Of a stretch of 64,000 nucleotides of DNA, positions 1-64,000 are shown in pieces. The notes below the pieces were generated by a model that saw only the letters and a list, made by a program, of their open reading frames with translations, did no database searches and had not been told where the DNA came from. The stretch spans positions 124,001-188,000 of the forward strand of contig NZ_JASBAN010000001.1 of the NCBI RefSeq assembly GCF_029953305.1, given 5' to 3'. A program made the translations under genes and the position numbers. The DNA is from Commensalibacter nepenthis. GTDB lineage: Bacteria; Pseudomonadota; Alphaproteobacteria; Acetobacterales; Acetobacteraceae. How positions within the stretch are numbered: the stretch's first letter is position 1; each line of letters starts with the position of its first letter.

Positions 1-1
1 A

Positions 2-637
<636 letters not shown>

Positions 638-647
638 ACAAAAGACC

Positions 648-695
648 TTCTTTACATAAAAATTTACAAAATTATTCGTAAAGAATTTTCTTCTG
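648..695 (+). terminator. Possible hemB terminator hairpin
   Basis: Eight-base arms TTCTTTAC (648-655) and GTAAAGAA (678-685) flank a 22-base loop and are followed by a T-rich stretch, TTTTCTTCT. The position 11 bases after the hemB stop fits intrinsic termination. The long loop and AT-rich stem make it moderate at best. Confidence 0.4.
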
Positions 696-719
696 ACATC
701 ATCATCAATAAAGCAAAGT

Positions 720-1008
720 ATGAGTTTTTTTGGTGAAGATGCAGAAGATTTAATTTTCAATAGTGCGAAAGCAATCAGCTTATCTATTGATTATTTCGCT
801 GAATATTTCCTCCATGGTAACTGTTTTGAATTAAAAACAAATACTTTGTTAATCCCGTTGGCTCCGTTTTTTTAATCGCCTTTATTTATGTTTTTATTCA
901 TAAAAATCTTAAAAATATAAAAATCCTAGACCACCATTAACCGCTCAACGATTTGCAGGCATCATGATTGATTTTCTAGAAAAATATCAAGCAGGATATC
1001 AATTTTAA
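720..1008 (+). pseudogene. Frameshifted small membrane-protein-like gene, unrecognised
   Basis: An ATG at 720 opens a 51-codon frame (MSFFGEDAEDLIFNSAKAI...) that stops in a run of seven T at about 868-874. One extra base there would continue into a hydrophobic stretch (LIAFIYVFIHKN). A second shift near 930 gives a plausible C-terminus (PLTAQRFAGIMIDFLEKYQ) ending at 1006-1008. The three pieces join into one protein of about 95 residues with one membrane segment. I read this as a decayed gene with two frameshifts. I do not recognise the family. A sequencing error in the T run could account for only one of the shifts. Confidence 0.5.
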
Positions 1009-1017
1009 TCTCGTTAA

Positions 1018-1338
1018 CTACCGATAAGGATAATTCGTTTCCACAGGACGCATGTCAAACACTAAAATTTCTGCATTATGACCATGACTAAATTTTAACT
1101 GCCGTTCATGACGAATACGAGCCCCATCACCTGCATTAAATACCAAATCATTCACTCTTAAATTGCCTTTTGCGACATGAAGATAAACATAGCGATTTTC
1201 TGGAATGATAAAATGTTCTTGTTCGGAACCATCAAACAAACCAGAATATATTTTGATATCCTGACGTATATTAAGCGAATTCTCTTGGCCATCAGACGAT
1301 ATAATCAGCTTTAATTTACCTCTTTTTAATTCATTATA
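1018..1338 (-). pseudogene. Pirin-family (YhhW-like) bicupin, C-terminal remnant
   Basis: The minus frame reads KRGKLKLIISSDGQENSLNIRQ, IYSGLFDGSEQ and ends FDMRPVETNYPYR. This matches the second cupin of pirin-like YhhW/quercetin-2,3-dioxygenase proteins (GxLxLIASPDG...LYAGL...AGDGA). Only about 105 of the roughly 230 residues remain, and the metal-binding first cupin is missing. IS481 copy 1 abuts it at 1339. Reading across the element (removing it and one target repeat) adds only about ten codons (LSKEYNE) before an in-frame stop, so the N-terminal half was probably gone before the insertion. Confidence 0.75.
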
Positions 1339-2210
1339 TGTAGGAATTGATCGCGTTGTTTACAGTGATATGGAATATTACTGTAATGAACATGCATAGG
1401 AAAACGAAGCTTACGCTGTATCATCGAGAAGAGATATGGCGATTACATCATCAAGAGAAAGTGATGATAACGGATCTGGCTAAGCGTTTTATGGTCAGCA
1501 GGTCTACGATTTATGTTGTATTAAGGCGAGCTCGGTTGCAATTATTTGTGCCGATGTCCAGCACAAATGAGCGTTATAAAACGATCAAATATGGCATTAA
1601 ACGCCTTGCTAAGGTTGAAAAAACACTTGAGGACAAGCTCAGATGGCAAGTCAAAAAATATAACAACTCTTATCCTAGGGAGATGGTGCATGTCGAGACT
1701 AAACGACTTCCTTTGTTGAAAAATGAGACTAAACAGCAAACTCGGGAGTATCTTTTTGTAGGTATTGATGATTTTTCTCGAGAACTCTATGTTGGGATTT
1801 ACAACGATAAATCTCAGTTTAGTGCAGCCCAGTTCTTACAAGACGACGTGCTGGTTCAATGCCCTTATATGATCGAATGTGTTTACTCTGACAATGGCAG
1901 AGAATACCAAGGAATGCTTGAACATCTGTTTGTTAAATCTTGTTATACCAATCGGATTAACCAGAAATTTACCAAGCCAGCTTGCCCTCGAACCAATGGC
2001 AAAGCAGAACGCGTCATTCGCACACTCATGGAAATGTGGCATGAGCGTGAATTGTTCGTCAATGCTCAAGATCGAAAGTTAAAGTTGAAACGTTTTATTA
2101 ATTATTATAACACTGTTAAACCTCATAAAGGCATTCAAGGAAAAACACCCTATGAGGTCTTAGATGGTTATTTTAAACAAAATCTGTAAACAACCCGATC
2201 AATTCTTACA
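1339..2210 (+). mobile_element. IS481-family insertion sequence, copy 1 (complete)
   Basis: An 872-bp element. The left end starts TGTAGGAATTGATCGCGTTG and the right end is its near-perfect inverse (ending CGATCAATTCTTACA), giving terminal repeats of about 27 bp. The 7-bp sequence CATTATA lies directly outside both ends (1332-1338 and 2211-2217), as expected of a target-site duplication. It carries one intact transposase. Three further copies lie at 15246, 37378 and 54297. Intact ends, an open reading frame and a target repeat suggest this copy is recent and potentially mobile. Confidence 0.93.
1392..2189 (+). CDS. IS481-family transposase
   Basis: DDE transposase of IS481 copy 1. It has an N-terminal helix-turn-helix (KVMITDLAKRFMVSRSTIYVVLRRA) followed by an rve integrase core with the acidic residues in VGIDDFSRE, VYSDNGREY and AERVIRTLMEMWHE. 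I place the start at the ATG of MHRKTKL because all four copies in the window share it. The frame stays open 15 codons upstream into the left terminal repeat, where ATGs at 1347 and 1386 are alternatives. From MHRKTKL it is 265 residues. No inactivating change is seen. Confidence 0.93.
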   Translation: MHRKTKLTLYHREEIWRLHHQEKVMITDLAKRFMVSRSTIYVVLRRARLQLFVPMSSTNERYKTIKYGIKRLAKVEKTLEDKLRWQVKKYNNSYPREMVHVETKRLPLLKNETKQQTREYLFVGIDDFSRELYVGIYNDKSQFSAAQFLQDDVLVQCPYMIECVYSDNGREYQGMLEHLFVKSCYTNRINQKFTKPACPRTNGKAERVIRTLMEMWHERELFVNAQDRKLKLKRFINYYNTVKPHKGIQGKTPYEVLDGYFKQNL

Positions 2211-2238
2211 CATTATATTCTTTTGATAACTTCAATAC

Positions 2239-3258
2239 TTACTTCAAAAGCATTTGTATCTCGGAATAAATATGTTCTGATATAAATACACCTTTTTCAT
2301 GACTACGCTTACGCGCTTCAAAACGTCGTTGTGATGGCAATCTTGCGCCTTGACCGACAATAGACTTGAAGAGTTGCTCTGCGCTGGCTTCGCTTTTTGC
2401 AATATTACCAAGACCAAATTTGCTTGGATCAAAGGCTAGTAATAACTCTCCATGACAAGGGGTGCATTTTTGACCATCATCCAATTTTAGAGATTCTTGA
2501 CTAGTTAAATCTTCGATAAGCGATCCTGACATCAACTCTATCATGGTCGATAAAGCACTGCCTTTATAGCCACCAAATGTCAACATTGACCCGCCATCCA
2601 TCGCTGCTTTGGCATCTTTTGTAATATTACCCTCTTTATCAATCGCAACATTATCTGGTAAATCAGTATTCGTACGATGATGTAATTCAAGATCTCCTCG
2701 AGCAATAGCACTGGTCGCAAAATCAAATACATAAGGATTTTCTGCATGTTCCCGAGGCCAACTAAAAGCCAAAGGATTTGTTCCTAATACGGGGCTGTTC
2801 CCTCCTGCTGGAGTAACCCACGCATGACTTGGGGTCATTGCCAATCCTACCAAACCATAAGCTGCAATGGCTTCTACCTCTGGCCATAAAGCAGAAAAAT
2901 GGTAACAATGATTAATTTGTAAAGCTGCAATCCCCATTTGTTTCGTTTTAATCGCTAATTGTTCGACCGATTTTTCAAAAGCAAGTGGAGAAAAAGCATA
3001 TTGCGCATCAACTTTAACAATAGACGTTTCATCAACAATTATTAAAGGCTCGGCTGTTTTTGAAACATGATTTTGTTGTATAGTATGTGCCAATACCCCT
3101 AAACGATACACACCATGAGAGATACATTCATCTCTTTCACCTGCAAAAATTACTCTGGCAATTGCCCCAGCATGTGCGTCAGACAATCCAAATTTTGATA
3201 ATACTTGAAAAGACAAATCATAAACTTGATCCAAAGACAGATTAACTTTTTTACTCAT
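2239..3258 (-). CDS. Malate/lactate dehydrogenase-family imino-acid reductase (DpkA-like)
   Basis: 339 residues of the LDH2/MDG2 (YlbC/AllD) NAD(P)H oxidoreductase family. Segments such as ISHGVYRL, INHCYHFSALWPEVE, GTNPLAF, DFATSAIARGD, LTFGGYKGSA and GQGARLPSQRR are those I associate with delta1-piperideine/delta1-pyrroline-2-carboxylate reductase, which reduces the cyclic imines of D-lysine and D-proline breakdown to L-pipecolate or L-proline. The subfamily assignment rests on recalled motifs; the family assignment is firm. A cytoplasmic enzyme with no signal peptide. It stands alone, with the decayed pirin remnant downstream and tRNA-Leu divergently upstream. Confidence 0.85.
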   Translation of the reverse strand: MSKKVNLSLDQVYDLSFQVLSKFGLSDAHAGAIARVIFAGERDECISHGVYRLGVLAHTIQQNHVSKTAEPLIIVDETSIVKVDAQYAFSPLAFEKSVEQLAIKTKQMGIAALQINHCYHFSALWPEVEAIAAYGLVGLAMTPSHAWVTPAGGNSPVLGTNPLAFSWPREHAENPYVFDFATSAIARGDLELHHRTNTDLPDNVAIDKEGNITKDAKAAMDGGSMLTFGGYKGSALSTMIELMSGSLIEDLTSQESLKLDDGQKCTPCHGELLLAFDPSKFGLGNIAKSEASAEQLFKSIVGQGARLPSQRRFEARKRSHEKGVFISEHIYSEIQMLLK

Positions 3259-3365
3259 ATATAGATGCCCTTTGATTTAAACGAAATAATTATAATATTG
3301 TTAAAACTATGCCAACCCTTCCCATTATCATAAAGGAAAATAACCTTTTAAGTCATCAAAACTAA

Positions 3366-3394
3366 TTGACCTCTTGCGATATTTTATATAAAAG
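3366..3394 (+). promoter_or_regulatory. Possible promoter of tRNA-Leu
   Basis: TTGACC (3366-3371) is a good -35 match and is followed by an AT-rich stretch ATATTTTATATAAAAG. TAAAAG at 3389 gives 17-bp spacing, TATAAA at 3387 gives 15. The transcript would start a few bases before the tRNA. It is the only reasonable promoter in the gap, but the -10 is ambiguous. Confidence 0.35.
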
Positions 3395-3406
3395 TCGCTA
3401 TAATAA

Positions 3407-3492
3407 GCCCCAATGGCGGAATGGTAGACGCGCAGGTTTCAGGTACCTGTGACCGCAAGGTCGTGGAAGTTCAACTCTTCTTTGGGGCACCA
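3407..3492 (+). tRNA. tRNA-Leu (anticodon CAG)
   Basis: Acceptor arms GCCCCAA (3407) and TTGGGGC (3482-3488) pair perfectly, followed by discriminator A and an encoded CCA at 3490-3492. The anticodon arm is CAGGT-TTCAGGT-ACCTG, so the anticodon is CAG, reading CUG codons. A class-II variable arm (TGACCGCAAGGTCGTGG) and a T-arm (GGAAG-TTCAACT-CTTCT) are present, as expected for leucine. The XRE/ImmA cassette lies just 3' of it. I saw no second copy of its 3' end that would mark an attachment site. Confidence 0.95.
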
Positions 3493-3663
3493 AATATCAC
3501 AAAAAATCAATATGTTACAGTATAGTTTGGAGTAATTTGGAGTAAATATCAATAAGTTTCCCTATAAATTAAACCGCAAAAGTCTTTCATTAAACTGATT
3601 TCCTTTTGGTATAATTTTACCATATATCCCTACAAAACGCTAAGTTACAAGGTGATTTTTCCA

Positions 3664-3692
3664 ATAAAAAACCACCGCAGTGGGTGGCTTGT
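3664..3692 (-). terminator. Rho-independent terminator of the XRE/ImmA gene
   Basis: On the minus strand GCCACC-CACTGC-GGTGG is followed by TTTTTTATT, 15-20 bases beyond the stop at 3706. It is short but has a GC-rich stem and a good T tract, the clearest intrinsic terminator in this region. The stretch from here to the tRNA (about 170 bases) holds no gene I can see. Confidence 0.65.
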
Positions 3693-3705
3693 ATGCGTTG
3701 TTTAA

Positions 3706-4788
3706 TTAGCTAACTAATCTTAAATGAACTTTTGGTTTTTCTCTTAATCCATACATAACCCTTAATTCATCTTCATACATATTTGTTACTTCACATAATT
3801 CTTCCATTGAATATCCAAGCTGATCCAAATGAACCTGAATTAACTGATTTAAAGACGACGGGTTTTCTTTAAAATTATCTAATTGAACAGGTTCGTTTTT
3901 TCTATATCCACGCTTAGACATCTCAATTTGATAATATTTTAATCCTCTATCTGTTAGTTTTCCTAAACTCCAAGCTTTATAAATTAAAGCCTGCATCGAA
4001 ACTCCCCATTTTCGTTTTAAATCGGCAAATCTTTGCAAAGATAAACGAACAGAAAAGTCACGTTTAATCTCCTCATCAGGCATTAAGAAAGATGCAGCAA
4101 AGACATTTGCTTCATTTTCTTGATCCTCAGTTGGAACTCGATGCATTAACAAATGTCCTAATTCATGCATTAATGAAAAACGATACCTATCTACAGAAAG
4201 ATTCTTATTAATAAAAATAAGAGGTGGAATTCCATCATAAGATGCATGACAAAAACCATCCATTTTCATCGTGCCAAAATCCATTGGAATAACAATAATA
4301 CCCGCACGTTCAATCATATAGGTAATATTATGAACACCACCACAAGGAACATTCCATACATGCCTAGTAATTGCAGCAACTTCAAAGGGGTCTTTTCCTT
4401 CACAATCTATTTTATAGATTTCTTCTAATTCTGGTTCAAATTCTATAGAATCTAAAAATTTACGAATATGCATCCTATACAAGTTAGCCCTAGCTTGAAT
4501 AACCTTGTGACTACTTATTGAAATCGATTTCTGCGTTCTGTAAAAACTATAGGTAAAATCATATAAAGGAACATGATTATAAAAAAAATTAGGATGTAAT
4601 CGCAATACTTTTGCTATAGACATAACCTGCTCTTGAGTTGGTTCCACTAAACCATGTTCTATCTTTGATAATGTTCCTTGTGCAACTTCGTTATTCATAT
4701 CGGCAATTAATTTTTCTTGTGTTAATTGCCGTAAATTACGCCCAAGAAGCAATAAATCTCCGTTAAACTGACTGCTTCCTTTGATCAT
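3706..4788 (-). CDS. XRE-family HTH regulator with ImmA/IrrE zinc-peptidase domain
   Basis: 360 residues. An N-terminal XRE helix-turn-helix (about residues 12-65: LGRNLRQLTQEKLIAD...GTLSKIEHGLVEPT) is followed by an ImmA/IrrE (COG2856) peptidase domain with the zinc motif HELGH at 208-212 and a downstream ENEANVFAASFLMP glutamate segment. Known relatives cleave or antagonise repressors in mobile elements, stress responses and toxin-antitoxin-like modules. The start has a good ribosome site (AGAGGTCG) lying inside the end of the upstream gene. The 26-base overlap implies translational coupling, so the two products probably act together. What it cleaves or represses is not visible. Confidence 0.9.
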   Translation of the reverse strand: MIKGSSQFNGDLLLLGRNLRQLTQEKLIADMNNEVAQGTLSKIEHGLVEPTQEQVMSIAKVLRLHPNFFYNHVPLYDFTYSFYRTQKSISISSHKVIQARANLYRMHIRKFLDSIEFEPELEEIYKIDCEGKDPFEVAAITRHVWNVPCGGVHNITYMIERAGIIVIPMDFGTMKMDGFCHASYDGIPPLIFINKNLSVDRYRFSLMHELGHLLMHRVPTEDQENEANVFAASFLMPDEEIKRDFSVRLSLQRFADLKRKWGVSMQALIYKAWSLGKLTDRGLKYYQIEMSKRGYRKNEPVQLDNFKENPSSLNQLIQVHLDQLGYSMEELCEVTNMYEDELRVMYGLREKPKVHLRLVS

Positions 4789-5452
4789 TTTTCGACCTCT
4801 TTGGTTTTATAATTTTAGCTTTTTTATCTATATTATCTTCTGTGTTTACCAAATCATCATTTACTGGTTCATTGGTTTTTTCTTCTCTAATAGTATCAGA
4901 AGTTAAATGCAAGTACCAGTCTAAACCTTCATCAGAGGAACCTTTTGTGTGTATAATCACTAATTGCACAATATCAACTATTTGTTGTGATAAACTCCAA
5001 CCTAAATGAAAAAAGAAGATTTGATTATTTTTATAATCTTTTAGATTATCTTTTAATCTCTTATTATTTGATGAGTTTAAATAAGCACCAATATTATGTT
5101 CTATATAGTTGATACTATTGCTGGATCTATTTGATAAATTATTTCGGATATTTTGCGTATCAATAGGATTTGTTTTTCTCAGTTTAAACACACATGCATG
5201 TGTCTCACATCGATAAATCAAATATTCATTCTCTTTATGCCCCTCTAAAGAAGACCAGCAACTTGACTTACTACAAAAAATTTTCAAATCATTTAGCAAA
5301 TAACCTGTAAGTAAATTATTCTCTATGCGTGTTTTAAAATGACAACTTAAGTTGCTTTTTTCCTCTAATCCTCGTCTTATAGCTTGCATAGCAATATCTT
5401 TAATTGAATCCAACTCTTTAATATTTAAATCTTGAAAGTAATTTTTATCCAT
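4763..5452 (-). CDS. Unrecognised 229-residue partner of the XRE/ImmA protein
   Basis: I do not recognise this family. The protein starts MDKNYFQDLNIKELDSI, has four cysteines in a central block (IFCSKSSCWS and YRCETHACVF, a possible metal site), a middle region rich in N and S, a hydrophobic segment (FFFHLGWSLSQQIVDIVQLVII) and a very basic tail (IIKPKRSKNDQRKQSV). No signal peptide is evident. It is the first gene of a two-gene operon and overlaps the XRE/ImmA gene by 26 bases. It is strongly AT-rich and looks foreign. Toxin, protease substrate or phage-response factor are all open possibilities. Confidence 0.75.
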   Translation of the reverse strand: MDKNYFQDLNIKELDSIKDIAMQAIRRGLEEKSNLSCHFKTRIENNLLTGYLLNDLKIFCSKSSCWSSLEGHKENEYLIYRCETHACVFKLRKTNPIDTQNIRNNLSNRSSNSINYIEHNIGAYLNSSNNKRLKDNLKDYKNNQIFFFHLGWSLSQQIVDIVQLVIIHTKGSSDEGLDWYLHLTSDTIREEKTNEPVNDDLVNTEDNIDKKAKIIKPKRSKNDQRKQSV

Positions 5453-5670
5453 ATTTTACAATCCTATATATTTCTACGATGCTACAAATGTCACATCTTC
5501 AATCAAACATATATTAACATAAAATACTGTCTTTTTATATAAAAAATATTCTTTTAATATTCCGTTATTAAGAATATTAATTAACTACCTCCCCTATCAC
5601 TCACACAATATAACAATTACCCCCTTGCCAACGCCTCCTTATTGCCATTTAGTTTCGAAAAAGAAGTTGT

Positions 5671-5834
5671 TCAAGCCTCAATCGCTTGTTGGAACCGATC
5701 AACATTATCTTGCCAGACAGCTTTGCCCAATGAAGTATTGTAAAATTTTTTGTGATATTGAGCCATTGCGGTGGCATCATTTGCCAGTGGCAGGGCTGCT
5801 GGGATACGCAAATAAAACACTCTACACATTGCAG
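5671..5834 (-). pseudogene. C-terminal gene fragment cut by an IS6-type end, unrecognised
   Basis: The minus frame is open for about 54 codons from the IS6-like end at 5835 to a TGA at 5671-5673 and reads like real protein (RIPAALPLANDATAMAQYHK, then NTSLGKAVWQDNVDRFQQ). It has no start of its own, because its upstream part would lie inside the IS6-derived segment. I take it as the tail of a gene lost to IS6 insertion or deletion. I cannot name the family. The preceding 218 bases (5453-5670) hold nothing I can identify beyond AT-rich spacer. Confidence 0.4.
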
Positions 5835-5985
5835 GGTTTTGTCGCAAAGTTTAAATTTTATAAAATTTTAAGTTTTTACTAGCGTTAGTTATTATACAAT
5901 ATCTATATAATTCAATAAATTAAAAAATTCTATTTTGCAGAAATAATATTAAAAACCACTAAACTAAAAACTTTGCGACAAGACC
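5835..5985. repeat. 151-bp inverted-repeat-bounded module (IS6-derived, MITE-like), copy A
   Basis: It begins GGTTTTGTCGCAAAGTTT and ends AAACTTTGCGACAAGACC, so it is bounded by inverted IS6-type termini and contains no gene. The same 151-bp sequence, in opposite orientation and nearly identical, occurs at 15096-15246 beside the IS6 transposase. It may be a small non-autonomous element moved by the IS6 enzyme, or the upstream end of a longer IS6 relative. Two copies of identical length with matching ends favour a defined unit. Confidence 0.7.
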
Positions 5986-6045
5986 ATAATAACTAACGCT
6001 AGTAAAAACTTAAAATTTTATAAAATTTAAACTTTGCGACAAAAC
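5836..6045. repeat. Perfect 60-bp inverted repeat
   Basis: Bases 5836-5895 and 5986-6045 are exact reverse complements over 60 positions, separated by 90 bases. The left arm is one end of the 151-bp module. The right arm is a second, partial copy of that same end in inverted orientation. If transcribed it would form a very stable hairpin. The structure is readily explained by two IS6-type ends meeting head to head after a deletion. Confidence 0.9.
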
Positions 6046-6152
6046 TAATAAAACTTATTCAAAGCATATTCGGTCTAAATAATAATATACCCGTCTAAAT
6101 TAGCTAGCTTTATGGCTAATCACAGCACCATTCAATATTTGCGACAAGACCC
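5986..6152 (+). mobile_element. IS6-family remnant (internal deletion derivative)
   Basis: It joins a 60-bp IS6-type left end (ending TTTGCGACAAAAC) directly to the last codons of the IS6 transposase found intact at 14398-15108: the frame ...KLIQSIFGLNNNIPV-stop is the same C-terminus. It then runs into the right terminal repeat AATATTTGCGACAAGACCC. Nearly all of the transposase is missing. The transposase tail points toward kdpE, mirror-image to the copy on the other side of the kdp operon. Confidence 0.8.
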
Positions 6153-6209
6153 AGGGGGGGGCTATCACTAGAAATATCACCACAGTTGCGGCAAGAATCT
6201 AAATTATCT

Positions 6210-6896
6210 CTAAAATATAAGCCTATAACCAATAGCAGTTTCGGTAAGTAAATGTTTAGGATTTGTTGGTTCTGTTTCGAGTTTCTGACGTAAATGTCCC
6301 ATATAAATACGTAAATAATGAGGTTGCTCGATATAATTCGGTCCCCAAACAGCTAATAATAATTGTCGTTGAGTACAAACACGTCCAACATTTTTTATTA
6401 GCTCGCTTAAGAGTTTATACTCTGTTGGAGTAAGATGTATTTCCTGACTTTTCTTCAATATACGATGAGAATTAAAATCAATTTCCACATCACCAAAAAC
6501 AAATATATTAGACACTGTATTTTTAATATCAATACGTCGTATTTGTGCTCTTATTCGTGCTAACAACTCAGGGATACCAAAAGGTTTTGTAATATAATCA
6601 TCAGCCCCCATATCTAATGCAGCTACTTTTTCGGATTCATCATGGCGTGCTGTTAAAACAATAATAGGTAAGTTGGACCACTGACGAACTTCTTGTATGA
6701 ATAATTTACCATCTCCATCTTGAAGACCTAAATCAAGCAGAGCTATACTGGGTTGTCGTGAAGCTGTTTCAATTAGTGATCGCGAAACACTATCACATTC
6801 ATAAACTTTAAAACCTTCCTCTATTAAGGCTTGACTCAGAAATTTACGTATATGCTCAGTATCTTCAATGATAAGTACGCTATGCTTATTTTCCAT
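6210..6896 (-). CDS. kdpE: KdpE, response regulator of potassium uptake
   Basis: OmpR/PhoB-type regulator with a receiver domain (phospho-acceptor Asp in ALLDLGLQDGDG; LTAR and ITKPFG switch motifs) and a winged-helix DNA-binding domain (VEIDFNSHRILKKS ... LRIYMGHLRQKLE). KdpD phosphorylates it when potassium is limiting or osmolarity rises, and it then activates kdpF. I start at MENKHSVL, 11 bases inside kdpD; a longer MSKI start at 6908 is also open. It is the last gene of kdpFABCDE. About 57 bases downstream lies the IS6 remnant, and no terminator is evident between. Confidence 0.95.
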   Translation of the reverse strand: MENKHSVLIIEDTEHIRKFLSQALIEEGFKVYECDSVSRSLIETASRQPSIALLDLGLQDGDGKLFIQEVRQWSNLPIIVLTARHDESEKVAALDMGADDYITKPFGIPELLARIRAQIRRIDIKNTVSNIFVFGDVEIDFNSHRILKKSQEIHLTPTEYKLLSELIKNVGRVCTQRQLLLAVWGPNYIEQPHYLRIYMGHLRQKLETEPTNPKHLLTETAIGYRLIF

Positions 6897-9603
6897 TATT
6901 TTGCTCAATTATCTCGGATGATTCTAATTCTATCAAAGGCATGGGTCTTGCAGGAATAGTAAAAGTAAAACAGCTACCACCATTAACACGTTGTTTAGCT
7001 ATAATAGTTCCTTTATGTGCATTAATAATTGTTTTTGCGATACTTAACCCAAGACCAACTCCTGTATAAGCTGTTTCGATTTTACCACGATTAAATTTTT
7101 TAAAAATAGCTTGTTCATGTCCCTCAGGTAATCCAATCCCTCTATCTAACACTGAAACAATCAATCGATCTTTTTGGTATTCAGCATCAACTTGAACATC
7201 AGGTGCATCTTGACTGTATTTAATCGCATTTTCTATTAAATTATAAAGTACTCGCTCAATTAAAAGAGGATCAAATTCTACCAAAGGAATAGTGGATAAG
7301 CAATTTACTTTAATTTTAATCTGTGGATAGCTTAATGAAATAGTATGTAAAACACTTCCAATAATTTCTTCAATTGCATACCAATCCAGTTTTGCCTTAA
7401 AATGTCCTGTATCAATACGCGCCATATCAAGGACATTACAAACAATATTGTGTATAGAGCGCGAGTTATCATAAATAGCTTGTAAATTTTGTTTTAGCAG
7501 TTCTTTTGATATTGTTTGATGATGAGTCATTAAATTTTCAGATTGTCCCATCAAGCTGGTTAGTGGTGTCCTTAAATCATGAGATATTGTTGATAAAAGG
7601 GTATTTCTTAACTGTTCTGATTCTACTTGGATCAATACTTGCCTTGCTACTTCAGCAAAATGGATGCGCTCTAAGGCAATAGCAATCAGGCTAGTAATAG
7701 TTTCTAATAATTGCTTTTTCTCGGGTATCAATAAGTCATTTAAATGTTTAGGCGCAATTGCTAGAATACCACGAATGCGAACCGGTGCGTTCAGTGGGAC
7801 ATAGCGAAAAGGATGTTTAGGTAATGTATTGGTGGCAAACCCAGCTTCTACTTGATGATCAAAAGCCCATTGTGCAATGGCTATATCAATTCCCTCTGAG
7901 GAGTTATCTTGTAGTTGTTCTTCTGATGTTGGTAAAAGTAAAACAATTTTACCACCAAACTCTTGCATTATAACTTGAATACTTTTTTTAATTACTTGTT
8001 CCGTTTCAAGATATCCTGAAAGAGCCTTAGCAAATTGGAACAAGCTTTGTACACGAGTTTCTCTTGTTTTAGCAATTTTTGCACGGTATTTGAGACTAGC
8101 CATTAATTGACTTGATAAAGACCCGACAAATAGCATAACGGCAAAGGTCACAAGATATTGTAAATCTGTAATGTTTAATGAAAAACGAGGCGCAACAAAA
8201 CAAAAATCAAAAAGCAATACGCTGATGATAGAGGTAAAAATACCCACATTACGACCATAACGTATACTGGCTAATATTACCATAAGTAGAAAAAATAGAA
8301 CAATATTAGCTGGGTCAAGATGCTCAGAGATTGGCCATATAGTGACAGTAAGCAGACACGTCAATCCTGTGGTATAAAAATAAGGACCTAATTTTACCTT
8401 CTCTTTAGATGTTTTCAACCATTGCTCATGAGTTATTTTTTCTTGTTGTGTTTGAGCTATTTTTCCTATTTTTTGTGTCTGTTTTGCTATTTGAATAAAG
8501 TCTAATTCAGGGGCTAGTAATGCAATTCGTTGCATTAAATTTTTTTGCCACCAAAATTCTTTTTTAACTAGATTACAACTCAATAATTTAGATAAATTAT
8601 TTTTGCGGATATAATCAACTAGTGCTTTAGCTGTGTCATTCTCCATAATTACTTGGGTAATAGCCCCCAATGACTCAGCAAATTTCAATTGTGTTAATAT
8701 TGCATTATGATATTGGGTCGATTTTTTTTGCAAATCGGTATTTTCTACAAAGACTGTATGCCATGCACAACCGAGTTGTTGTGCCCAACGTGCAGCTTCT
8801 CGTATGATATTTTCATCACCTAATTCACCTACTATATAAACGAGAATACCTGGTTCTGTTTGCCAAACTTTTTGGATAGATTTTTCTTGACGATAATGAT
8901 GTACATCTGACTTTATGCGGTCAGCCGTACGTCGCAAAGCAATTTCTCGTAAAGAAATTAAGTTACCTCGCCGAAAAAAGTTATTAAAGGCATGGTTTAT
9001 TTGCTCTTTTTGGTATATTTTACCCACTTGTAAACGGTGCAAAATCTCATCGGTCGTGGTGTCAACTAAAATTACCTCATCAGCTGACTCAAAAAATATA
9101 TCAGGAACGGTTTCATGAATAGTCACTTCAGTGATTTGACTAATCACACTATTTAAGCTTTCTAAATGTTGTACATTAAGGGTTGTCCAAACGTTAATTC
9201 CTTGAGACAGTATCTCATCAATATCTTGCCAACGTTTTGGATGCCTTGATCCTTCAAAATTACTATGTGCCAGCTCATCTACAAGCAGTAAATCGGGTTT
9301 AGCTTCTATCGCTTTATTTAAATCAAATTCTTGAAATATTTTTCCTTTATACTGCGTAGTTACACGAGAAAGCAGATCAAAGCCCTGCAATTGCTTTTCA
9401 GTTTCTTTTCGCCCATGGGTCTCAATTAATCCAACTAATACCTTAACGCCATGATGTTGAGCTTCTTTCGCAGCACTTAACATCGCGTAAGTTTTGCCTA
9501 CACCAGCGACAGCACCAAAATAAATACGTAATTTGCCACGTTGTGCTTTTTGCTTTTGCTGGCTAAGTTGTTGCAATAATAAATCGGGATTAGGGCGATC
9601 CAT
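6886..9603 (-). CDS. kdpD: KdpD, potassium-sensing histidine kinase
   Basis: 905 residues, the usual KdpD length. An N-terminal KdpD domain with Walker A GAVAGVGKT (30-38) and VDELAHSN is followed by a USP-like domain, four closely spaced membrane segments (roughly 405-510), a GAF region, a HisKA domain with ISHDLRTP (phospho-His about 675) and an HATPase domain with NLIENAIKYS, DRGIGLP and GVGLGLSIAK. It phosphorylates KdpE. The gene starts on the base that ends kdpC and overlaps kdpE, so C, D and E are probably translationally coupled. Confidence 0.96.
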   Translation of the reverse strand: MDRPNPDLLLQQLSQQKQKAQRGKLRIYFGAVAGVGKTYAMLSAAKEAQHHGVKVLVGLIETHGRKETEKQLQGFDLLSRVTTQYKGKIFQEFDLNKAIEAKPDLLLVDELAHSNFEGSRHPKRWQDIDEILSQGINVWTTLNVQHLESLNSVISQITEVTIHETVPDIFFESADEVILVDTTTDEILHRLQVGKIYQKEQINHAFNNFFRRGNLISLREIALRRTADRIKSDVHHYRQEKSIQKVWQTEPGILVYIVGELGDENIIREAARWAQQLGCAWHTVFVENTDLQKKSTQYHNAILTQLKFAESLGAITQVIMENDTAKALVDYIRKNNLSKLLSCNLVKKEFWWQKNLMQRIALLAPELDFIQIAKQTQKIGKIAQTQQEKITHEQWLKTSKEKVKLGPYFYTTGLTCLLTVTIWPISEHLDPANIVLFFLLMVILASIRYGRNVGIFTSIISVLLFDFCFVAPRFSLNITDLQYLVTFAVMLFVGSLSSQLMASLKYRAKIAKTRETRVQSLFQFAKALSGYLETEQVIKKSIQVIMQEFGGKIVLLLPTSEEQLQDNSSEGIDIAIAQWAFDHQVEAGFATNTLPKHPFRYVPLNAPVRIRGILAIAPKHLNDLLIPEKKQLLETITSLIAIALERIHFAEVARQVLIQVESEQLRNTLLSTISHDLRTPLTSLMGQSENLMTHHQTISKELLKQNLQAIYDNSRSIHNIVCNVLDMARIDTGHFKAKLDWYAIEEIIGSVLHTISLSYPQIKIKVNCLSTIPLVEFDPLLIERVLYNLIENAIKYSQDAPDVQVDAEYQKDRLIVSVLDRGIGLPEGHEQAIFKKFNRGKIETAYTGVGLGLSIAKTIINAHKGTIIAKQRVNGGSCFTFTIPARPMPLIELESSEIIEQNNGK

Positions 9604-10190
9604 TAAAGGGTTCCCTTTGTTTGTGCAAACGTATCCAAAGCTAAATTAAGTTGTAAAACATTAATCACAGGCTCACCTATCACACCAAATAATGGTATTT
9701 GTTTATACTTATTTATCATTGCTTTTACTTGCTCACCAGATAATCCTCTGGCTTTAGCAACTCGAGGCACTTGGTAAAGTGCACCAGCAATACTGATGTG
9801 AGGGTCAAGACCACTACTTGAGTGGGTTACCAAATCAATAGGTACATGAGGGTTATGTTGTGGGTCAGCTTTTATTAAACGATCAGCATAACCTTGCGCA
9901 GAAGTAATAAGCGCTGGATTAGACGGAGCAATATTCGCACTGCCAGAAGCCATCGCATTATATGGATATTCAGATGTTGCTGAAGGTCTGCCCCAAAAAT
10001 ACTGAGGCTTTGTAAAAGACTGACCAATCAAACGAGCCCCAATCGTTACATTCCTTTTTTCCATTAAACTGCCATTAGCCTGTAAAGGGAACAATAACTG
10101 TCCAATTCCTGTTATTGCGAAGGGATACACTATTCCTGTTATTAAGGACAAAAGAATAAATAAACTCAGCGCAGGACGTAATATTTTCAT
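9603..10190 (-). CDS. kdpC: KdpC, accessory subunit of the K+-transporting ATPase
   Basis: 195 residues with a single N-terminal membrane segment (LSLFILLSLITGIVYPFAITG) and the conserved KdpC regions GSLMEKRN, IGQSFTKPQYFWGRPSAT, PYNAMASGSAN and DPHISIAGALYQVPRVAKARG. In the KdpFABC complex KdpC stabilises the KdpA/KdpB assembly and raises ATP affinity at KdpB. It sits 12 bases after kdpB and touches kdpD. Confidence 0.96.
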   Translation of the reverse strand: MKILRPALSLFILLSLITGIVYPFAITGIGQLLFPLQANGSLMEKRNVTIGARLIGQSFTKPQYFWGRPSATSEYPYNAMASGSANIAPSNPALITSAQGYADRLIKADPQHNPHVPIDLVTHSSSGLDPHISIAGALYQVPRVAKARGLSGEQVKAMINKYKQIPLFGVIGEPVINVLQLNLALDTFAQTKGTL

Positions 10191-10202
10191 TTTCTTTTCT
10201 AC

Positions 10203-12281
10203 CTATAATATAGCTAAACACATATCTATTAATTTGATGCAGATAAAAGGCACCGCAATACCACCTATGCCATAAAGCAGAATATTTCGACGCAATAAAT
10301 TAATAGCACTCGCTACACGATAACGCACCCCTTTTAAGGCCAAGGGAATCAACACAATAATAATCAATGCATTAAAAATCGTAGCCGATAAAATGGCTGA
10401 CTCAGGGCTACGTAATTGCATAATATTCAATACACCTAATGCAGGAAAAACACTGGAAAAAGCCGCAGGAATTACAGCAAAATATTTGGCAATATCATTA
10501 GAGATTGAAAAAGTAGTTAATGCTCCACGTGTCATTAACAGTTGCTTACCTGTTTTAACAATATCAATCAGCTTGGTAGGATCTGAATCTAAATCAACCA
10601 TATTACTGGCTTCTTTCGCAGCTTGTGTTCCCGAGTTCATTGCGACAGCGACATCAGCTTGAGCCATTGCAGGAGCATCGTTAGTGCCATCACCAGTCAT
10701 GGCAACTAATAGTCCTTGTTGTTGATATTTGCGAATAAGGGCTAATTTATTTTCAGGGGTTGCATCAGCTAAGTAATCATCAACGCCCGCCTCTGAAGCA
10801 ATCGCAGCTGCTGTTAGGGCATTATCACCAGTTATCATAATGGTTTTAATCCCCATAGAGCGTAATTCGTTAAAACGCTCTCTGATATTAGGTTTAACAA
10901 TATCCCTTAGAGCAATACAACCAATAACTTGATTATCTAGCGCCACAACGAGTGGCGTAGCACCCTCAGTTGCTATTTTATTGACTTGCTGAGTAATGGC
11001 TTGTGGGAATTTACTTCCCTGCTCTTCAACAAATACTTTAACTGCATTCGCAGCACCTTTACGGAGTGAGTTAACGCCTTTTTCTGTTGTAATATCAACA
11101 CCACTCATGCGTGTTTGTGCAGTAAAAGCAATGGGGGTGTAATTATCTTGTTCATTCTGAATGGACGTAGTATCCACATGATGTCGTTTTAAAAGCTCTA
11201 TCGCTAATGAAACAATACTACGACCCTCTGGTGTTTCATCTGCCAATGAAGATAATAAAGCTTGTTGTGCAATATCGGTTAATTGATAGTTAGGTGCAGG
11301 ATAAAAATCAGAAGCTTGTCGATTACCAAAAGTGATAGTCCCTGTTTTATCAAGTAATAAAACATCAATATTTCCCGCTGACTCTACAGCACGACCCGAG
11401 GTAGCAATCACATTTTTTTTCATCATGCGACTCATGCCTGCCACACCAACGGCGGATAATAATCCACCAATAGTTGTGGGAATTAAACAAACTAACAAAG
11501 CAATAAGTGCGGTTAATGTAATCGTATTACTAGCCTTAGCATAATTAACCGAAAAAACAGTAAATGGGTATAATACCATAATAACGAGCAAGAAAATTAT
11601 CGTTAACGTTACAAGCAATATAGTCAGTGCTATTTCATTTGGGGTTTTTTGGCGTTTTGCACTTTCAACCATATTGATCATTTTATCTAAAAATGACTCA
11701 CCTGGATTAGCCATCACTTTAATAATCAAATAGTCAGAAATAACACTTGTCCCACCTGTTACAGAGCAGAAATCCCCGCCAGACTCACGTATTACAGGAG
11801 CTGACTCACCTGTAATAGCGGATTCGTCAACAGAAGCGACCCCCTCAATGACTTCACCATCAGCTGGAATAATTTCGCCCGCATTGACAAGAATAATATC
11901 ACCTTGTTTAAGATCGCTTGATATAATAGTTTCCCGACTAGCTTTTAAATGAGGTTCAGACAAACGAGTTGCTTTAGTTGTTTGCTTTAAACCTTTTAAT
12001 GTATCTGCTTGCGCTTTACTTTGTCCTTCAGCAATAGCTTCAGCAAAATTAGCAAAAAGCAATGTAAACCATAAACATAAAGTAATGCTGATAATAAAGG
12101 ATGTTTGTGCTGTGTTTGTTATGATTGCATGAACACTAAGTACAACGCTAAAAATAGAACAAATATAAACAATAAACATAACAGGGTTATGCAGTTGTAA
12201 TAACGGATTTAATTTTAAAAAAGTATCTTTCAACGCTAATTTAAGCGATTGTCTACTTAATAACTTATTTGCTTTTAACAT
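10203..12281 (-). CDS. kdpB: KdpB, P-type ATPase subunit of the K+ pump
   Basis: 692 residues. It carries the P-type actuator motif TGESAP, the phosphorylation motif DKTGTIT (Asp about 311), the nucleotide-domain run KGAANAVK, the hinge [20 protein letters not shown] and about seven membrane segments. KdpB hydrolyses ATP to drive K+ uptake through KdpA against steep gradients. All family hallmarks are intact, so the pump should be functional. Confidence 0.97.
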
Positions 12282-12295
12282 AATGAATTACCTAT

Positions 12296-14011
12296 CTACT
12301 TTGCCATAAGTTGTACATGTTCAACGATAGGACCTAATACCAACGTAGGAACGTAAGTAAGAGCCCCTATAATCAGTACGATACAAATGAGTAATCCTAT
12401 AAATAATGGAGAATGAGTAGGGAGCATGTTATCATTAAAAGGAATACGCTTTTTCATTGCGAAAGCACCTGCAATAGCTAACATAGGAATAATAACACCA
12501 AAACGGCCTGCAAACATTGCCAACGCTAATAAATAATTATAAAATTGACTATTAGCAGATAAACCCGCAAATGCACTTCCATTATTATTAACTGCAGAGC
12601 TAAAAGCATATAATATTTGTGAAAAACCATGTGTTCCAGGATTAGAAATACCTGCAATACCTTGAGGAACAATCGTACTTATTGCTGTAAATATGAGTAT
12701 AATAAAAGAGCTTACTAACATTGCTAATGCAATCAGCTTCATTTCTTTTGGTTCAATTTTCTTACCTAAATATTCTGGTGAACGACCAATCATTAACCCT
12801 GCAATAAACACAGTCAGAATAATAAAAATCAACATGCCGTAGAGACCAGATCCAACACCACCAAATACAACTTCACCTAATTGCATTAACAACATTGTCA
12901 CACCGCCACTTAATGGCATCAATGAATCATGCATATTATTAACTGCACCACAAGATGCTGCTGTTGTTACAGCTGAAAATAGTGCCGAACCAGAAATACC
13001 AAAACGTAATTCTTTGCCTTCTATATTACTACCTGTTTGTAAGGTTGATGTTGTAGTATCGAACGATGTGCTTTGCCAAGCAGGATTTACTTGCTGCTCT
13101 AACACCAACAGACTGCTTGCAAAAATGATAAATAAAATAATCATAGCTACATAAATTGCTAACCCTTGTTTTTTGTCCCCCACAAGATGGCCAAATGCGA
13201 TACATAATGCGGCAGGGATTAAGAAAATGCATAGCATTTGAATAAAATTAGTTAATATATTTGGGTTGGAAAAAGGGTGTGAAGAATTGGCATTAAAAAA
13301 CCCACCACCATTAGTGCCAATCAATTTAATTGCCTCTTGTGAAGCATTAGGTCCCATAGCAATCACTTGCTTACCGCCCTCAAGCGTATTGATCTCTAAA
13401 GGTGGTAAAAAATTCTGAATTACCCCTTGGCTTATAAAAATAAGACTAACAATAATTGATAAAGGTAGTAATACATAAAAGACAATACGCGTAATATCTA
13501 TCCAAAAATTACCTAGTTTATGGGCTGTTTGGCTGTAACTACTAATCCCTCTAATTACAGCAAAAACTACAGCAATCCCAGTTGCAGCAGATAAAAAATT
13601 CTGAACAGTTAACCCAAGCATTTGAACAAGGTAACTAACCCCTGTTTCTCCACTATATGCTTGCCAGTTTGTATTTGTTACAAAACTAACTGCTGTATTA
13701 ACGGACAAATCCAAATTAGGTGCAATAGCTTGATTTTGATTAAAAAATAAATAAGGTTGTAGTAATTGTAAAAAAACTAATATCACAATGCCTAATACGT
13801 TAAATAAAACAACACTGAACGCATACTGTTTCCAGTTCATTTCTTGATTGTTAATCCCTGAAATTTTATAAATAAAATTCTCAAAACAACTAAGAACCTT
13901 AATTTTATTTCTAGATACAGCTATATAAGCTAGATATCGCCCTAATGGAAAAGCCAATAATGTTAAAGTGGTTAATAATAATAAAATTAAAATAATTGAT
14001 TGTATTGTCAT
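12296..14011 (-). CDS. kdpA: KdpA, potassium-binding channel-like subunit
   Basis: 571 residues with about ten membrane segments. The four selectivity-filter-like loops of the SKT superfamily are recognisable, including TNTNWQAYSGE, IGTNGGGFFNANSSHPF, CGAVNNMHDSL and VNNNGSAF. KdpA carries K+ into the intersubunit tunnel leading to KdpB. The start codon directly follows the kdpF stop (TAAATG). Confidence 0.97.
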   Translation of the reverse strand: MTIQSIILILLLLTTLTLLAFPLGRYLAYIAVSRNKIKVLSCFENFIYKISGINNQEMNWKQYAFSVVLFNVLGIVILVFLQLLQPYLFFNQNQAIAPNLDLSVNTAVSFVTNTNWQAYSGETGVSYLVQMLGLTVQNFLSAATGIAVVFAVIRGISSYSQTAHKLGNFWIDITRIVFYVLLPLSIIVSLIFISQGVIQNFLPPLEINTLEGGKQVIAMGPNASQEAIKLIGTNGGGFFNANSSHPFSNPNILTNFIQMLCIFLIPAALCIAFGHLVGDKKQGLAIYVAMIILFIIFASSLLVLEQQVNPAWQSTSFDTTTSTLQTGSNIEGKELRFGISGSALFSAVTTAASCGAVNNMHDSLMPLSGGVTMLLMQLGEVVFGGVGSGLYGMLIFIILTVFIAGLMIGRSPEYLGKKIEPKEMKLIALAMLVSSFIILIFTAISTIVPQGIAGISNPGTHGFSQILYAFSSAVNNNGSAFAGLSANSQFYNYLLALAMFAGRFGVIIPMLAIAGAFAMKKRIPFNDNMLPTHSPLFIGLLICIVLIIGALTYVPTLVLGPIVEHVQLMAK

Positions 14012-14101
14012 TTAAAAATCCTCCGCACTATAGAGAACATAAATTAAATAACCCAGTAAGCTAATTGCTAATAGCAACGCTACGCTTAATAAAATTGACA
14101 T
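14012..14101 (-). CDS. kdpF: KdpF, small stabilising subunit of the Kdp pump
   Basis: A 29-codon gene. The protein is one membrane helix: MSILLSVALLLAISLLGYLI followed by YVLYSAEDF, closely resembling KdpF in length, hydrophobicity and the terminal Y-x2-L-x-x-(A/P)E-x-F pattern. Its stop abuts the kdpA start with no gap. KdpF acts as a lipid-like stabiliser of the KdpABC complex. This is the first gene of the operon, and the operator-like sites lie just upstream. Confidence 0.93.
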   Translation of the reverse strand: MSILLSVALLLAISLLGYLIYVLYSAEDF

Positions 14102-14108
14102 GCAAAAA

Positions 14109-14135
14109 GACTCACTAAAATATTTTTACTGAGTC
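14109..14135. promoter_or_regulatory. 27-bp palindrome just upstream of kdpF
   Basis: Arms GACTCAcTAAAA and TTTTTAcTGAGTC match at all but one pair and lie 7 bases before the kdpF ATG on the transcribed strand. As DNA it could be an operator for a dimeric regulator. As RNA the hairpin would sit over the kdpF ribosome-binding region, where no clear Shine-Dalgarno is visible, and could control translation. The function is inferred only from position and symmetry. Confidence 0.4.
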
Positions 14136-14178
14136 AACAGTAAAGAAATTTATATAAAAAAAATGTAAAAATAACTAT

Positions 14179-14203
14179 GCAAAATATAAAAAAAGTATAA
14201 AAA
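14179..14203 (-). promoter_or_regulatory. KdpE-box-like site upstream of kdpF
   Basis: Read toward kdpF the sequence is TTTTTATACTTTTTTTATA followed by TTTTGC. This closely resembles what I recall of the KdpE site in the E. coli kdpF promoter (TTTATAC followed by a run of T and ACA). It lies about 80 bases upstream of the kdpF start. The comparison is from memory, and the region is AT-rich, so chance similarity must be allowed for, but the TATAC plus T7 arrangement is specific. The rest of 14136-14282 is AT-rich with no gene. Confidence 0.55.
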
Positions 14204-14282
14204 GTAACTTTACATTCATAGTATAATAAATTCTTTAAAATATTCTCATCAAAGTTAATCTTTTATAAGGAATACCTACAGA

Positions 14283-14301
14283 GGTCTTGTTGCAAATAAT
14301 G
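14283..14301. repeat. Isolated IS6-type terminus
   Basis: GGTCTTGTTGCAAATAATG resembles the IS6-type end at 14346 (GTCTTGTCGCAAATATTG). The 44 bases between them carry nothing recognisable. It faces a diverged inverse terminus at 16144-16159 (TTTGCGACACGACC), so these may be outer ends of an older IS6-like insertion now holding younger elements. Confidence 0.45.
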
Positions 14302-14397
14302 TTTTGAACTTAAAAGTTGTAAAATACCCTTTTGCGCAATTAGCAGTCTTGTCGCAAATATTGAATGGTGCTGTGATTAGCCATAAAGCTAGCTAAT

Positions 14398-15108
14398 TTA
14401 GACGGGTATATTATTATTTAGACCGAATATGCTTTGAATGAGTTTTATTTGTTCGTTGATTGTCCATTTTCCTTTAAAACCCAGTCCTTTTTTAATCCAG
14501 AGAATGGCCTCATATCCTTTGAGTGTTTTTCTTGCTGTATGAAAAGATTGAAAACAGCCATTTCTTGGTATACCCCTCTTTAACCTGAAATGATCATTTT
14601 CTATTCCCTGTTGTAAGGATTTTTTTGTTTCATGAACGCAGTGATTGGGAAGGATATACTCATTCTTCATGGTCTGTATGGTTTTTGGAAACGGTAATGC
14701 TTTATCTGTTCCAATATGAGTGGGTGCAAATAGACCATCTTTTTTAAACGCCTTTCTAAAGAAACGTTGTGCTGCTTTGATATTTCTTTTAGCTGTTAAT
14801 AAGAAATCAATAGCAGTTCCATTCTTATCAATGGCTCTATATAGATACTTCCACTGACCTTTTACTTTGATATAGGTTTCATCAATCCTCACCTCACCAC
14901 AATGAGGTTTTCTATAGCTTCTCAAACGTTTTTCTAATAGAGGAGCATAGCGTAATACCCAACGGTTTAACGTGCTATGATCTACATTTATCCCACGTTC
15001 TAAAAACAATTCCTCAATGTCTCGATAGCTAAGACAATAGCGTAAATACCAGTTTACCGCTTGTATAATCATCAATCCATTAAAATGACGACCTTGGTCT
15101 TGTCGCAA
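14398..15108 (-). CDS. IS6-family transposase
   Basis: 236 residues. It begins with the family's GRHFNGLMIIQAVNWYLRY segment and HTH (LSYRDIEELFLERGINVDHSTLNRWVLRYAP), then the DDE domain with VRIDETYIKVKGQWKYLYRA, HIGTDKALPF and QGIENDHFRLKRG. The catalytic D, D and E are all present. The only available start is a TTG that overlaps the terminal repeat (TTGCGACAAGACC), so a few native N-terminal residues may have been lost to the adjoining 151-bp module. Activity is therefore uncertain. The last codons are repeated in the remnant near 6100. Confidence 0.88.
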   Translation of the reverse strand: MRQDQGRHFNGLMIIQAVNWYLRYCLSYRDIEELFLERGINVDHSTLNRWVLRYAPLLEKRLRSYRKPHCGEVRIDETYIKVKGQWKYLYRAIDKNGTAIDFLLTAKRNIKAAQRFFRKAFKKDGLFAPTHIGTDKALPFPKTIQTMKNEYILPNHCVHETKKSLQQGIENDHFRLKRGIPRNGCFQSFHTARKTLKGYEAILWIKKGLGFKGKWTINEQIKLIQSIFGLNNNIPV

Positions 15109-15246
15109 AGTTTTTAGTTTAGTGGTTTTTAATATTATTTCTGCAAAATAGAATTTTTTAATTTATTGAATTATATAGATATTGTATAATAACTAATACT
15201 AGTAAAAACTTAAAATTTTATAAAATTTAAACTTTGCGACAAAACC
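15096..15246. repeat. 151-bp inverted-repeat-bounded module, copy B
   Basis: Same length as, and nearly identical to, copy A at 5835-5985, but in reverse orientation (GGTCTTGTCGCAAAG to CTTTGCGACAAAACC). It contains no gene; the one open frame through it into the transposase lacks ATG, GTG or TTG before the terminal-repeat TTG. It may supply a promoter to the transposase. Its outer edge coincides exactly with the left edge of IS481 copy 2. Confidence 0.7.
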
Positions 15247-16117
15247 GTAGGAATTGATCGCGTTATTTACAGTGATATGGAATATTACTGTAAATAACAT
15301 GCATAGAAAAACGAAGCTTACACTGTATCATCGAGAAGAGATATGGCGATTACATCATCAAGAGAAAGTCACGGTAACGGATCTGGCTAAGCGTTTTATG
15401 GTCAGCAGACCTACGATTTATGTTGTATTAAGGCGTGCTCGGTTGCAATTATTTGTGCCGATGTCCAGCACAAATGAGCGTTATAAAGTGATCAAATATG
15501 GCATTAAACGCCTTGCTAAGATTGAAAAAACACTTGAGGACAAGCTCAGACGGCAAGCCAAAAAATATAACAAATCTTATCCTGGGGAGATGGTGCATGT
15601 CGATACAAAACGGCTTCCTTTGTTGAAAAATGAGACTAAACAGCAAACTCGGGAGTATCTTTTTGTAGGTATTGATGATTTTTCTCGAGAACTCTATGCA
15701 GGGATTTACAACGATAAATCTCAGTTTAGTGCAGCTCAGTTCCTACAAGACGATGTGCTGGTTCAATGCCCTTATATGATCGAATGTGTTTACTCTGACA
15801 ATGGCAGAGAATACCAAGGAACGCTTGAACATCTGTTTGTTAAATCTTGTTATACCAATCGGATTAACCAGAAATTTACCAAGCCGGCTTGCCCTCAAAC
15901 CAATGGCAAAGCAGAGCGCGTCATTCGCACACTCATGGAAATGTGGCATGAGCGTGAATTGTTCGTCAATGCTCAAGATCGAAAGTTAAAGTTGAAACGT
16001 TTTATTAATTATTATAACACTGTTAAACCCCATAAAGGCATTCAAGGAAAAACACCCTATGAGGTCTTAGATGGTTATTTTAAACAAAATCTGTAAACAA
16101 CGCGACCAATTCTTACA
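15246..16117 (+). mobile_element. IS481-family insertion sequence, copy 2
   Basis: 872 bp if the first base is counted at 15246, where the expected terminal T is a C shared with the IS6-type module (ACAAAACC-GTAGGAATTG). The right end finishes GCGACCAATTCTTACA at 16117. The terminal repeats show a few mismatches relative to copy 1 (GTTATTTACAG on the left; GCGACCAATT on the right). No target repeat is visible, because the left side abuts the IS6 element. Confidence 0.88.
15299..16096 (+). CDS. IS481-family transposase
   Basis: Full-length transposase of copy 2 (265 residues from MHRKTKL), with an intact HTH and DDE core. It differs from copy 1 at a handful of residues (for example VTVTDLAKRF, KYNKSYPGEMVHVDTKR) and is almost identical to copy 4, so copies 2 and 4 form a subgroup distinct from copies 1 and 3. 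Here the ATG present 6 bases upstream in copy 1 is changed, which supports MHRKTKL as the common start. Confidence 0.92.
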   Translation: MHRKTKLTLYHREEIWRLHHQEKVTVTDLAKRFMVSRPTIYVVLRRARLQLFVPMSSTNERYKVIKYGIKRLAKIEKTLEDKLRRQAKKYNKSYPGEMVHVDTKRLPLLKNETKQQTREYLFVGIDDFSRELYAGIYNDKSQFSAAQFLQDDVLVQCPYMIECVYSDNGREYQGTLEHLFVKSCYTNRINQKFTKPACPQTNGKAERVIRTLMEMWHERELFVNAQDRKLKLKRFINYYNTVKPHKGIQGKTPYEVLDGYFKQNL

Positions 16118-16143
16118 TTTAACAGGTTAAACTCAATAAAATC

Positions 16144-16159
16144 AATTTGCGACACGACC
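16144..16159. repeat. Diverged IS6-type terminus
   Basis: AATTTGCGACACGACC is an inverse IS6-type end (GGTCGTGTCGCAAATT) 27 bases beyond IS481 copy 2 and 20 bases before the recO stop. It may pair with the terminus at 14283 as the outer boundary of an older element. Confidence 0.4.
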
Positions 16160-16178
16160 AAAAAATAGCTTTATTAAC

Positions 16179-16919
16179 TCAGAGAATTTGTGTAATTTTT
16201 TCTAATAATAAAACTCTAGCATTTGGCAATGGTTTATTCTTTAGATTGAAAACACGTTTTTCTAAAAAATACCCCGTCATCATCAGTCCATCTTGCCAAT
16301 CTTGATGACTACCTTTGTCACTTTCATCAATAAATAACTTAGGAAGACGAAGTAAACGAGGTTTCCACTCGCCTGCCATTTCCTCTGTTACGACTTTTCC
16401 TGTTTTAGGAGAAACCCAGTAAGAGGCATCGGTGCCATACTCTTTGCAAACAGAAAAATCCAAGCCATACCCAAGCTCTGCCAGTAATAGAACCTCCCAA
16501 CGAAGAAGTTGCGGGAATGCTTTTTGCTCTGCTTCTTGAGGGTCTAAACTTAAAAAAGTCAGTATCTTAAATAATAACCGTGCAATATCTGGAACAGATT
16601 GCCTTTCTATCAAGCTCCCTTCTGCAACTGCACAAATCGAGGATAACATAGAAAATGCAAAGGGGAACGAAGACAAAGAGGCAAAATTGGCTCTCACTAA
16701 TTCACCTTTAAAATGACCTAATTGATCTGGTAATCTTGCAGACCATTCAGCAGCGACAAAATTGCCCATTTGCCAAATAGAGGAATTTTTACGAGCCCCC
16801 ATTGCTCGAACCAAACCACGATATAATCCTTGATCTAAGGACAAAAGACTGACAATTCCATCAGTTTCACCATAATATCGTGTAATTAAAATAATAGAAG
16901 GAGAAGACCATTCAAGCAT
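16179..16919 (-). CDS. recO: RecO, recombination mediator
   Basis: 246 residues. It opens with the OB-fold signature (SPSIILITRYYGETDGIVSLLSLDQGLYRGLVRAMGARK) and continues into the helical domain with LLRWEVLLLAELGYGLDFSVC. RecO with RecR loads RecA onto SSB-coated single strands in gap repair. It lies directly downstream of tsf (29 bases) on the same strand, so it is probably co-transcribed with rpsB-tsf. The downstream side is occupied by IS elements. Confidence 0.93.
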   Translation of the reverse strand: MLEWSSPSIILITRYYGETDGIVSLLSLDQGLYRGLVRAMGARKNSSIWQMGNFVAAEWSARLPDQLGHFKGELVRANFASLSSFPFAFSMLSSICAVAEGSLIERQSVPDIARLLFKILTFLSLDPQEAEQKAFPQLLRWEVLLLAELGYGLDFSVCKEYGTDASYWVSPKTGKVVTEEMAGEWKPRLLRLPKLFIDESDKGSHQDWQDGLMMTGYFLEKRVFNLKNKPLPNARVLLLEKITQIL

Positions 16920-16948
16920 GAATTCCCTCTCCTTTCTTTAAAAACAGA

Positions 16949-17854
16949 TTAGCCTTTAGCAGCTTGAGCAACTTCAGCAGCAAAATCTGATTCTTCTTTT
17001 TCAATGCCTTCACCAAGATGGAAGCGTTCAAAAGCAACAAGCTTAGAACCGCTTTTTTCAACAACAGCTTTTACTCTGCTTTCGCCATCATGAATCCATA
17101 ATTGTTCAAGTAACACAACTTCTTCATAGAATTTGCGAATACGACCATCAATCATTTTTTCAATGATATTATCTGGTTTACCAGAAGCACGCGCTTGTTC
17201 AACAAAAATTGCTTTTTCACGTTCCAAAGCATCTGCTGGAACTGCGCTTGTATCTAATGAAATTGGACGAACCGCAGCAACTTGCATTCCAATCTTACGA
17301 CCTAAATCTTCAAGATCAGCAGATGCTGCTGGTGCTTCAAGAGCAACCAATACCGCAATCTTACCAACGGTTGGGCGTAATGCACCGTGAACATAACTCC
17401 CTACAACACCAGAGCCAACTTCTAAGACACGCACACGACGAATGGTCATGTTTTCGCCAATGGTGGCGATCAAAGTGGTTAGGTTTTCAGCAACGGTTTT
17501 GCCATTTGCCATGGTTGCATTTTTCAATGCTTCAACATCATCACCTGTTGTTAATGCAACTTTTGCAGCATCTTCGACAAATTGTTGGAATTGTTCGTTA
17601 CGTGCAACAAAGTCTGTTTCAGCATTAATTTCAACAACAGCAGCTTTATTGCCTGCAGTTGCAACACCAACAAGACCTTCGGCAGCAACTCGACCTGATT
17701 TCTTAGCAGCCGTTGCAAGACCTTTTGTACGCAACCAATCGATTGCTTCTTCGATATTACCAGCGGTTTCATTCAGTGCTTTTTTACAATCCATCATACC
17801 AGCACCGGTTTTTTCGCGTAATTCTTTTACTAATGCAGCTGTAATCTGTGCCAT
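16949..17854 (-). CDS. tsf: Elongation factor Ts
   Basis: Nucleotide exchange factor for EF-Tu, 301 residues. It starts [29 protein letters not shown], with the UBA-like domain and the EF-Tu-contacting [10 protein letters not shown] motif near residue 80. I use the ATG at 17854, preceded by AGAGGACAATT, rather than the 20-codon upstream extension of the open frame, which has no family similarity. It follows rpsB by 120 bases, the universal rpsB-tsf order. Confidence 0.97.
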
Positions 17855-17974
17855 AATTGTCCTCTTTATTAAATGCAGAAGCGTCTCGATGAATTCGAGA
17901 CGCCAATTTATCACTATTTAAACAAAGCCTTTGACTTTATCTGTATCAATTCAAAATTCTGATAACTATGATAA

Positions 17975-18763
17975 TTAAGCTGGAATTTCTGATGTTTCTT
18001 CGATAGAAATAGTTTCCATCATCACTTCAGGAGGCAACTCTTCTGAAGCACCAAAATCTTGACCAGAAGCACCAAGTTCAGCAGAAATACCGTCTAGTAC
18101 AGCACCAGCAACCAACTCACAATAAAGATTGATAGAGCGTAATGCATCGTCGTTTCCAGGAACAGGATAGGTAATTCCTGCTGGATCAGAGTTACTATCC
18201 AAAATAGCAACAACAGGGATACCCAATTTATTTGCTTCTTGAACAGCTAATTTTTCTTTGTTGGTGTCAATAATGAAAAGAATGTCTGGAAGACCACCCA
18301 TTTCTTTAATACCGCCCAAAGAGCGTTCCAATTTTTCACGTTCACGTGTTAATTGCAGCACTTCTTTTTTGGTCAAACCAGCTGTATCCCCATCAAGGGT
18401 TTCTTCAACATGGCGTAAACGTTTAATAGAATTGGTAATTGTTTTCCAGTTGGTCAACATACCACCCAACCAACGATGATTTACATAATATTGACCACAA
18501 CGTTTTGCAGTTTCAGCAACACTTTCTGCTGCTGTACGTTTTGTTCCAACAAAAAGAACACGTCCACCATTAGCAACAGTATCACGAACTGCATTTAATG
18601 CGCGATCCAACATAGGAACGGTTTGTTGCAAATCGATAATATGAACCTGATTACGAACCCCAAACAAAAATGGAGCCATTTTTGGGTTCCAACGACGGGT
18701 GTGATGTCCAAAATGAACACCAGCTTCTAATAATTGACGTAAGGTAAAATGTGGCATCGCCAT
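17975..18763 (-). CDS. rpsB: 30S ribosomal protein S2
   Basis: 262 residues with [46 protein letters not shown] and [12 protein letters not shown], all standard S2. The start is either ATG at 18763 (MAMPHF) or 18757 (MPHF); AAAGGAAG precedes it. The C-terminus has an acidic extension typical of alphaproteobacterial S2. S2 is commonly autoregulated through its leader. Confidence 0.97.
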
Positions 18764-18915
18764 TTGACGTGCTTCCTTTCTTTCTGGTTAAACCTCCGTA
18801 AAGCGCCGATCCATATTTCAGTCACCAGTGGCAAAAACTTTACGTGTGAATTATCGATCAATCTCGATAGAGCTTATATGAAAGAATTTTAAGGAAAAAT
18901 CAAGTGATTATTTGC
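18764..18915 (-). promoter_or_regulatory. rpsB promoter and leader region
   Basis: On the transcribed strand a possible -35 TTGATT is followed after 17 bases by CATATA, then a leader of about 110 bases containing ATCGAGATTGATCGAT, GCCACTGGTGAC and TTTACGGAGGTTTAACC before the start. The CGGAGG lies about 30 bases upstream of the start codon, too far to be its ribosome site, so it may be part of an RNA structure sensed by S2. This is inference from position and from known S2 autoregulation. Confidence 0.35.
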
Positions 18916-18990
18916 GCAATAATTTGATTACACAAGTTTATTAAAAATATTATAATAGATTAACGGTAGGTACATATACTATTGATAATA

Positions 18991-19008
18991 AGGCGACCAA
19001 TTCCTACA
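18991..19008. repeat. Solo IS481-type right end
   Basis: AGGCGACCAATTCCTACA matches the right end of IS481 copy 2 (GCGACCAATTCTTACA) with one change. No transposase or left end accompanies it. It is probably the scar of an eroded or recombined copy, since the partial gene that follows begins right at its edge. Confidence 0.55.
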
Positions 19009-19184
19009 AATTAAGCTGCCAACTTTGTAACAAAGAAAACCTAAAGAGCAATCATCAAGCACTTCGCAAGCATTTTGAAAAAATCTTACCCAAAGAATTT
19101 GACTTTACGGTCTATCCACAATTTAATGCTCAGACTCTTCAGGACATACACCCTGATATTTCTCAGCTCAATAAGTTAGATTGA
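19009..19184 (+). pseudogene. 3' fragment of an unrecognised gene next to a solo IS481 end
   Basis: The frame LSCQLCNKENLKSNHQALRK, then HFEKILPKEFDFTVYPQFNA, ending DISQLNKLD-stop, is open from the IS481 scar to a TGA at 19182-19184 and lacks a start. About 58 codons remain. A CxxC (CQLC) sits at its beginning. It looks like the C-terminus of a gene truncated by an IS that has since mostly been lost. I cannot name it. The EamA gene starts 11 bases on. Confidence 0.45.
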
Positions 19185-19194
19185 TATATAAACA

Positions 19195-20076
19195 ATGTCT
19201 GCAAAGCTACAAGGTATTATCTTAATCCTCCTCGGCACGATCAGCTATGGATTGCCAGCTTCTTTAATTAAACTATCTAAACAAGACGGCATCACCGAAG
19301 CCAATATTCTATTTTTTCAATTCTTTTTTGGCTGCTTTGCTTTGGGCATATTCTATTTCTTTAGTAGCAAGAAAAACAAACCTAATGAAACAACATTAGA
19401 TCACAGCGCAAAAAAGCGTCTTATTCTGTCTGGCACTGCGTTGGCATTAACAAATTCATTTTATTTCACATCCCTAGAATATGTTTCCGTTGCCATTGCA
19501 GCTGTGATGTTGATGCAATCAGTATGGATTACTTCCGTTTTAGATTTTATTTTCAAAAAGATCGTCCCTAGCCCAATACAAGTGATCTCTATCATCATGG
19601 TTTTATTAGGGACAATCCTCACTGCTAATCTTATCAGTTCCAATATTGTTATTTCCCCATTTGGATTATTCCTTAGCTTTATGTCTGGCGTTTGTTATGC
19701 GGTCACGATTATGGTTACGAATAATCTAGCCCCTCAAGCCTCTGCATTTGGCAGGTCATTTTATATCTCATTAGGGGCATTTATTGTGATTAGTATACTT
19801 TGGGGATGGTCTATTGATTTTTCTATCATTCCATTATCTTTAAAATGGGGAATAATAATCGCTTGTTTTTCCATCGTCTTGCCGTTGTTACTGTTCGCAC
19901 AAGGTATGCCCAATATTACAGCAGGAATTGGAGGTGTTTTATCCGCGTTGGAGTTGCCTGCTGCAATAATATTTGCCTATTTTATCCTTGATGAACATAT
20001 CAACTTATTACAATTTGTTGGGGTTCTTCTTATTTTCGCAGCAATTAGCAGTGTTAATTTAATCGATGAAAATTAA
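19195..20076 (+). CDS. EamA/DMT-family transporter
   Basis: 293 residues with ten predicted membrane helices in two EamA halves: first half GTISYGLPASLIKLSKQDG..., second half from about residue 150 with GVCYAVTIMVTNNLAP and GVLSALELPAAIIFAYFILDE. It is an inner-membrane drug/metabolite exporter of unknown substrate. There is no clear Shine-Dalgarno, and the start is at the ATG after ATAAACA. The upstream neighbour is IS scar, so its native promoter may have been replaced. Confidence 0.88.
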   Translation: MSAKLQGIILILLGTISYGLPASLIKLSKQDGITEANILFFQFFFGCFALGIFYFFSSKKNKPNETTLDHSAKKRLILSGTALALTNSFYFTSLEYVSVAIAAVMLMQSVWITSVLDFIFKKIVPSPIQVISIIMVLLGTILTANLISSNIVISPFGLFLSFMSGVCYAVTIMVTNNLAPQASAFGRSFYISLGAFIVISILWGWSIDFSIIPLSLKWGIIIACFSIVLPLLLFAQGMPNITAGIGGVLSALELPAAIIFAYFILDEHINLLQFVGVLLIFAAISSVNLIDEN

Positions 20077-20104
20077 TTGACGTATAAATTTCAAAAAACA
20101 ATCA

Positions 20105-20137
20105 CAATACCGTCATAAAATATACATAACGGTATTG
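20105..20137. terminator. Bidirectional terminator-like hairpin
   Basis: Perfect 9-bp arms CAATACCGT (20105-20113) and ACGGTATTG (20129-20137) with a 15-base AT-rich loop. It lies between the convergent EamA and phosphatase-autotransporter genes, where it could serve both. T tracts are weak on either side. Confidence 0.5.
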
Positions 20138-20155
20138 GATTATTCTCTTATCTAA

Positions 20156-22105
20156 CTAAAAATTCAGTGTTGTTCCAAGCATTCCATTTACACCATGACT
20201 ATTTAACCCAGCACCATAGTAATCCGCACTGATATTAAACGACCACTGCCCTCTTTTGGCGGTTAAATGTGCGCCTGCTTTATAGATATTGGGGCTGTTA
20301 AAGGCTGAATATTGTTTAACACCCATTCTATAAACTGTTCCGTACTGATTAACGCTAGCATTGCTTAAAATACGTTCATATCCCAAATTGACCCCAGGCA
20401 TAAAACTCCATTGTCCAGAGTGCAAAGGATTAAAGTTTATATCAATATTGGCTACTAAACTGGGTTGGATTTTATCATATTTAGACATATTTAATGCCAG
20501 CTCGCTCCCTTTCTCACGAACACGACCTAAATGTAAACTGGTTACTTGCATACCAACTGAAGGGTCAATCGTAAATGATTGTGCTTTGAACAACCATCCA
20601 GCCATAGCACGACCACTATAGTAAGCACCGCTAGTATTCCCATTGGTTGTGCCAAACCCATTTCCTAATTGGCGTTCACTTTGATAATTAATATAACCGA
20701 TATTTGCTTGCGCCCTTATCCATGCACCTGAATTATCCAACCCTCTAAATGCATAATTTCCACCCAAAGTCACAAAGCCACTATTCGTCGTAACACGACC
20801 ACCATTACTGCTCACATTCCCATAATTATATCCAAATCCACCATTGACGGATAAATTCTGATTAAAGCGATGTGTTAAGCCAAAAACTGTTCCGCCTGTA
20901 TATTCATTGCTGGAATTAAAACCATTTCTTGAATCTGTGCTAAGGTAATTACTTAACCCTTGCATCCAAAACGCAGTTTCTCCTTTTTTCATTCCTCTGC
21001 CTGTTGTCAAGGGCATTAACATGTCATTCATTTTAGAAGGTTGACGCAATAAATAACTCGCTGCATCCGCATAGACTTGCCCGCCAACACGCATTTCTAA
21101 ACCGTTCAACGTTCCTTGATCGATTGCGGATTGAAGGTAATAATTATAATTCGTATAAGCTCCTGATAAAGCCGTCCCTTGCAATGCATTTAATAGATTT
21201 GCACCAGAGGCAGCATTGCCTTTAAAGTTTTCTTGACCAGGCAAAGTTAAATAACGCACCATTTTTCCACGCAATACATAGATAGTGGCTTGATCCAATC
21301 CCAACCCTTGTTTAAGATAATTATCCATCGTGCCATAAGTTTGGGCAACTTGATCAAAACCCGCTTGCAGCCAAGATTGATCCACAGACATGATGGTTCG
21401 ATAAGATTCTTGCATAGATGCTGGTAATTTTGCCACCGTTGCATTAATACGCGAAGCCGTATATGCATTGGTTGCCAAATAATTTGATACGATATCCTGT
21501 TTATCCATGCCTGCAAGAGATTGTAACACTGCCGCAGTCCACCCTGTGCGATCTTTGCCAGCTGTACAATGGAATAACGCCGCAGAATCAGCATTTGCGA
21601 GTATTCTCAACTCAGTCCCAAAACCAGATCTGGCGTAAGGATCTGTTACAAAGTTACGCTCTGTTTGTTGCATCATACTATTGATCTGGTCTTTGTTTAA
21701 ACTACCATAATCTAGGGTAACAGCACTATTTTGATTCCCTATAATATCGACATGATAATAAGAAGTATTCGGAGCAAGCGTATCGGGTGTTGCTGCTATT
21801 TCCAAATCGGTTCTTAGGTCAATAACGGTGCCAATATTCAATTTTTCCATTACACTAAGGTCATTACCAACAGGTGTAATTGCATTTGAACGGTAAAATA
21901 CCCCTGATCTCATTACGCCATTATGAGCGGTTGTATAAGCGGTATCAACCCCCGCAATATCGCGGAAATTATCCATTCCTTGCAATCTTGGTGTATTTAA
22001 TTGCGTTGTTTGTGCAAAGGCAATATCCGTAACGGAAAATAACGGGGCCATGAATAATAGGCTAGCAATACAAGAAGAGGATAGAAAAGAAAACTTTACG
22101 TTCAT
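20156..22105 (-). CDS. Secreted tyrosine phosphatase-like domain fused to an autotransporter beta-barrel
   Basis: 649 residues from the chosen start (MNVKFSFL), which gives a clean signal peptide cleaved after AFA near residue 31; the open frame extends 12 codons further. Residues 35-300 are a Y_phosphatase3/LipA-type dual-specificity phosphatase: NFRDIAG, VIDLRTDLE and the P-loop HCTAGKDRTG (catalytic Cys180, Arg186). Residues from about 385 (GMKKGETAFWMQGL) to the end form an autotransporter barrel with alternating aromatic strands and a terminal Phe (GTTLNF). The layout predicts a phosphatase carried to the cell surface. The substrate is unknown: phosphoprotein, phosphoinositide or phosphate scavenging are all possible. 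Confidence 0.9.
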   Translation of the reverse strand: MNVKFSFLSSSCIASLLFMAPLFSVTDIAFAQTTQLNTPRLQGMDNFRDIAGVDTAYTTAHNGVMRSGVFYRSNAITPVGNDLSVMEKLNIGTVIDLRTDLEIAATPDTLAPNTSYYHVDIIGNQNSAVTLDYGSLNKDQINSMMQQTERNFVTDPYARSGFGTELRILANADSAALFHCTAGKDRTGWTAAVLQSLAGMDKQDIVSNYLATNAYTASRINATVAKLPASMQESYRTIMSVDQSWLQAGFDQVAQTYGTMDNYLKQGLGLDQATIYVLRGKMVRYLTLPGQENFKGNAASGANLLNALQGTALSGAYTNYNYYLQSAIDQGTLNGLEMRVGGQVYADAASYLLRQPSKMNDMLMPLTTGRGMKKGETAFWMQGLSNYLSTDSRNGFNSSNEYTGGTVFGLTHRFNQNLSVNGGFGYNYGNVSSNGGRVTTNSGFVTLGGNYAFRGLDNSGAWIRAQANIGYINYQSERQLGNGFGTTNGNTSGAYYSGRAMAGWLFKAQSFTIDPSVGMQVTSLHLGRVREKGSELALNMSKYDKIQPSLVANIDINFNPLHSGQWSFMPGVNLGYERILSNASVNQYGTVYRMGVKQYSAFNSPNIYKAGAHLTAKRGQWSFNISADYYGAGLNSHGVNGMLGTTLNF

Positions 22106-22305
22106 AATAAAACCATCGTTATAAGTAAAAATTATACCCATTGGTTTAAAGAATAATTTTAATAAATAACAATGAATAGAATGTTAAATAATCATTAAAA
22201 TTTTATTATGTTACGAATATCATATTAAAAATAATATTTACAGTCATTCTAAGTTATAGATTGATTATGTTAGAACTTAAAATGATCTGTAAACAATAAA
22301 AATTG

Positions 22306-22692
22306 TTACTCTACTTTAGATAACAATGCTTTGTCACAACCCGAATTTTTACATTCTCTTTCGATTGATTTCAACAAAGAAATCCGCTTTTCCATTTTAT
22401 CATTAACACAATCCAAAGTCACAGTTCCACCATTAGAACATTCACTATCACGAGCTCTGATCCATTGAATTTGTGCCTTTTTAACGTCTTTCTTTTGATC
22501 GGCTGTTAAAACTTTAATTGTTTTGCCATATTGATCGTTAATCTCTTTATCTAACTGAGTCATTTTTAAAGATGCACAATATGTTTTATCATAAGCATTA
22601 ATTGGGTTGCCACAACTCAAAGCAAACACTGCTGGCGCAAACGCAAATTGTGCCAATAATCCGGCAATCAAAAGAGTCTTTTTAATCATCAT
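22306..22692 (-). CDS. LprI/DUF1311-family secreted protein
   Basis: 128 residues with a signal peptide (MMIKKTLLIAGLLAQFAFAP ... FALS) and a cysteine-rich LprI region: SCGNPINAYDKTYCASLKM, TQLDKEINDQYGK, QIQWIRARDSEC, LDCVNDKMEKRI. The spacing of the Cys and the WIRARDxEC motif is the family's. Some relatives inhibit lysozymes in the envelope; here that is only inferred. AAGGAATAG precedes the start. It follows the cytochrome c gene by 28 bases and may be the last gene of that operon. Confidence 0.85.
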   Translation of the reverse strand: MMIKKTLLIAGLLAQFAFAPAVFALSCGNPINAYDKTYCASLKMTQLDKEINDQYGKTIKVLTADQKKDVKKAQIQWIRARDSECSNGGTVTLDCVNDKMEKRISLLKSIERECKNSGCDKALLSKVE

Positions 22693-22720
22693 CTATTCCT
22701 TATTTATAAGATGGCTTTGT

Positions 22721-23974
22721 TTATTTCTTTATATTTAACAAAACACGCTCTTTTTTTACCTGTTCGACCGTCACATGTCCATTTCTATTTCCAAAATGTG
22801 CAATCACATAATTAGCAATATCCGCAATATCCTGATCGCTATAACCATCTTTGAAACCAGGCATCGAAAAAGTTCCCAGTCTGGAATCTTCTAACATCGA
22901 ACCTTCTAAAATAACTTTGATTAAATTGGTACCTTGAGTCAGGGTTGCTGTTTTGGATCCCCACAGGCTTTCATATTCTCCTTGGCGTCCTGCCCCGTTA
23001 TCCAAATGACAACTAGCGCATAATGCTGCAAATAATTGGCTTCCATGACTGTGGCTTGGTTCTGTATTTTGCAATTCTTGGACTGAAATACTTGCTGCTG
23101 ATTCTCCTTTTTCTTGAGCTGGTAAAGAACGTAAATAGATAACCATAGCACGGATATCCTCTTGACTGAGATGCGATAATCCAGAGTTTATGACCTTGGC
23201 CATAGGACCAACAGCAGCACCATGCCCTTCAACATATCCTTTGGATAAATATTGTTGCAAATCTTTGTCACTCCAAGAACCAATCCCCGTATCCCCATCG
23301 GAGGAAATATTATAAGCAACCCATCTATTAACTGTTGATCCTGCATAATTAACAGTTTTCCCCTTTGAACCATCCACAGAAGAATGACAAGAAGCACAAT
23401 GTCCTGGTCCTTCTACTAAGAATTTTCCCCTATTCCACTTAGCAGATTTTTGGTCATCCTCTATAAGGCTGTCACTTGAATTATTATTTCCTTTTTCAAT
23501 AAAAGTTGCATTGCTTTCAGGAACTTTATAATTAACAGCAGGTTGCTGATCTAAATAGGCTTTGATCGCCAATATTTGATCTCTATTCATTAAACGATAA
23601 GCAGAATATGGCATAATGGGATTCAGAGATCTTCCTTTGGCACCAACACCATCCCGTAAAGCACTTACAAATTCATCATCCGTATAACGACCAATGCCTG
23701 TTTCTGGATCAGGCGTGATATTGGAGGCATAAACAGTCCCTTGATTTTTGGTCTGAAAAGCCTTGCCTCCAGCTAAAGACTGTCCTTTATCTGCGGTATG
23801 GCATTCCCCACAACCTGAAGCATAAAATAGATATTCGCCTGCTTTAATTTGGACTTGTTTGGGATCAACATGCACTTCATCTGCAAAAACTTGTTGCAAA
23901 GGCAATAATATTGTGGCGAATATTAACCCTTTTGCAAGCGTTTTTTTAGAAAAAATGTTATAAAATTTAACCAT
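22721..23974 (-). CDS. Tri-heme cytochrome c subunit of a periplasmic dehydrogenase
   Basis: 417 residues: signal peptide, then three CxxCH haem sites at 55-59 (CGECH), 193-197 (CASCH) and 319-323 (CASCH). Methionine ligand candidates lie in MPYSAYR, GPMAKVI and FSMPGFKDGY. This is the AdhB-like cytochrome subunit type that passes electrons from periplasmic dehydrogenases to ubiquinol oxidase in acetic acid bacteria. The genes upstream encode a molybdo-hydroxylase pair, so it is most likely that enzyme's electron acceptor rather than the partner of a PQQ alcohol dehydrogenase. Confidence 0.9.
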   Translation of the reverse strand: MVKFYNIFSKKTLAKGLIFATILLPLQQVFADEVHVDPKQVQIKAGEYLFYASGCGECHTADKGQSLAGGKAFQTKNQGTVYASNITPDPETGIGRYTDDEFVSALRDGVGAKGRSLNPIMPYSAYRLMNRDQILAIKAYLDQQPAVNYKVPESNATFIEKGNNNSSDSLIEDDQKSAKWNRGKFLVEGPGHCASCHSSVDGSKGKTVNYAGSTVNRWVAYNISSDGDTGIGSWSDKDLQQYLSKGYVEGHGAAVGPMAKVINSGLSHLSQEDIRAMVIYLRSLPAQEKGESAASISVQELQNTEPSHSHGSQLFAALCASCHLDNGAGRQGEYESLWGSKTATLTQGTNLIKVILEGSMLEDSRLGTFSMPGFKDGYSDQDIADIANYVIAHFGNRNGHVTVEQVKKERVLLNIKK

Positions 23975-24040
23975 TTAACCACTCTAATCATATCATATTA
24001 TTTGTATGAACTCGGATATTCAATCGCATTAAGTATTTTA

Positions 24041-24290
24041 TCAGAGTTTAGATTTTCCGAACATTATTCCCAATAATGCTGCTGTTGTACCAACTATTCC
24101 GCCAATGACTGCCCTATTAATACCAAGGGACTGCCAATTATCTATAAGAATAATGCCATTTTTAGTATAGGAATGCCCTAATACCATCCCTTTGAATATA
24201 AAAAAACCAATACCTACTCCCCAAAAAGCCACAAAAGATACCTATTGAACGAATGATTTTACCATTCGTTTTTTTACTTTTAGATAGCAT
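24041..24290 (-). pseudogene. Small two-helix membrane protein, apparently frameshifted
   Basis: A strong ribosome site (GGAGAGCCCT) precedes an ATG at 24290 that opens MLSKSKKTNGKIIRSIG, but this frame stops after 41 codons. From about 24240 a different frame continues (SFVAFWGVGIGFFIFKGMVL ... INRAVIGGIVGTTAALLGIM) to 24041, starting only at GTG. Joined by a one-base shift the product would be about 80 residues with two membrane helices. It lies between the molybdo-hydroxylase and cytochrome genes on the same strand. It could be a decayed gene, a programmed shift, or a short GTG-started protein. Confidence 0.5.
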
Positions 24291-24346
24291 AGGGCTCTCC
24301 ATCTTAATTAAGAGGTCGAACAACGATACGGAATTCTACCACCAAA

Positions 24347-26533
24347 CTAAGTCAAATATTTATTTAACGGTAAGCTATATAAATTCCTATCCAAAATCGA
24401 TCCCAAGGCATGAGCCAATGCTGGCGCAGCAACAATTGTTCCCAGCTCTGCTACACCTGAAGGGGCTTCATTACTTTTGACAATATGCACTTCTACTTGT
24501 GGTGCTTCGTTCATATGTAATGCACGATATTGGTTAAAGTTACGTTGCACAATTTGCCCTTTGTTAATCTGAACTTCATTATACAAAGCGGCCCCCAATC
24601 CAAAAATAGTGCTGCTTTCTATTTGTGCTGAAATCTGATCTGGATTAACAGCCAACCCACAATCCACCGCAACAATAACACGATGTAGACGCACCACAGA
24701 CATTACCGTTATTTCAGCCTCGACTACCATTGCAATATAACTGCCAAAAATATGTGCCATTGCAAAGCCTCTGCCAATATCCTTGAGAGGTTCAAGTTCC
24801 CATTGCGCATGTTGAGCAACCATGTCGATAACTGCCATAGCACGCGCATCTGGCTTTAACAATTTACGATATTCTATAGGGTCTTTTTGAGCTTTCTTCG
24901 CACATTTATTAATAATAGATTCCACTACGAAAATATTGCGAGTAGCCCCATTACCTTGCCACCACCCCGGAATAATTGATTGAATATCACAATTCGTATA
25001 ATTCAATTGATACTGCGGAATTTGATAAGGAAGACTATCAATTCCCAATAATAAATCAGGATCCATTCCTTCTTTGGATAATAATGTTTTATCCCAGATT
25101 GCCGTTACAGAGGGACCAATAATATGATGTTTGACTGCTGTTAATATACCATCCGCATCTACCCCAGCTTCAACTTGGTCTAAATAAGGTGGGCGAACAT
25201 GATCTTGGGCAAAATCTTCCTCTCTCGACCAAACACATTTTAAAGGATAAGAGACTTTTTGTGCAACTCGAACCGCTTGTAAAATATAATCATCATCTAA
25301 ACGACGACCAAAGCTGCCACCGACAAAAACAGTATGCAAATATATATCTTTTGCATCCCTTTTTAATAATGCTGAAATTTTATCTCTTGTCCATAGAGGC
25401 GTTTGTGAACAAGACCATATTTCGCACTTATTTTCTTGAATATATATCGTGCAACTTAATGGCTCCAATGCAGCATGCAACAACATCGGTTGTCGGTAAG
25501 CCATTTTATAAATATGACTGCTTGCGTTTAAAGAAACTTCAATTTTTTCAGATTTATTACTATACCCAATAATGGCTTGCTGTTCATCAGCTTGATCTAA
25601 TTGCTTATAGATACTCTCTGTTGTTGCAACTCCATTAGCACCATAATCCCATTCAATTATTAATTGCTTTGATGCTTTTAATGCAGTCCAATAACTATCC
25701 GCAATAATACAAATAGCATTCTCCAGAGATACTATATCAATAACATTTTGAACCTGTTTAGCATTTTTATCGTCAAGATGCGCCAATTTCCCCCCAACAA
25801 CAGGACAAATAATCATCAAACCCGTTTTTATCGCAGGCATTGATGCATCTTTAAAAGTCACATCGGTTGCGTAAATTGCTTTTCCTTTAACTTTTTCAAG
25901 CGTATCCACCCTTGGTTGTGACTTTCCAATCAAACGATAGGTATCTGGTTTTTTTAATGGAATATCTTTTGGTATGGGTAAAGTATATATATCCTGTAAA
26001 AATTGTGCATAAGGCGCTTGTTGACCACTTGCTGCGTAAATCTGTCCTGCTTTTACATGACATTGATCCATATTTATTTTCCAAGATTGTGCAGCAGCTT
26101 GAATGAGCATCGTACGTAATATTGCTGCTGATTGTTGCAAAGGCAGCCAGTCTTTTTGAGTGGATCCAGACCCCCATGTAATTTCAGTGACTTCCCCTTT
26201 GACAATATATTCTGGGCTTGGCAACGCAGCATCAACTTTGATAGCTGACAATTCAACTTCTAATTCTTCAGCTAATAGCATCGCTGCCGCTGTGTAAATA
26301 CCCTGCCCAAATTCAATATCTGGAATGTGGAATAATATTTGATTGCTCGGAGTAATTTCAATATATGCGTTATGATATCCATTATTAAAAGGCGTATTAA
26401 CAGAATGATGTAAATCACCCTCTGATCTAGATACTCCAGTTTTGTCTTGCGCTTTTGCCAAAAATGGCAAAGACACACCTAAAACCAATGCACCTGTTTT
26501 CGTGAAAAAAGCACGTCTGGATAATTTACTCAT
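24347..26533 (-). CDS. Molybdopterin-binding large subunit, isoquinoline 1-oxidoreductase/aldehyde dehydrogenase type
   Basis: 728 residues of the xanthine dehydrogenase family. A Tat signal (SRRAFFTKTGALVLGVSLPF) predicts export folded with cofactor. It carries the family segments GQGIYTAAAMLLAEEL, VKGKAIYATDV, FVGGSFGRRLDDDYILQAV, GWWQGNGATRN and GVAELGTIVAAPALAHAL, where the glutamate acts as base. Acetic acid bacteria have membrane-bound aldehyde dehydrogenases of this kind (AldFGH), and isoquinoline 1-oxidoreductase IorB is another relative; the substrate cannot be decided here. It overlaps the 2Fe-2S gene by 8 bases. Confidence 0.9.
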   Translation of the reverse strand: MSKLSRRAFFTKTGALVLGVSLPFLAKAQDKTGVSRSEGDLHHSVNTPFNNGYHNAYIEITPSNQILFHIPDIEFGQGIYTAAAMLLAEELEVELSAIKVDAALPSPEYIVKGEVTEITWGSGSTQKDWLPLQQSAAILRTMLIQAAAQSWKINMDQCHVKAGQIYAASGQQAPYAQFLQDIYTLPIPKDIPLKKPDTYRLIGKSQPRVDTLEKVKGKAIYATDVTFKDASMPAIKTGLMIICPVVGGKLAHLDDKNAKQVQNVIDIVSLENAICIIADSYWTALKASKQLIIEWDYGANGVATTESIYKQLDQADEQQAIIGYSNKSEKIEVSLNASSHIYKMAYRQPMLLHAALEPLSCTIYIQENKCEIWSCSQTPLWTRDKISALLKRDAKDIYLHTVFVGGSFGRRLDDDYILQAVRVAQKVSYPLKCVWSREEDFAQDHVRPPYLDQVEAGVDADGILTAVKHHIIGPSVTAIWDKTLLSKEGMDPDLLLGIDSLPYQIPQYQLNYTNCDIQSIIPGWWQGNGATRNIFVVESIINKCAKKAQKDPIEYRKLLKPDARAMAVIDMVAQHAQWELEPLKDIGRGFAMAHIFGSYIAMVVEAEITVMSVVRLHRVIVAVDCGLAVNPDQISAQIESSTIFGLGAALYNEVQINKGQIVQRNFNQYRALHMNEAPQVEVHIVKSNEAPSGVAELGTIVAAPALAHALGSILDRNLYSLPLNKYLT

Positions 26534-26990
26534 CTTCTGTGCTCCCTATCGCTACTTTAATCGCATTTCGAATACGCTGATACATACCACAACGACAAAT
26601 ATGCCCTGACAAAGCGCGATTAATTTCCTCTTTGCTTGGTTTTTCTTTTTCATGTAACAAAGCAATAGCGGTCATAATTTGACCTGGTTGACAATATCCA
26701 CATTGCGTTGGTTGTTTTTCAACCCAACCGTCTAATATTTTTTGCGCAATGGGATCTCTATCTAACCCCTCAATCGTAATTACTGATTTATCACCAATAG
26801 ACCCTGCTGGTACAGAACAAGAGCGAACAGGTTTATCGTCTAAATGCACCGTACAAGCACCACATTCACCGATACCACAGCCATATTTGGTGCCAGTCAG
26901 TCCCATTACATCCCGTAAAACCCATAATAATGGCATGTCTTCAGAAACATCTAAACGCACTATTTTATTATTAATATTTAATACAACCAT
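26526..26990 (-). CDS. 2Fe-2S small subunit of the molybdo-hydroxylase
   Basis: 154 residues. The plant-type ferredoxin cluster uses C38, C43, C46 and C58 (GCGIGECGACTVH ... SC). The second cluster domain has C97, C100, C132 and C134 (CGYCQPGQ ... CRCG). This is the IorA/AldG/CoxS-type electron-transfer subunit. With no signal peptide of its own, it should be exported bound to the Tat-targeted large subunit. First gene of the run 2Fe-2S, molybdo-subunit, small membrane protein, cytochrome c, LprI. Hairpin 27033-27058 separates it from the antiporter gene upstream. Confidence 0.93.
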   Translation of the reverse strand: MVVLNINNKIVRLDVSEDMPLLWVLRDVMGLTGTKYGCGIGECGACTVHLDDKPVRSCSVPAGSIGDKSVITIEGLDRDPIAQKILDGWVEKQPTQCGYCQPGQIMTAIALLHEKEKPSKEEINRALSGHICRCGMYQRIRNAIKVAIGSTEDE

Positions 26991-27032
26991 TATGCTATAA
27001 ATCTTTTTAAAGTTGTATAAGGCAATTAAGCA

Positions 27033-27058
27033 TAAAGGAAAGTTTGCACTTTCCTTTA
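27033..27058 (-). terminator. Hairpin after the antiporter gene
   Basis: Perfect 10-bp arms TAAAGGAAAG (27033-27042) and CTTTCCTTTA (27049-27058) around a 6-base loop, 26 bases beyond the antiporter stop and about 40 bases before the 2Fe-2S gene start. There is no long T tract, so it could alternatively be an operator or leader hairpin for the hydroxylase operon. Confidence 0.5.
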
Positions 27059-27084
27059 TAAAGCATCACCTTATGATATGAACT

Positions 27085-29763
27085 TTATTGAAAAGGATCT
27101 TCTTCGATATCTGGTTCAGCTTTAGGCTTGTTTTTTTGCTGAATTTGATCCTCTTTCTTCTGCTTATTCTTTTTGCCCTCATTCGCACCAGAAGTTGCAT
27201 CAAGGGGTTTTTCTATTGCAAGAGGGTTATATTCTAACAAAAGAACATCATTTTCAACAACATCATCTTCCTCGGGACGATGACGTGCATAATCAATCTG
27301 TATCAAATTATGACGAACAATAGAATATTCAGATATTAATCGTTTAAATACATCTACAGGCATTGTTAATAAATAACCAAAACGTAAAGAACGATAAATT
27401 GATGCTGTTCTTTTCTTATTAGCAATAATCTCTTTGGCACCCAATATATCGCCAGCACCAAAGGTAAAAACTTTATCCTCTACATGTGTTTCGAATAATC
27501 CGTTACTGATAAAGAACACATTTTTAATCCGTTCCGCACGTGAAAAGATCGTCTCACCAGGAGAAACAAAGTAAATAGACATCGACATCGAAATATCATA
27601 CAAAACAGCTTGCGGCACACCTCTTAAACAAGGAAGCTCTTGCACACGTTGTTCAATACCACTTTTAAGATTAAACTTCAGGGAACGATTATACCGCGCA
27701 AAACGTTTTTCAACAGCTTTTTCTAGCTCTTGATGCAGTTCTTCACTAATTAAAGTTTCGGTATGCAAATCATCATATTCTTCACTCTCGAACCGCAACG
27801 CAACCATTTGCAAGAAACGTGCTTCCAAAGCCTCGATATATCCTTGATAATGCATTCTCATCGTTTCCAAAGAATCATCCAGCATACGGTTTTGTCTGTC
27901 CAAAACCTCAGAAACAATATCCGCCACACGAGATCCCAATGTCGGTTCAATTTTACGTTTAACAAATCGAGTTAATGAAATAGCAACAAACCTTGAAATC
28001 AAAAGAATTTCAAATCGTTCCATCATACAATACATCAAAGGGCGATCAATATGTAATTTACGATGAATACTTTGAGCCATACGAAAACGCAAAGGCGGAT
28101 GTAATCGTTTATGCATTGCCTTAACATATCCATAACGCCCATCTTGCCAAGCACCATCAACAGCAGCCTCGGCAGACCTTAACAAAGTTTCCATCACCCT
28201 TCTGGGCAACCCCTGCATACGGAATAAATCGAGTAAAATAGAGCGCTCTTGTGCTGCAATCGTAATTAATGCCAGTGTAATTCGTTGACGATTACCCAAA
28301 GCCGTATCAAACGTATTGGCTTCTTGCTCGTCTTCTATACGACGTTCAAGACCTTCAATGACATATCCTGTAATACGATTGGTAAACCCAAATTCATTGG
28401 CAGTGCGCCTTGTTTTATCGCGAACTCTTCCCAAACCAATACCTAGGATTTGATGGCGCACAGCCTGATCGATAGGAGTTAGTTCATTTAACCTGAAATA
28501 CACAACCACTGCACGTAACGTTGTTCCATTCACCAATAACGTGATGAGTACGAACCCTGTTGCAATAATTCCAACAAAATGAGAGATCGGCGTTGAAACA
28601 AGTTCATTTTCCGTCACAGCCAATGCCAATGCCAGTGTAATCGCACCACGCAATCCCCCCCAAACCATTGTGGCTTTAAAAGGTGTTGGAATAGGCGGTG
28701 AAATTTTTGTTGCTGCTAGAATAGGCAGCATTCCAAAAACAACAACGGCACGTGCAGCCAACCCTGCAATCGTGGCGATCAAGATTAATACACAATCCCA
28801 TTTGGTCATCCCAATCAGCAAACGTGGTACTAACATAGATGCTAAAACAAATAACAAAGACCCAGCCCAGAAAACAATTTGTTGCCAGATCTCGTTTAAA
28901 AAACGCCAAGTTTGAGGGCGAAATGTGGATGGACCATACGCAGAAAGCGTCAGCCCCGCTGCTGCTGCTGCAACAACACCAGAGAAACCAATAATTTCAT
29001 CACAAACAATATAAGAAATATAAGGCAAAGCAACGGTCAACGTAATTTCAGCTGCTCGTCCAGAAGTCGACCCCAATGCAACGATCATCCATAAAGAGAG
29101 ACGCGCAAAAATAAAGCCAACAACCACTGCTCCAGCAAAGGAGACTAAAATACTAAGCGCAGAGCTCATTAAATGAACCTCTTTATGCGCAATGATGGCT
29201 GCTGTTAACGTAGAGAAAATAGAAATAGCTGCTGCGTCATTTAATAGGGATTCACCTTCAACCAAACGCGTCAATCGTGTTGCTGCACCAATTTCTTTAA
29301 AAATCCCCGCAACCGCAGACGGATCCGTAGTCGCGACAATAGAGCCAACCAGCAAACAAACGATCAAAGGCATTCCAGAAAACGGATATAAAGCCAGTCC
29401 AATCATAGCTGTTGACAGCACCACCGCCACAATAGCCAATAATAAAACAGTACCCATTTCATGATAAAGTCGTCGAACATCGATCGCCAATCCTGCTTGG
29501 AACACCAAGATTGGCAAGAAAATCAAAAGAAATCCCTCACTATTGATTGGGAAATCTAATAAAACCTCTGCTGCGGTATCAAAAATATAAACATGAGAGC
29601 TATGCAGGACAATATCTGCAACCCCCCCTAATATAATTCCTACTATCGCCAACAACACTGTTTCTGATAACTCAATACGTTTAGCCAAAGGCTGAACCGC
29701 ACTGACGATGACTAAAAGGATGGCTGTTGCTAATAAAACAGTAGCCAGACCAGTAACTGGCAT
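27085..29763 (-). CDS. CPA1-type Na+/H+ antiporter with C-terminal cyclic-nucleotide-binding-like domain
   Basis: 892 residues from the ATG preceded by GGAGAGAGG; the open frame runs 25 codons further without support. Residues 1-420 form a twelve-helix NhaP/CPA1 exchanger (PILVFQAGLAIDVRRLYHEM, TDPSAVAGIFKEIGA, EGESLLNDAAAISIF, WGGLRGAITLALAL). A long helical cytosolic region follows, then a cNMP-binding fold at roughly 690-800 (YFVSPGETIFSRAERIKNVF, GAGDILGAKEII). The tail is lysine/glutamine rich. Similar tails gate plant SOS1 and sperm NHE exchangers. Whether this one binds a nucleotide is unknown: the usual phosphate-binding RxAS-type segment reads KKRTASIY. Confidence 0.9.
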   Translation of the reverse strand: MPVTGLATVLLATAILLVIVSAVQPLAKRIELSETVLLAIVGIILGGVADIVLHSSHVYIFDTAAEVLLDFPINSEGFLLIFLPILVFQAGLAIDVRRLYHEMGTVLLLAIVAVVLSTAMIGLALYPFSGMPLIVCLLVGSIVATTDPSAVAGIFKEIGAATRLTRLVEGESLLNDAAAISIFSTLTAAIIAHKEVHLMSSALSILVSFAGAVVVGFIFARLSLWMIVALGSTSGRAAEITLTVALPYISYIVCDEIIGFSGVVAAAAAGLTLSAYGPSTFRPQTWRFLNEIWQQIVFWAGSLLFVLASMLVPRLLIGMTKWDCVLILIATIAGLAARAVVVFGMLPILAATKISPPIPTPFKATMVWGGLRGAITLALALAVTENELVSTPISHFVGIIATGFVLITLLVNGTTLRAVVVYFRLNELTPIDQAVRHQILGIGLGRVRDKTRRTANEFGFTNRITGYVIEGLERRIEDEQEANTFDTALGNRQRITLALITIAAQERSILLDLFRMQGLPRRVMETLLRSAEAAVDGAWQDGRYGYVKAMHKRLHPPLRFRMAQSIHRKLHIDRPLMYCMMERFEILLISRFVAISLTRFVKRKIEPTLGSRVADIVSEVLDRQNRMLDDSLETMRMHYQGYIEALEARFLQMVALRFESEEYDDLHTETLISEELHQELEKAVEKRFARYNRSLKFNLKSGIEQRVQELPCLRGVPQAVLYDISMSMSIYFVSPGETIFSRAERIKNVFFISNGLFETHVEDKVFTFGAGDILGAKEIIANKKRTASIYRSLRFGYLLTMPVDVFKRLISEYSIVRHNLIQIDYARHRPEEDDVVENDVLLLEYNPLAIEKPLDATSGANEGKKNKQKKEDQIQQKNKPKAEPDIEEDPFQ

Positions 29764-30074
29764 ATTAGCCTCTCTCCGCTTTAAATAATTAATATAATGT
29801 TTGTGTTTTATAAAATGTATTATAAACAGAGAAATCATACAAATGATCTGTTAAATTAAATCATGATGATGTTATACAATGTTCGGTTTTGAAATTATTT
29901 CCTTGCTTAAAATACCTTTTCAGTTTGCTTGTATATCATATTTTATACATAATAAGAATTATAAATTTCATTACAAACTATTTCATAATTTTTTATAGCA
30001 AAATAAATTGAATAATTCGCGTTTATAGATTATCGATCGAACTCTTAAAATATATTCCCAATTTTAAACCTAAA
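29764..30074. other. AT-rich intergenic region, no gene seen
   Basis: It holds the upstream region of the antiporter gene and the space downstream of gltB, both on the minus strand. I find no open frame with coding character, no tRNA and no IS end. The leader of the antiporter transcript may include the 25 in-frame codons upstream of its chosen start. Confidence 0.5.
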
Positions 30075-30106
30075 TATCCCTACTCATCTTAGATGATATA
30101 GGGATA
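30075..30106 (-). terminator. Terminator-like hairpin after gltB
   Basis: TATCCCTA (30075-30082) pairs with TAGGGATA (30099-30106), and inside it TCATC pairs with GATGA around a TTA loop, with a small internal bulge. It lies 13 bases after the gltB stop. The stem is long and strong but the following T tract is weak. Confidence 0.55.
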
Positions 30107-30118
30107 CTTGATTATGAA

Positions 30119-33100
30119 TTATGCTATTTTTTTACTGGGCTCTGACTTTAAATCAAATCCAATCACTTTGGCATATTCCGTTGGAACCACATGCCAGAAA
30201 TGTTGCAGCGTGCTTTGCCATTCATGTAATAATGACATCGCATAATGGCTTTCGGTTTCCTTGGCATGACATTCTATATGTCCACGCAAGACTTCTTCCC
30301 ATTTTGGATCAGAAATTCGTTGCCACATTAAGGTTTCAGAATTAACGCATTTTTCAAATTGAGCATGAGGATCATAAATAAAAGCCATTCCCCCTGTAAA
30401 CCCAGCACCAAAATTCACACCAATTTCACCCAGAATAACAACTATTCCACCTGTCATATACTCACATCCATTGGCACCACATCCTTCAATCACAGCTGTT
30501 GCACCAGAGTTACGAACCGCAAAACGTTCACCCGCAATCCCAGCCGCATATAACCGTCCAGACGTTGCGCCGTATAAAACTGTATTTCCGATAATCATAT
30601 TATGTTGAGAAATTAGCTTTGTCTCAGGCACTGGGCGAACAACAATGGTTGCACCAGAAAGCCCTTTACCCACATAATCATTTGCATCTCCAAAGACTTC
30701 TAGCTTTAATCCTTGAACCGCAAATGCTCCCAAAGATTGACCCGCAGAACCGCTAAGACGCACAGTCAAATGATCTTCTGCCAGTCCTTTCATACCAAAA
30801 CGACGGGTAATATTAGAAGAAATCTTCGTCCCAATAGCACGATAAGTATTTTGCACATTATAACGCAACTGCATTTTCTCACCATGCTCAAACAGAGGTT
30901 GAGCATCAACAATCATTTGCGCATCAAGCGTTTCAGGCACCTCGTTACGGCCTTCGCGTGTGCAATATCTTTCATACGGACCTGCATCGACACGAGCCAG
31001 TAATGAGTTCAAATCCAAATCATCAAGATAAGAAGCACCACGTAATACTTGTCTTAATAAATCAGTGCGTCCAATAATTTCTTTTAACGAAGAGAAACCA
31101 AGAGAGGCAAGGATATTACGCACATCTTCAGCAATGAAAGAGAATAAATTAATAACGCGATCTGCACCATCATGAACGAATTTTTTACGTAGCTCTTCAT
31201 CTTGAGTGCATACACCGACTGGGCAAGTATTTGAATGACATTGACGTACCATAATACACCCCATGGCAATCAAGCTGAGTGTTCCAATACCAAATTCTTC
31301 TGCGCCCAACATGGCTGCAATCACAACATCACGACCTGTTTTAATTCCACCATCAACACGTAACGTAATCCGATGACGTAAACGGTTCAGCATCAATACT
31401 TGATGTGCCTCTGCCAAGCCCATTTCCCAAGGAATACCACCATATTTAATCGATGTTTGTGCAGAAGCCCCTGTGCCGCCATTATGACCTGATATTAAGA
31501 TTGTATCTGCTTTTGCCTTAGCAACCCCAGCAGCAATCGTTCCAATTCCAGAAGATGCCACCAATTTTACCGCAACCGTTGCATCAGGATTAATTTGCTT
31601 TAAGTCATAAATAAGCTGTGCCAAATCTTCAATCGAGTAAATATCATGATGCGGTGGAGGAGAAATCAAGGTCACCCCAGGCACAGCATGACGTAACTTC
31701 CCAATCAATTCTGTGACTTTGAATCCTGGAAGCTGACCACCCTCACCTGGCTTTGCCCCTTGAGCAACTTTAATCTCAATTTCACGACAATTATTTAGAT
31801 ATTCAGCCGTAACCCCAAAACGTCCAGAGGCAATTTGCTTAATCGCAGAAGACGCATTATCACCATTCGGACGGGGTTTATAACGACTTGCATCTTCACC
31901 ACCCTCACCAGAGTCAGAACGTGCGCCAATACGATTCATCGCAATCGCCAAAGTCTCGTGTGCCTCTGGGCTTAACGCACCCAAAGAAATACCAGGAGAG
32001 ATCAAACGCCTTCTTAATTGGGTAATATTTTCAACGGACTCAACAGGAATAGGTTTATTCGAAGATTGGAAATCCAATAAGTCACGTAATGCCATCGGAG
32101 GCTGTTCTCTAATAGCCTCCAAATATTTTTGATATAAAGGCCAACTGTCTTTTTCAACGGCTTGTTGGATTAATTTAATCACATCCCCATTCAACGCATG
32201 TTTTTCACCTTGTTGACGCCATTTATATAACCCACCAATTGGCAAGATTTTGACATTTGGATCCCATGCTTTTTCATGAAATGTACTAACATTATGAGCA
32301 ATCCCTGACAACCCTATTCCTGAGATACGAGACGACATTCCTGGGAAGAACTCTGCCACCAAAGCGCGAGACAACCCAATTGCTTCAAAATTATATCCGC
32401 CACGATAGGAAGCAACGACAGAAATCCCCATCTTTGCCATAATTTTAAGCAAGCCTTTATCAACCGCTTTACAATAACGTTGCATGGCTTCACGCAAAGA
32501 AATATCACCAAACAATCCTCTTTTATGACGATCGGCAATACATCCTTGCGCCAAATAAGCATTTACGGTGGTTGCGCCAACACCAATTAACACAGCAATA
32601 GAATGAACGTCCAATGTATCCGCTGAACGCACATTTAATGACGTGAATGTACGTAAAGACTGGCGCACTAAATGCGTATGTACCGCTGCCGTTGCCAAAA
32701 TCATTGGAATTTGTGCAAGCTCTTTATTTTGCTTTTCATCAGTTAAAAATACGTGAGTACATCCAGCACGAACAGCTTCCTCAGCTTCTAAACAAATCCG
32801 AGCAATCGCATCACGCAACCCTTGCTCTCCTTGAGCAACAATAAAATTACAATCAATCGTGACGCCCGTTTTACCACAGAATTCTTGTAATGCACTGAAT
32901 TCACTCGTTGTCAATACAGGGCTTGATAATTGTAACATCCGACATTGTTCAGAAGTTTGATCGAGAATATTTCCCAAATTCCCTAACCGTGTGCTGAGGG
33001 TCATCACTTGGGTTTCACGTAAACTATCGATCGGTGGATTGGTGACTTGACTAAACCGTTGGCGGAAATAATGGGACAATCCACGATAACGATCGCTTAA

Positions 33101-34645
33101 CACCGCCAATGGCGTATCATCACCCATCGAGCCAATCGCCTCTGAGGCAGTTTCAACCATTGGTTGTAAAACAGTCTCTAGATCTTCGATGCTAATCCCA
33201 ACCGCTAATTGCCTTCTACGCAACTCTTCTGAAGGGAATAAATGAGTTTCATTTTCCTGATCCCTCACGATCGACGTGATTTGCTGAGTATTTTTCACCC
33301 ATTCACTATAATCATGACTTTGCACCAACATATCAGTAATATCGTTGGGTTTATATAATTTGCAGGTTTGCATATTAAACCCAATAGTTTGCCCTGGTCC
33401 CAAGCGCCCTTTTTCTAATACTTCTGGTTCAGGAACACGTACCATTCCTGTTTCAGAACCTAAAATCATTAGATTATTGGTTGTGATTGTATAACGCAAA
33501 GGACGTAAACCATTACGATCCAACCCTGCAATGACCCAGTTTCCATCCGTTCCACATAATGCAGCAGGACCATCCCAAGGTTCCATTACCGCATTAGAGT
33601 AACTGTACATATCTTTCACTTTTTGGTCTAAGTGATTTTGCATCCCCATTGCAGGTGGTATCATCAATGCCTTGACTGTTGGTGCATCGCGCCCAGCAAA
33701 AGTCAATAACTCAAACACGTTATCCAAAGCCGCTGTATCTGAACCATTAAACTGAATGACGGGTTTTAAATCAGCCATATATGCATCAAGATCAGGATGA
33801 GACAAACGTGTCTCGTGGCTCTTCATCCAATTAATATTTCCTGATAAGGTATTGATCTCACCATTATGCGCTATTTTTCTGAAAGGTTGTGCGAGTTTCC
33901 AAGTTGGAAATGTATTGGTTGAATAGCGTTGATGATAAATCGCAAAGCGGCTAACAAAACGTTCATCCAATAAATCAGGATAGAAATCAGCCACATTTTC
34001 AGCCAAGAACATTCCTTTATAAATCACAGAACGACAAGACAAAGAACAAATATATAAATCTACATGGCTTTCAGTAGCACGTTTCTCAATTTTACGACGA
34101 ATAATATATAAATTACGCTCGAATTCTTCTTCTGAATGATTTTTCGTATTACTGATAAGGATTTGTTCGATTTCAGGACGTGTTGCATTCGCTTTTTCAC
34201 CAATACAATCAGTATTAATCGGCACTTGCCGCCATCCATAAATCGAATAGCCAAAAGCAATAATTTCAGTTTCTACAATCTGACGGCAACGTTCTTGACT
34301 GGCCAAATCATTTTTGGGCAAGAACACCATTCCTACCGCTAAGCCACCTTCTTTAACATGATGATGACCGCTACGAATAGATTTTAAAAAGAAATCTTGA
34401 GAAATTTCAACATGGATCCCTGCACCATCGCCAGTTTTACCATCTGCATCCACAGCCCCTCTGTGCCATAATGCTTTCAATGCCGTTAAACCCGCTTCAA
34501 CAACATCACGGCGTTTTTTACCATCCAGCGCAACAACAAACCCTACACCACAAGCATCATGCTCTTGATCCTGAGAATATACCCCTACACTCTCAAGGAT
34601 TGCTTCGTTTCTTTTTCTATCTTCAATAAAATTAGTATCACTCAT
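30119..34645 (-). CDS. gltB: Glutamate synthase (NADPH) large subunit
   Basis: 1508 residues, the standard GOGAT alpha-subunit length. The N-terminal glutamine amidotransferase domain has its nucleophile at Cys32 (HDACGVGFVV), exposed after removal of a propeptide. The central and FMN-binding synthase domains follow (GGEDASRYKPRPNGD, GHNGGTGASAQTSIK), then the 3Fe-4S cysteines in CIMVRQCHSNTCPVGVC and a C-terminal GXGXG beta-helix (GANGCEYMTGG). It converts 2-oxoglutarate and glutamine to two glutamates. gltD lies 95 bases upstream on the same strand. Confidence 0.98.
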   Translation of the reverse strand: MSDTNFIEDRKRNEAILESVGVYSQDQEHDACGVGFVVALDGKKRRDVVEAGLTALKALWHRGAVDADGKTGDGAGIHVEISQDFFLKSIRSGHHHVKEGGLAVGMVFLPKNDLASQERCRQIVETEIIAFGYSIYGWRQVPINTDCIGEKANATRPEIEQILISNTKNHSEEEFERNLYIIRRKIEKRATESHVDLYICSLSCRSVIYKGMFLAENVADFYPDLLDERFVSRFAIYHQRYSTNTFPTWKLAQPFRKIAHNGEINTLSGNINWMKSHETRLSHPDLDAYMADLKPVIQFNGSDTAALDNVFELLTFAGRDAPTVKALMIPPAMGMQNHLDQKVKDMYSYSNAVMEPWDGPAALCGTDGNWVIAGLDRNGLRPLRYTITTNNLMILGSETGMVRVPEPEVLEKGRLGPGQTIGFNMQTCKLYKPNDITDMLVQSHDYSEWVKNTQQITSIVRDQENETHLFPSEELRRRQLAVGISIEDLETVLQPMVETASEAIGSMGDDTPLAVLSDRYRGLSHYFRQRFSQVTNPPIDSLRETQVMTLSTRLGNLGNILDQTSEQCRMLQLSSPVLTTSEFSALQEFCGKTGVTIDCNFIVAQGEQGLRDAIARICLEAEEAVRAGCTHVFLTDEKQNKELAQIPMILATAAVHTHLVRQSLRTFTSLNVRSADTLDVHSIAVLIGVGATTVNAYLAQGCIADRHKRGLFGDISLREAMQRYCKAVDKGLLKIMAKMGISVVASYRGGYNFEAIGLSRALVAEFFPGMSSRISGIGLSGIAHNVSTFHEKAWDPNVKILPIGGLYKWRQQGEKHALNGDVIKLIQQAVEKDSWPLYQKYLEAIREQPPMALRDLLDFQSSNKPIPVESVENITQLRRRLISPGISLGALSPEAHETLAIAMNRIGARSDSGEGGEDASRYKPRPNGDNASSAIKQIASGRFGVTAEYLNNCREIEIKVAQGAKPGEGGQLPGFKVTELIGKLRHAVPGVTLISPPPHHDIYSIEDLAQLIYDLKQINPDATVAVKLVASSGIGTIAAGVAKAKADTILISGHNGGTGASAQTSIKYGGIPWEMGLAEAHQVLMLNRLRHRITLRVDGGIKTGRDVVIAAMLGAEEFGIGTLSLIAMGCIMVRQCHSNTCPVGVCTQDEELRKKFVHDGADRVINLFSFIAEDVRNILASLGFSSLKEIIGRTDLLRQVLRGASYLDDLDLNSLLARVDAGPYERYCTREGRNEVPETLDAQMIVDAQPLFEHGEKMQLRYNVQNTYRAIGTKISSNITRRFGMKGLAEDHLTVRLSGSAGQSLGAFAVQGLKLEVFGDANDYVGKGLSGATIVVRPVPETKLISQHNMIIGNTVLYGATSGRLYAAGIAGERFAVRNSGATAVIEGCGANGCEYMTGGIVVILGEIGVNFGAGFTGGMAFIYDPHAQFEKCVNSETLMWQRISDPKWEEVLRGHIECHAKETESHYAMSLLHEWQSTLQHFWHVVPTEYAKVIGFDLKSEPSKKIA

Positions 34646-34740
34646 CTGTTTATCCGCCTATAGATGATAAAACCTTGCCATTCTTTGGGCTGGCTTTTGT
34701 TAACTGAATAATTTGTTAAGATTGTTTCTATGAAACAAAA

Positions 34741-36150
34741 TTATTGTCCTTTTAACCATTTTGCAATTTGCAGTGCTGCATCTTGACCATCCCGCACTGC
34801 CCAAACCACCAAGCTGGCACCACGGACAATATCTCCCCCTGCAAATACACCATCTATGGAAGTCATAAATTTCTGCCTATCTACGCTAACCGTTCCATAT
34901 TTAGAAGCACTCAAATTGCTTTCATTCCACAAGGATGATAAAGGTTCTGGATCAAATCCAAGTGCCTTAATCACCATATCTGCGGGCAATGTAAAATGGC
35001 TATCTTCGATAACTCTGACACTTTGACGTCCTCCTGCATCAGGTAGTCCCAACTCTGTTCTTAATGCACGAATAGACTCAATTTTTTCACTACCAATAAA
35101 TGCTTCTGGTGCTGCTTGCCAAATAAATTCAACACCTTCTTCTTCTGCATTTTTAACTTCACGCATAGAACCTGGCATATTGGCTTTGTCACGACGATAT
35201 AAACATTTAACTGATTTCGCACCTTGACGAATGGCTGTACGTAGGCAATCCATTGCGGTATCGCCACCCCCAACAACAATTACATCTTTCCCTTTGGCAT
35301 CCATATCGGATGAAAGCACCTGATTTGTTTGTTGTGAAGCCATCAAATAATCCAATGCCTGAACAACTCCGTTTAGATGGCTACCTAATAATTTAACTTC
35401 TTTTTTCTGATACACACCCGTCGCAATGAAAACAGCATCATGTTTCTGACGCAAATCTGCAAAAGAAATGCTTCCTTCACCTGTATGATCGGCAATATTT
35501 ACATTGAAATGAAAAATAACACCAGACTCTTCAAGCCATTTTTGACGTCTCGCAACGATTTCTTTTTCAAGTTTAAAAGTTGGAATCCCATAGGTCAGCA
35601 ATCCGCCCGCCCGATCATAACGATCGTAAATGTGAACTTTATATCCTTTTTGACGCAACACCACTGCCGCAGCCATTCCACAAGGACCAGCCCCCACAAT
35701 CCCAACAGATTGCGTGTGTTCTTGTACAGGCACAACAGGTTGAATTAATCCATTTTCAAACGCATGATCGGTAATATATGCCTCAACAGCACCAATAGTT
35801 ACGCTTTTAAACCCAGGCTCGATTACACAACTACCTTCACATAACCTATCTTGTGGACAGATACGACCACAAATTTCTGGAAAGCTATTGGTTTCAGACG
35901 AAAGCGCATAGGCTTCTTCTAAACGATTTTCAGCAGTTAATTTCAACCAATCAGGAATATAGTTGGATAAAGGGCATTTTGTTGAACAAAAAGGAACGCC
36001 ACATTGTGAGCAACGACTGGCTTGTGTTTTGGCTTGTTCATCTGAAAAACGACGGTAAGTTTCCAAGAAATCGGTTTTTCGAATTTCTGCTGGTCGTTTT
36101 TCAGGTTGCTGTTGATCGAGAGAAATAAATTTTAACATAACATTAGGCAT
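34741..36150 (-). CDS. gltD: Glutamate synthase (NADPH) small subunit
   Basis: 469 residues. An N-terminal 4Fe-4S region (CSQCGVPFCSTKCPLSNYIP and CGRICPQDRLCEGSC) precedes FAD (VGIVGAGPCGMAAAVVL) and NADPH (VIVVGGGDTAMDC) Rossmann motifs. It oxidises NADPH and feeds electrons to GltB. gltD precedes gltB, with about 95 bases between, so the two are probably co-transcribed. Complete, no anomaly. Confidence 0.97.
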   Translation of the reverse strand: MPNVMLKFISLDQQQPEKRPAEIRKTDFLETYRRFSDEQAKTQASRCSQCGVPFCSTKCPLSNYIPDWLKLTAENRLEEAYALSSETNSFPEICGRICPQDRLCEGSCVIEPGFKSVTIGAVEAYITDHAFENGLIQPVVPVQEHTQSVGIVGAGPCGMAAAVVLRQKGYKVHIYDRYDRAGGLLTYGIPTFKLEKEIVARRQKWLEESGVIFHFNVNIADHTGEGSISFADLRQKHDAVFIATGVYQKKEVKLLGSHLNGVVQALDYLMASQQTNQVLSSDMDAKGKDVIVVGGGDTAMDCLRTAIRQGAKSVKCLYRRDKANMPGSMREVKNAEEEGVEFIWQAAPEAFIGSEKIESIRALRTELGLPDAGGRQSVRVIEDSHFTLPADMVIKALGFDPEPLSSLWNESNLSASKYGTVSVDRQKFMTSIDGVFAGGDIVRGASLVVWAVRDGQDAALQIAKWLKGQ

Positions 36151-36281
36151 AATAGTACCATCGCCTTTACGATTACAAACTCAATGATACCTAATCGTTT
36201 ATTCTATTCTTCACTTAAATAAAAGACAGTAATGCTGACCTATTATTAAAATAATTTAAAAAAGATTATTTTAATAATATT

Positions 36282-37253
36282 TTATTGCTCAACTCGACGC
36301 TGTAAACGCTTTAGCTCAGTAAAATCACTGATTGATCTATAACAATAAAGATAAATAGGAGCAATCATTTCTATTGATTTTGGAACAATTCCCAATGCTA
36401 ACAGCCCATTTTCGTTCTGACTTAGAACAGAATCATACTCCATCATATTAAATAATGCAGGTGTCATAATAGCACCCGGCATAAATTGCAATGTAAACCC
36501 CATCAATCTTATCAAAACAGGACTGAGCCCACTCACATCATTTCCAGTTCTAAGCCATTGCACTAACCAAGTCATTAACTCACGATTAGTATAAGATTCT
36601 GCGCCTGCAATTTCATATATTTTTCCACTACATTCGACTTTCTGCACAACGCTTATAACCGCATCGGCAACATCACCCGCATAGATGGGTTGTAATTTGG
36701 TATTCACATTATAAGTAGGCATAATCGGAAAATAACTAGCAATTAGAGCCAATTTATTTAAAAATTGATCTTCAGGTCCAAAAACAACACTGGTACGTAA
36801 AATTACAGCGGATGCAAATGCTTGTAAAACTGCATCCTCAGCTTTTTTCTTGCTAACTAGATACGCAGAGCGGCTATCTAATGCCGCACCCAGTGCAGAA
36901 AAATGAATTAATCGCTTTACCCCAGCAGCAGCACTAATTCGTGCTATATTTTGAGCAGCTTGTACATTATGTAATTCAAGTTTAGCTTTATTTTTTCCAA
37001 AAGCAAATCCAGAGATATTAACAACAATTTCTGCACCTTCAATCGCACGAATGATCGTGCTTTCTTTTTTAACAGAACAATAAAGAGGTGTAATATGTCC
37101 AACATTGCCAAAAGGTCTGATGGTATTGACCAATGCAGGCTGAGGAACAGCAACACGAACAATATACCCCGCCTTGACCAATCGTTCTATAATATAGCCT
37201 TCTACGAATTGATTATTTCCAATAACCGTTGCGACTTTACGTGTATCACTCAC
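36282..37253 (-). CDS. NDUFA9-like NAD(P)-binding protein (atypical SDR)
   Basis: 323 residues of the extended/atypical SDR family related to the complex I accessory subunit NDUFA9. The N-terminal nucleotide-binding segment is degenerate (ATVIGNNQFVEGYIIERLVKAG in place of GGTGFIG). The SDR body is recognisable (VKRLIHFSALGA, YLVSKKKAEDAV, ILRTSVVFGPEDQFLNKLA, QPIYAGDVADAV). The degenerate glycine motif suggests weak or structural nucleotide binding. Alphaproteobacterial homologues are associated with respiratory complex I or quinone metabolism. Monocistronic on the minus strand. Confidence 0.82.
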   Translation of the reverse strand: MSDTRKVATVIGNNQFVEGYIIERLVKAGYIVRVAVPQPALVNTIRPFGNVGHITPLYCSVKKESTIIRAIEGAEIVVNISGFAFGKNKAKLELHNVQAAQNIARISAAAGVKRLIHFSALGAALDSRSAYLVSKKKAEDAVLQAFASAVILRTSVVFGPEDQFLNKLALIASYFPIMPTYNVNTKLQPIYAGDVADAVISVVQKVECSGKIYEIAGAESYTNRELMTWLVQWLRTGNDVSGLSPVLIRLMGFTLQFMPGAIMTPALFNMMEYDSVLSQNENGLLALGIVPKSIEMIAPIYLYCYRSISDFTELKRLQRRVEQ

Positions 37254-37377
37254 TTAGACACTCCTTTAAACATATCTCACAAGATTTAACTCTTAACGTT
37301 CTGTCTATACTTCTTATACTTCGTATATATATTGTTCAAGATTCAAATGATAAAACGACCTTTAAATATTCATTATA

Positions 37378-38240
37378 TGTAGGAATTGATCGGGTTGTTT
37401 ACAGTGATATGGAATATTACTGTAATGACCATGCATAGAAAAACGAAGCTTACGCTGTATCATCGAGAGGAGATATGGCGATTATATCATCAAGAGAAAG
37501 TGATGATAACGGATCTGGCTAAGCGTTTTATGGTCAGCAGACCTACGATTTATGTTGTATTAAGGCGAGCTCGGTTGCAATTATTTGTGCCGATGTCCAG
37601 CACAAATGAGCGTTATAAAACGATCAAATATGGCATTAAACGCCTTGCTAAGATTGAAAAAACACTTGAGGACAACCTCAGATGGCAAGTCAAAAAATAT
37701 AACAACTCTTATCCTGGGGAGATGGTGCATGTCGAGACTAAACGGCTTCCTTTGTTGAAAAATGAGACTAAATAGCAAAATCTTTTTGTAGGTATTGATG
37801 ATTTTTCTCGAGAACTCTATGCAGGGATTTACAACGATAAATCTCAGTTTAGTACAGCTTTGTTCTTACAAGACGATGTGCAGGTTCAATGCCCTTATAT
37901 GATCGAATGTGTTTACTTTGACAATGGCAGAGAATGCCAAGGAACGCTTGAACATCTGTTTGTTAAAACCTGTTATACCAATCGGATTAACCAGAAATTT
38001 ACCAAGCCAGCTTGCCCTCAAACCAATGGCAAAGCAGAGCGCGTCATTCGCACACTCATGGAAATGTGGCATGAGCGTGCATTGTTCGTCAATGCTCAAG
38101 ATCGAAAGTTAAAGTTGAAACGATTTATAAATTATTATAACATTGTTAAACCCCATAAAGGCATTCAAGGAAAAACACCCTATGAGGTCTTAGATGGTTA
38201 TTTTAAACAAAATCTGTAAACAACCCGATCAATTCCTACA
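37378..38240 (+). mobile_element. IS481-family insertion sequence, copy 3 (inactive)
   Basis: 863 bp: exactly the 872-bp element minus a 9-bp in-frame deletion (the CTCGGGAGT of the other copies, near 37782). Both terminal repeats are present (TGTAGGAATTGATCGGG at the left; CCCGATCAATTCCTACA at the right). The right flank (TTTAAAC) does not repeat the left flank (TTCATTATA), so no target duplication is seen. The left flank matches that of copy 1. Confidence 0.9.
37431..38219 (+). pseudogene. IS481-family transposase, inactivated
   Basis: Same frame throughout, but the codon CAG (Gln) is TAG at 37773-37775, followed by the 9-bp in-frame deletion that removes three residues before LFVGIDDF. 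Several private substitutions elsewhere (YFDNGREC, TALFLQDDVQ) indicate relaxed selection. The stop falls before the first catalytic Asp, so only the HTH half would be made, which might still bind the terminal repeats. Confidence 0.9.
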
Positions 38241-38733
38241 TTTAAACAATGATACTGTTTATTTACCACAATTCAAACAAAGAGGTGGTAATCCATATAT
38301 TACAAATAATGTTAGTATAGATATTATTAAATCTAAAGCTAACCAAGGGGACGTTGTTGCCCAACTTGCATTGGGATTATTATATGGGTTGGGAGAAAGA
38401 ATTCCTCTTGATCATAAAAAAGCAGCTTATTGGTTTCAAAAAGCAGCAAATCAAGGTCATGTTGTGGCTTTGGTCAATCTAGGAGTGATGTATGATACAG
38501 GACGAGGTACTCCGAAAGATTTTATAAAAGCTAAAAAGTATTTTGAAAAAGCAATTTCAAAAGGTAGTTCTGAAGCTAAGATGAAATTAGGAATTATGTA
38601 TTTTCTTGGTGAGATTACCCCAAAGGATAATGCTAAAGCACTAGAATTATTTGAGCAATTTTGTAAAGAATCACCCAAAGAGTGTAACAGAACCATTCAA
38701 TCTATGATGCTACAATTGCGAAATTCTCGATAA
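38241..38733 (+). pseudogene. Sel1-repeat protein truncated at its 5' end by IS481 copy 3
   Basis: The sequence from the IS edge onward encodes NNDTVYLPQFKQRGGN followed by three Sel1-like repeats (AQLALGLLYGLGERIPLDHK, ALVNLGVMYDTGRGTPKDFI, AKMKLGIMYFLGEITPKDNA). The native start and any signal peptide are missing. An open frame nevertheless begins at an ATG inside the IS (38194) and would add a 16-residue IS-derived leader. Sel1 proteins usually mediate protein contacts. Whether the hybrid is expressed is unknown. Confidence 0.75.
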
Positions 38734-38754
38734 AAGCCAATGAATGTAAAAATG

Positions 38755-39291
38755 TTATTTAAACATCATGCTTTTAAAAACATTATCTTTGTCGATAAAA
38801 TGATGTTTAAAAGCGGCAGCAATATGCCCAACAACCATAATTCCTACGATCCAAGATAAATATATATGAACGGGTTTAATGATTGCTTTAAACTCAGGAT
38901 TAGCATGAATTAAGGTTGGTAGATTAAAAAGATACAAAACGGGTGCTGGATAACCGACACTCCAACTGAGTAAGCAACCAGTCACGGGCATTAAAATCAA
39001 CATCATATATAAAATAATATGCATAATATGTGTGAGTTTTTTTAATGTAGGCGACATTGTATCGGGTAAATCAGGCACTGGATGTGTGTAACGCCAGAAT
39101 AATCGAATACAAAAAAGAAATATGATTGTTGTTGCGATGTTTTTATGTAGACCAATAAGGGTGGATCTTAATGGATCTGTGTTGGATATTATAAAATGAT
39201 CGCTGTAAAATCCAATAAACCAAACAAAAATAAAAAGCGTAGCCATGAGCCAATGCAATATTTTGGCGGTTAACGTATATGATGTTTTCAT
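38755..39291 (-). CDS. Cytochrome b561 family protein
   Basis: 178 residues with four membrane helices and paired haem-ligand histidines (KILHWLMATLF, LHKNIATTIIF, HIMHIILYMML, VHIYLSWIVGIMVVGHIAAAFKHHF). Prokaryotic b561 proteins pass electrons between quinol and periplasmic acceptors, including superoxide in CybB-like members. Single gene, convergent with the Sel1 remnant and divergent from the FAH-family gene. Confidence 0.9.
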   Translation of the reverse strand: MKTSYTLTAKILHWLMATLFIFVWFIGFYSDHFIISNTDPLRSTLIGLHKNIATTIIFLFCIRLFWRYTHPVPDLPDTMSPTLKKLTHIMHIILYMMLILMPVTGCLLSWSVGYPAPVLYLFNLPTLIHANPEFKAIIKPVHIYLSWIVGIMVVGHIAAAFKHHFIDKDNVFKSMMFK

Positions 39292-39397
39292 AGTGATTCG
39301 TATCTCAACAAATGTTGTTTATATATTCTTTGATTTTATTGATATAGTAAAATATGAACATAGTCATATTAATTTTTCTATCGTTAGGATTTCAGTA

Positions 39398-40006
39398 ATG
39401 ATTAATAATATTTATTGCATTGGCAGGAATTACTCTGAACATGCCAAAGAGTTGGGGAATAATGTTGAGGCAGAACCAATTATTTTCAGCAAGCCCAATG
39501 CTTCGTTGGTGACAAATGATGTAATTACGTTACCTGATTTTTCAAACGAAGTGCATTATGAAACGGAGTTGGTGATTAAAATTATCAAAGAAGGTTTCAA
39601 AATTACCAAAATTGATGCAGAAACTTATTACGATGAGGTCGCTGTTGGATTGGACTTAACCGCCAGAGATTTACAAACTAAACTAAGGAAAAAAGAACTC
39701 CCATGGTTTTTATCAAAAGGATTTAAAGATTCTTGTTATGTTTCTTCTTTTATTCCGAAAAAGAATTTCGGGAAGCACATTCGTTTTTCGATGAACCAAA
39801 ACGGTATAATTCGACAAGAAGGAAATACCCAAGATATGGTTTTTGATATTCCTTCTATTATTTCATATCTTAGCCAATATATCATTTTAAGCCCAAATGA
39901 TTTAATTTATACTGGTACTCCCAAAGGGGTTGGTCAGTTACATCGTGGGGATCAGATTACTCTTTTTTTAGAAGATCAAAAAATGGCTCAGTTACAAGTA
40001 AAGTGA
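39398..40006 (+). CDS. Fumarylacetoacetate hydrolase-family protein
   Basis: 202 residues from the ATG at 39398 (GTTAGGATTTCAGTA upstream); the 51-codon extension of the open frame is not protein-like. The FAH fold motifs are present: IYCIGRNYSEHAKELGN, PIIFSKPNASLV, VHYETELVIKI with metal ligands E and E, VAVGLDLTARDLQ, LIYTGTPKGVGQLHRGD. Relatives include YcgM-type acylpyruvate hydrolases and oxaloacetate tautomerases, so the reaction is probably on a small 2-oxo or acylpyruvate acid. Confidence 0.88.
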   Translation: MINNIYCIGRNYSEHAKELGNNVEAEPIIFSKPNASLVTNDVITLPDFSNEVHYETELVIKIIKEGFKITKIDAETYYDEVAVGLDLTARDLQTKLRKKELPWFLSKGFKDSCYVSSFIPKKNFGKHIRFSMNQNGIIRQEGNTQDMVFDIPSIISYLSQYIILSPNDLIYTGTPKGVGQLHRGDQITLFLEDQKMAQLQVK

Positions 40007-40056
40007 ATAGTTTTTTATACAATGATAAGTAAGTTTTTACTCTAAGGTTCTTTGAT

Positions 40057-41346
40057 ATGCATGAAATCATATGTCCCAGTTGCCAGAAAGCATTTAAAGT
40101 TGATGAAGCTGGATATGCAGATATTTTAAAACAGGTACGTGATCGTGATTTTAATAAACAGTTAAACGAACGTCTTGAGTTGGCCCAACAAGAGAAAGAA
40201 CGTGCGATTGAACTTGCATGTTCTAAAATTGTTACCGTTAAAGATTTAGAAATACAGGAATTAAAGAGCAACCTTAAATTTAGTGAAGAAAAACAAAAAC
40301 AGGCGGTGGTTGAAGCGGTTAATAATATTGAAAAAGAATTACGGGGTGTTTTAGCTGATAATATTTCAGAAATACAACAGTTAAAAGCTAAAATAGATGC
40401 TGCTGAGATGGTTAAAGAGCTTGCTGTCACTAAGGCGGTGGGTATCGTTGAAAAAGAACGTGATCAATTTAAAAATAATCTGGAAAAAATAGAGTTAGAA
40501 CAAAATCTCTCTGAAAAAAATTTAAAAGCAAGTTACGAAAAACAAATTCAAGATTTAAACAAAGAGATAGATCGTGTACGTGATATGAAGGCTCGATTAT
40601 CAACAAAGATGGTTGGGGAGACTTTGGAACAACATTGTGAAATAGAATTTAATCGTATTCGTGCAACAGCTTTTCCAAAAGCTTATTTTGAGAAAGATAA
40701 TGATGTTCGAACTGGCAGTAAAGGGGATTATATTTTTCGTGATATTAATGATAATGAAACAGAAATTGTTTCAATTATGTTTGAAATGAAGAACGAGAAC
40801 GATCAGACAGCTACCAAAAAGAAGAACGAAGATTTCTTCAAAGAGCTTGATAAAGATAGAAATGAAAAGAGATGTGAATATGCGGTTTTAGTATCATTAT
40901 TAGAACCTGAAAATGATTTTTATAACACGGGAATAGTTGATGTATCTTATCGCTATCCAAAAATGTATGTCATTAGACCTCAGTTTTTTATTCCAATTAT
41001 TACGCTTTTAAGAAATGCATCTTTAAAATCGTTGGAGTGTAAGACTGAATTGATGCTCATGAAAACACAGAATATAGATATTACCAATTTTGAAAATGAT
41101 CTTGAAACGTTTAAGAGTGGATTTGCAAGAAATTACGAGCTTGCGTCCAAACATTTTGAAAAGACTATCGATGAAATAGATAAGTCAATAGACCATTTAC
41201 AAAAGGTAAAAGATGCCCTACTTGGAACAGATAAACAATTACGGTTTGCAAATGATAAAGCGCAGGAAATAACTGTTAAAAAACTTACTCGTAATAACCC
41301 GACGATGAAAGAGAAATTCCTCATCAATAATGTTCATAAAGAATAG
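40057..41346 (+). CDS. DUF2130 coiled-coil protein
   Basis: 429 residues. An N-terminal zinc-ribbon-like start ([16 protein letters not shown]) leads into a coiled coil covering about residues 30-190 ([35 protein letters not shown]). The DUF2130 domain follows (about 195-360: [50 protein letters not shown]), whose acidic/lysine pattern is nuclease-like (E-x-K). The function of the family is not established. It follows the FAH gene by 50 bases with its own ribosome site. Confidence 0.88.
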
Positions 41347-41437
41347 GTTTATTGTCGCTATATCTTGCTATGAGTAAAATATATGATTATGCTGTGCTTT
41401 CATCGTTATTTAGAAGATTAAAGCGTAAGGACAAAGC

Positions 41438-42433
41438 ATGATAGAGCGTCGTAAATTTTTAATTGGTGCAGGAACAGCGGTTACAACTTCTGTAATATTG
41501 TCTGATTCATTATTAACCAAAGCGGTTGCTCAAAGTACAGCTGGGTATCAGACCTTTTTGAAACAAATCCAACAACAAGCTGTGCAACAGGGGTTTAATG
41601 CTTCTATTATGAAACGGGCATTGGATTGGTCTGAACCGAATGCAAAAGTCATTCAATTGGATCGTAAGCAACCCGAATTTACGATGACTTGGGCGCAATA
41701 TTATGAAAAGGTTATTTCTCCAACAAAAATCAGTCAAGGAAAAACCTCTTATCGTTCTTTATCAGGCACATTGTCAAAAATTTGGAAGCAATATCAGGTT
41801 GATCCTAGGATTGTTTTGGGGATTTGGGGAATTGAGTCTGCGTATGGAAAACATACGGGCAAATTTAATGTGATTGATTCTTTGGCAACGCTTGCTTATG
41901 AAGGCAGAAGGGCAAAATTCTTTAAATCAGAGCTGATGAAAGCGTTAAAGATTTTGGATAATCGCGATATTACTCCCGAAAAAATGTTGGGTAGTTATGC
42001 TGGGGCTATGGGGCAACCTCAATTTATGCCAAGCGCCTATTTACAATATGCGGTGGATTTTTCTGGTACAGGACAGCGTAATATTTGGACGGATGTCCCT
42101 GATGTATTGGCTTCGATTGCGAATTATTTGGCAAAGTGTGGCTGGCGTGGTTCTGAACCTTGGGGGCAAGAAGTAACAATAGAGGGCAATTTATCCCAAG
42201 GGCAAATCGGGCGTAAAAATATTAAAACCTTAGGTCAATGGCAGGCTTTGGGCGTGCGTCGTAAGAACGGAACCAATTTTTCAACTAGCTCTGTTCAAGG
42301 TGCTGTTATCAGACCTGATGGTGACGGCGGACAAGCTTTTATGGTTTATCATAATTTCAATGTTATTCGTCGTTATAATCCATCAGACTACTATGCTTTG
42401 GCGGTAGGATTGCTTGGTGATGCGGTTGGGTAA
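41438..42433 (+). CDS. Lytic murein transglycosylase, MltB/SLT_2 type
   Basis: 331 residues. A Tat-like signal (MIERRKFLIGAGTAVTTSVI) precedes the MltB catalytic domain with GIWGIESAYGKHTG (catalytic Glu133), ALKILDNRDITPEKMLGSYAGAMGQPQFMPS and DVLASIANYL. It cleaves the glycan strand with formation of 1,6-anhydroMurNAc. No peptidoglycan-binding domain follows. AAGGA lies upstream of the start. First of three adjacent cell-wall genes. Confidence 0.94.
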   Translation: MIERRKFLIGAGTAVTTSVILSDSLLTKAVAQSTAGYQTFLKQIQQQAVQQGFNASIMKRALDWSEPNAKVIQLDRKQPEFTMTWAQYYEKVISPTKISQGKTSYRSLSGTLSKIWKQYQVDPRIVLGIWGIESAYGKHTGKFNVIDSLATLAYEGRRAKFFKSELMKALKILDNRDITPEKMLGSYAGAMGQPQFMPSAYLQYAVDFSGTGQRNIWTDVPDVLASIANYLAKCGWRGSEPWGQEVTIEGNLSQGQIGRKNIKTLGQWQALGVRRKNGTNFSTSSVQGAVIRPDGDGGQAFMVYHNFNVIRRYNPSDYYALAVGLLGDAVG

Positions 42434-42493
42434 TAAATAGAGTTGTTTTTTTGGAAAGAGAAGCGTAAAGCTGGGTATGATTTTATTTTTTAA

Positions 42494-43402
42494 ATGGTTG
42501 TAACAACTGTGAAACACCCAATAATAAAAACTTATGGCTTTGTATTTGCAGCAATTCTATTGGCATCTTGTTCTAAACAAGATGATTCTGTAGTTTCTCA
42601 GGTAAAACCGCATTATGAGGTTGGTCAACCGTATCAATTAGGCGACCGCTGGCTATACCCAGAGGAAAATTTTGCTTATAGAGGTACGGGTATTGCTGTT
42701 GCTTCTTCTAAAAAGGCAAAACAAGTAACTGCGGATGGGGAAATTTACGCGCCTCAATCAATGACAGGGGCACATCCAACATTGCAATTGCCTGCGATTG
42801 TGACTGTTCGTAATTTAGAGAATGGTAGGGAAATTACAATCCGATTAAATGATCGTCCCATTTCAACATCAGATAGAATTTTAGAATTAACACCAAAGGC
42901 AGCTGAATTGTTGGGAATTTCTAGGAATTCTGAGGCTAAGGTAGAGATTATTGAGGATGAAAAACGAAGTCAAGATTTGGCTTATAAAATGCCTGATGGT
43001 CCTCAAACACAAATGCAAGTGAATACAGCACCTTTGAGCACGATCAAGGTTGAGAATTTAGAGGGTTCACCACAATCTGTAAATTCTGTTACACACTCTC
43101 TTGAACAACCTACGGGGAAAAGTGTACAAGGAACAATTGCTTTGGAGGATCTTCCAGTTGAATATCGCCAAGGTGCTGCAACGGGTGGGCAATTATGGAT
43201 TGATGGTGGCTCTTTTACATCAAGTGTTTATGCTAGTCGTTTGGCTGCAAAAATGGGTGGTCGTTTGGTAAATAGTTATACTGGGGGAAGACGTGTTATC
43301 AGGGTTCGCTCTGGACCTTATACCAGTATAGAACAAGCAGATCAAAATTTGGATTCTTTATTAAAATCTGGCATAAAAGGTGCCAAAATTATCGTTGAAT
43401 AG
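42494..43402 (+). CDS. rlpA: RlpA-like septal lipoprotein with SPOR domain
   Basis: 302 residues with a lipoprotein signal (lipobox LASC at about 24-27), a double-psi barrel (DPBB) at about 55-155 (SMTGAHPTLQLPAIVTVRNL, NDRPISTSDRILELTPKAAE) and a C-terminal SPOR domain (about 230-302: GQLWIDGGSFTSSVYASRLA, VIRVRSGPYTS). RlpA trims denuded glycan at the septum. The usual GxASWYG opening of the DPBB is altered here (YRGTGIAVASS), so catalytic activity is less certain. The start may be ATG 42494 or GTG 42509. Confidence 0.9.
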   Translation: MVVTTVKHPIIKTYGFVFAAILLASCSKQDDSVVSQVKPHYEVGQPYQLGDRWLYPEENFAYRGTGIAVASSKKAKQVTADGEIYAPQSMTGAHPTLQLPAIVTVRNLENGREITIRLNDRPISTSDRILELTPKAAELLGISRNSEAKVEIIEDEKRSQDLAYKMPDGPQTQMQVNTAPLSTIKVENLEGSPQSVNSVTHSLEQPTGKSVQGTIALEDLPVEYRQGAATGGQLWIDGGSFTSSVYASRLAAKMGGRLVNSYTGGRRVIRVRSGPYTSIEQADQNLDSLLKSGIKGAKIIVE

Positions 43403-43415
43403 GGATTGAATAAGC

Positions 43416-44645
43416 GTGCAAACTCGTAGATCATTATTAACTGGTGCTAGTGGCCTTGCTTTTTCTTTGGCAGTAATGAGTTCTTCTCCAGCTGAAGCAA
43501 AAAAACGCAATTTACGTAAACAAGCGGCTGCTCCTGCACAACCAATAGCCCCCAGTGGTCCCCCAGCCAATACACCTATCGGACCATTTGCGACTAGTGC
43601 ACAATATGCATTTATTATGGATTATAATACAGGTGCTGTTTTGTTGGATAAACTGGCAGATCAACCGATGCATCCATCCTCTTTGACGAAAATCATGACA
43701 TGTTATGTTGTATTTGCTATGTTACGTACTGGGCGTATTAAATTGGATCAGCTTTTACCTGTCAGTGAAAATGCATGGAGAATGCAGGGCTCAAAAATGT
43801 TTGTGCCTTTAAATGGACAGGTTTCTGTACAAGATCTTATTCAAGGTGTTATTATTCAATCTGGAAATGATGCTTGTATTGTTCTGGCAGAGGGGATTGC
43901 TGGATCAGAACAACAATTTGTTGCGATTATGAATGATTGGGCTCCTAAATTAGGGCTTAAAAATACGCATTTCTTGAATTGCACGGGCTGGCCAAATGAT
44001 AATCATTTAATGTCTGCACATGATATTGCATTGATTGCATATCATCTTATTCATGACTACCCTGAATATTATCATTTCTTTTCTGAAAAAGAATTTACGT
44101 TTAACAATATTACCCAAGGAAACCGTAATGTCTTGGTTGATAAGGGATTGGCAGACGGTTTAAAAACAGGTCATACCTCAGCTGGTGGATATGGTCTTTG
44201 TGCCAGTTCTGAACGTAATGGTCGTCGTGTAATTTTGGTTGCCAATGGAATGTCTTCGATGAATGAACGTGCGCATGAATGTGAACGTTTATTACAATGG
44301 GCTTTTAACCAATTTGAAAATGTTAAATTATTTAACAAAGGTGAAGTTATTGAAACTGCACCTGTATGGATGGGAACATCTCCAACGGTGCCTTTGGTTG
44401 CAGGTGCAGATTTAGTGATGACGTTACCCGTTGGTTGGCGTAATAAAATGCAAGTGACATTGGATTATAATGCACCTATTGCAGCACCGATCACCAAAGG
44501 GCAAACAGTTCAGGCTTCATTATCAGTGCAAAATGGTGGTCAAGCCATCCAGATCCCTGTGATTGCAGGGGAAAGCGTGCCAAAGTCAGGGGTGATTTCC
44601 AGAACCTTTAAAAATATTGGTTATCATTTCGGAAAAAAAATATAA
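43416..44645 (+). CDS. D-alanyl-D-alanine carboxypeptidase (PBP5/6 family)
   Basis: 409 residues from a GTG start (AGGGATTG upstream). A Tat-like signal (QTRRSLLTGASGLAFSLAVM) precedes the penicillin-binding motifs SLTK (89-92), SGN (149-151) and KTG (250-252), and a PBP5_C domain near the C-terminus. It removes the terminal D-Ala from pentapeptides in the periplasm. The last stretch (SRTFKNIGYHFGKKI) could be the amphipathic membrane anchor. Downstream of rlpA by 13 bases. Confidence 0.95.
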   Translation: MQTRRSLLTGASGLAFSLAVMSSSPAEAKKRNLRKQAAAPAQPIAPSGPPANTPIGPFATSAQYAFIMDYNTGAVLLDKLADQPMHPSSLTKIMTCYVVFAMLRTGRIKLDQLLPVSENAWRMQGSKMFVPLNGQVSVQDLIQGVIIQSGNDACIVLAEGIAGSEQQFVAIMNDWAPKLGLKNTHFLNCTGWPNDNHLMSAHDIALIAYHLIHDYPEYYHFFSEKEFTFNNITQGNRNVLVDKGLADGLKTGHTSAGGYGLCASSERNGRRVILVANGMSSMNERAHECERLLQWAFNQFENVKLFNKGEVIETAPVWMGTSPTVPLVAGADLVMTLPVGWRNKMQVTLDYNAPIAAPITKGQTVQASLSVQNGGQAIQIPVIAGESVPKSGVISRTFKNIGYHFGKKI

Positions 44646-44655
44646 GATGTTGATT

Positions 44656-44700
44656 AATGAAAGATAGGCGATATTCTAATTATTATTTCTATCTTTCATT
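44656..44700 (+). terminator. Hairpin after the carboxypeptidase gene
   Basis: Perfect 12-bp arms AATGAAAGATAG (44656-44667) and CTATCTTTCATT (44689-44700) around a 21-base AT-rich loop, 11 bases past the stop. It lacks a strong T tract but separates the cell-wall genes from tmk. Confidence 0.45.
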
Positions 44701-44733
44701 GTATCAGGATGCATAAGAAAGTATGAAACAGTT

Positions 44734-45372
44734 ATGACAGGGTATTTGATTACTTTCGAAGGTGGGGAAGGTGCGGGCAAATCAACGCAATCTCGGCGTT
44801 TATATGAAGCATTTGAAAGAGATGGTCGAAAAGTTTTATTGACCAGAGAACCTGGCGGTACAAAAGGAGCCGAAGCGATCAGAGAGCTTTTGCTATTTGG
44901 TGGCTATTCTTTTTCTTTGCGCTCTGAAATTATGGCGCATTTTACGGCACGGTGTGACCATGTTGATCAAATCATTAAGCCTGCTTTAAGCCAGGGTTAT
45001 ATTGTTATTTGTGATCGTTATATTGATTCTACACTTGCTTATCAGGGATATGGTCTGGGTAAAGGGGATCAAGAATTGATCCAATATATTAACCATCTTT
45101 CCGATTTGATTGCCTTACAACCTGATCTGACCTTAGTTTTCGAAGCACCATATGATATTATGACAGAACGTTGTCATGCCCGTCAAGGTAAAGTAGATCG
45201 CTATGAACAGCTTGATGAAGCTTTTCATTATCGTGTTTTAAACGGATTTAAACAGATTATGATCGATCGTCCAGATCGCTGTATCAGAGTGGATGCGCAC
45301 AGAGATATGGAAACGATTCATCAAGATGTGTATGATATTGTATCTCGTCAACTTTTTGAATCGAAGCAATGA
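44734..45372 (+). CDS. tmk: Thymidylate kinase
   Basis: 212 residues. P-loop GGEGAGKST (10-18), the TREPGGTKGAEAIR motif, and DRYIDSTLAYQGYGLG. It phosphorylates dTMP to dTDP. The stop overlaps the holB start (ATGA), the conserved tmk-holB arrangement. Confidence 0.97.
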   Translation: MTGYLITFEGGEGAGKSTQSRRLYEAFERDGRKVLLTREPGGTKGAEAIRELLLFGGYSFSLRSEIMAHFTARCDHVDQIIKPALSQGYIVICDRYIDSTLAYQGYGLGKGDQELIQYINHLSDLIALQPDLTLVFEAPYDIMTERCHARQGKVDRYEQLDEAFHYRVLNGFKQIMIDRPDRCIRVDAHRDMETIHQDVYDIVSRQLFESKQ

Positions 45373-46322
45373 TATCCAGACAAAATGATCATTTATGGGG
45401 ACATAAAAAAGAATATGCTTATTTTCAGCAAGCCATTGCGCAAAATAAGCTGCATCATGCTTGGCTAATCAATGGTGAAGAAGGAATAGGGAAAGCAACC
45501 TTCGTTTATCATTTGGTTCGATTAATCTTGGGTCAGACTCCAGCAGCAATCAGTCGTATCAAAGCAGGAAGTCATGCTGATTTATTAGTCGTGGGCCGTC
45601 GACTAGATGAAAAAAAGAATCGATTACGCTCTGAAATCTTGATGGATGATATCAAAGCGGTTGGAGAATTCTTACGTTTAACTCCAGCAGAGGGTGGATG
45701 GCGTATTGTTGTGATCGAAGATGCAGATTTAATGAACCGCAATGCCGCAAACAGCCTGTTGAAATTGTTAGAAGAGCCACCCAAAGGGGCTTTGTTATTT
45801 TTAATCACAACGCATCCTAATCGTTTATTACCAACGATATTAAGTCGTTGTCGTAAGATGACTTTACATGGATTATCAGTGGAAGAGATGAAACAAGGTT
45901 TATCTGTTTTAAAGCCTCAATTATCTCAATCTGATCAAAATAAAGCCATTCAATTGGCGGATGGTTCTTTGGGTAAAGCTTTACAGTTACTGGAAAGTGG
46001 GCATTTGAATATAAAGGATATTGTCGAGATGCTTTTCAGTCATCCACTTAAAGGCAAAGAAATTTATAAACAAGCAGATTTAATATTACAAAAAGAGAAT
46101 GGGTTTACTATTTTTCTTGATTTATTAACGGATGCGATTTCTGCACGCATTCGACAAGCCCTGCAAGAAAGAAAAAATGAATTTGGATATCCAATGCGAT
46201 CTATTCCACAATGGATAGAAATATGGCAAACACTTTTAAAGTGGCATAAAGAAGCCGAATCTTTTAATCTAGACAAGAAACAAACACTCATTTCTGAACT
46301 TAACCTTGTAAGTGAACTATGA
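45369..46322 (+). CDS. holB: DNA polymerase III delta' subunit
   Basis: 317 residues of the clamp-loader AAA+ family: P-loop GEEGIGKATFV (about 37-47), VVIEDADLMNRNAANSLLKLLEEPP, LFLITTHPNRLLPTILSRCRK. It overlaps tmk by 4 bases and metG by 4 bases. The delta' subunit opens and loads the beta clamp. The usual zinc-binding cysteines of delta' are absent, as is common in alphaproteobacterial members. Confidence 0.93.
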   Translation: MISRQNDHLWGHKKEYAYFQQAIAQNKLHHAWLINGEEGIGKATFVYHLVRLILGQTPAAISRIKAGSHADLLVVGRRLDEKKNRLRSEILMDDIKAVGEFLRLTPAEGGWRIVVIEDADLMNRNAANSLLKLLEEPPKGALLFLITTHPNRLLPTILSRCRKMTLHGLSVEEMKQGLSVLKPQLSQSDQNKAIQLADGSLGKALQLLESGHLNIKDIVEMLFSHPLKGKEIYKQADLILQKENGFTIFLDLLTDAISARIRQALQERKNEFGYPMRSIPQWIEIWQTLLKWHKEAESFNLDKKQTLISELNLVSEL

Positions 46323-47854
46323 AACCTCATTATATGATTACTACCCCAATTTACTATGTAAATGGGTCACCCCATGTTGGTCACGCTTATACGTCTATTG
46401 CGGCTGATGTTTTGGCACGTTTCAAACGCCTTGATGGCTATGATGTGTTTTTCTTAACAGGTACTGATGAACATGGACAAAAGGTAGAGCAAGCTGCTCA
46501 AGATAAAGGTCAAACAGCACAGAAATTTGCAACGATGGTATCTGCACAATTCCGAGATATGGCAGATCAGTTGAATATTTCTTATAGTGTTTTTATTCGT
46601 ACAACAGAAGAGCGTCATATTAAAAGTTGCCAAGCCTTGTGGCAAAAAATTGCTGATGCAGGTTATATTTATTTAGGTGCTTACGAGGGATGGTATTCAC
46701 TTCGTGATGAGTGTTATTATGGCGAAGATGAGCTTACAACTGCTGAAGATGGGCGCAGGATTGCACCAACAGGGGCAGAGGTAAAATGGTTAAAAGAGCC
46801 TTCATATTTCTTTAAACTCTCTGTATGGCAAGATAAATTATTAGAATTTTATGAACAACATCCTCATTTTGTTGGTCCAGAGAGTCGTCGTAATGAGTTG
46901 TTAAGCTTTATCAAATCAGGATTACGGGATTTATCTGTCAGTCGTACAAGCTTTAAATGGGGTATTCCTGTTCCTGGGGATGATGACCATGTGATGTATG
47001 TGTGGTTTGATGCTTTGACAAACTATATTTCTGCTTTGGGTTATCCAAATATTGACAGTTCTGATTTGTGGCGTTTCTGGCCTGCTGATTTACATTTAGT
47101 CGGTAAGGAAATCTCTCGTTTTCATGCACTCTATTGGCCAGCATTCTTGATGGCTGCGGGTTTAGAAGTTCCTAAACGTATTTACTCTCATGGTTGGTGG
47201 ACTGTTGAGGGTGAAAAGATGAGCAAATCTGTGGGGAATGTGATTGAACCTTTGAAGTTAGTTGAAGAGTTCGGGCTTGATCCTGTTCGTTTCTTTTTGC
47301 TTCGTGAAGTTCCTTTTGGCGGTGATGGGGATTATAGCCGACAATCATTAATTAATCGTATGAATAACGAGCTAGCCAATGATTTAGGGAATTTAGCCCA
47401 AAGAACATTGTCTCAAGTCATGCGGAATTGTGAAGGAAAACTTCCTGAAATTGGGCAACGCAATCAGGATGATGAGGCATTGCTTGCCAAGGCGATATTA
47501 TTACCGACTTTGTTGCGTGAACAAATAGATCGTCAAGCATTACATGAAGCTTTAGAAACCGTTTGGAAAACTATTCGTGCTTCAAATGCGTATATTGACC
47601 ATCAAGCACCTTGGACATTGAAAAAAACTGACTTAGAACGTATGAATGTTGTTTTACGAGTGCTGGTGGATACATTGCGTATTATTGCAACTTGTTTACA
47701 ACCTTTTATGCCAGAGGCGATGGATAAGTTGTTAATACAGTTGGGTGTTGCTGATTCTGAACGTCAGTTATCAGATCTTGAAACGGCTATTCCTGTGGGT
47801 CGAGAGCTTCCTGCACCTTCTGGTATTTTTCCAAGATTTGTAGAGACTGAATAA
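46319..47854 (+). CDS. metG: Methionyl-tRNA synthetase
   Basis: 511 residues. Class I motifs: HVGH (19-22, the HIGH box) and KMSKS (about 300-304). The connecting insert has EGWYSLRDECYYGEDEL without the full set of zinc cysteines, indicating the zinc-free MetG2-type. The dimerising C-terminal EMAP/Trbp111 domain is absent. It starts within the holB stop (ATGA overlap). Confidence 0.97.
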   Translation: MKPHYMITTPIYYVNGSPHVGHAYTSIAADVLARFKRLDGYDVFFLTGTDEHGQKVEQAAQDKGQTAQKFATMVSAQFRDMADQLNISYSVFIRTTEERHIKSCQALWQKIADAGYIYLGAYEGWYSLRDECYYGEDELTTAEDGRRIAPTGAEVKWLKEPSYFFKLSVWQDKLLEFYEQHPHFVGPESRRNELLSFIKSGLRDLSVSRTSFKWGIPVPGDDDHVMYVWFDALTNYISALGYPNIDSSDLWRFWPADLHLVGKEISRFHALYWPAFLMAAGLEVPKRIYSHGWWTVEGEKMSKSVGNVIEPLKLVEEFGLDPVRFFLLREVPFGGDGDYSRQSLINRMNNELANDLGNLAQRTLSQVMRNCEGKLPEIGQRNQDDEALLAKAILLPTLLREQIDRQALHEALETVWKTIRASNAYIDHQAPWTLKKTDLERMNVVLRVLVDTLRIIATCLQPFMPEAMDKLLIQLGVADSERQLSDLETAIPVGRELPAPSGIFPRFVETE

Positions 47855-47859
47855 TTCTT

Positions 47860-48648
47860 ATGCTGTTAGTTGATTCCCATTGTCACCTTGATTTTTTTTC
47901 AGATGAAGAAATAGCAACGCTGCTAGATCACGCCGAACAAGCAAAGTTAGGAGAGATCGTAACCATTGGAACGCGTATTTCTCAAGCGGATACGCAAAAG
48001 AGTATAACGAGTTTTACTCGACCTGATCTGAAAATATGGTGTACAGTTGGAACGCATCCTGAATATGTCAAAGATGAAGTTTTTGCGACTGCGGATGAAA
48101 TTGCTTCTTTGACAGATCATCCACAAGTTGTTGGTATTGGTGAAACTGGGCTTGATTATTTTTATGGTGAGCCGCATGTATTTATCAAACAACAAGAATT
48201 TTTCAGAGCTCATATTCAGGCAGCTCAAAAAACGCAATTACCTGCTTGTATTCATGCCCGTGAAGCAGATGAGGATATTGCCAGAATTTTACAAGAAGAA
48301 ACGTTGAATGGAGGGAGTTTTCCTTTTCTAATTCATTGTTTTACGTCCAGTCTTGCTTTGGCTCAAGCAGTGATTGAACTGGGAGGATATATCAGTATTT
48401 CTGGGATTGCCACTTTTAAGAAAGCTCAAGAATTAAGAGATGTAATTCTACAATTACCAATAGATCGTTTGTTAGTCGAAACAGATTCGCCTTATTTGGC
48501 ACCCGTTCCCCACAGAGGGAAACGTAACGAGCCTGCTTTTGTTGCTCATACTGCAAAATATATTGCGGAGTTAGTGGGTATGAGTGAAACAGAATTTGTC
48601 GATCAAACGACAAGTAATTTTCATCGTTTATTTACAAAGGCAAAGTAA
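47860..48648 (+). CDS. TatD-family metal-dependent DNase (YcfH-like)
   Basis: 262 residues with the metal ligands in DSHCHLDFF (His7, His9), GIGETGLDYFYG, ACIHAREADED, LIHCFTSS and ETDSPYLAPVPHRGKRNEPA. A 3'-5' exonuclease-type TIM barrel, typically next to metG and holB in proteobacteria. It follows metG by 5 bases. Confidence 0.95.
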   Translation: MLLVDSHCHLDFFSDEEIATLLDHAEQAKLGEIVTIGTRISQADTQKSITSFTRPDLKIWCTVGTHPEYVKDEVFATADEIASLTDHPQVVGIGETGLDYFYGEPHVFIKQQEFFRAHIQAAQKTQLPACIHAREADEDIARILQEETLNGGSFPFLIHCFTSSLALAQAVIELGGYISISGIATFKKAQELRDVILQLPIDRLLVETDSPYLAPVPHRGKRNEPAFVAHTAKYIAELVGMSETEFVDQTTSNFHRLFTKAK

Positions 48649-48650
48649 TC

Positions 48651-49442
48651 ATGAAAGTAACGTTCTTGGGATGTAGTGGCTCTGGTGGTGTACCAATGGT
48701 TGGTGGAGAGGATGGTAAAGGATTTTGGGGAGATTGCGATCCTCTTGAACCTAAGAATAGGCGAACAAGATCTTCGATTGTTATTGAAACGAACCAGAAA
48801 AAACATATTATTATTGATACAGGTCCTGATATTCGTGAACAGTTACTTCGTGAAGAAATGGGTAAGTTAGACGCAGTCATTTATACCCATGCACATGCAG
48901 ATCACATTGCAGGTCTGGATGAGCTGCGCTCAATTAATCGTATGATTGGCAGACCTATTCCAATTTATGCAACCTCTGAAACAATACAAGAACTTCAACA
49001 TCGTTTTGAATATGCGTTTAAGCCTTGGACTACAGCGCCTCACTTTTTCCGTCCTGTATTAGATGTGAATATCGTTGAGTATGGTGATGTTTTTACAGTG
49101 GCAGAGGAAACAATTCAGACATTTGAACAATGTCATGGGTTTGGGAAAACGCTTGGAATACGATGTGGTTCGGTTGCTTATTGCACAGATGTAATGGACA
49201 TTTACCAAGATGGGTTGGATATTTTGCATGGCGTAGAAACGTGGATTGTAGGATGTTTTCAACGAGAGCCACATCCTGCCCATGCGTGGGTAGATAAAGT
49301 ATTAGAGTGGCGTGAAAAGATTAAACCTGGCAGAACTTTTTTAACCCATATGGGACCTGATATGGATTGGGGTTGGTTAAATAATAATCTGCCAAAGGGC
49401 GTTGATGTTGCTTATGATGGTTTACAGGTTTTTTCTTCGTAG
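48651..49442 (+). CDS. MBL-fold metallo-hydrolase (PhnP-like)
   Basis: 263 residues. The metal-binding motif HAHADHIAGLDELR, an N-terminal GCSGSGGVPMVGG strand and a C-terminal TFLTHMGPDMDW histidine. This is the group that includes PhnP phosphodiesterase, acting probably on cyclic nucleotide or sugar phosphates. It lies 2 bases after the tatD-like gene and is commonly found in this cluster, so it is likely the last gene of tmk-holB-metG-tatD-MBL. Confidence 0.9.
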   Translation: MKVTFLGCSGSGGVPMVGGEDGKGFWGDCDPLEPKNRRTRSSIVIETNQKKHIIIDTGPDIREQLLREEMGKLDAVIYTHAHADHIAGLDELRSINRMIGRPIPIYATSETIQELQHRFEYAFKPWTTAPHFFRPVLDVNIVEYGDVFTVAEETIQTFEQCHGFGKTLGIRCGSVAYCTDVMDIYQDGLDILHGVETWIVGCFQREPHPAHAWVDKVLEWREKIKPGRTFLTHMGPDMDWGWLNNNLPKGVDVAYDGLQVFSS

Positions 49443-49609
49443 ATCATAGTTTTCTAAATTGAACATTGTAATTTCTCTTACTGGTATATGATTACTTACT
49501 ATCAAAAATATTAAAATTATAATAAATACATAATTAACTTAGAACCTTGTGGTTAAATCCCTAACTATAAACAGAATATTTTGCAATTCAATAAGTAAGA
49601 GCTTAAATA

Positions 49610-51814
49610 ATGACGATTGAAAACGAAGGCTTAATCAAAGAAACTCCATTGGTAGCAGCATTGAGCGAGCGTTATTTGGCTTATGCGTTATCAACGATTA
49701 TGTCTCGGTCTTTGCCAGATGTAAGGGATGGGTTAAAGCCTGTTCACCGTCGATTAGTTTTTGCGATGCGACAATTAAAATTAGATCCAAAGTCAGGCTT
49801 TAAAAAATGTGCGCGTATTGTAGGGGATGTGATTGGTAAATATCATCCTCATGGTGATGCTGCGGTTTATGAGGCTTTGGTGCGTTTGGCTCAAGATTTT
49901 GCGGTCAGATATCCTTTGGTTGAAGGACAAGGGAATTTCGGTTCCATTGATGGCGATAATGCAGCAGCCATGCGTTATACTGAATCTCGTATGACAATGA
50001 TTGCCCACGCATTACTTGAAGGGATTGACGAGAATGCTGTTGATTTTCGTGATACCTATGATGGTGAAGAAGAAGAACCAATTGTTTTGCCAGGGGCGTT
50101 TCCTAATCTATTAGCCAATGGTGCCAGTGGGATTGCGGTGGGGATGGCAACGAATATTCCCCCTCACAATGCGGGTGAGCTTTATGCCGCAGCAATGCAT
50201 TTAATCAAAAAGCCTGATGCATCAACAAAGGATTTGTTACAGTTTATTCAAGGACCGGACTTTCCGACAGGTGGAGAGATCGTCGAGGATCAAGAGATTA
50301 TTTTGCAAACTTATGAAACGGGTCGTGGTTCGCTTCGCCTCAGAGCTCGTTGGGAAGTCGAACAAGGACGATTTGGTACATGGCATGTTGTTGTTACCGA
50401 GATTCCTTATCAAGTGCAGAAATCAAAATTAATTGAGCAAATTGCGTTTTTAATGGAGCAGAAAAAACTTAATTTACTAGCCGATATTCGTGATGAAAGT
50501 ACTGATGTTGTAAGGTTGGTCTTAGAGCCAAAAAATCGTACCATTGAGCCTGAAGTTTTGATGGAATCTTTATTTAAAGCAACGGCTTTAGAGGGGCGCT
50601 TTTCTTATAATATGAATGTTTTAGATTCTAAATCTGTTCCCAAGGTAATGGGATTAAAAGATATTTTACAGGCTTGGTTGGATCATCGTTATGAAGTATT
50701 AGTGCGTCGTAGTCAGCATCGTCTTAGTACGTTGGAGCGTCGTTTAGAAATTCTACAAGGTTTATTAGCGGTTTATTTAAATCTCGACGAGGTTATTCGT
50801 ATTATTCGTGAGGAAGACGAAGTTAAAGCTGTTTTGATGCAGACTTTTAAATTGACAGATCTGCAAGCAGAATCAATTTTAAATATGCGTTTACGCAGTT
50901 TACGTCGTTTAGAAGAAGACGCTATTCGTCACGAATATGATGAATTATCTGCCGAAAGAGCAGCATTGAACGCACTATTAAACGATGAATCATTATGTTG
51001 GAAGAAAATCTCTCAAGAGTTAAAAGAAGGAAATAAACTTTTTGGAACTGGGGTTTTGGGACAACGTCGTACTTTAATCTCTGGCGCACCCAAAGCAGTT
51101 GATGTGGTTGAAGTGTTAGAAGAAGTTGAAAGAGAACCACTAACAGTAATCTTATCTCAAAAAGGATGGATCAAAGCGTTAAAGGGACATGCTCTTGATT
51201 TAACTTCACAAAAATTCAAAGAAGGCGATCAATTCGAACTATCTTTGGAATGTCAAAGCAATGATCGACTTTGTGTATTTGGCAGTGATGGTAAAAGCTT
51301 CAATATCAAAGCTTCTGACTTGCCACGGGGGCGTGGTGATGGGCAACCTATTCGTTTATTGGTTGAGTTATCCAACGATGCGACTATTTTAGCTTTGTTT
51401 GTTTTAGAAGATAAAGGTAAATATTTATTGGTATCTGACAGTGGACGTGGTTTCATTACCGAAGGGAATAATTTATCAACAGATCGTAAAATAGGTAAGC
51501 AAATTTTAAATCTCAAAGATGATGAAAAAGCAATCTATTGTTTGCCTATCAATGGTGACTATGTTGCGATTGCAAATACAGCCAGCAAATTCTTGATTTT
51601 CCCAGTTGAGCAAATTCCCGAGTTAAAAAAGGGCGCAGGGGTTATTTTACAAAAACTTGGTAAAGGTAAGCCGAAACTTGTTTCTGTTTTTTCTTCCGAA
51701 GATGGGCTAATAATTTCCGATAAAAGCCGCAAGAGAAACCTGGAAGAGTTAAAAGATTTTGTAGGTAATCGTGCGGGTGTGGGGAAAAAATCCCCTAATT
51801 GGTTAAGAGGATAG
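49610..51814 (+). CDS. parC: DNA topoisomerase IV subunit A
   Basis: 734 residues. Winged-helix/tower region with [35 protein letters not shown] and the catalytic Tyr123 in [10 protein letters not shown], then coiled-coil arms ([20 protein letters not shown]) and a degenerate beta-pinwheel C-terminus. The GyrA box is absent, supporting ParC over GyrA. Decatenates daughter chromosomes with ParE. The position equivalent to GyrA Ser83 ([12 protein letters not shown], an A) is Ala, so intrinsic quinolone susceptibility is not readable from it. Own promoter region 49443-49609. Confidence 0.95.
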
Positions 51815-51828
51815 TTTTGTTCATTAAT

Positions 51829-51873
51829 AAACATGGAAAATAATTAATGGTGTTTTCCATGTTTAATTTTTTG
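51829..51873 (+). terminator. Rho-independent terminator of parC
   Basis: Perfect 12-bp arms AAACATGGAAAA (51829-51840) and TTTTCCATGTTT (51853-51864) with a 12-base loop, then AATTTTTTG. It lies 15 bases after the parC stop and is the best intrinsic terminator in the window. Confidence 0.8.
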
Positions 51874-51891
51874 TAATACTGGAAAAATACT

Positions 51892-52719
51892 TTGAAAAGC
51901 ATAGTCGAACGTATTTTATTCCCAAGAATTAATATAAATAAAGATTTGTTAGTTCAGAAATTACAACAGAAAACGATTGTGATTACGGGGGCTAGTTTTG
52001 GCATTGGCGAACAACTTTGCCGCCAATTATCTGAAATTGATTGCCAACTTATTCTGGTAGCAAGAACGACAGAAAAACTTTTGAAAATTCAACAGGAGTT
52101 ACAGGATAAACCAGCAATTATTTATATATTTTCTGCTAATCTAGGGGATGAAGCACAGCTCGACGAATTTATATCTTATTTAAAACAATACTCCATTGAT
52201 ATTGTGATTAATAATGCGGGAAAATCAATTTGTCGTCCTATAATGCATTCATTAGATCGGCTTCATGATTTTCAAAGAACGATGCAGCTTAACTATTTTG
52301 CCCCTGTGAAGTTATGTTTGGCTTTAATTCCGCAATTACAAAAGAATAAAGGGCATTTCATCAATATTTCGGCGGTGAATGTTTTATTGGCTCCGACAGT
52401 GTATTGGGCAGCGTATCAAGCTTCTAAATCTGCTTTTGACCAATGGTTACGTTGTGCAGAAGCAGAGTTGTTGATGAATGATATCACAATTTCCACCGCT
52501 TATTTACCTTTGGTAAAGACAAAGATGATAGAACCTACAGCAGCGTATAAGTCTATGCCAACGATGTCTCGGCAACAGGCTGCCGATCATATATGTCAAT
52601 TAATGATTAATCACAGAGTATATTATAAGCCTTGGTGGGCTTTCTTGGGACAAATAGCATCCGTTATTTTTGCAACATCTTGGCTTAGATTAACGCAATT
52701 TTATTTAAAGAAAAAATGA
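51892..52719 (+). CDS. Short-chain dehydrogenase resembling fatty acyl-CoA reductase Acr1
   Basis: 275 residues from a TTG start. Classical SDR with TGASFGIG (32-39), NNAG (107-110), catalytic Ser160, and YQASK (Tyr175, Lys179). The sequence around and after it (DRLHDFQRTMQLNYFAPVKL, YLPLVKTKMIEPTAAYKS, TMSRQQAADHICQLMI) resembles Acinetobacter Acr1, which reduces long-chain acyl-CoA to aldehyde, as I recall that protein. A C-terminal hydrophobic segment may anchor it. The next gene, an AMP-forming acyl ligase, begins 2 bases later, so acyl activation and reduction may be coupled. Confidence 0.85.
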   Translation: MKSIVERILFPRININKDLLVQKLQQKTIVITGASFGIGEQLCRQLSEIDCQLILVARTTEKLLKIQQELQDKPAIIYIFSANLGDEAQLDEFISYLKQYSIDIVINNAGKSICRPIMHSLDRLHDFQRTMQLNYFAPVKLCLALIPQLQKNKGHFINISAVNVLLAPTVYWAAYQASKSAFDQWLRCAEAELLMNDITISTAYLPLVKTKMIEPTAAYKSMPTMSRQQAADHICQLMINHRVYYKPWWAFLGQIASVIFATSWLRLTQFYLKKK

Positions 52720-52720
52720 A

Positions 52721-54238
52721 ATGATGAGAGGGATTAAGGCTCTTTATCACATTAAATTGCTGACATTTAAAGGTATCTGGTATGTAATGAAGAGTATTCA
52801 CACCGTTGGAATGAATTTAATGGCGCTGCTTTATGTGGCTCAGAAATTATATCCTGACAGAATAGCTTTTCAAGATGATACCGATTATATTAGCTATTGT
52901 GATCTTTATTTACAATCACAGCATTTGGCAGATCAGCTTTATCATTATTATGATATTCAGCAACATCAAAAAATAGCTATTATTGCTTATAATCATTTGC
53001 CTTTTGTACATAGTTTATTTGCATTGTCTGTATTGGGAGCTGATATTTACTTGTTAAATGCAGAAATATCAATAGCACAGTTTCAGTGTTTAAACGAGCA
53101 GCATCAATTTAAATGGGTTATTCATGATACTGAGATCGATTATGTGCCTTCAGAAAAGAGTATTAGGATCGATCATTATTCTTTAATGTCAATTAGTTCT
53201 TTGTTAGCAGAAAAGCATTGTCCTCTAAACCAGAAAAGAAAAGCACGACATTTTTCTAAGATCATTGTGTTGACAAGTGGCTCTACAGGTCATTTTAAAA
53301 GTGCTGAACGATCCTCTAAGGTTGGTAATTTTTTAATTCCATTTTATCAGCTGCTCACCCAATTACATTTATATCGATATCAGACTATTTATATTGCAAC
53401 ACCGATTTATCATGGATTTGGTATGGCAACGTTGTGTATGGCGGTAATATTAGGGGCAACGGGCTATTTAAAAAAGAAATTCACTGCTCATGAAGTCTGT
53501 GATTTATTAGAAAAACATCAAATCGAAGTGGTAACATTGGTTCCTTTGATGTTAAGCAGAATGTTGAGATATAATGAATATAAGCTGCGATCTTTACAAT
53601 GTATTATTACTGGGGGAGCAACCATAGCAGAGCCTTTAGTGACTGAAACGCTAAGGAAATTGGGCAATATCTTATTTAATTTATATGGCACATCAGAGGC
53701 TGGTATTTGTATGATTGCGACGCCTAGTGACTTGATACAATTTCCTAAAACAATAGGAAAACCTATCCCTAGATTACAAGCTAAAATTGTAAAAGATGAG
53801 CAAATTATGACGCAGGGCATAGGGGAACTATATATTAAATGTGCTTGGTCTATTCAAAGTCAACATTGGATAAAAACGGGGGATTTAGCTTCTCAAGATA
53901 AAAATGGTTATTATTATTTACAGGGACGTGTTGATGATATGATTGTCTCGGGCGGTGAAAATCTTTATCCTTTCAGTTTAGAACAAATTCTGTTGGAGCA
54001 TCCTTTAATTCTAGAAGCTGTTGTCATATGGGTTTCTGATAATGAATTCGGTCAAAGATTGGTTGCTTTTATTGTCGTCGAAACCGATCAAATCCTACCA
54101 GAAGAAGAATTATATTGCTGGTTAAAAAACAAAATTGCGCGTTATCAAACGCCTAAAAAAATAATAATTACTAATGAAATTCCGATAACTATCATAGGTA
54201 AGCCAGATAAGAAAAAATTATTACAATTATTATCTTAA
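52721..54238 (+). CDS. AMP-forming acyl-CoA synthetase/ligase
   Basis: 505 residues of the ANL superfamily. Motifs: VLTSGSTG (183-190), YGTSEAGICMIA, KTGDLASQDKNGYYYLQGR with VDDMIVSGGENLYPF, and the catalytic lysine region IIGKPDKKKLL at the C-terminus. The N-terminal segment (MMRGIKALYHIKLLTFKGIW) is consistent with FadD-type ligases that share an amphipathic N-terminus. It is translationally linked to the SDR. The ERSSKVGN after the P-loop replaces the usual PKG, which is typical of this subgroup. Confidence 0.88.
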   Translation: MMRGIKALYHIKLLTFKGIWYVMKSIHTVGMNLMALLYVAQKLYPDRIAFQDDTDYISYCDLYLQSQHLADQLYHYYDIQQHQKIAIIAYNHLPFVHSLFALSVLGADIYLLNAEISIAQFQCLNEQHQFKWVIHDTEIDYVPSEKSIRIDHYSLMSISSLLAEKHCPLNQKRKARHFSKIIVLTSGSTGHFKSAERSSKVGNFLIPFYQLLTQLHLYRYQTIYIATPIYHGFGMATLCMAVILGATGYLKKKFTAHEVCDLLEKHQIEVVTLVPLMLSRMLRYNEYKLRSLQCIITGGATIAEPLVTETLRKLGNILFNLYGTSEAGICMIATPSDLIQFPKTIGKPIPRLQAKIVKDEQIMTQGIGELYIKCAWSIQSQHWIKTGDLASQDKNGYYYLQGRVDDMIVSGGENLYPFSLEQILLEHPLILEAVVIWVSDNEFGQRLVAFIVVETDQILPEEELYCWLKNKIARYQTPKKIIITNEIPITIIGKPDKKKLLQLLS

Positions 54239-54296
54239 GTGATTATGGTTGCATGAGTTAAAACTGTTTTGACGAATGACTCTCTATTTGGATGTT

Positions 54297-55094
54297 TTAC
54301 AGATTTTGTTTAAAATAATTATCTAAGACCTCATAGGGTGTTTTTCCTTGAATGCCTTTATGGGGTTTAACAATGTTATAATAATTTATAAATCGTTTCA
54401 ACTTTAACTTTCGATCTTGAGCATTGACGAACAATTCACGCTCATGCCACATTTCCATGAGTGTGCGAATGACGCGCTCTGCTTTGCCATTGGTTTGAGG
54501 GCAAGCCGGCTTGGTAAATTTCTGGTTAATCCGATTGGTATAACAAGATTTAACAAACAGATGTTCAAGCGTTCCTTGGTATTCTCTGCCATTGTCAGAG
54601 TAAACACATTCGATCATATAAGGGCATTGAACCAGCACATCGTCTTGTAGGAACTGAGCTGCACTAAACTGAGATTTATCGTTGTAAATCCCTGCATAGA
54701 GTTCTCGAGAAAAATCATCAATACCTACAAAAAGATACTCCCGAGTTTGCTGTTTAGTCTCATTTTTCAACAAAGGAAGCCGTTTTGTATCGACATGCAC
54801 CATCTCCCCAGGATAAGATTTGTTATATTTTTTGGCTTGCCGTCTGAGCTTGTCCTCAAGTGTTTTTTCAATCTTAGCAAGGCGTTTAATGCCATATTTG
54901 ATCACTTTATAACGCTCATTTGTGCTGGACATCGGCACAAATAATTGCAACCGAGCACGCCTTAATACAACATAAATCGTAGGTCTGCTGACCATAAAAC
55001 GCTTAGCCAGATCCGTTACCATGGCTTTCTCTTGATGATATAATCGCCATATCTCTTCTCGATGATACAACGTAAGCTTCGTTTTTCTATGCAT
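54297..55094 (-). CDS. IS481-family transposase
   Basis: 265 residues from MHRKTKL, near-identical to copy 2. HTH (MVTDLAKRFMVSRPTIYVVL) and DDE residues intact. Probably the source of enzyme for other copies even though its own right end is lost. Its stop is on the last bases of the element. Confidence 0.92.
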   Translation of the reverse strand: MHRKTKLTLYHREEIWRLYHQEKAMVTDLAKRFMVSRPTIYVVLRRARLQLFVPMSSTNERYKVIKYGIKRLAKIEKTLEDKLRRQAKKYNKSYPGEMVHVDTKRLPLLKNETKQQTREYLFVGIDDFSRELYAGIYNDKSQFSAAQFLQDDVLVQCPYMIECVYSDNGREYQGTLEHLFVKSCYTNRINQKFTKPACPQTNGKAERVIRTLMEMWHERELFVNAQDRKLKLKRFINYYNIVKPHKGIQGKTPYEVLDNYFKQNL

Positions 55095-55147
55095 GGTCAT
55101 TACAGTAATATTCCATATCACTGTAAACAACTCGATCAATTCCTACA
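54297..55147 (-). mobile_element. IS481-family insertion sequence, copy 4 (one end missing)
   Basis: The left terminal repeat is at 55127-55147 (CGATCAATTCCTACA on the + strand). The transposase is intact, but the sequence leaves the IS directly after the TTTACAG at 54297, so about 21 bases of the right terminal repeat are missing, replaced by CTCTCTATTTGGATG. With only one terminal repeat it should be unable to transpose, although its enzyme can still act on other copies. Confidence 0.88.
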
Positions 55148-55392
55148 ATAATAGTATTTTAATACCTTTACTTACGCTTGATTATTCTGATTCTTATAAT
55201 AATTTAATAGGATTAGAATTTTTTTTACCTGTTTTATTTTTATTATGTGTTTTTAAATATTTCTCTAAATTTAAGCCAAAAATCATTCTTTTGACATGGT
55301 TATTTTATGTGATATTTACTATAGTTTATAATTACTATGGTGTATTTATGAGTTTAGATCAGCTATCTAAACAATGGTTGTTGTTGGGCTAA
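55148..55392 (+). pseudogene. C-terminal fragment of a membrane protein truncated by IS481 copy 4
   Basis: Open from the IS edge: ILIPLLTLDYSDSYNNLIGL then EFFLPVLFLLCVFKYFSKFK, ILLTWLFYVIFTIVYNYYG and the tail SLDQLSKQWLLLG. Two strongly hydrophobic helices. No start other than inside the IS. The upstream part would lie beyond the IS but cannot be found at 54239-54296 (58 bases), so it has been deleted. The family is not recognised. Confidence 0.5.
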
Positions 55393-55410
55393 ATATAGGA
55401 ATTATTACAA

Positions 55411-56886
55411 ATGAGTATTACCAGAGTATTAACTTTTTCATTTTCTGGTATTGACCCCGTTCCTGTAGAAGTTCAAGTGCAAGTGACCCGCGGGCTTCCT
55501 GCTTTCGTTATTGTAGGACTGGCGGATAAGGCTGTTACGGAATCAAAAGAGCGTGTTCGAGCAGCATTGATTTCAATGGGGATTGCCCTGCCCCCAAAAC
55601 GTATTTTAGTCAATTTATCCCCAGCTGATATTGTCAAAGAAGGTACACATTATGATTTACCTATTGCGTTAGGAATCTTATGTGCAATGGATATTCTTCC
55701 ACAAGAAGAATTAATGCATTATGCAGCTCTTGGTGAGCTTTCTTTGGATGGGGCAATTGGTTCTGTAAATGGGGTAATTTCAGCTGCGATTGGTGCAGCG
55801 ATTGAAGAAAGAGGATTAATTTGCCCAAACAGTCAAGGAAGTGAAGCACTTTTAGGTGGGGATATTGATGTTCTAGCTCCTTCTTCTTTATCTGTATTGT
55901 TACATCATTTTACTGGAAAACAAATTTTATCTAAACCAGAATTTGTGTTTTTTCCTTCGATTACAAAAGACCCTGATTTATCCGAAGTCAAAGGAATGGA
56001 AGGTGCCAAAAGAGCATTAGAGATCGCTGCTGCTGGGGGACATTCTATGTTAATGATTGGTCCTCCCGGTGCTGGGAAATCAATGTTGGCGGCTCGGTTG
56101 CCGAGCTTGTTGCCTGATTTAACACCTCAACAATCTTTGGCTGTGACACGGATTTATAGCTCTGCAGGCTTATTACCGAATGCAGCCCCGATTATACGCC
56201 CTCCTTTCCGAAGTCCTCATCATTCTGCCAGCCAAGTAGCCATTACAGGTGGAGGAGTAAAAGTTAAACCTGGGGAAATTAGTTTGGCTCATTATGGAGT
56301 TTTATTTTTAGACGAATTTCCTGAATTTGCCAGAAACGCTTTGGAATCTTTACGACAACCTTTGGAAACAGGGAATATTTCAATTGCTAGGGCAACATCT
56401 CATATTACCTATCCTGCACAATTTCAGTTAATTGCTGCGATGAATCCTTGTCGTTGTGGATATTTAGGGGATACAGAACGTGAATGCCACCGTGTGCCTA
56501 AATGTAAAGAAGAATATACTCGTAAAATTTCTGGTCCCTTATTAGACCGTATTGATTTAATCACGAATATAGAGCCTGTTCCCCCTAAAGATATTGTTAG
56601 TGTTGCCTCTGGTGAAAAAAGTGAAATTGTTGCACATCGTGTAAAACTTGCTAGAGATAAACAAACAGCGCGACAAAATATGTTGAATAATCATATTAAT
56701 ACCAATCATATTCATTTAACTCAAGATGTAGCTGAAATGGTAGAAAAAGCATCTCTACAATTAAGATTATCAGCCAGAGGAATCACAAGATTACTAAGAG
56801 TAGCCAGAACGATTGCTGATTTGGCATTAAAAGAAGAAATTGATATTCCAAGTGTTGCCGAAGCTTTGACCTTTCGGCAACGATAA
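55411..56886 (+). CDS. comM: YifB/ComM-family AAA+ ATPase
   Basis: 491 residues. An N-terminal Lon-protease-like ChlI domain (to about 175), then a Mg-chelatase AAA+ domain with Walker A GPPGAGKS (217-224), FRSPHHSASQVAITGGG, LFLDEFPEFARNALESLRQP and AMNPCRCGYLGD. ComM is a hexameric helicase that promotes branch migration during natural transformation. A good ribosome site (AGGAATTATTACAAATG) precedes it. The C-terminal Mg_chelatase_C domain is complete. Confidence 0.94.
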   Translation: MSITRVLTFSFSGIDPVPVEVQVQVTRGLPAFVIVGLADKAVTESKERVRAALISMGIALPPKRILVNLSPADIVKEGTHYDLPIALGILCAMDILPQEELMHYAALGELSLDGAIGSVNGVISAAIGAAIEERGLICPNSQGSEALLGGDIDVLAPSSLSVLLHHFTGKQILSKPEFVFFPSITKDPDLSEVKGMEGAKRALEIAAAGGHSMLMIGPPGAGKSMLAARLPSLLPDLTPQQSLAVTRIYSSAGLLPNAAPIIRPPFRSPHHSASQVAITGGGVKVKPGEISLAHYGVLFLDEFPEFARNALESLRQPLETGNISIARATSHITYPAQFQLIAAMNPCRCGYLGDTERECHRVPKCKEEYTRKISGPLLDRIDLITNIEPVPPKDIVSVASGEKSEIVAHRVKLARDKQTARQNMLNNHINTNHIHLTQDVAEMVEKASLQLRLSARGITRLLRVARTIADLALKEEIDIPSVAEALTFRQR

Positions 56887-56891
56887 TGAGT

Positions 56892-58118
56892 TTATGAACG
56901 CCATATTGTAGTAAAACTATGATTTAAATCTGCAATAAGGTCTTCTGGATTTTCCAAACCAATATGTAAACGACAAGCAGAACCTGTTAATAGTTTATTG
57001 GAAAAATTTCTATATATTTCACCATCTGTTAATAGGACTAAACTCTCATATCCACCCCATGATGCACCAATAGAGAATAAGTTTAATTTTTCAATCATAT
57101 CGATGACTTGTTGGGTTGTAATGAATTGTTTAAATACAAGCGTAAAAACACTACTTGCCCCTGTGAAGTCCCTTTTCCACAATTCATGACCATAACAACT
57201 TGGCAAAGCGGGATGAAGAACACGTTCTATTTCAGGTTGCTCTTGACACCATTGTGCAATTTTCAAAGCTGAAATAGATTGTTTTTCTAGGCGTGCCCCC
57301 AAAGTTCTTAAGCCCCTCAGGGTCAGCCAACACACATCGGCTCCTGCCACCTCGCCTAAAGCAATTGAAGTATCTCTTAATAAATACCAATCCTCGTCCT
57401 TATTAACAGTAATTGCGCCGAGGACTAAATCAGAATGCCCATTGCCATACTTGGTTAAGGCTTGGATAGAGACATCAACACCATGTTCAAACGGTTTAAA
57501 AACCCCTATTCCCCAAGTATTATCTAAAAAGAGCTTAATATGATGCTGATGGGCAAGTCTCGATAATGCTCTAATATCTTGGATTTCAAAAGTGTGACTG
57601 CCTGGACTTTCGGTAAAAATAACTTTCGTATTGCGTTGAATATAGTTTTCGATTTCGTCGACAGAAATATCAGCTGGATAGTAACTAATTTCTACGCCAA
57701 ATTTTTTCATAACTTTTTCTGAAAAACGTTTTGTAGGACCATAAATACTATCAATTAATAAACAATGATCCCCAGCAGATAAAAAAGCCAATAAAGGCAC
57801 CGTACACGCTGTTAATCCAGAAGACACGATTTGGCTATGACTGCCCCCTTCGATCAAAGCAATGACTTTTTCTAATTCATGCTGATTAGGAGAACCCATT
57901 GCGCCATACAACGTATGATGTTCATATTCTTTACCCTTAGTATTTCGCATTGCAGCAACAGAGGGATAAATAACCGTTGACCCTCTGTGTAAAGGATCAT
58001 TGACAAAAGCCCCTTTTTCAGAAACAGAATGTTTATGTCTTCCTGCGGTAACAAGTAAACTTGATAAATCTTTCCAACCACGAGAAACAGCATCTTCTTT
58101 GGGGGATAAAGTCATCAT
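56892..58118 (-). CDS. metC: Cystathionine beta-lyase (PLP-dependent, MetC type)
   Basis: 408 residues of the Cys/Met metabolism PLP family. PLP lysine at 223 (ALTKYGNGHSDLVLGAIT), with EGGSHSQIVSSGLTACTVPL, DNTWGIGVFKPFEHGVDVS and TGSACRLHIGLENPEDLIADL. The gene product splits cystathionine to homocysteine, pyruvate and ammonia in methionine synthesis. MetC versus another trans-sulfuration lyase rests on overall similarity; KYGNGHSDLVLG is MetC-like. Convergent with comM, six bases apart. Confidence 0.9.
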   Translation of the reverse strand: MMTLSPKEDAVSRGWKDLSSLLVTAGRHKHSVSEKGAFVNDPLHRGSTVIYPSVAAMRNTKGKEYEHHTLYGAMGSPNQHELEKVIALIEGGSHSQIVSSGLTACTVPLLAFLSAGDHCLLIDSIYGPTKRFSEKVMKKFGVEISYYPADISVDEIENYIQRNTKVIFTESPGSHTFEIQDIRALSRLAHQHHIKLFLDNTWGIGVFKPFEHGVDVSIQALTKYGNGHSDLVLGAITVNKDEDWYLLRDTSIALGEVAGADVCWLTLRGLRTLGARLEKQSISALKIAQWCQEQPEIERVLHPALPSCYGHELWKRDFTGASSVFTLVFKQFITTQQVIDMIEKLNLFSIGASWGGYESLVLLTDGEIYRNFSNKLLTGSACRLHIGLENPEDLIADLNHSFTTIWRS

Positions 58119-58275
58119 ATTTGGTCCTTATTAAATAATAGCGTTATTTATCTTTTATTATATTGTCTAGTTTTGCATTCTTTTGACAGTTTTTTATTAA
58201 AATTATGTGAAAATATCAAAATTAGTCTTTTTTTCTCTTAACAATATTTTATAGTCATGTCTTAAGGAGAAAAAG

Positions 58276-59307
58276 ATGAATAAATGCGTTATATTATATA
58301 TTCTTTTAGCAGCCATCGCATATGGATGTTGGTTAATTTTAAACCCACTTTTTTCTTCTATTTTATGGGCTGCAATTATCAGCTTTGCCACTTGGCCAAT
58401 TTTTATTTTTTTTAGAAAATATATTGGAAAAGTCTGTGCAGCATTATTGATGACTATTTTTTGTGGTCTATGTATGGTGTTGCCTGTAATTATTCTGTCT
58501 GCAGCAATTATCGATGATGTACCCAAGGTTGTTCAAACAATTTCATCGGCTACGTCATCAATTAATTTTGTCTCGCCTCCTCATTGGATGCAACATATTC
58601 CAATTATTAATAAATATTTAGTAAAAACTTGGGAAAATGGTGCTGAGCAACTACTCAGTATTGGGGATACGCTGCGCCCTTATTTATACGATATTACACG
58701 TGCTTCTTTTTCTGTGTTCTTACAAACCATAGGTGGATTTATTCAATTTGCTTTTGCGTTATTTATCTCCTTTTTCTTTTGGTTAGGAGGAGATTATGTT
58801 GGAGAAGTAATCTTAGCCCTTATTTATAAAGTTGCTGGACCTTCTTCCAGACATTTGGTTGAAATGACTAATAAAACAATATTAGGAACCGTATATGGTA
58901 TTATAGGCACTGCTTTGTTACAAGGTATTTTAACAGGTTGTGGCTTGGCGTTATTTAATATTCCAGAATCTGTTTTATTAGGAGGTATAGCCGCTTTTCT
59001 ATCTCTTTTTCCTATTGGCGCACCTGTTGTATGGATACCAGCCGTTATTTGGTTAGGATTTTATAACCATCAAATTATTTCTGCATTGTTATTACTGGTT
59101 TATGGGGTTGTCATTATCTCGGGTGTTGAACATATCATTCGACCAATGTTTATTTCTTCAGGAAATAAATTACCTTATTTATTAAGTGTTTTAGGGATTT
59201 TAGGTGGTGTATTGGCTTTTGGTGGATTAGGAATCTTTTTAGGTCCTGTTTTATTAGGACTAGGATATACTTTGACAATAGAATTTGCCAAAGAAACTAT
59301 CGAATAA
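58276..59307 (+). CDS. AI-2E family transporter (PerM/TqsA type)
   Basis: 343 residues with about seven or eight helices. N-terminal pair (VILYILLAAIAYGCWLILNPLF, MTIFCGLCMVLPVIIL), a soluble stretch, then GIIGTALLQGILTGCGLALF, FPIGAPVVWIPAVIWLGFY, and FLGPVLLGLGYTL. Inner-membrane permease of broad or uncertain substrate; some members export AI-2, others are Na+/H+ antiporters. Divergent from metC. Confidence 0.92.
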   Translation: MNKCVILYILLAAIAYGCWLILNPLFSSILWAAIISFATWPIFIFFRKYIGKVCAALLMTIFCGLCMVLPVIILSAAIIDDVPKVVQTISSATSSINFVSPPHWMQHIPIINKYLVKTWENGAEQLLSIGDTLRPYLYDITRASFSVFLQTIGGFIQFAFALFISFFFWLGGDYVGEVILALIYKVAGPSSRHLVEMTNKTILGTVYGIIGTALLQGILTGCGLALFNIPESVLLGGIAAFLSLFPIGAPVVWIPAVIWLGFYNHQIISALLLLVYGVVIISGVEHIIRPMFISSGNKLPYLLSVLGILGGVLAFGGLGIFLGPVLLGLGYTLTIEFAKETIE

Positions 59308-59381
59308 TAAATTTTAGTCCTGAAAGTCTATTTGTATGATATACATAATGTTTTAATGTACAATGATAAGTCATCAGATTA

Positions 59382-60038
59382 ATGCTCTATTCACCCAAAA
59401 TTGATCCGCATTTTTATGTAGATACTCAACCTGATCTACAATATTTTAAAATTATTAGTTGGAATTTGTTACGAAAAGTTGGTGCCTCTCCTTACGAAGT
59501 TGCATACTTGGTTAACACGCATCAGCCTGAATTATTATTAATGCAGGAAGCAACAGAAGATATGAATATCTTACCTCAATTAATTGGTGGATATTACAGT
59601 CGCTTTCCATTGCCAGGGCGTATCCATGGGGTTGCATGTTGGAGTCCTTATCCATTTAATACGCCGCCTTCTACATGTGTATTACCCAAAGGAACACTGA
59701 TTAAAAGGGTTGCTCAATTAATTGATTATGGCAAGTTTTGGATTGCAAATGTGCATTTATCACATGGTCAGATTTTAAACAGAAGACAACTTCAAGTAAT
59801 TTCTGATTTCCTACCTGAACGAGCTGCTGTCTTGGGGGATTATAATTTAATTGGTCCTACTTTGATACCAGGTTTTAAAGATGTAGGCCCCCGTGAACCC
59901 ACCCATAAAATGATTAATTTATTCCCTATTCGCTTGGATCGTTGCTTGGTCAGAGGTATGGAATGTATTGATAAACAAGTTTTATCGCGATCCTCATCCG
60001 ACCATCGCCCTATTATGGTAACATTAAGACCAAACTGA
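59382..60038 (+). CDS. Endonuclease/exonuclease/phosphatase-family protein
   Basis: 218 residues with the EEP fold: ISWNLLRKVGASPYEVAYLV, LLLMQEATEDM, WIANVHLSHGQILNRRQLQVI, LGDYNLIGPTL and SSDHRPIMVTL. The catalytic Asn, Glu, Asp and His are present. Substrate could be nucleic acid, phospholipid headgroup or inositol phosphate. The stop is one base from the convergent cardiolipin synthase stop. Confidence 0.88.
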   Translation: MLYSPKIDPHFYVDTQPDLQYFKIISWNLLRKVGASPYEVAYLVNTHQPELLLMQEATEDMNILPQLIGGYYSRFPLPGRIHGVACWSPYPFNTPPSTCVLPKGTLIKRVAQLIDYGKFWIANVHLSHGQILNRRQLQVISDFLPERAAVLGDYNLIGPTLIPGFKDVGPREPTHKMINLFPIRLDRCLVRGMECIDKQVLSRSSSDHRPIMVTLRPN

Positions 60039-60039
60039 T

Positions 60040-61476
60040 TTACAAATATGGTAATAACAGTCTGGTTATTGCATCCCTGAATTTTGCCAGTGCGGGTCTG
60101 TTATTTAATTTTTCCAAAGTTAATAAACGATGACGGTGAGAGCCCATAAAATCATCTATAGTTTGTGCGAATTCTTTGTGATATATTTCCATGTTAACTT
60201 CAAAATTTAACCGCAAGCTACGCATATCAACATTTGAGCTGCCAACAAAAGACCATACACGATCCACAACCATTAATTTTGAGTGATTAAAAGGTGCTTT
60301 TACCAACCAAATTTTACACCCAAATTGCAAAGGTATAATGTTATTTATATTTCTTGCCCAATCAACTAAAATTTGGTTGCTTTGCTCTGGAATAATGATC
60401 TCAACATTAACCCCCCTGATTGCTGCCAAACATAAAAGAGATAAAAAACGATCATCGGGTAAAAAATAAGGGGTCATGATACGAATGGATTCTCTGGCCA
60501 AACTAATAGCTTGCATCATCGTATATTTTATTTTTTCCATATCCGTATCTGGTCCAGCTGTTATAATACGGCAAATCATATTGCCTTTTGTTTCAATCGC
60601 TGGATAAAAGCTCTTTTTATTCAAATCTTCGGCTGTAATGAAAAACCAATCCTGTAAAAAAACCTCTGTTAGCTCATGGACAATTGTTCCTGTAACTTTA
60701 AAATGCGTATCCGAAACTGGATTTTTAGGTTGATTAGAAAGAATATTTTCCCCAGCGATATTTAACCCACCTAAAAATCCTATTGTTCCATCAACAACCA
60801 GAATTTTCTTATGCGTTCTTAAATTAATGAAAGGCATTTTCCATGGCAAAAAAGAATGCATAAAGCGATCAATCGTAATACCATTTTTTTTAAGATATTT
60901 AGCAATTGGGCAATAGAAATAACCGCTTCCTATTCCATCAACGAGAACCCGAACAATTGCACCTCTTTGTTGGGCTGTAATTAATGCATCTGCGAAAATT
61001 TTACCTGTTTTATCACTCCTTAAAATATAAGAAGAAAGAAACACACATACTTTTGCTGAATTAATTGCTTCAAGCATAACAGGATAGGCTTGATCACCAT
61101 TGAACAAAGGTTCCACCTCGTTCCCCATTAATAAAGGGCGCTGCGTAAATCCTTCCACTACTTTTGCCAAAGGGTAAAAATGTCCTTTGATATAGTAACG
61201 TGTCATATTACTTAATAATTTATTGTGCCAAGGTCTATTATTTACAAGTTTTTGCGCACGTCGAACAACACGGTTTACACCAAACATGACATATAAAATA
61301 AAACCTGTAATCGGCATAATCAAAGAAAAACCAATCCATCCAATGGCGGCTCTTGTATCCCGAACATGTCTTAGTACGTGAAATATAACGAATAATATCA
61401 ATGTGAATCTCAGAACAGCTAAAAACCAATCTTGTTTAAAATCAGTTAAAAATAAATATGTGTAAAACACATGCAT
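60040..61476 (-). CDS. cls: Cardiolipin synthase
   Basis: 478 residues, ClsA-like. Two N-terminal membrane helices (FTLILFVIFHVL, IGFSLIMPITGFILYVMFGVN) and two PLD motifs: HKKILVVD (His222, Lys224, Asp229) and HSKLMVVD (His398, Lys400, Asp405). It condenses two phosphatidylglycerols, releasing glycerol. The start has GAAGG upstream. Confidence 0.95.
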   Translation of the reverse strand: MHVFYTYLFLTDFKQDWFLAVLRFTLILFVIFHVLRHVRDTRAAIGWIGFSLIMPITGFILYVMFGVNRVVRRAQKLVNNRPWHNKLLSNMTRYYIKGHFYPLAKVVEGFTQRPLLMGNEVEPLFNGDQAYPVMLEAINSAKVCVFLSSYILRSDKTGKIFADALITAQQRGAIVRVLVDGIGSGYFYCPIAKYLKKNGITIDRFMHSFLPWKMPFINLRTHKKILVVDGTIGFLGGLNIAGENILSNQPKNPVSDTHFKVTGTIVHELTEVFLQDWFFITAEDLNKKSFYPAIETKGNMICRIITAGPDTDMEKIKYTMMQAISLARESIRIMTPYFLPDDRFLSLLCLAAIRGVNVEIIIPEQSNQILVDWARNINNIIPLQFGCKIWLVKAPFNHSKLMVVDRVWSFVGSSNVDMRSLRLNFEVNMEIYHKEFAQTIDDFMGSHRHRLLTLEKLNNRPALAKFRDAITRLLLPYL

Positions 61477-61575
61477 TTTGATAGGCCTTCGATTTTAATA
61501 ATATTTATTCGTAATATTGGACTAAATATGATCTTTTATTCTAAAAACAATGTGGTTTTATGATAAAATATCAAG

Positions 61576-61950
61576 ATGAAAAATAGCAATCAAAATTTAG
61601 GATTTCTTGCATATAATAAGGGATTATCGGCAGAAAATATGGCTGAAGCTTATTTAATGAATCTTCAATGGAATATCATATATAAACGATTTCGTAGCCC
61701 TGTTGGGGAAATCGACTTGATTGCACAAAAAACGGATTGGTTACTTTTTGTTGAGGTAAAAGCAAGAAAAAAAATGAGTGATGCATTAACGGCAATCAGT
61801 GCAAAACAAAAAAAACGATTATTCAATGCAGCGAATTATTATCTAGAAATTTATCAGCCTGAAATAGAAAATATCCAATTTGACCTGATAACAATTAATC
61901 AATTAGGTCAAATTGAACATTTCGAAAATATTATTCTAAATGAATTTTAG
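61576..61950 (+). CDS. yraN: UPF0102 (YraN) family protein
   Basis: 124 residues. Endonuclease-fold signature GLSAENMAEAYLMNLQWNII, RSPVGEIDLIAQKTDWLLFVEVKARK (the D and E-x-K of a restriction-like core). The family is conserved beside comM/rsmI genes, though its biological role is unsettled. It lies 99 bases from the divergent cls. Confidence 0.93.
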   Translation: MKNSNQNLGFLAYNKGLSAENMAEAYLMNLQWNIIYKRFRSPVGEIDLIAQKTDWLLFVEVKARKKMSDALTAISAKQKKRLFNAANYYLEIYQPEIENIQFDLITINQLGQIEHFENIILNEF

Positions 61951-61956
61951 CAAAAA

Positions 61957-62277
61957 TTAGCTGCGATGATGGCGTTTTACAGAGGATTTTTTATGGGAAG
62001 AAGAATTGTAAACAGCGTTTTTAACAGAAATATTGCCTTTTTGCTTATAAGAGACATTTCTTACAAGTTTGTTATGATTTTTACCAGAAGTTTTATATGA
62101 AACTTTTTTAGCTTTGTAATGATGAACAACTGGTGCAGCAGTTAAAGATTCAAGTGTTAATTTACCAGCTTCTGTTTCTGTAACAATATGTTGTGCTTTT
62201 GCAGGAGATGGAGATAAGGAAACAAGTGCGACGGCACCAAAAAGGAAACAAACTGTTTTTTTGAAATGTCTGACCAT
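61957..62277 (-). CDS. Small secreted basic protein, unrecognised
   Basis: 106 residues. Signal peptide (MVRHFKKTVCFLFGAVALVSL, cleaved after AKA), then QHIVTETEAGKLTLESLTAA, and a lysine/histidine/serine-rich tail (KNAVYNSSSHKKSSVKRHHR). No conserved domain seen. The tail's charge suggests binding to an anionic envelope polymer or nucleic acid, an inference only. Convergent with yraN. Not conserved in any family I can name. Confidence 0.7.
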   Translation of the reverse strand: MVRHFKKTVCFLFGAVALVSLSPSPAKAQHIVTETEAGKLTLESLTAAPVVHHYKAKKVSYKTSGKNHNKLVRNVSYKQKGNISVKNAVYNSSSHKKSSVKRHHRS

Positions 62278-62376
62278 ATTAATTGACTCTCTAACGATAT
62301 ATATACTAACTGCTGACGGATTACATAATTACGTTAAGAAGCTAACTTATAAATTCATTTTTGGATACATATGAAC

Positions 62377-62412
62377 AAGGAGAAAAATCATTTTTTTTTA
62401 ATTTTTCTCCTT
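62377..62412 (-). terminator. Hairpin after grxD
   Basis: Perfect 12-bp arms AAGGAGAAAAAT (62377-62388) and ATTTTTCTCCTT (62401-62412) around a T-rich 12-base loop, 24 bases past the grxD stop. The T run is in the loop rather than after the stem, so termination efficiency is unclear. Confidence 0.45.
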
Positions 62413-62435
62413 ATGTTGCATTTATGATACTAAAG

Positions 62436-62765
62436 TCAATTGCAAGCGATGGATTTTTCTTTTAAGAGTTGAGCTAGCTCACCAGAAGCATACATTTCTC
62501 TGACGATATCACAACCACCTACCAACTCACCTTTGATATAAAGTTGAGGGAAAGTTGGCCAGCTTGAGAATTCTTTTAATCCTTGGCGTAAGGAATCGTC
62601 TTCTAAAATATTCACATCTTTAAAAGAGACCCCTAAATCTGAAAGGATATGCGTCACTTTTGCAGAAAACCCACAACTTGGAAAGTCTGCTGTGCCTTTC
62701 ATAAACAAAACAACATCATTAGAATCAATTACATTTTTAATTTGATCAAAAACAGGATTACTCAT
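62436..62765 (-). CDS. grxD: Monothiol glutaredoxin (Grx4 type)
   Basis: 109 residues with the CGFS active site at Cys31 (FPSCGFSAK), SSWPTFPQLYIKGELVGGCD and glutathione-binding TFPQ. CGFS glutaredoxins bridge a 2Fe-2S cluster with BolA; the bolA gene is 21 bases upstream on the same strand, the usual partnership. Confidence 0.96.
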   Translation of the reverse strand: MSNPVFDQIKNVIDSNDVVLFMKGTADFPSCGFSAKVTHILSDLGVSFKDVNILEDDSLRQGLKEFSSWPTFPQLYIKGELVGGCDIVREMYASGELAQLLKEKSIACN

Positions 62766-62786
62766 TACTTTTTTCCAATAGCTATA

Positions 62787-63017
62787 TTAGGTTGAAGGAG
62801 CCTCAGTTTGTAAAGCCAAAGCATGTAGGTCTTGTTGAAGATAGTCCCCTAATGCTTTGTAAACTAACTGATGCTGTTGAACTTTATTTTTGCCAGTAAA
62901 TTCTTTTGCTGAAATCTTACAGTAAAAATGCCTGCCGTCCTTTTTCAAAGCACCAACATCAATATCTGCATCAGGAAAAGCTGTTTTTAGGCGTTCTTCA
63001 ATTTCAGATACATCCAT
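62787..63017 (-). CDS. BolA-family protein
   Basis: 76 residues: EIEERLKTAFPDADIDVGAL, DGRHFYCKISAKEFTGKNKV and QHQLVYKALGDYLQQDLHAL, the small YrbA/IbaG-like BolA. Forms a heterodimer with Grx4 around a 2Fe-2S cluster. It lies between purL (5 bases) and grxD, in the conserved alphaproteobacterial purL-bolA-grxD order. Confidence 0.95.
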   Translation of the reverse strand: MDVSEIEERLKTAFPDADIDVGALKKDGRHFYCKISAKEFTGKNKVQQHQLVYKALGDYLQQDLHALALQTEAPST

Positions 63018-63022
63018 TATAA

Positions 63023-64000
63023 CTAGACTTTCATTAATTTTTCAAAAAAACTTTTAGAAGCGGTTTTCATTCTTGTAATCGTCATTACGGCTCCAGAAGG
63101 CATGACAAGACTGTCCCCACCTGTGCAACCAATTTCGCGTGTTGGAATATTTTGTGCTTTGGCTGCTTGCAAGAGCGCGTCTTTTTTGGATGTCATGACC
63201 AAATATCGCGCTTGGTCTTCACCAAACCAATATGCCTCTGGACGCATTCCCACTTCTGGAACATCTAAAGTACAACCAACATTTCCAGCCATTGCCATTT
63301 CAGCAACAGCCACAAGTAATCCACCATCAGAAACATCGTGACAAGCTGCAACCAATCCGTTTGCAATTTGTTCTCTGACAAAATCACCATTACGACGTTC
63401 GGCTTGTAAATCGACTTGAGGTGGATTTCCTGTTTCTTTGCCTAAGATTTCTCTTAACCATAAAGTCTGCCCTAACTCACCTTTGGTTGCGCCAATGACA
63501 ACAAGATCATAATCAGCTTTGAAAGCATTTCCGATTGTTTTAGAAACGTCGTCAATTACACCCAAGGCACCAATAGCAGGTGTTGGTAATACAGAAATAT
63601 TTTCGCCATTTGCATCACGTGTTTCATTATATAATGAAACGTTACCGCTTACCACTGGGAAGTCAAGCGCATTACAGGCATCTTTCATTCCTTCGATCGC
63701 ATCAACAATCTGTCCCATCACTTCTGGTTTTTCTGGATTTCCAAAGTTCAAATTATCAGTCACCGCCAACGGTTTTGCACCAGTTGCTGTGATATTACGC
63801 CATGCTTCCGCAACGGCCTGAGCGCCACCTTGATATGCATCAGCAGCACAGTAACGAGGAGTACAATCAGTGGTTAATGCAAGACCGATTTGAGTTCCAT
63901 CAACGCGAATGATTGCTGCATCGGCCTGACCTGGACGATAAACGGTTTGCCCACCAATCGTGCTATCATATTGATCCCAAATCCAAGAACGAGATGCAAG
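63023..64000 (-). CDS. purL: Phosphoribosylformylglycinamidine synthase subunit PurL, 5' end outside window
   Basis: 326 codons of the C-terminal half, open to the window edge. Motifs: ASRSWIWDQYDSTIGGQTVY, LTTDCTPRYCAADAYQGGAQ, TDNLNFGNPEKPEVMGQIVD, VSGNVSLYNETRD, and ACHDVSDGGLLVAVAEMAM. PurL makes FGAM in purine synthesis with PurS and PurQ. The M at 63769 is an internal GTG. Ends with MTITRMKTASKSFFEKLMKV. Confidence 0.97.
   Translation of the reverse strand, partial: LASRSWIWDQYDSTIGGQTVYRPGQADAAIIRVDGTQIGLALTTDCTPRYCAADAYQGGAQAVAEAWRNITATGAKPLAVTDNLNFGNPEKPEVMGQIVDAIEGMKDACNALDFPVVSGNVSLYNETRDANGENISVLPTPAIGALGVIDDVSKTIGNAFKADYDLVVIGATKGELGQTLWLREILGKETGNPPQVDLQAERRNGDFVREQIANGLVAACHDVSDGGLLVAVAEMAMAGNVGCTLDVPEVGMRPEAYWFGEDQARYLVMTSKKDALLQAAKAQNIPTREIGCTGGDSLVMPSGAVMTITRMKTASKSFFEKLMKV

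Follow-up and report, generated by a model that had tools for sequence, protein, structure and literature searches.

A predicted phosphatase autotransporter in Commensalibacter nepenthis, its spread in Pseudomonas and enteric bacteria, and its probable lateral acquisition

The window analyzed here, a stretch of 64,000 nucleotides from the C. nepenthis genome, encodes on its minus strand a protein that joins a phosphatase-type domain to an autotransporter barrel. The frame runs from an ATG at 22105 to a stop at 20156; an alternative frame from 22141 has 661 residues, and the start at 22105 suits the signal-peptide pattern better. The features at the locus are as follows.

20156..22105, minus strand: phosphatase autotransporter gene, 649 aa (open reading frame with Pfam PF13350 and PF03797)
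22013..22105, minus strand: signal peptide, residues 1-31 (by eye; predicted cleavage after AFA, with Gln32 next)
21257..21988, minus strand: Y_phosphatase3 (MptpB/LipA-like) passenger, residues 40-283 (PF13350)
21542..21571, minus strand: P-loop HCTAGKDRTG, residues 179-188, with Cys180 as predicted nucleophile (sequence motif)
20978..21253, minus strand: linker region, residues 285-376, with a predicted helix at 339-367 leading into the barrel (model and NalP alignment)
20159..20977, minus strand: autotransporter beta-barrel, residues 377-649, ending in Phe (PF03797)
20105..20137, minus strand: terminator-like hairpin directly 3' of the gene, with a 13-pair stem and a T-rich tail
22306..22692, minus strand: gene for an LprI-like small protein adjoining the autotransporter gene (Pfam LprI, 5.3e-12)

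Both domains are recognized with confidence, PF13350 over residues 40-283 (E = 7.7e-57) and PF03797 over residues 379-627 (E = 1.7e-24), and the chain ends in an aromatic residue, Phe649. The initial annotation had described a 649-residue frame, with its strand left unstated, an intact Y_phosphatase3/LipA-type P-loop and a C-terminal barrel ending in Phe, and these elements are all present. Residues 1-31, read by eye, follow a typical Sec signal pattern (AFA|Q). Up to an E value of 1, Pfam otherwise returned just a sub-cut-off PTP-SAK match, with PAP2 and stalk repeats absent, and NCBIfam returned nothing for the protein. The barrel is the sole PF03797 match in the 2.5-Mb genome, and PF13350 has one weak match elsewhere in it (23.1 bits, just over the cut-off of 22.2). 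At 40.1%, the GC content of the gene is slightly above that of the window (36.9%). The hairpin draws its support from its position, because shuffled sequence yields as many such hairpins (2 found, 2.1 in shuffles). Elsewhere in the window, at 14398-16096, lie two transposase-like frames, DDE_Tnp_IS240 on the minus strand and an rve_3 integrase-core protein on the plus strand.

Structure models, built from alignments of 20 sequences from two genera, point to a phosphatase fold in the passenger and a barrel at the C terminus. As the passenger part of the full-length AF2 model was weak (mean pLDDT 58.3), the passenger was refolded alone, giving a moderate model (mean pLDDT 65.7, pTM 0.70) in which residues 1-45 and 252-269 fall below 50. 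This model is of a mainly helical protein tyrosine phosphatase (PTP) fold and matches the MptpB/LipA atypical lipid phosphatase family at 23-27% identity to its structural relatives. The full-length model, of low confidence over residues 280-342, has a predicted helix at 339-367 and the first barrel strand at 377, alignments to NalP begin at residues 338-341, and twelve long strands were counted by eye on the barrel; the initial annotation had placed a linker helix at about 300-385, which is roughly right.

Conservation was examined in 47 aligned fusions, a set restricted to matches spanning residues 40-600 and leaving aside the C. nepenthis genome itself or repeats (L001, L022, L023, L042, L043), duplicate records (L060, L068, L025, L076) and a frameshifted copy (L021). 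Arg48, Asp49, Arg72, Asp96 and Arg98 are invariant in all 47, as are the P-loop residues His179, Cys180, Gly183, Lys184, Asp185, Arg186 and Gly188. Every fusion carries HCxxGKDRTG, 43 with the exact HCTAGKDRTG and four varying at the x positions; HCxxGKDR is the signature described for MptpB/LipA-type phosphatases (PMC8027504). Cys180 is the sole cysteine of the C. nepenthis protein beyond the signal peptide, and 46 of the 47 fusions have exactly one mature cysteine, the exception being the enteric copy that is interrupted by a stop. The matching stretch of the 18 passenger-only relatives, with kinship uncorrected, holds two or three cysteines in 11, one in 6 and none in 1. One passenger-only relative (L078 in G867, the same region as L049) reads HSSAGKDRTG, its P-loop Cys replaced by Ser, and from this motif is possibly a pseudo-phosphatase.

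The gene is under purifying selection, with dN/dS values of 0.051, 0.057 and 0.096 against three congeners, in the third of which dS is near saturation (1.99). The linker has the lowest values of all segments, 0.008 and 0.015 in the first two comparisons (the third was not computable), and the signal peptide the highest, 0.31 and 0.43 over its 31 codons in two comparisons. Identity to 17 Pseudomonas sequences is 58% for the passenger versus 36% for the barrel, and to 8 enteric sequences 64% versus 44%; the conservation of residues 285-338 is good too (63% with Pseudomonas and 67% with enterics). As the passenger is more alike across genera than the barrel, this sequence pattern fits an enzyme rather than a variable adhesin. 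The fusion is far beyond chance, since it is conserved across three bacterial groups and kept by purifying selection.

Overall the fusion has a patchy distribution, though it is widespread within a few groups. The closest relatives are in C. papalotli (93% identical) and Commensalibacter communis (91%). Commensalibacter are insect-associated acetic acid bacteria, in line with the insect-associated bacterium that the initial annotation supposed. That annotation also proposed a search for the domain pair in Acetobacteraceae, where 3 of 249 genomes carry it in one piece, all Commensalibacter (six genomes of the genus listed). In a fourth carrier, G129, the gene lies on two contigs sharing 127 identical bases of overlap; the remaining matches in the 249 genomes are of passenger or barrel alone, never both in one stretch. 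The idea that other Acetobacteraceae genes use the same barrel was dropped, as just weak, separate barrel matches turned up. In a Pseudomonas genus sample around the carrier G249, matches at 1e-40 came from 61 of 298 genomes, and 59 have a full-length fusion once a different protein (G515) and a gene in two frames (G295) are removed. The family of carrier G890 has matches in 10 of 295 genomes, one with an internal stop; we infer that it is Enterobacteriaceae, because one copy has aroG and gpmA next to it, with identities of up to 81.6% to the E. coli genes. The class-level sample of G890 gave 1 match in 369, G890 itself, and a phylum-wide sample gave 8 in 398 at 1e-30, of which 6 are full length (C. 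nepenthis counted) and 2 passenger only.

Other possible carriers were set aside. Across 50,697 phage and 72,556 plasmid records, no record spans 80% of the query at a single site, a pattern-based search of viral contigs for the passenger turned up no relatives, and an enteric gene (L094:7473-9386) is unmatched in the E. coli collection. Broken copies were seen in P. putida KH-21-134 (L021, 5001-6895, a frameshift) and in one enteric genome (L058, an internal stop).

Phylogenetic comparison and gene context suggest how Commensalibacter came by the gene. In trees of 47 rows and, after omission of seven near-copies and the long row L063, of 39 rows, Commensalibacter is nested among nine enteric sequences. 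The more careful 39-row tree groups it with six enteric rows at 99/97 support, and all thirteen at 100/100. Forcing the nine enteric rows together without Commensalibacter, a group picked after the first tree, is rejected (p-AU 0.016). One enteric-family row, L059, groups with Pseudomonas rows, outside the enteric branch. Three congeners (G040, G122, G173) lack the insert, and in them a cytochrome c gene adjoins an lpxB-like gene (lpxB by eye). Between these two genes G246 carries an LprI-like gene, the fusion and an EamA gene; in G214 an LprI-like gene and the fusion are accompanied there by three more genes, including a phage-like one. From these trees and sites, the gene was probably acquired laterally, from enteric bacteria.

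The three genes that separate the fusion from the lpxB-like gene in G214 lie at L091:5183-7579; the one adjoining the fusion has its match in a phage tail or neck terminator family. The flank beyond the EamA gene is rearranged, since its gene content varies among congeners: by eye, rpsB- and tsf-like genes in the window (17975-20076), the same after one extra gene in C. communis, and an lpxB-like gene instead in C. papalotli. Among enteric genomes the position of the fusion gene varies between several junctions of core genes (named by eye), a pattern suggesting that enteric bacteria gained it repeatedly. In a passenger tree of 59 of 68 rows, with L049, L050 and seven near-copies omitted, all fused sequences group together against the 18 passenger-only ones, with SH-aLRT support of 91%, below the 95 mark; the tree agrees with a single fusion event, short of proof.

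Neighboring genes differ among the carriers. The LprI-like gene adjoins the fusion in all four Commensalibacter loci examined and has no match in the Pseudomonas and enteric loci examined, where most enteric flanks span just 1.5 kb. In 20 of the 22 Pseudomonas-side loci examined an AraC-type regulator gene lies convergent and downstream within about 1.7 kb (for example, L004:8532-9503, minus strand), the other two having flanks of just 1.5 kb. No such gene was found in the Commensalibacter and enteric loci examined, with enteric flanks mostly of 1.5 kb and three of about 8 kb.

The tyrosine-phosphatase autotransporter class is already known by sequence, because a 2018 survey of type Va autotransporters names phosphatase/hydrolase autotransporters (PHATs), tyrosine phosphatases and a phosphatidic-phosphatase subgroup included (PMC5767081). 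The tyrosine-phosphatase PHATs (IPR029021) have alpha-helical passengers without an autochaperone, and the discussion of the survey supposes a helical one for them (PMC5767081). They share with the C. nepenthis protein, which joins PF13350 and PF03797 in one chain, a tyrosine-phosphatase passenger and a type Va barrel (PMC5767081), and the model of the C. nepenthis passenger is mainly helical. The class is sequence-based; in the sections of the survey consulted the text gives no member protein, activity or substrate, and its main text there makes no mention of Pseudomonas (PMC5767081). The view in the initial annotation that phosphatase passengers of this type could not be named does not hold, as both these PHATs and MapA are in print. 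It had also asked whether the fusion belongs to a common, already characterized family: the fusion is widespread and its class named, whereas the open-licence literature yielded no experimental work on any tyrosine-phosphatase autotransporter.

Several characterized systems resemble the protein in part. The MapA passenger is of the class A acid phosphatase kind, not a PTP fold, and by Pfam the C. nepenthis protein has no such PAP2-type passenger. MapA of Moraxella catarrhalis likewise places phosphatase activity on an autotransporter (PMC3419190, PMC9289746), with a beta-helical part (Type 2) predicted in a review (PMC9289746). As is proposed here for the C. nepenthis protein, EstA of Pseudomonas aeruginosa (PDB 3kvn) carries an enzyme and lacks a beta-helical stalk; its passenger is a GDSL esterase, whereas that of C. 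nepenthis is a Cys-based phosphatase. AaaA of P. aeruginosa (9oqa) differs in carrying an aminopeptidase. MptpB (M. tuberculosis PtpB, 1ywf/2oz5), LipA (Listeria) and a C. difficile PTP (8dhi) are free-standing, without a barrel; LipA and MptpB are secreted and share family and P-loop type with the C. nepenthis passenger (PMC8027504). The characterized enzymes in the portions consulted of a 2022 review are proteases, esterases, an aminopeptidase, an acid phosphatase and a sialidase only (PMC9289746).

Our preferred reading, which we hold with fairly good confidence, is that the gene encodes a tethered, stalkless, EstA-like type Va autotransporter that displays an MptpB/LipA-family phosphatase with Cys180 as nucleophile, and that it was gained from enteric bacteria. 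It builds on the computed domains, folds, conserved catalytic residues, purifying selection and spread, and from there we infer surface location, tethering, activity and substrates. The protein would be exported by Sec, its C-terminal barrel would insert into the outer membrane with the linker helix plugging the pore, and the globular phosphatase would fold outside the cell and remain tethered. Cys180 of the P-loop would act together with three further residues of the HCxxGKDR signature, Lys184, Asp185 and Arg186, and in a gut or plant setting the enzyme would dephosphorylate small phosphomonoesters, phosphotyrosine or (phospho)inositides. For the substrate class we extrapolate from relatives that are 23-27% identical, and MptpB/LipA relatives are described as acting on phosphotyrosine and phosphoinositides (PMC8027504). 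With an outer-membrane tether a cytosolic host target is unlikely, so that by this analogy extracellular phosphomonoesters are favored.

A nutritional role, in which a phosphate-starvation phosphatase frees phosphate from organic phosphates such as the inositol phosphates of plants and pollen, is a possible, if less probable, account. The carriers (Pseudomonas, enterics and an insect-gut genus) have no one host in common, and the next-best folds for the passenger model are AtPFA-DSP1, an enzyme of inositol pyrophosphates, and Siw14. Siw14 has the same substrates according to the title of its structure entry. Regulation argues the other way: Pho-box-like matches beat 95% of mononucleotide shuffles (p < 0.05) in just 2 of 33 upstream regions, roughly chance level, so that phosphate-starvation control finds no general support, and the Pseudomonas neighbor is the AraC-type regulator. 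Also on the nutritional side, a PAP2 phosphatase rides on a homologous linker-barrel.

That protein, of 802 aa (L067:33-2441, plus strand), comes from the Pseudomonas genus sample and combines PAP2, a PATR repeat and a barrel. Over 342 residues its linker and barrel align with those of C. nepenthis at 34% identity (E = 3e-62), and the motif around VGGQ lies within the aligned part; the PAP2 and PTP-type catalytic domains themselves have unrelated folds. The 802-aa protein is similar to MapA, an acid phosphatase for which a beta-helical part is predicted (PMC9289746), and to the phosphatidic-phosphatase subgroup of PHATs (PMC5767081). A linker-barrel search of 361 genomes of the Pseudomonas order gave 7 matches, 4 of them the phosphatase fusion and 3 weak, with passengers that look beta-helical by eye. 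One might imagine a shared phosphatase-delivery cassette, in which one lineage of pre-linker, helix and barrel carried both PTP-type and PAP2-type folds to the surface, with residues of about 285-338 as the counterpart of a helical autochaperone, and in which the PTP version, a tethered inositol-phosphate or phosphoinositide phosphatase with its nucleophile as the only Cys, moved between Pseudomonas, enterics and insect symbionts. This is speculative, and we treat it as a lead, because the PAP2 case occurs in 1 of 298 genomes at the strict threshold.

Cleavage is common among autotransporters, many of which are known to be cleaved, and the same phosphatase might be released into the medium by an outside protease or uncharted self-cleavage; a site could lie in residues 280-342, where the full model has low confidence. 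We consider release improbable: Asn-Asn is absent from the aligned 330-400 region in all 47 fusions, the conservation of residues 285-338 is unlike that of a loose cleavage linker, and GDSL-lipase autotransporters such as EstA mostly remain tethered (PMC9289746). It seems similarly doubtful that the enzyme disturbs host signaling in the manner of MptpB and LipA, as its kinship to these secreted phosphatases (PMC8027504) and its gut-symbiont carrier might suggest, given that a tethered outer-membrane domain would not reach the host cytosol, that many Pseudomonas genomes have the same gene and that the neighbors scanned with Pfam give no pointer to host interaction. An enzymatically silent passenger serving as a binding or structural module, for which the natural Cys-to-Ser P-loop of the passenger-only relative (HSSAGKDRTG) is a precedent, is very unlikely, with every catalytic position checked invariant in the 47 fusions and the passenger strongly constrained by dN/dS.

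To the class known by sequence, this analysis of a probable tethered surface phosphatase adds the link to the MptpB/LipA family, backed by evidence on fold and catalytic residues, the rule of a single mature cysteine and the spread of the fusion, as well as its probable transfer into Commensalibacter, the AraC neighbor and the linker-barrel in common with a PAP2 protein. Nor is the fusion peculiar to an insect symbiont, given how widely Pseudomonas and enteric bacteria carry it. The conserved pre-linker is a candidate for the helical autochaperone supposed for such passengers. Because the family is widespread and has a clear active site, a single cysteine and tractable carriers in Pseudomonas and an insect symbiont, the class of tyrosine-phosphatase autotransporters is open to testing.
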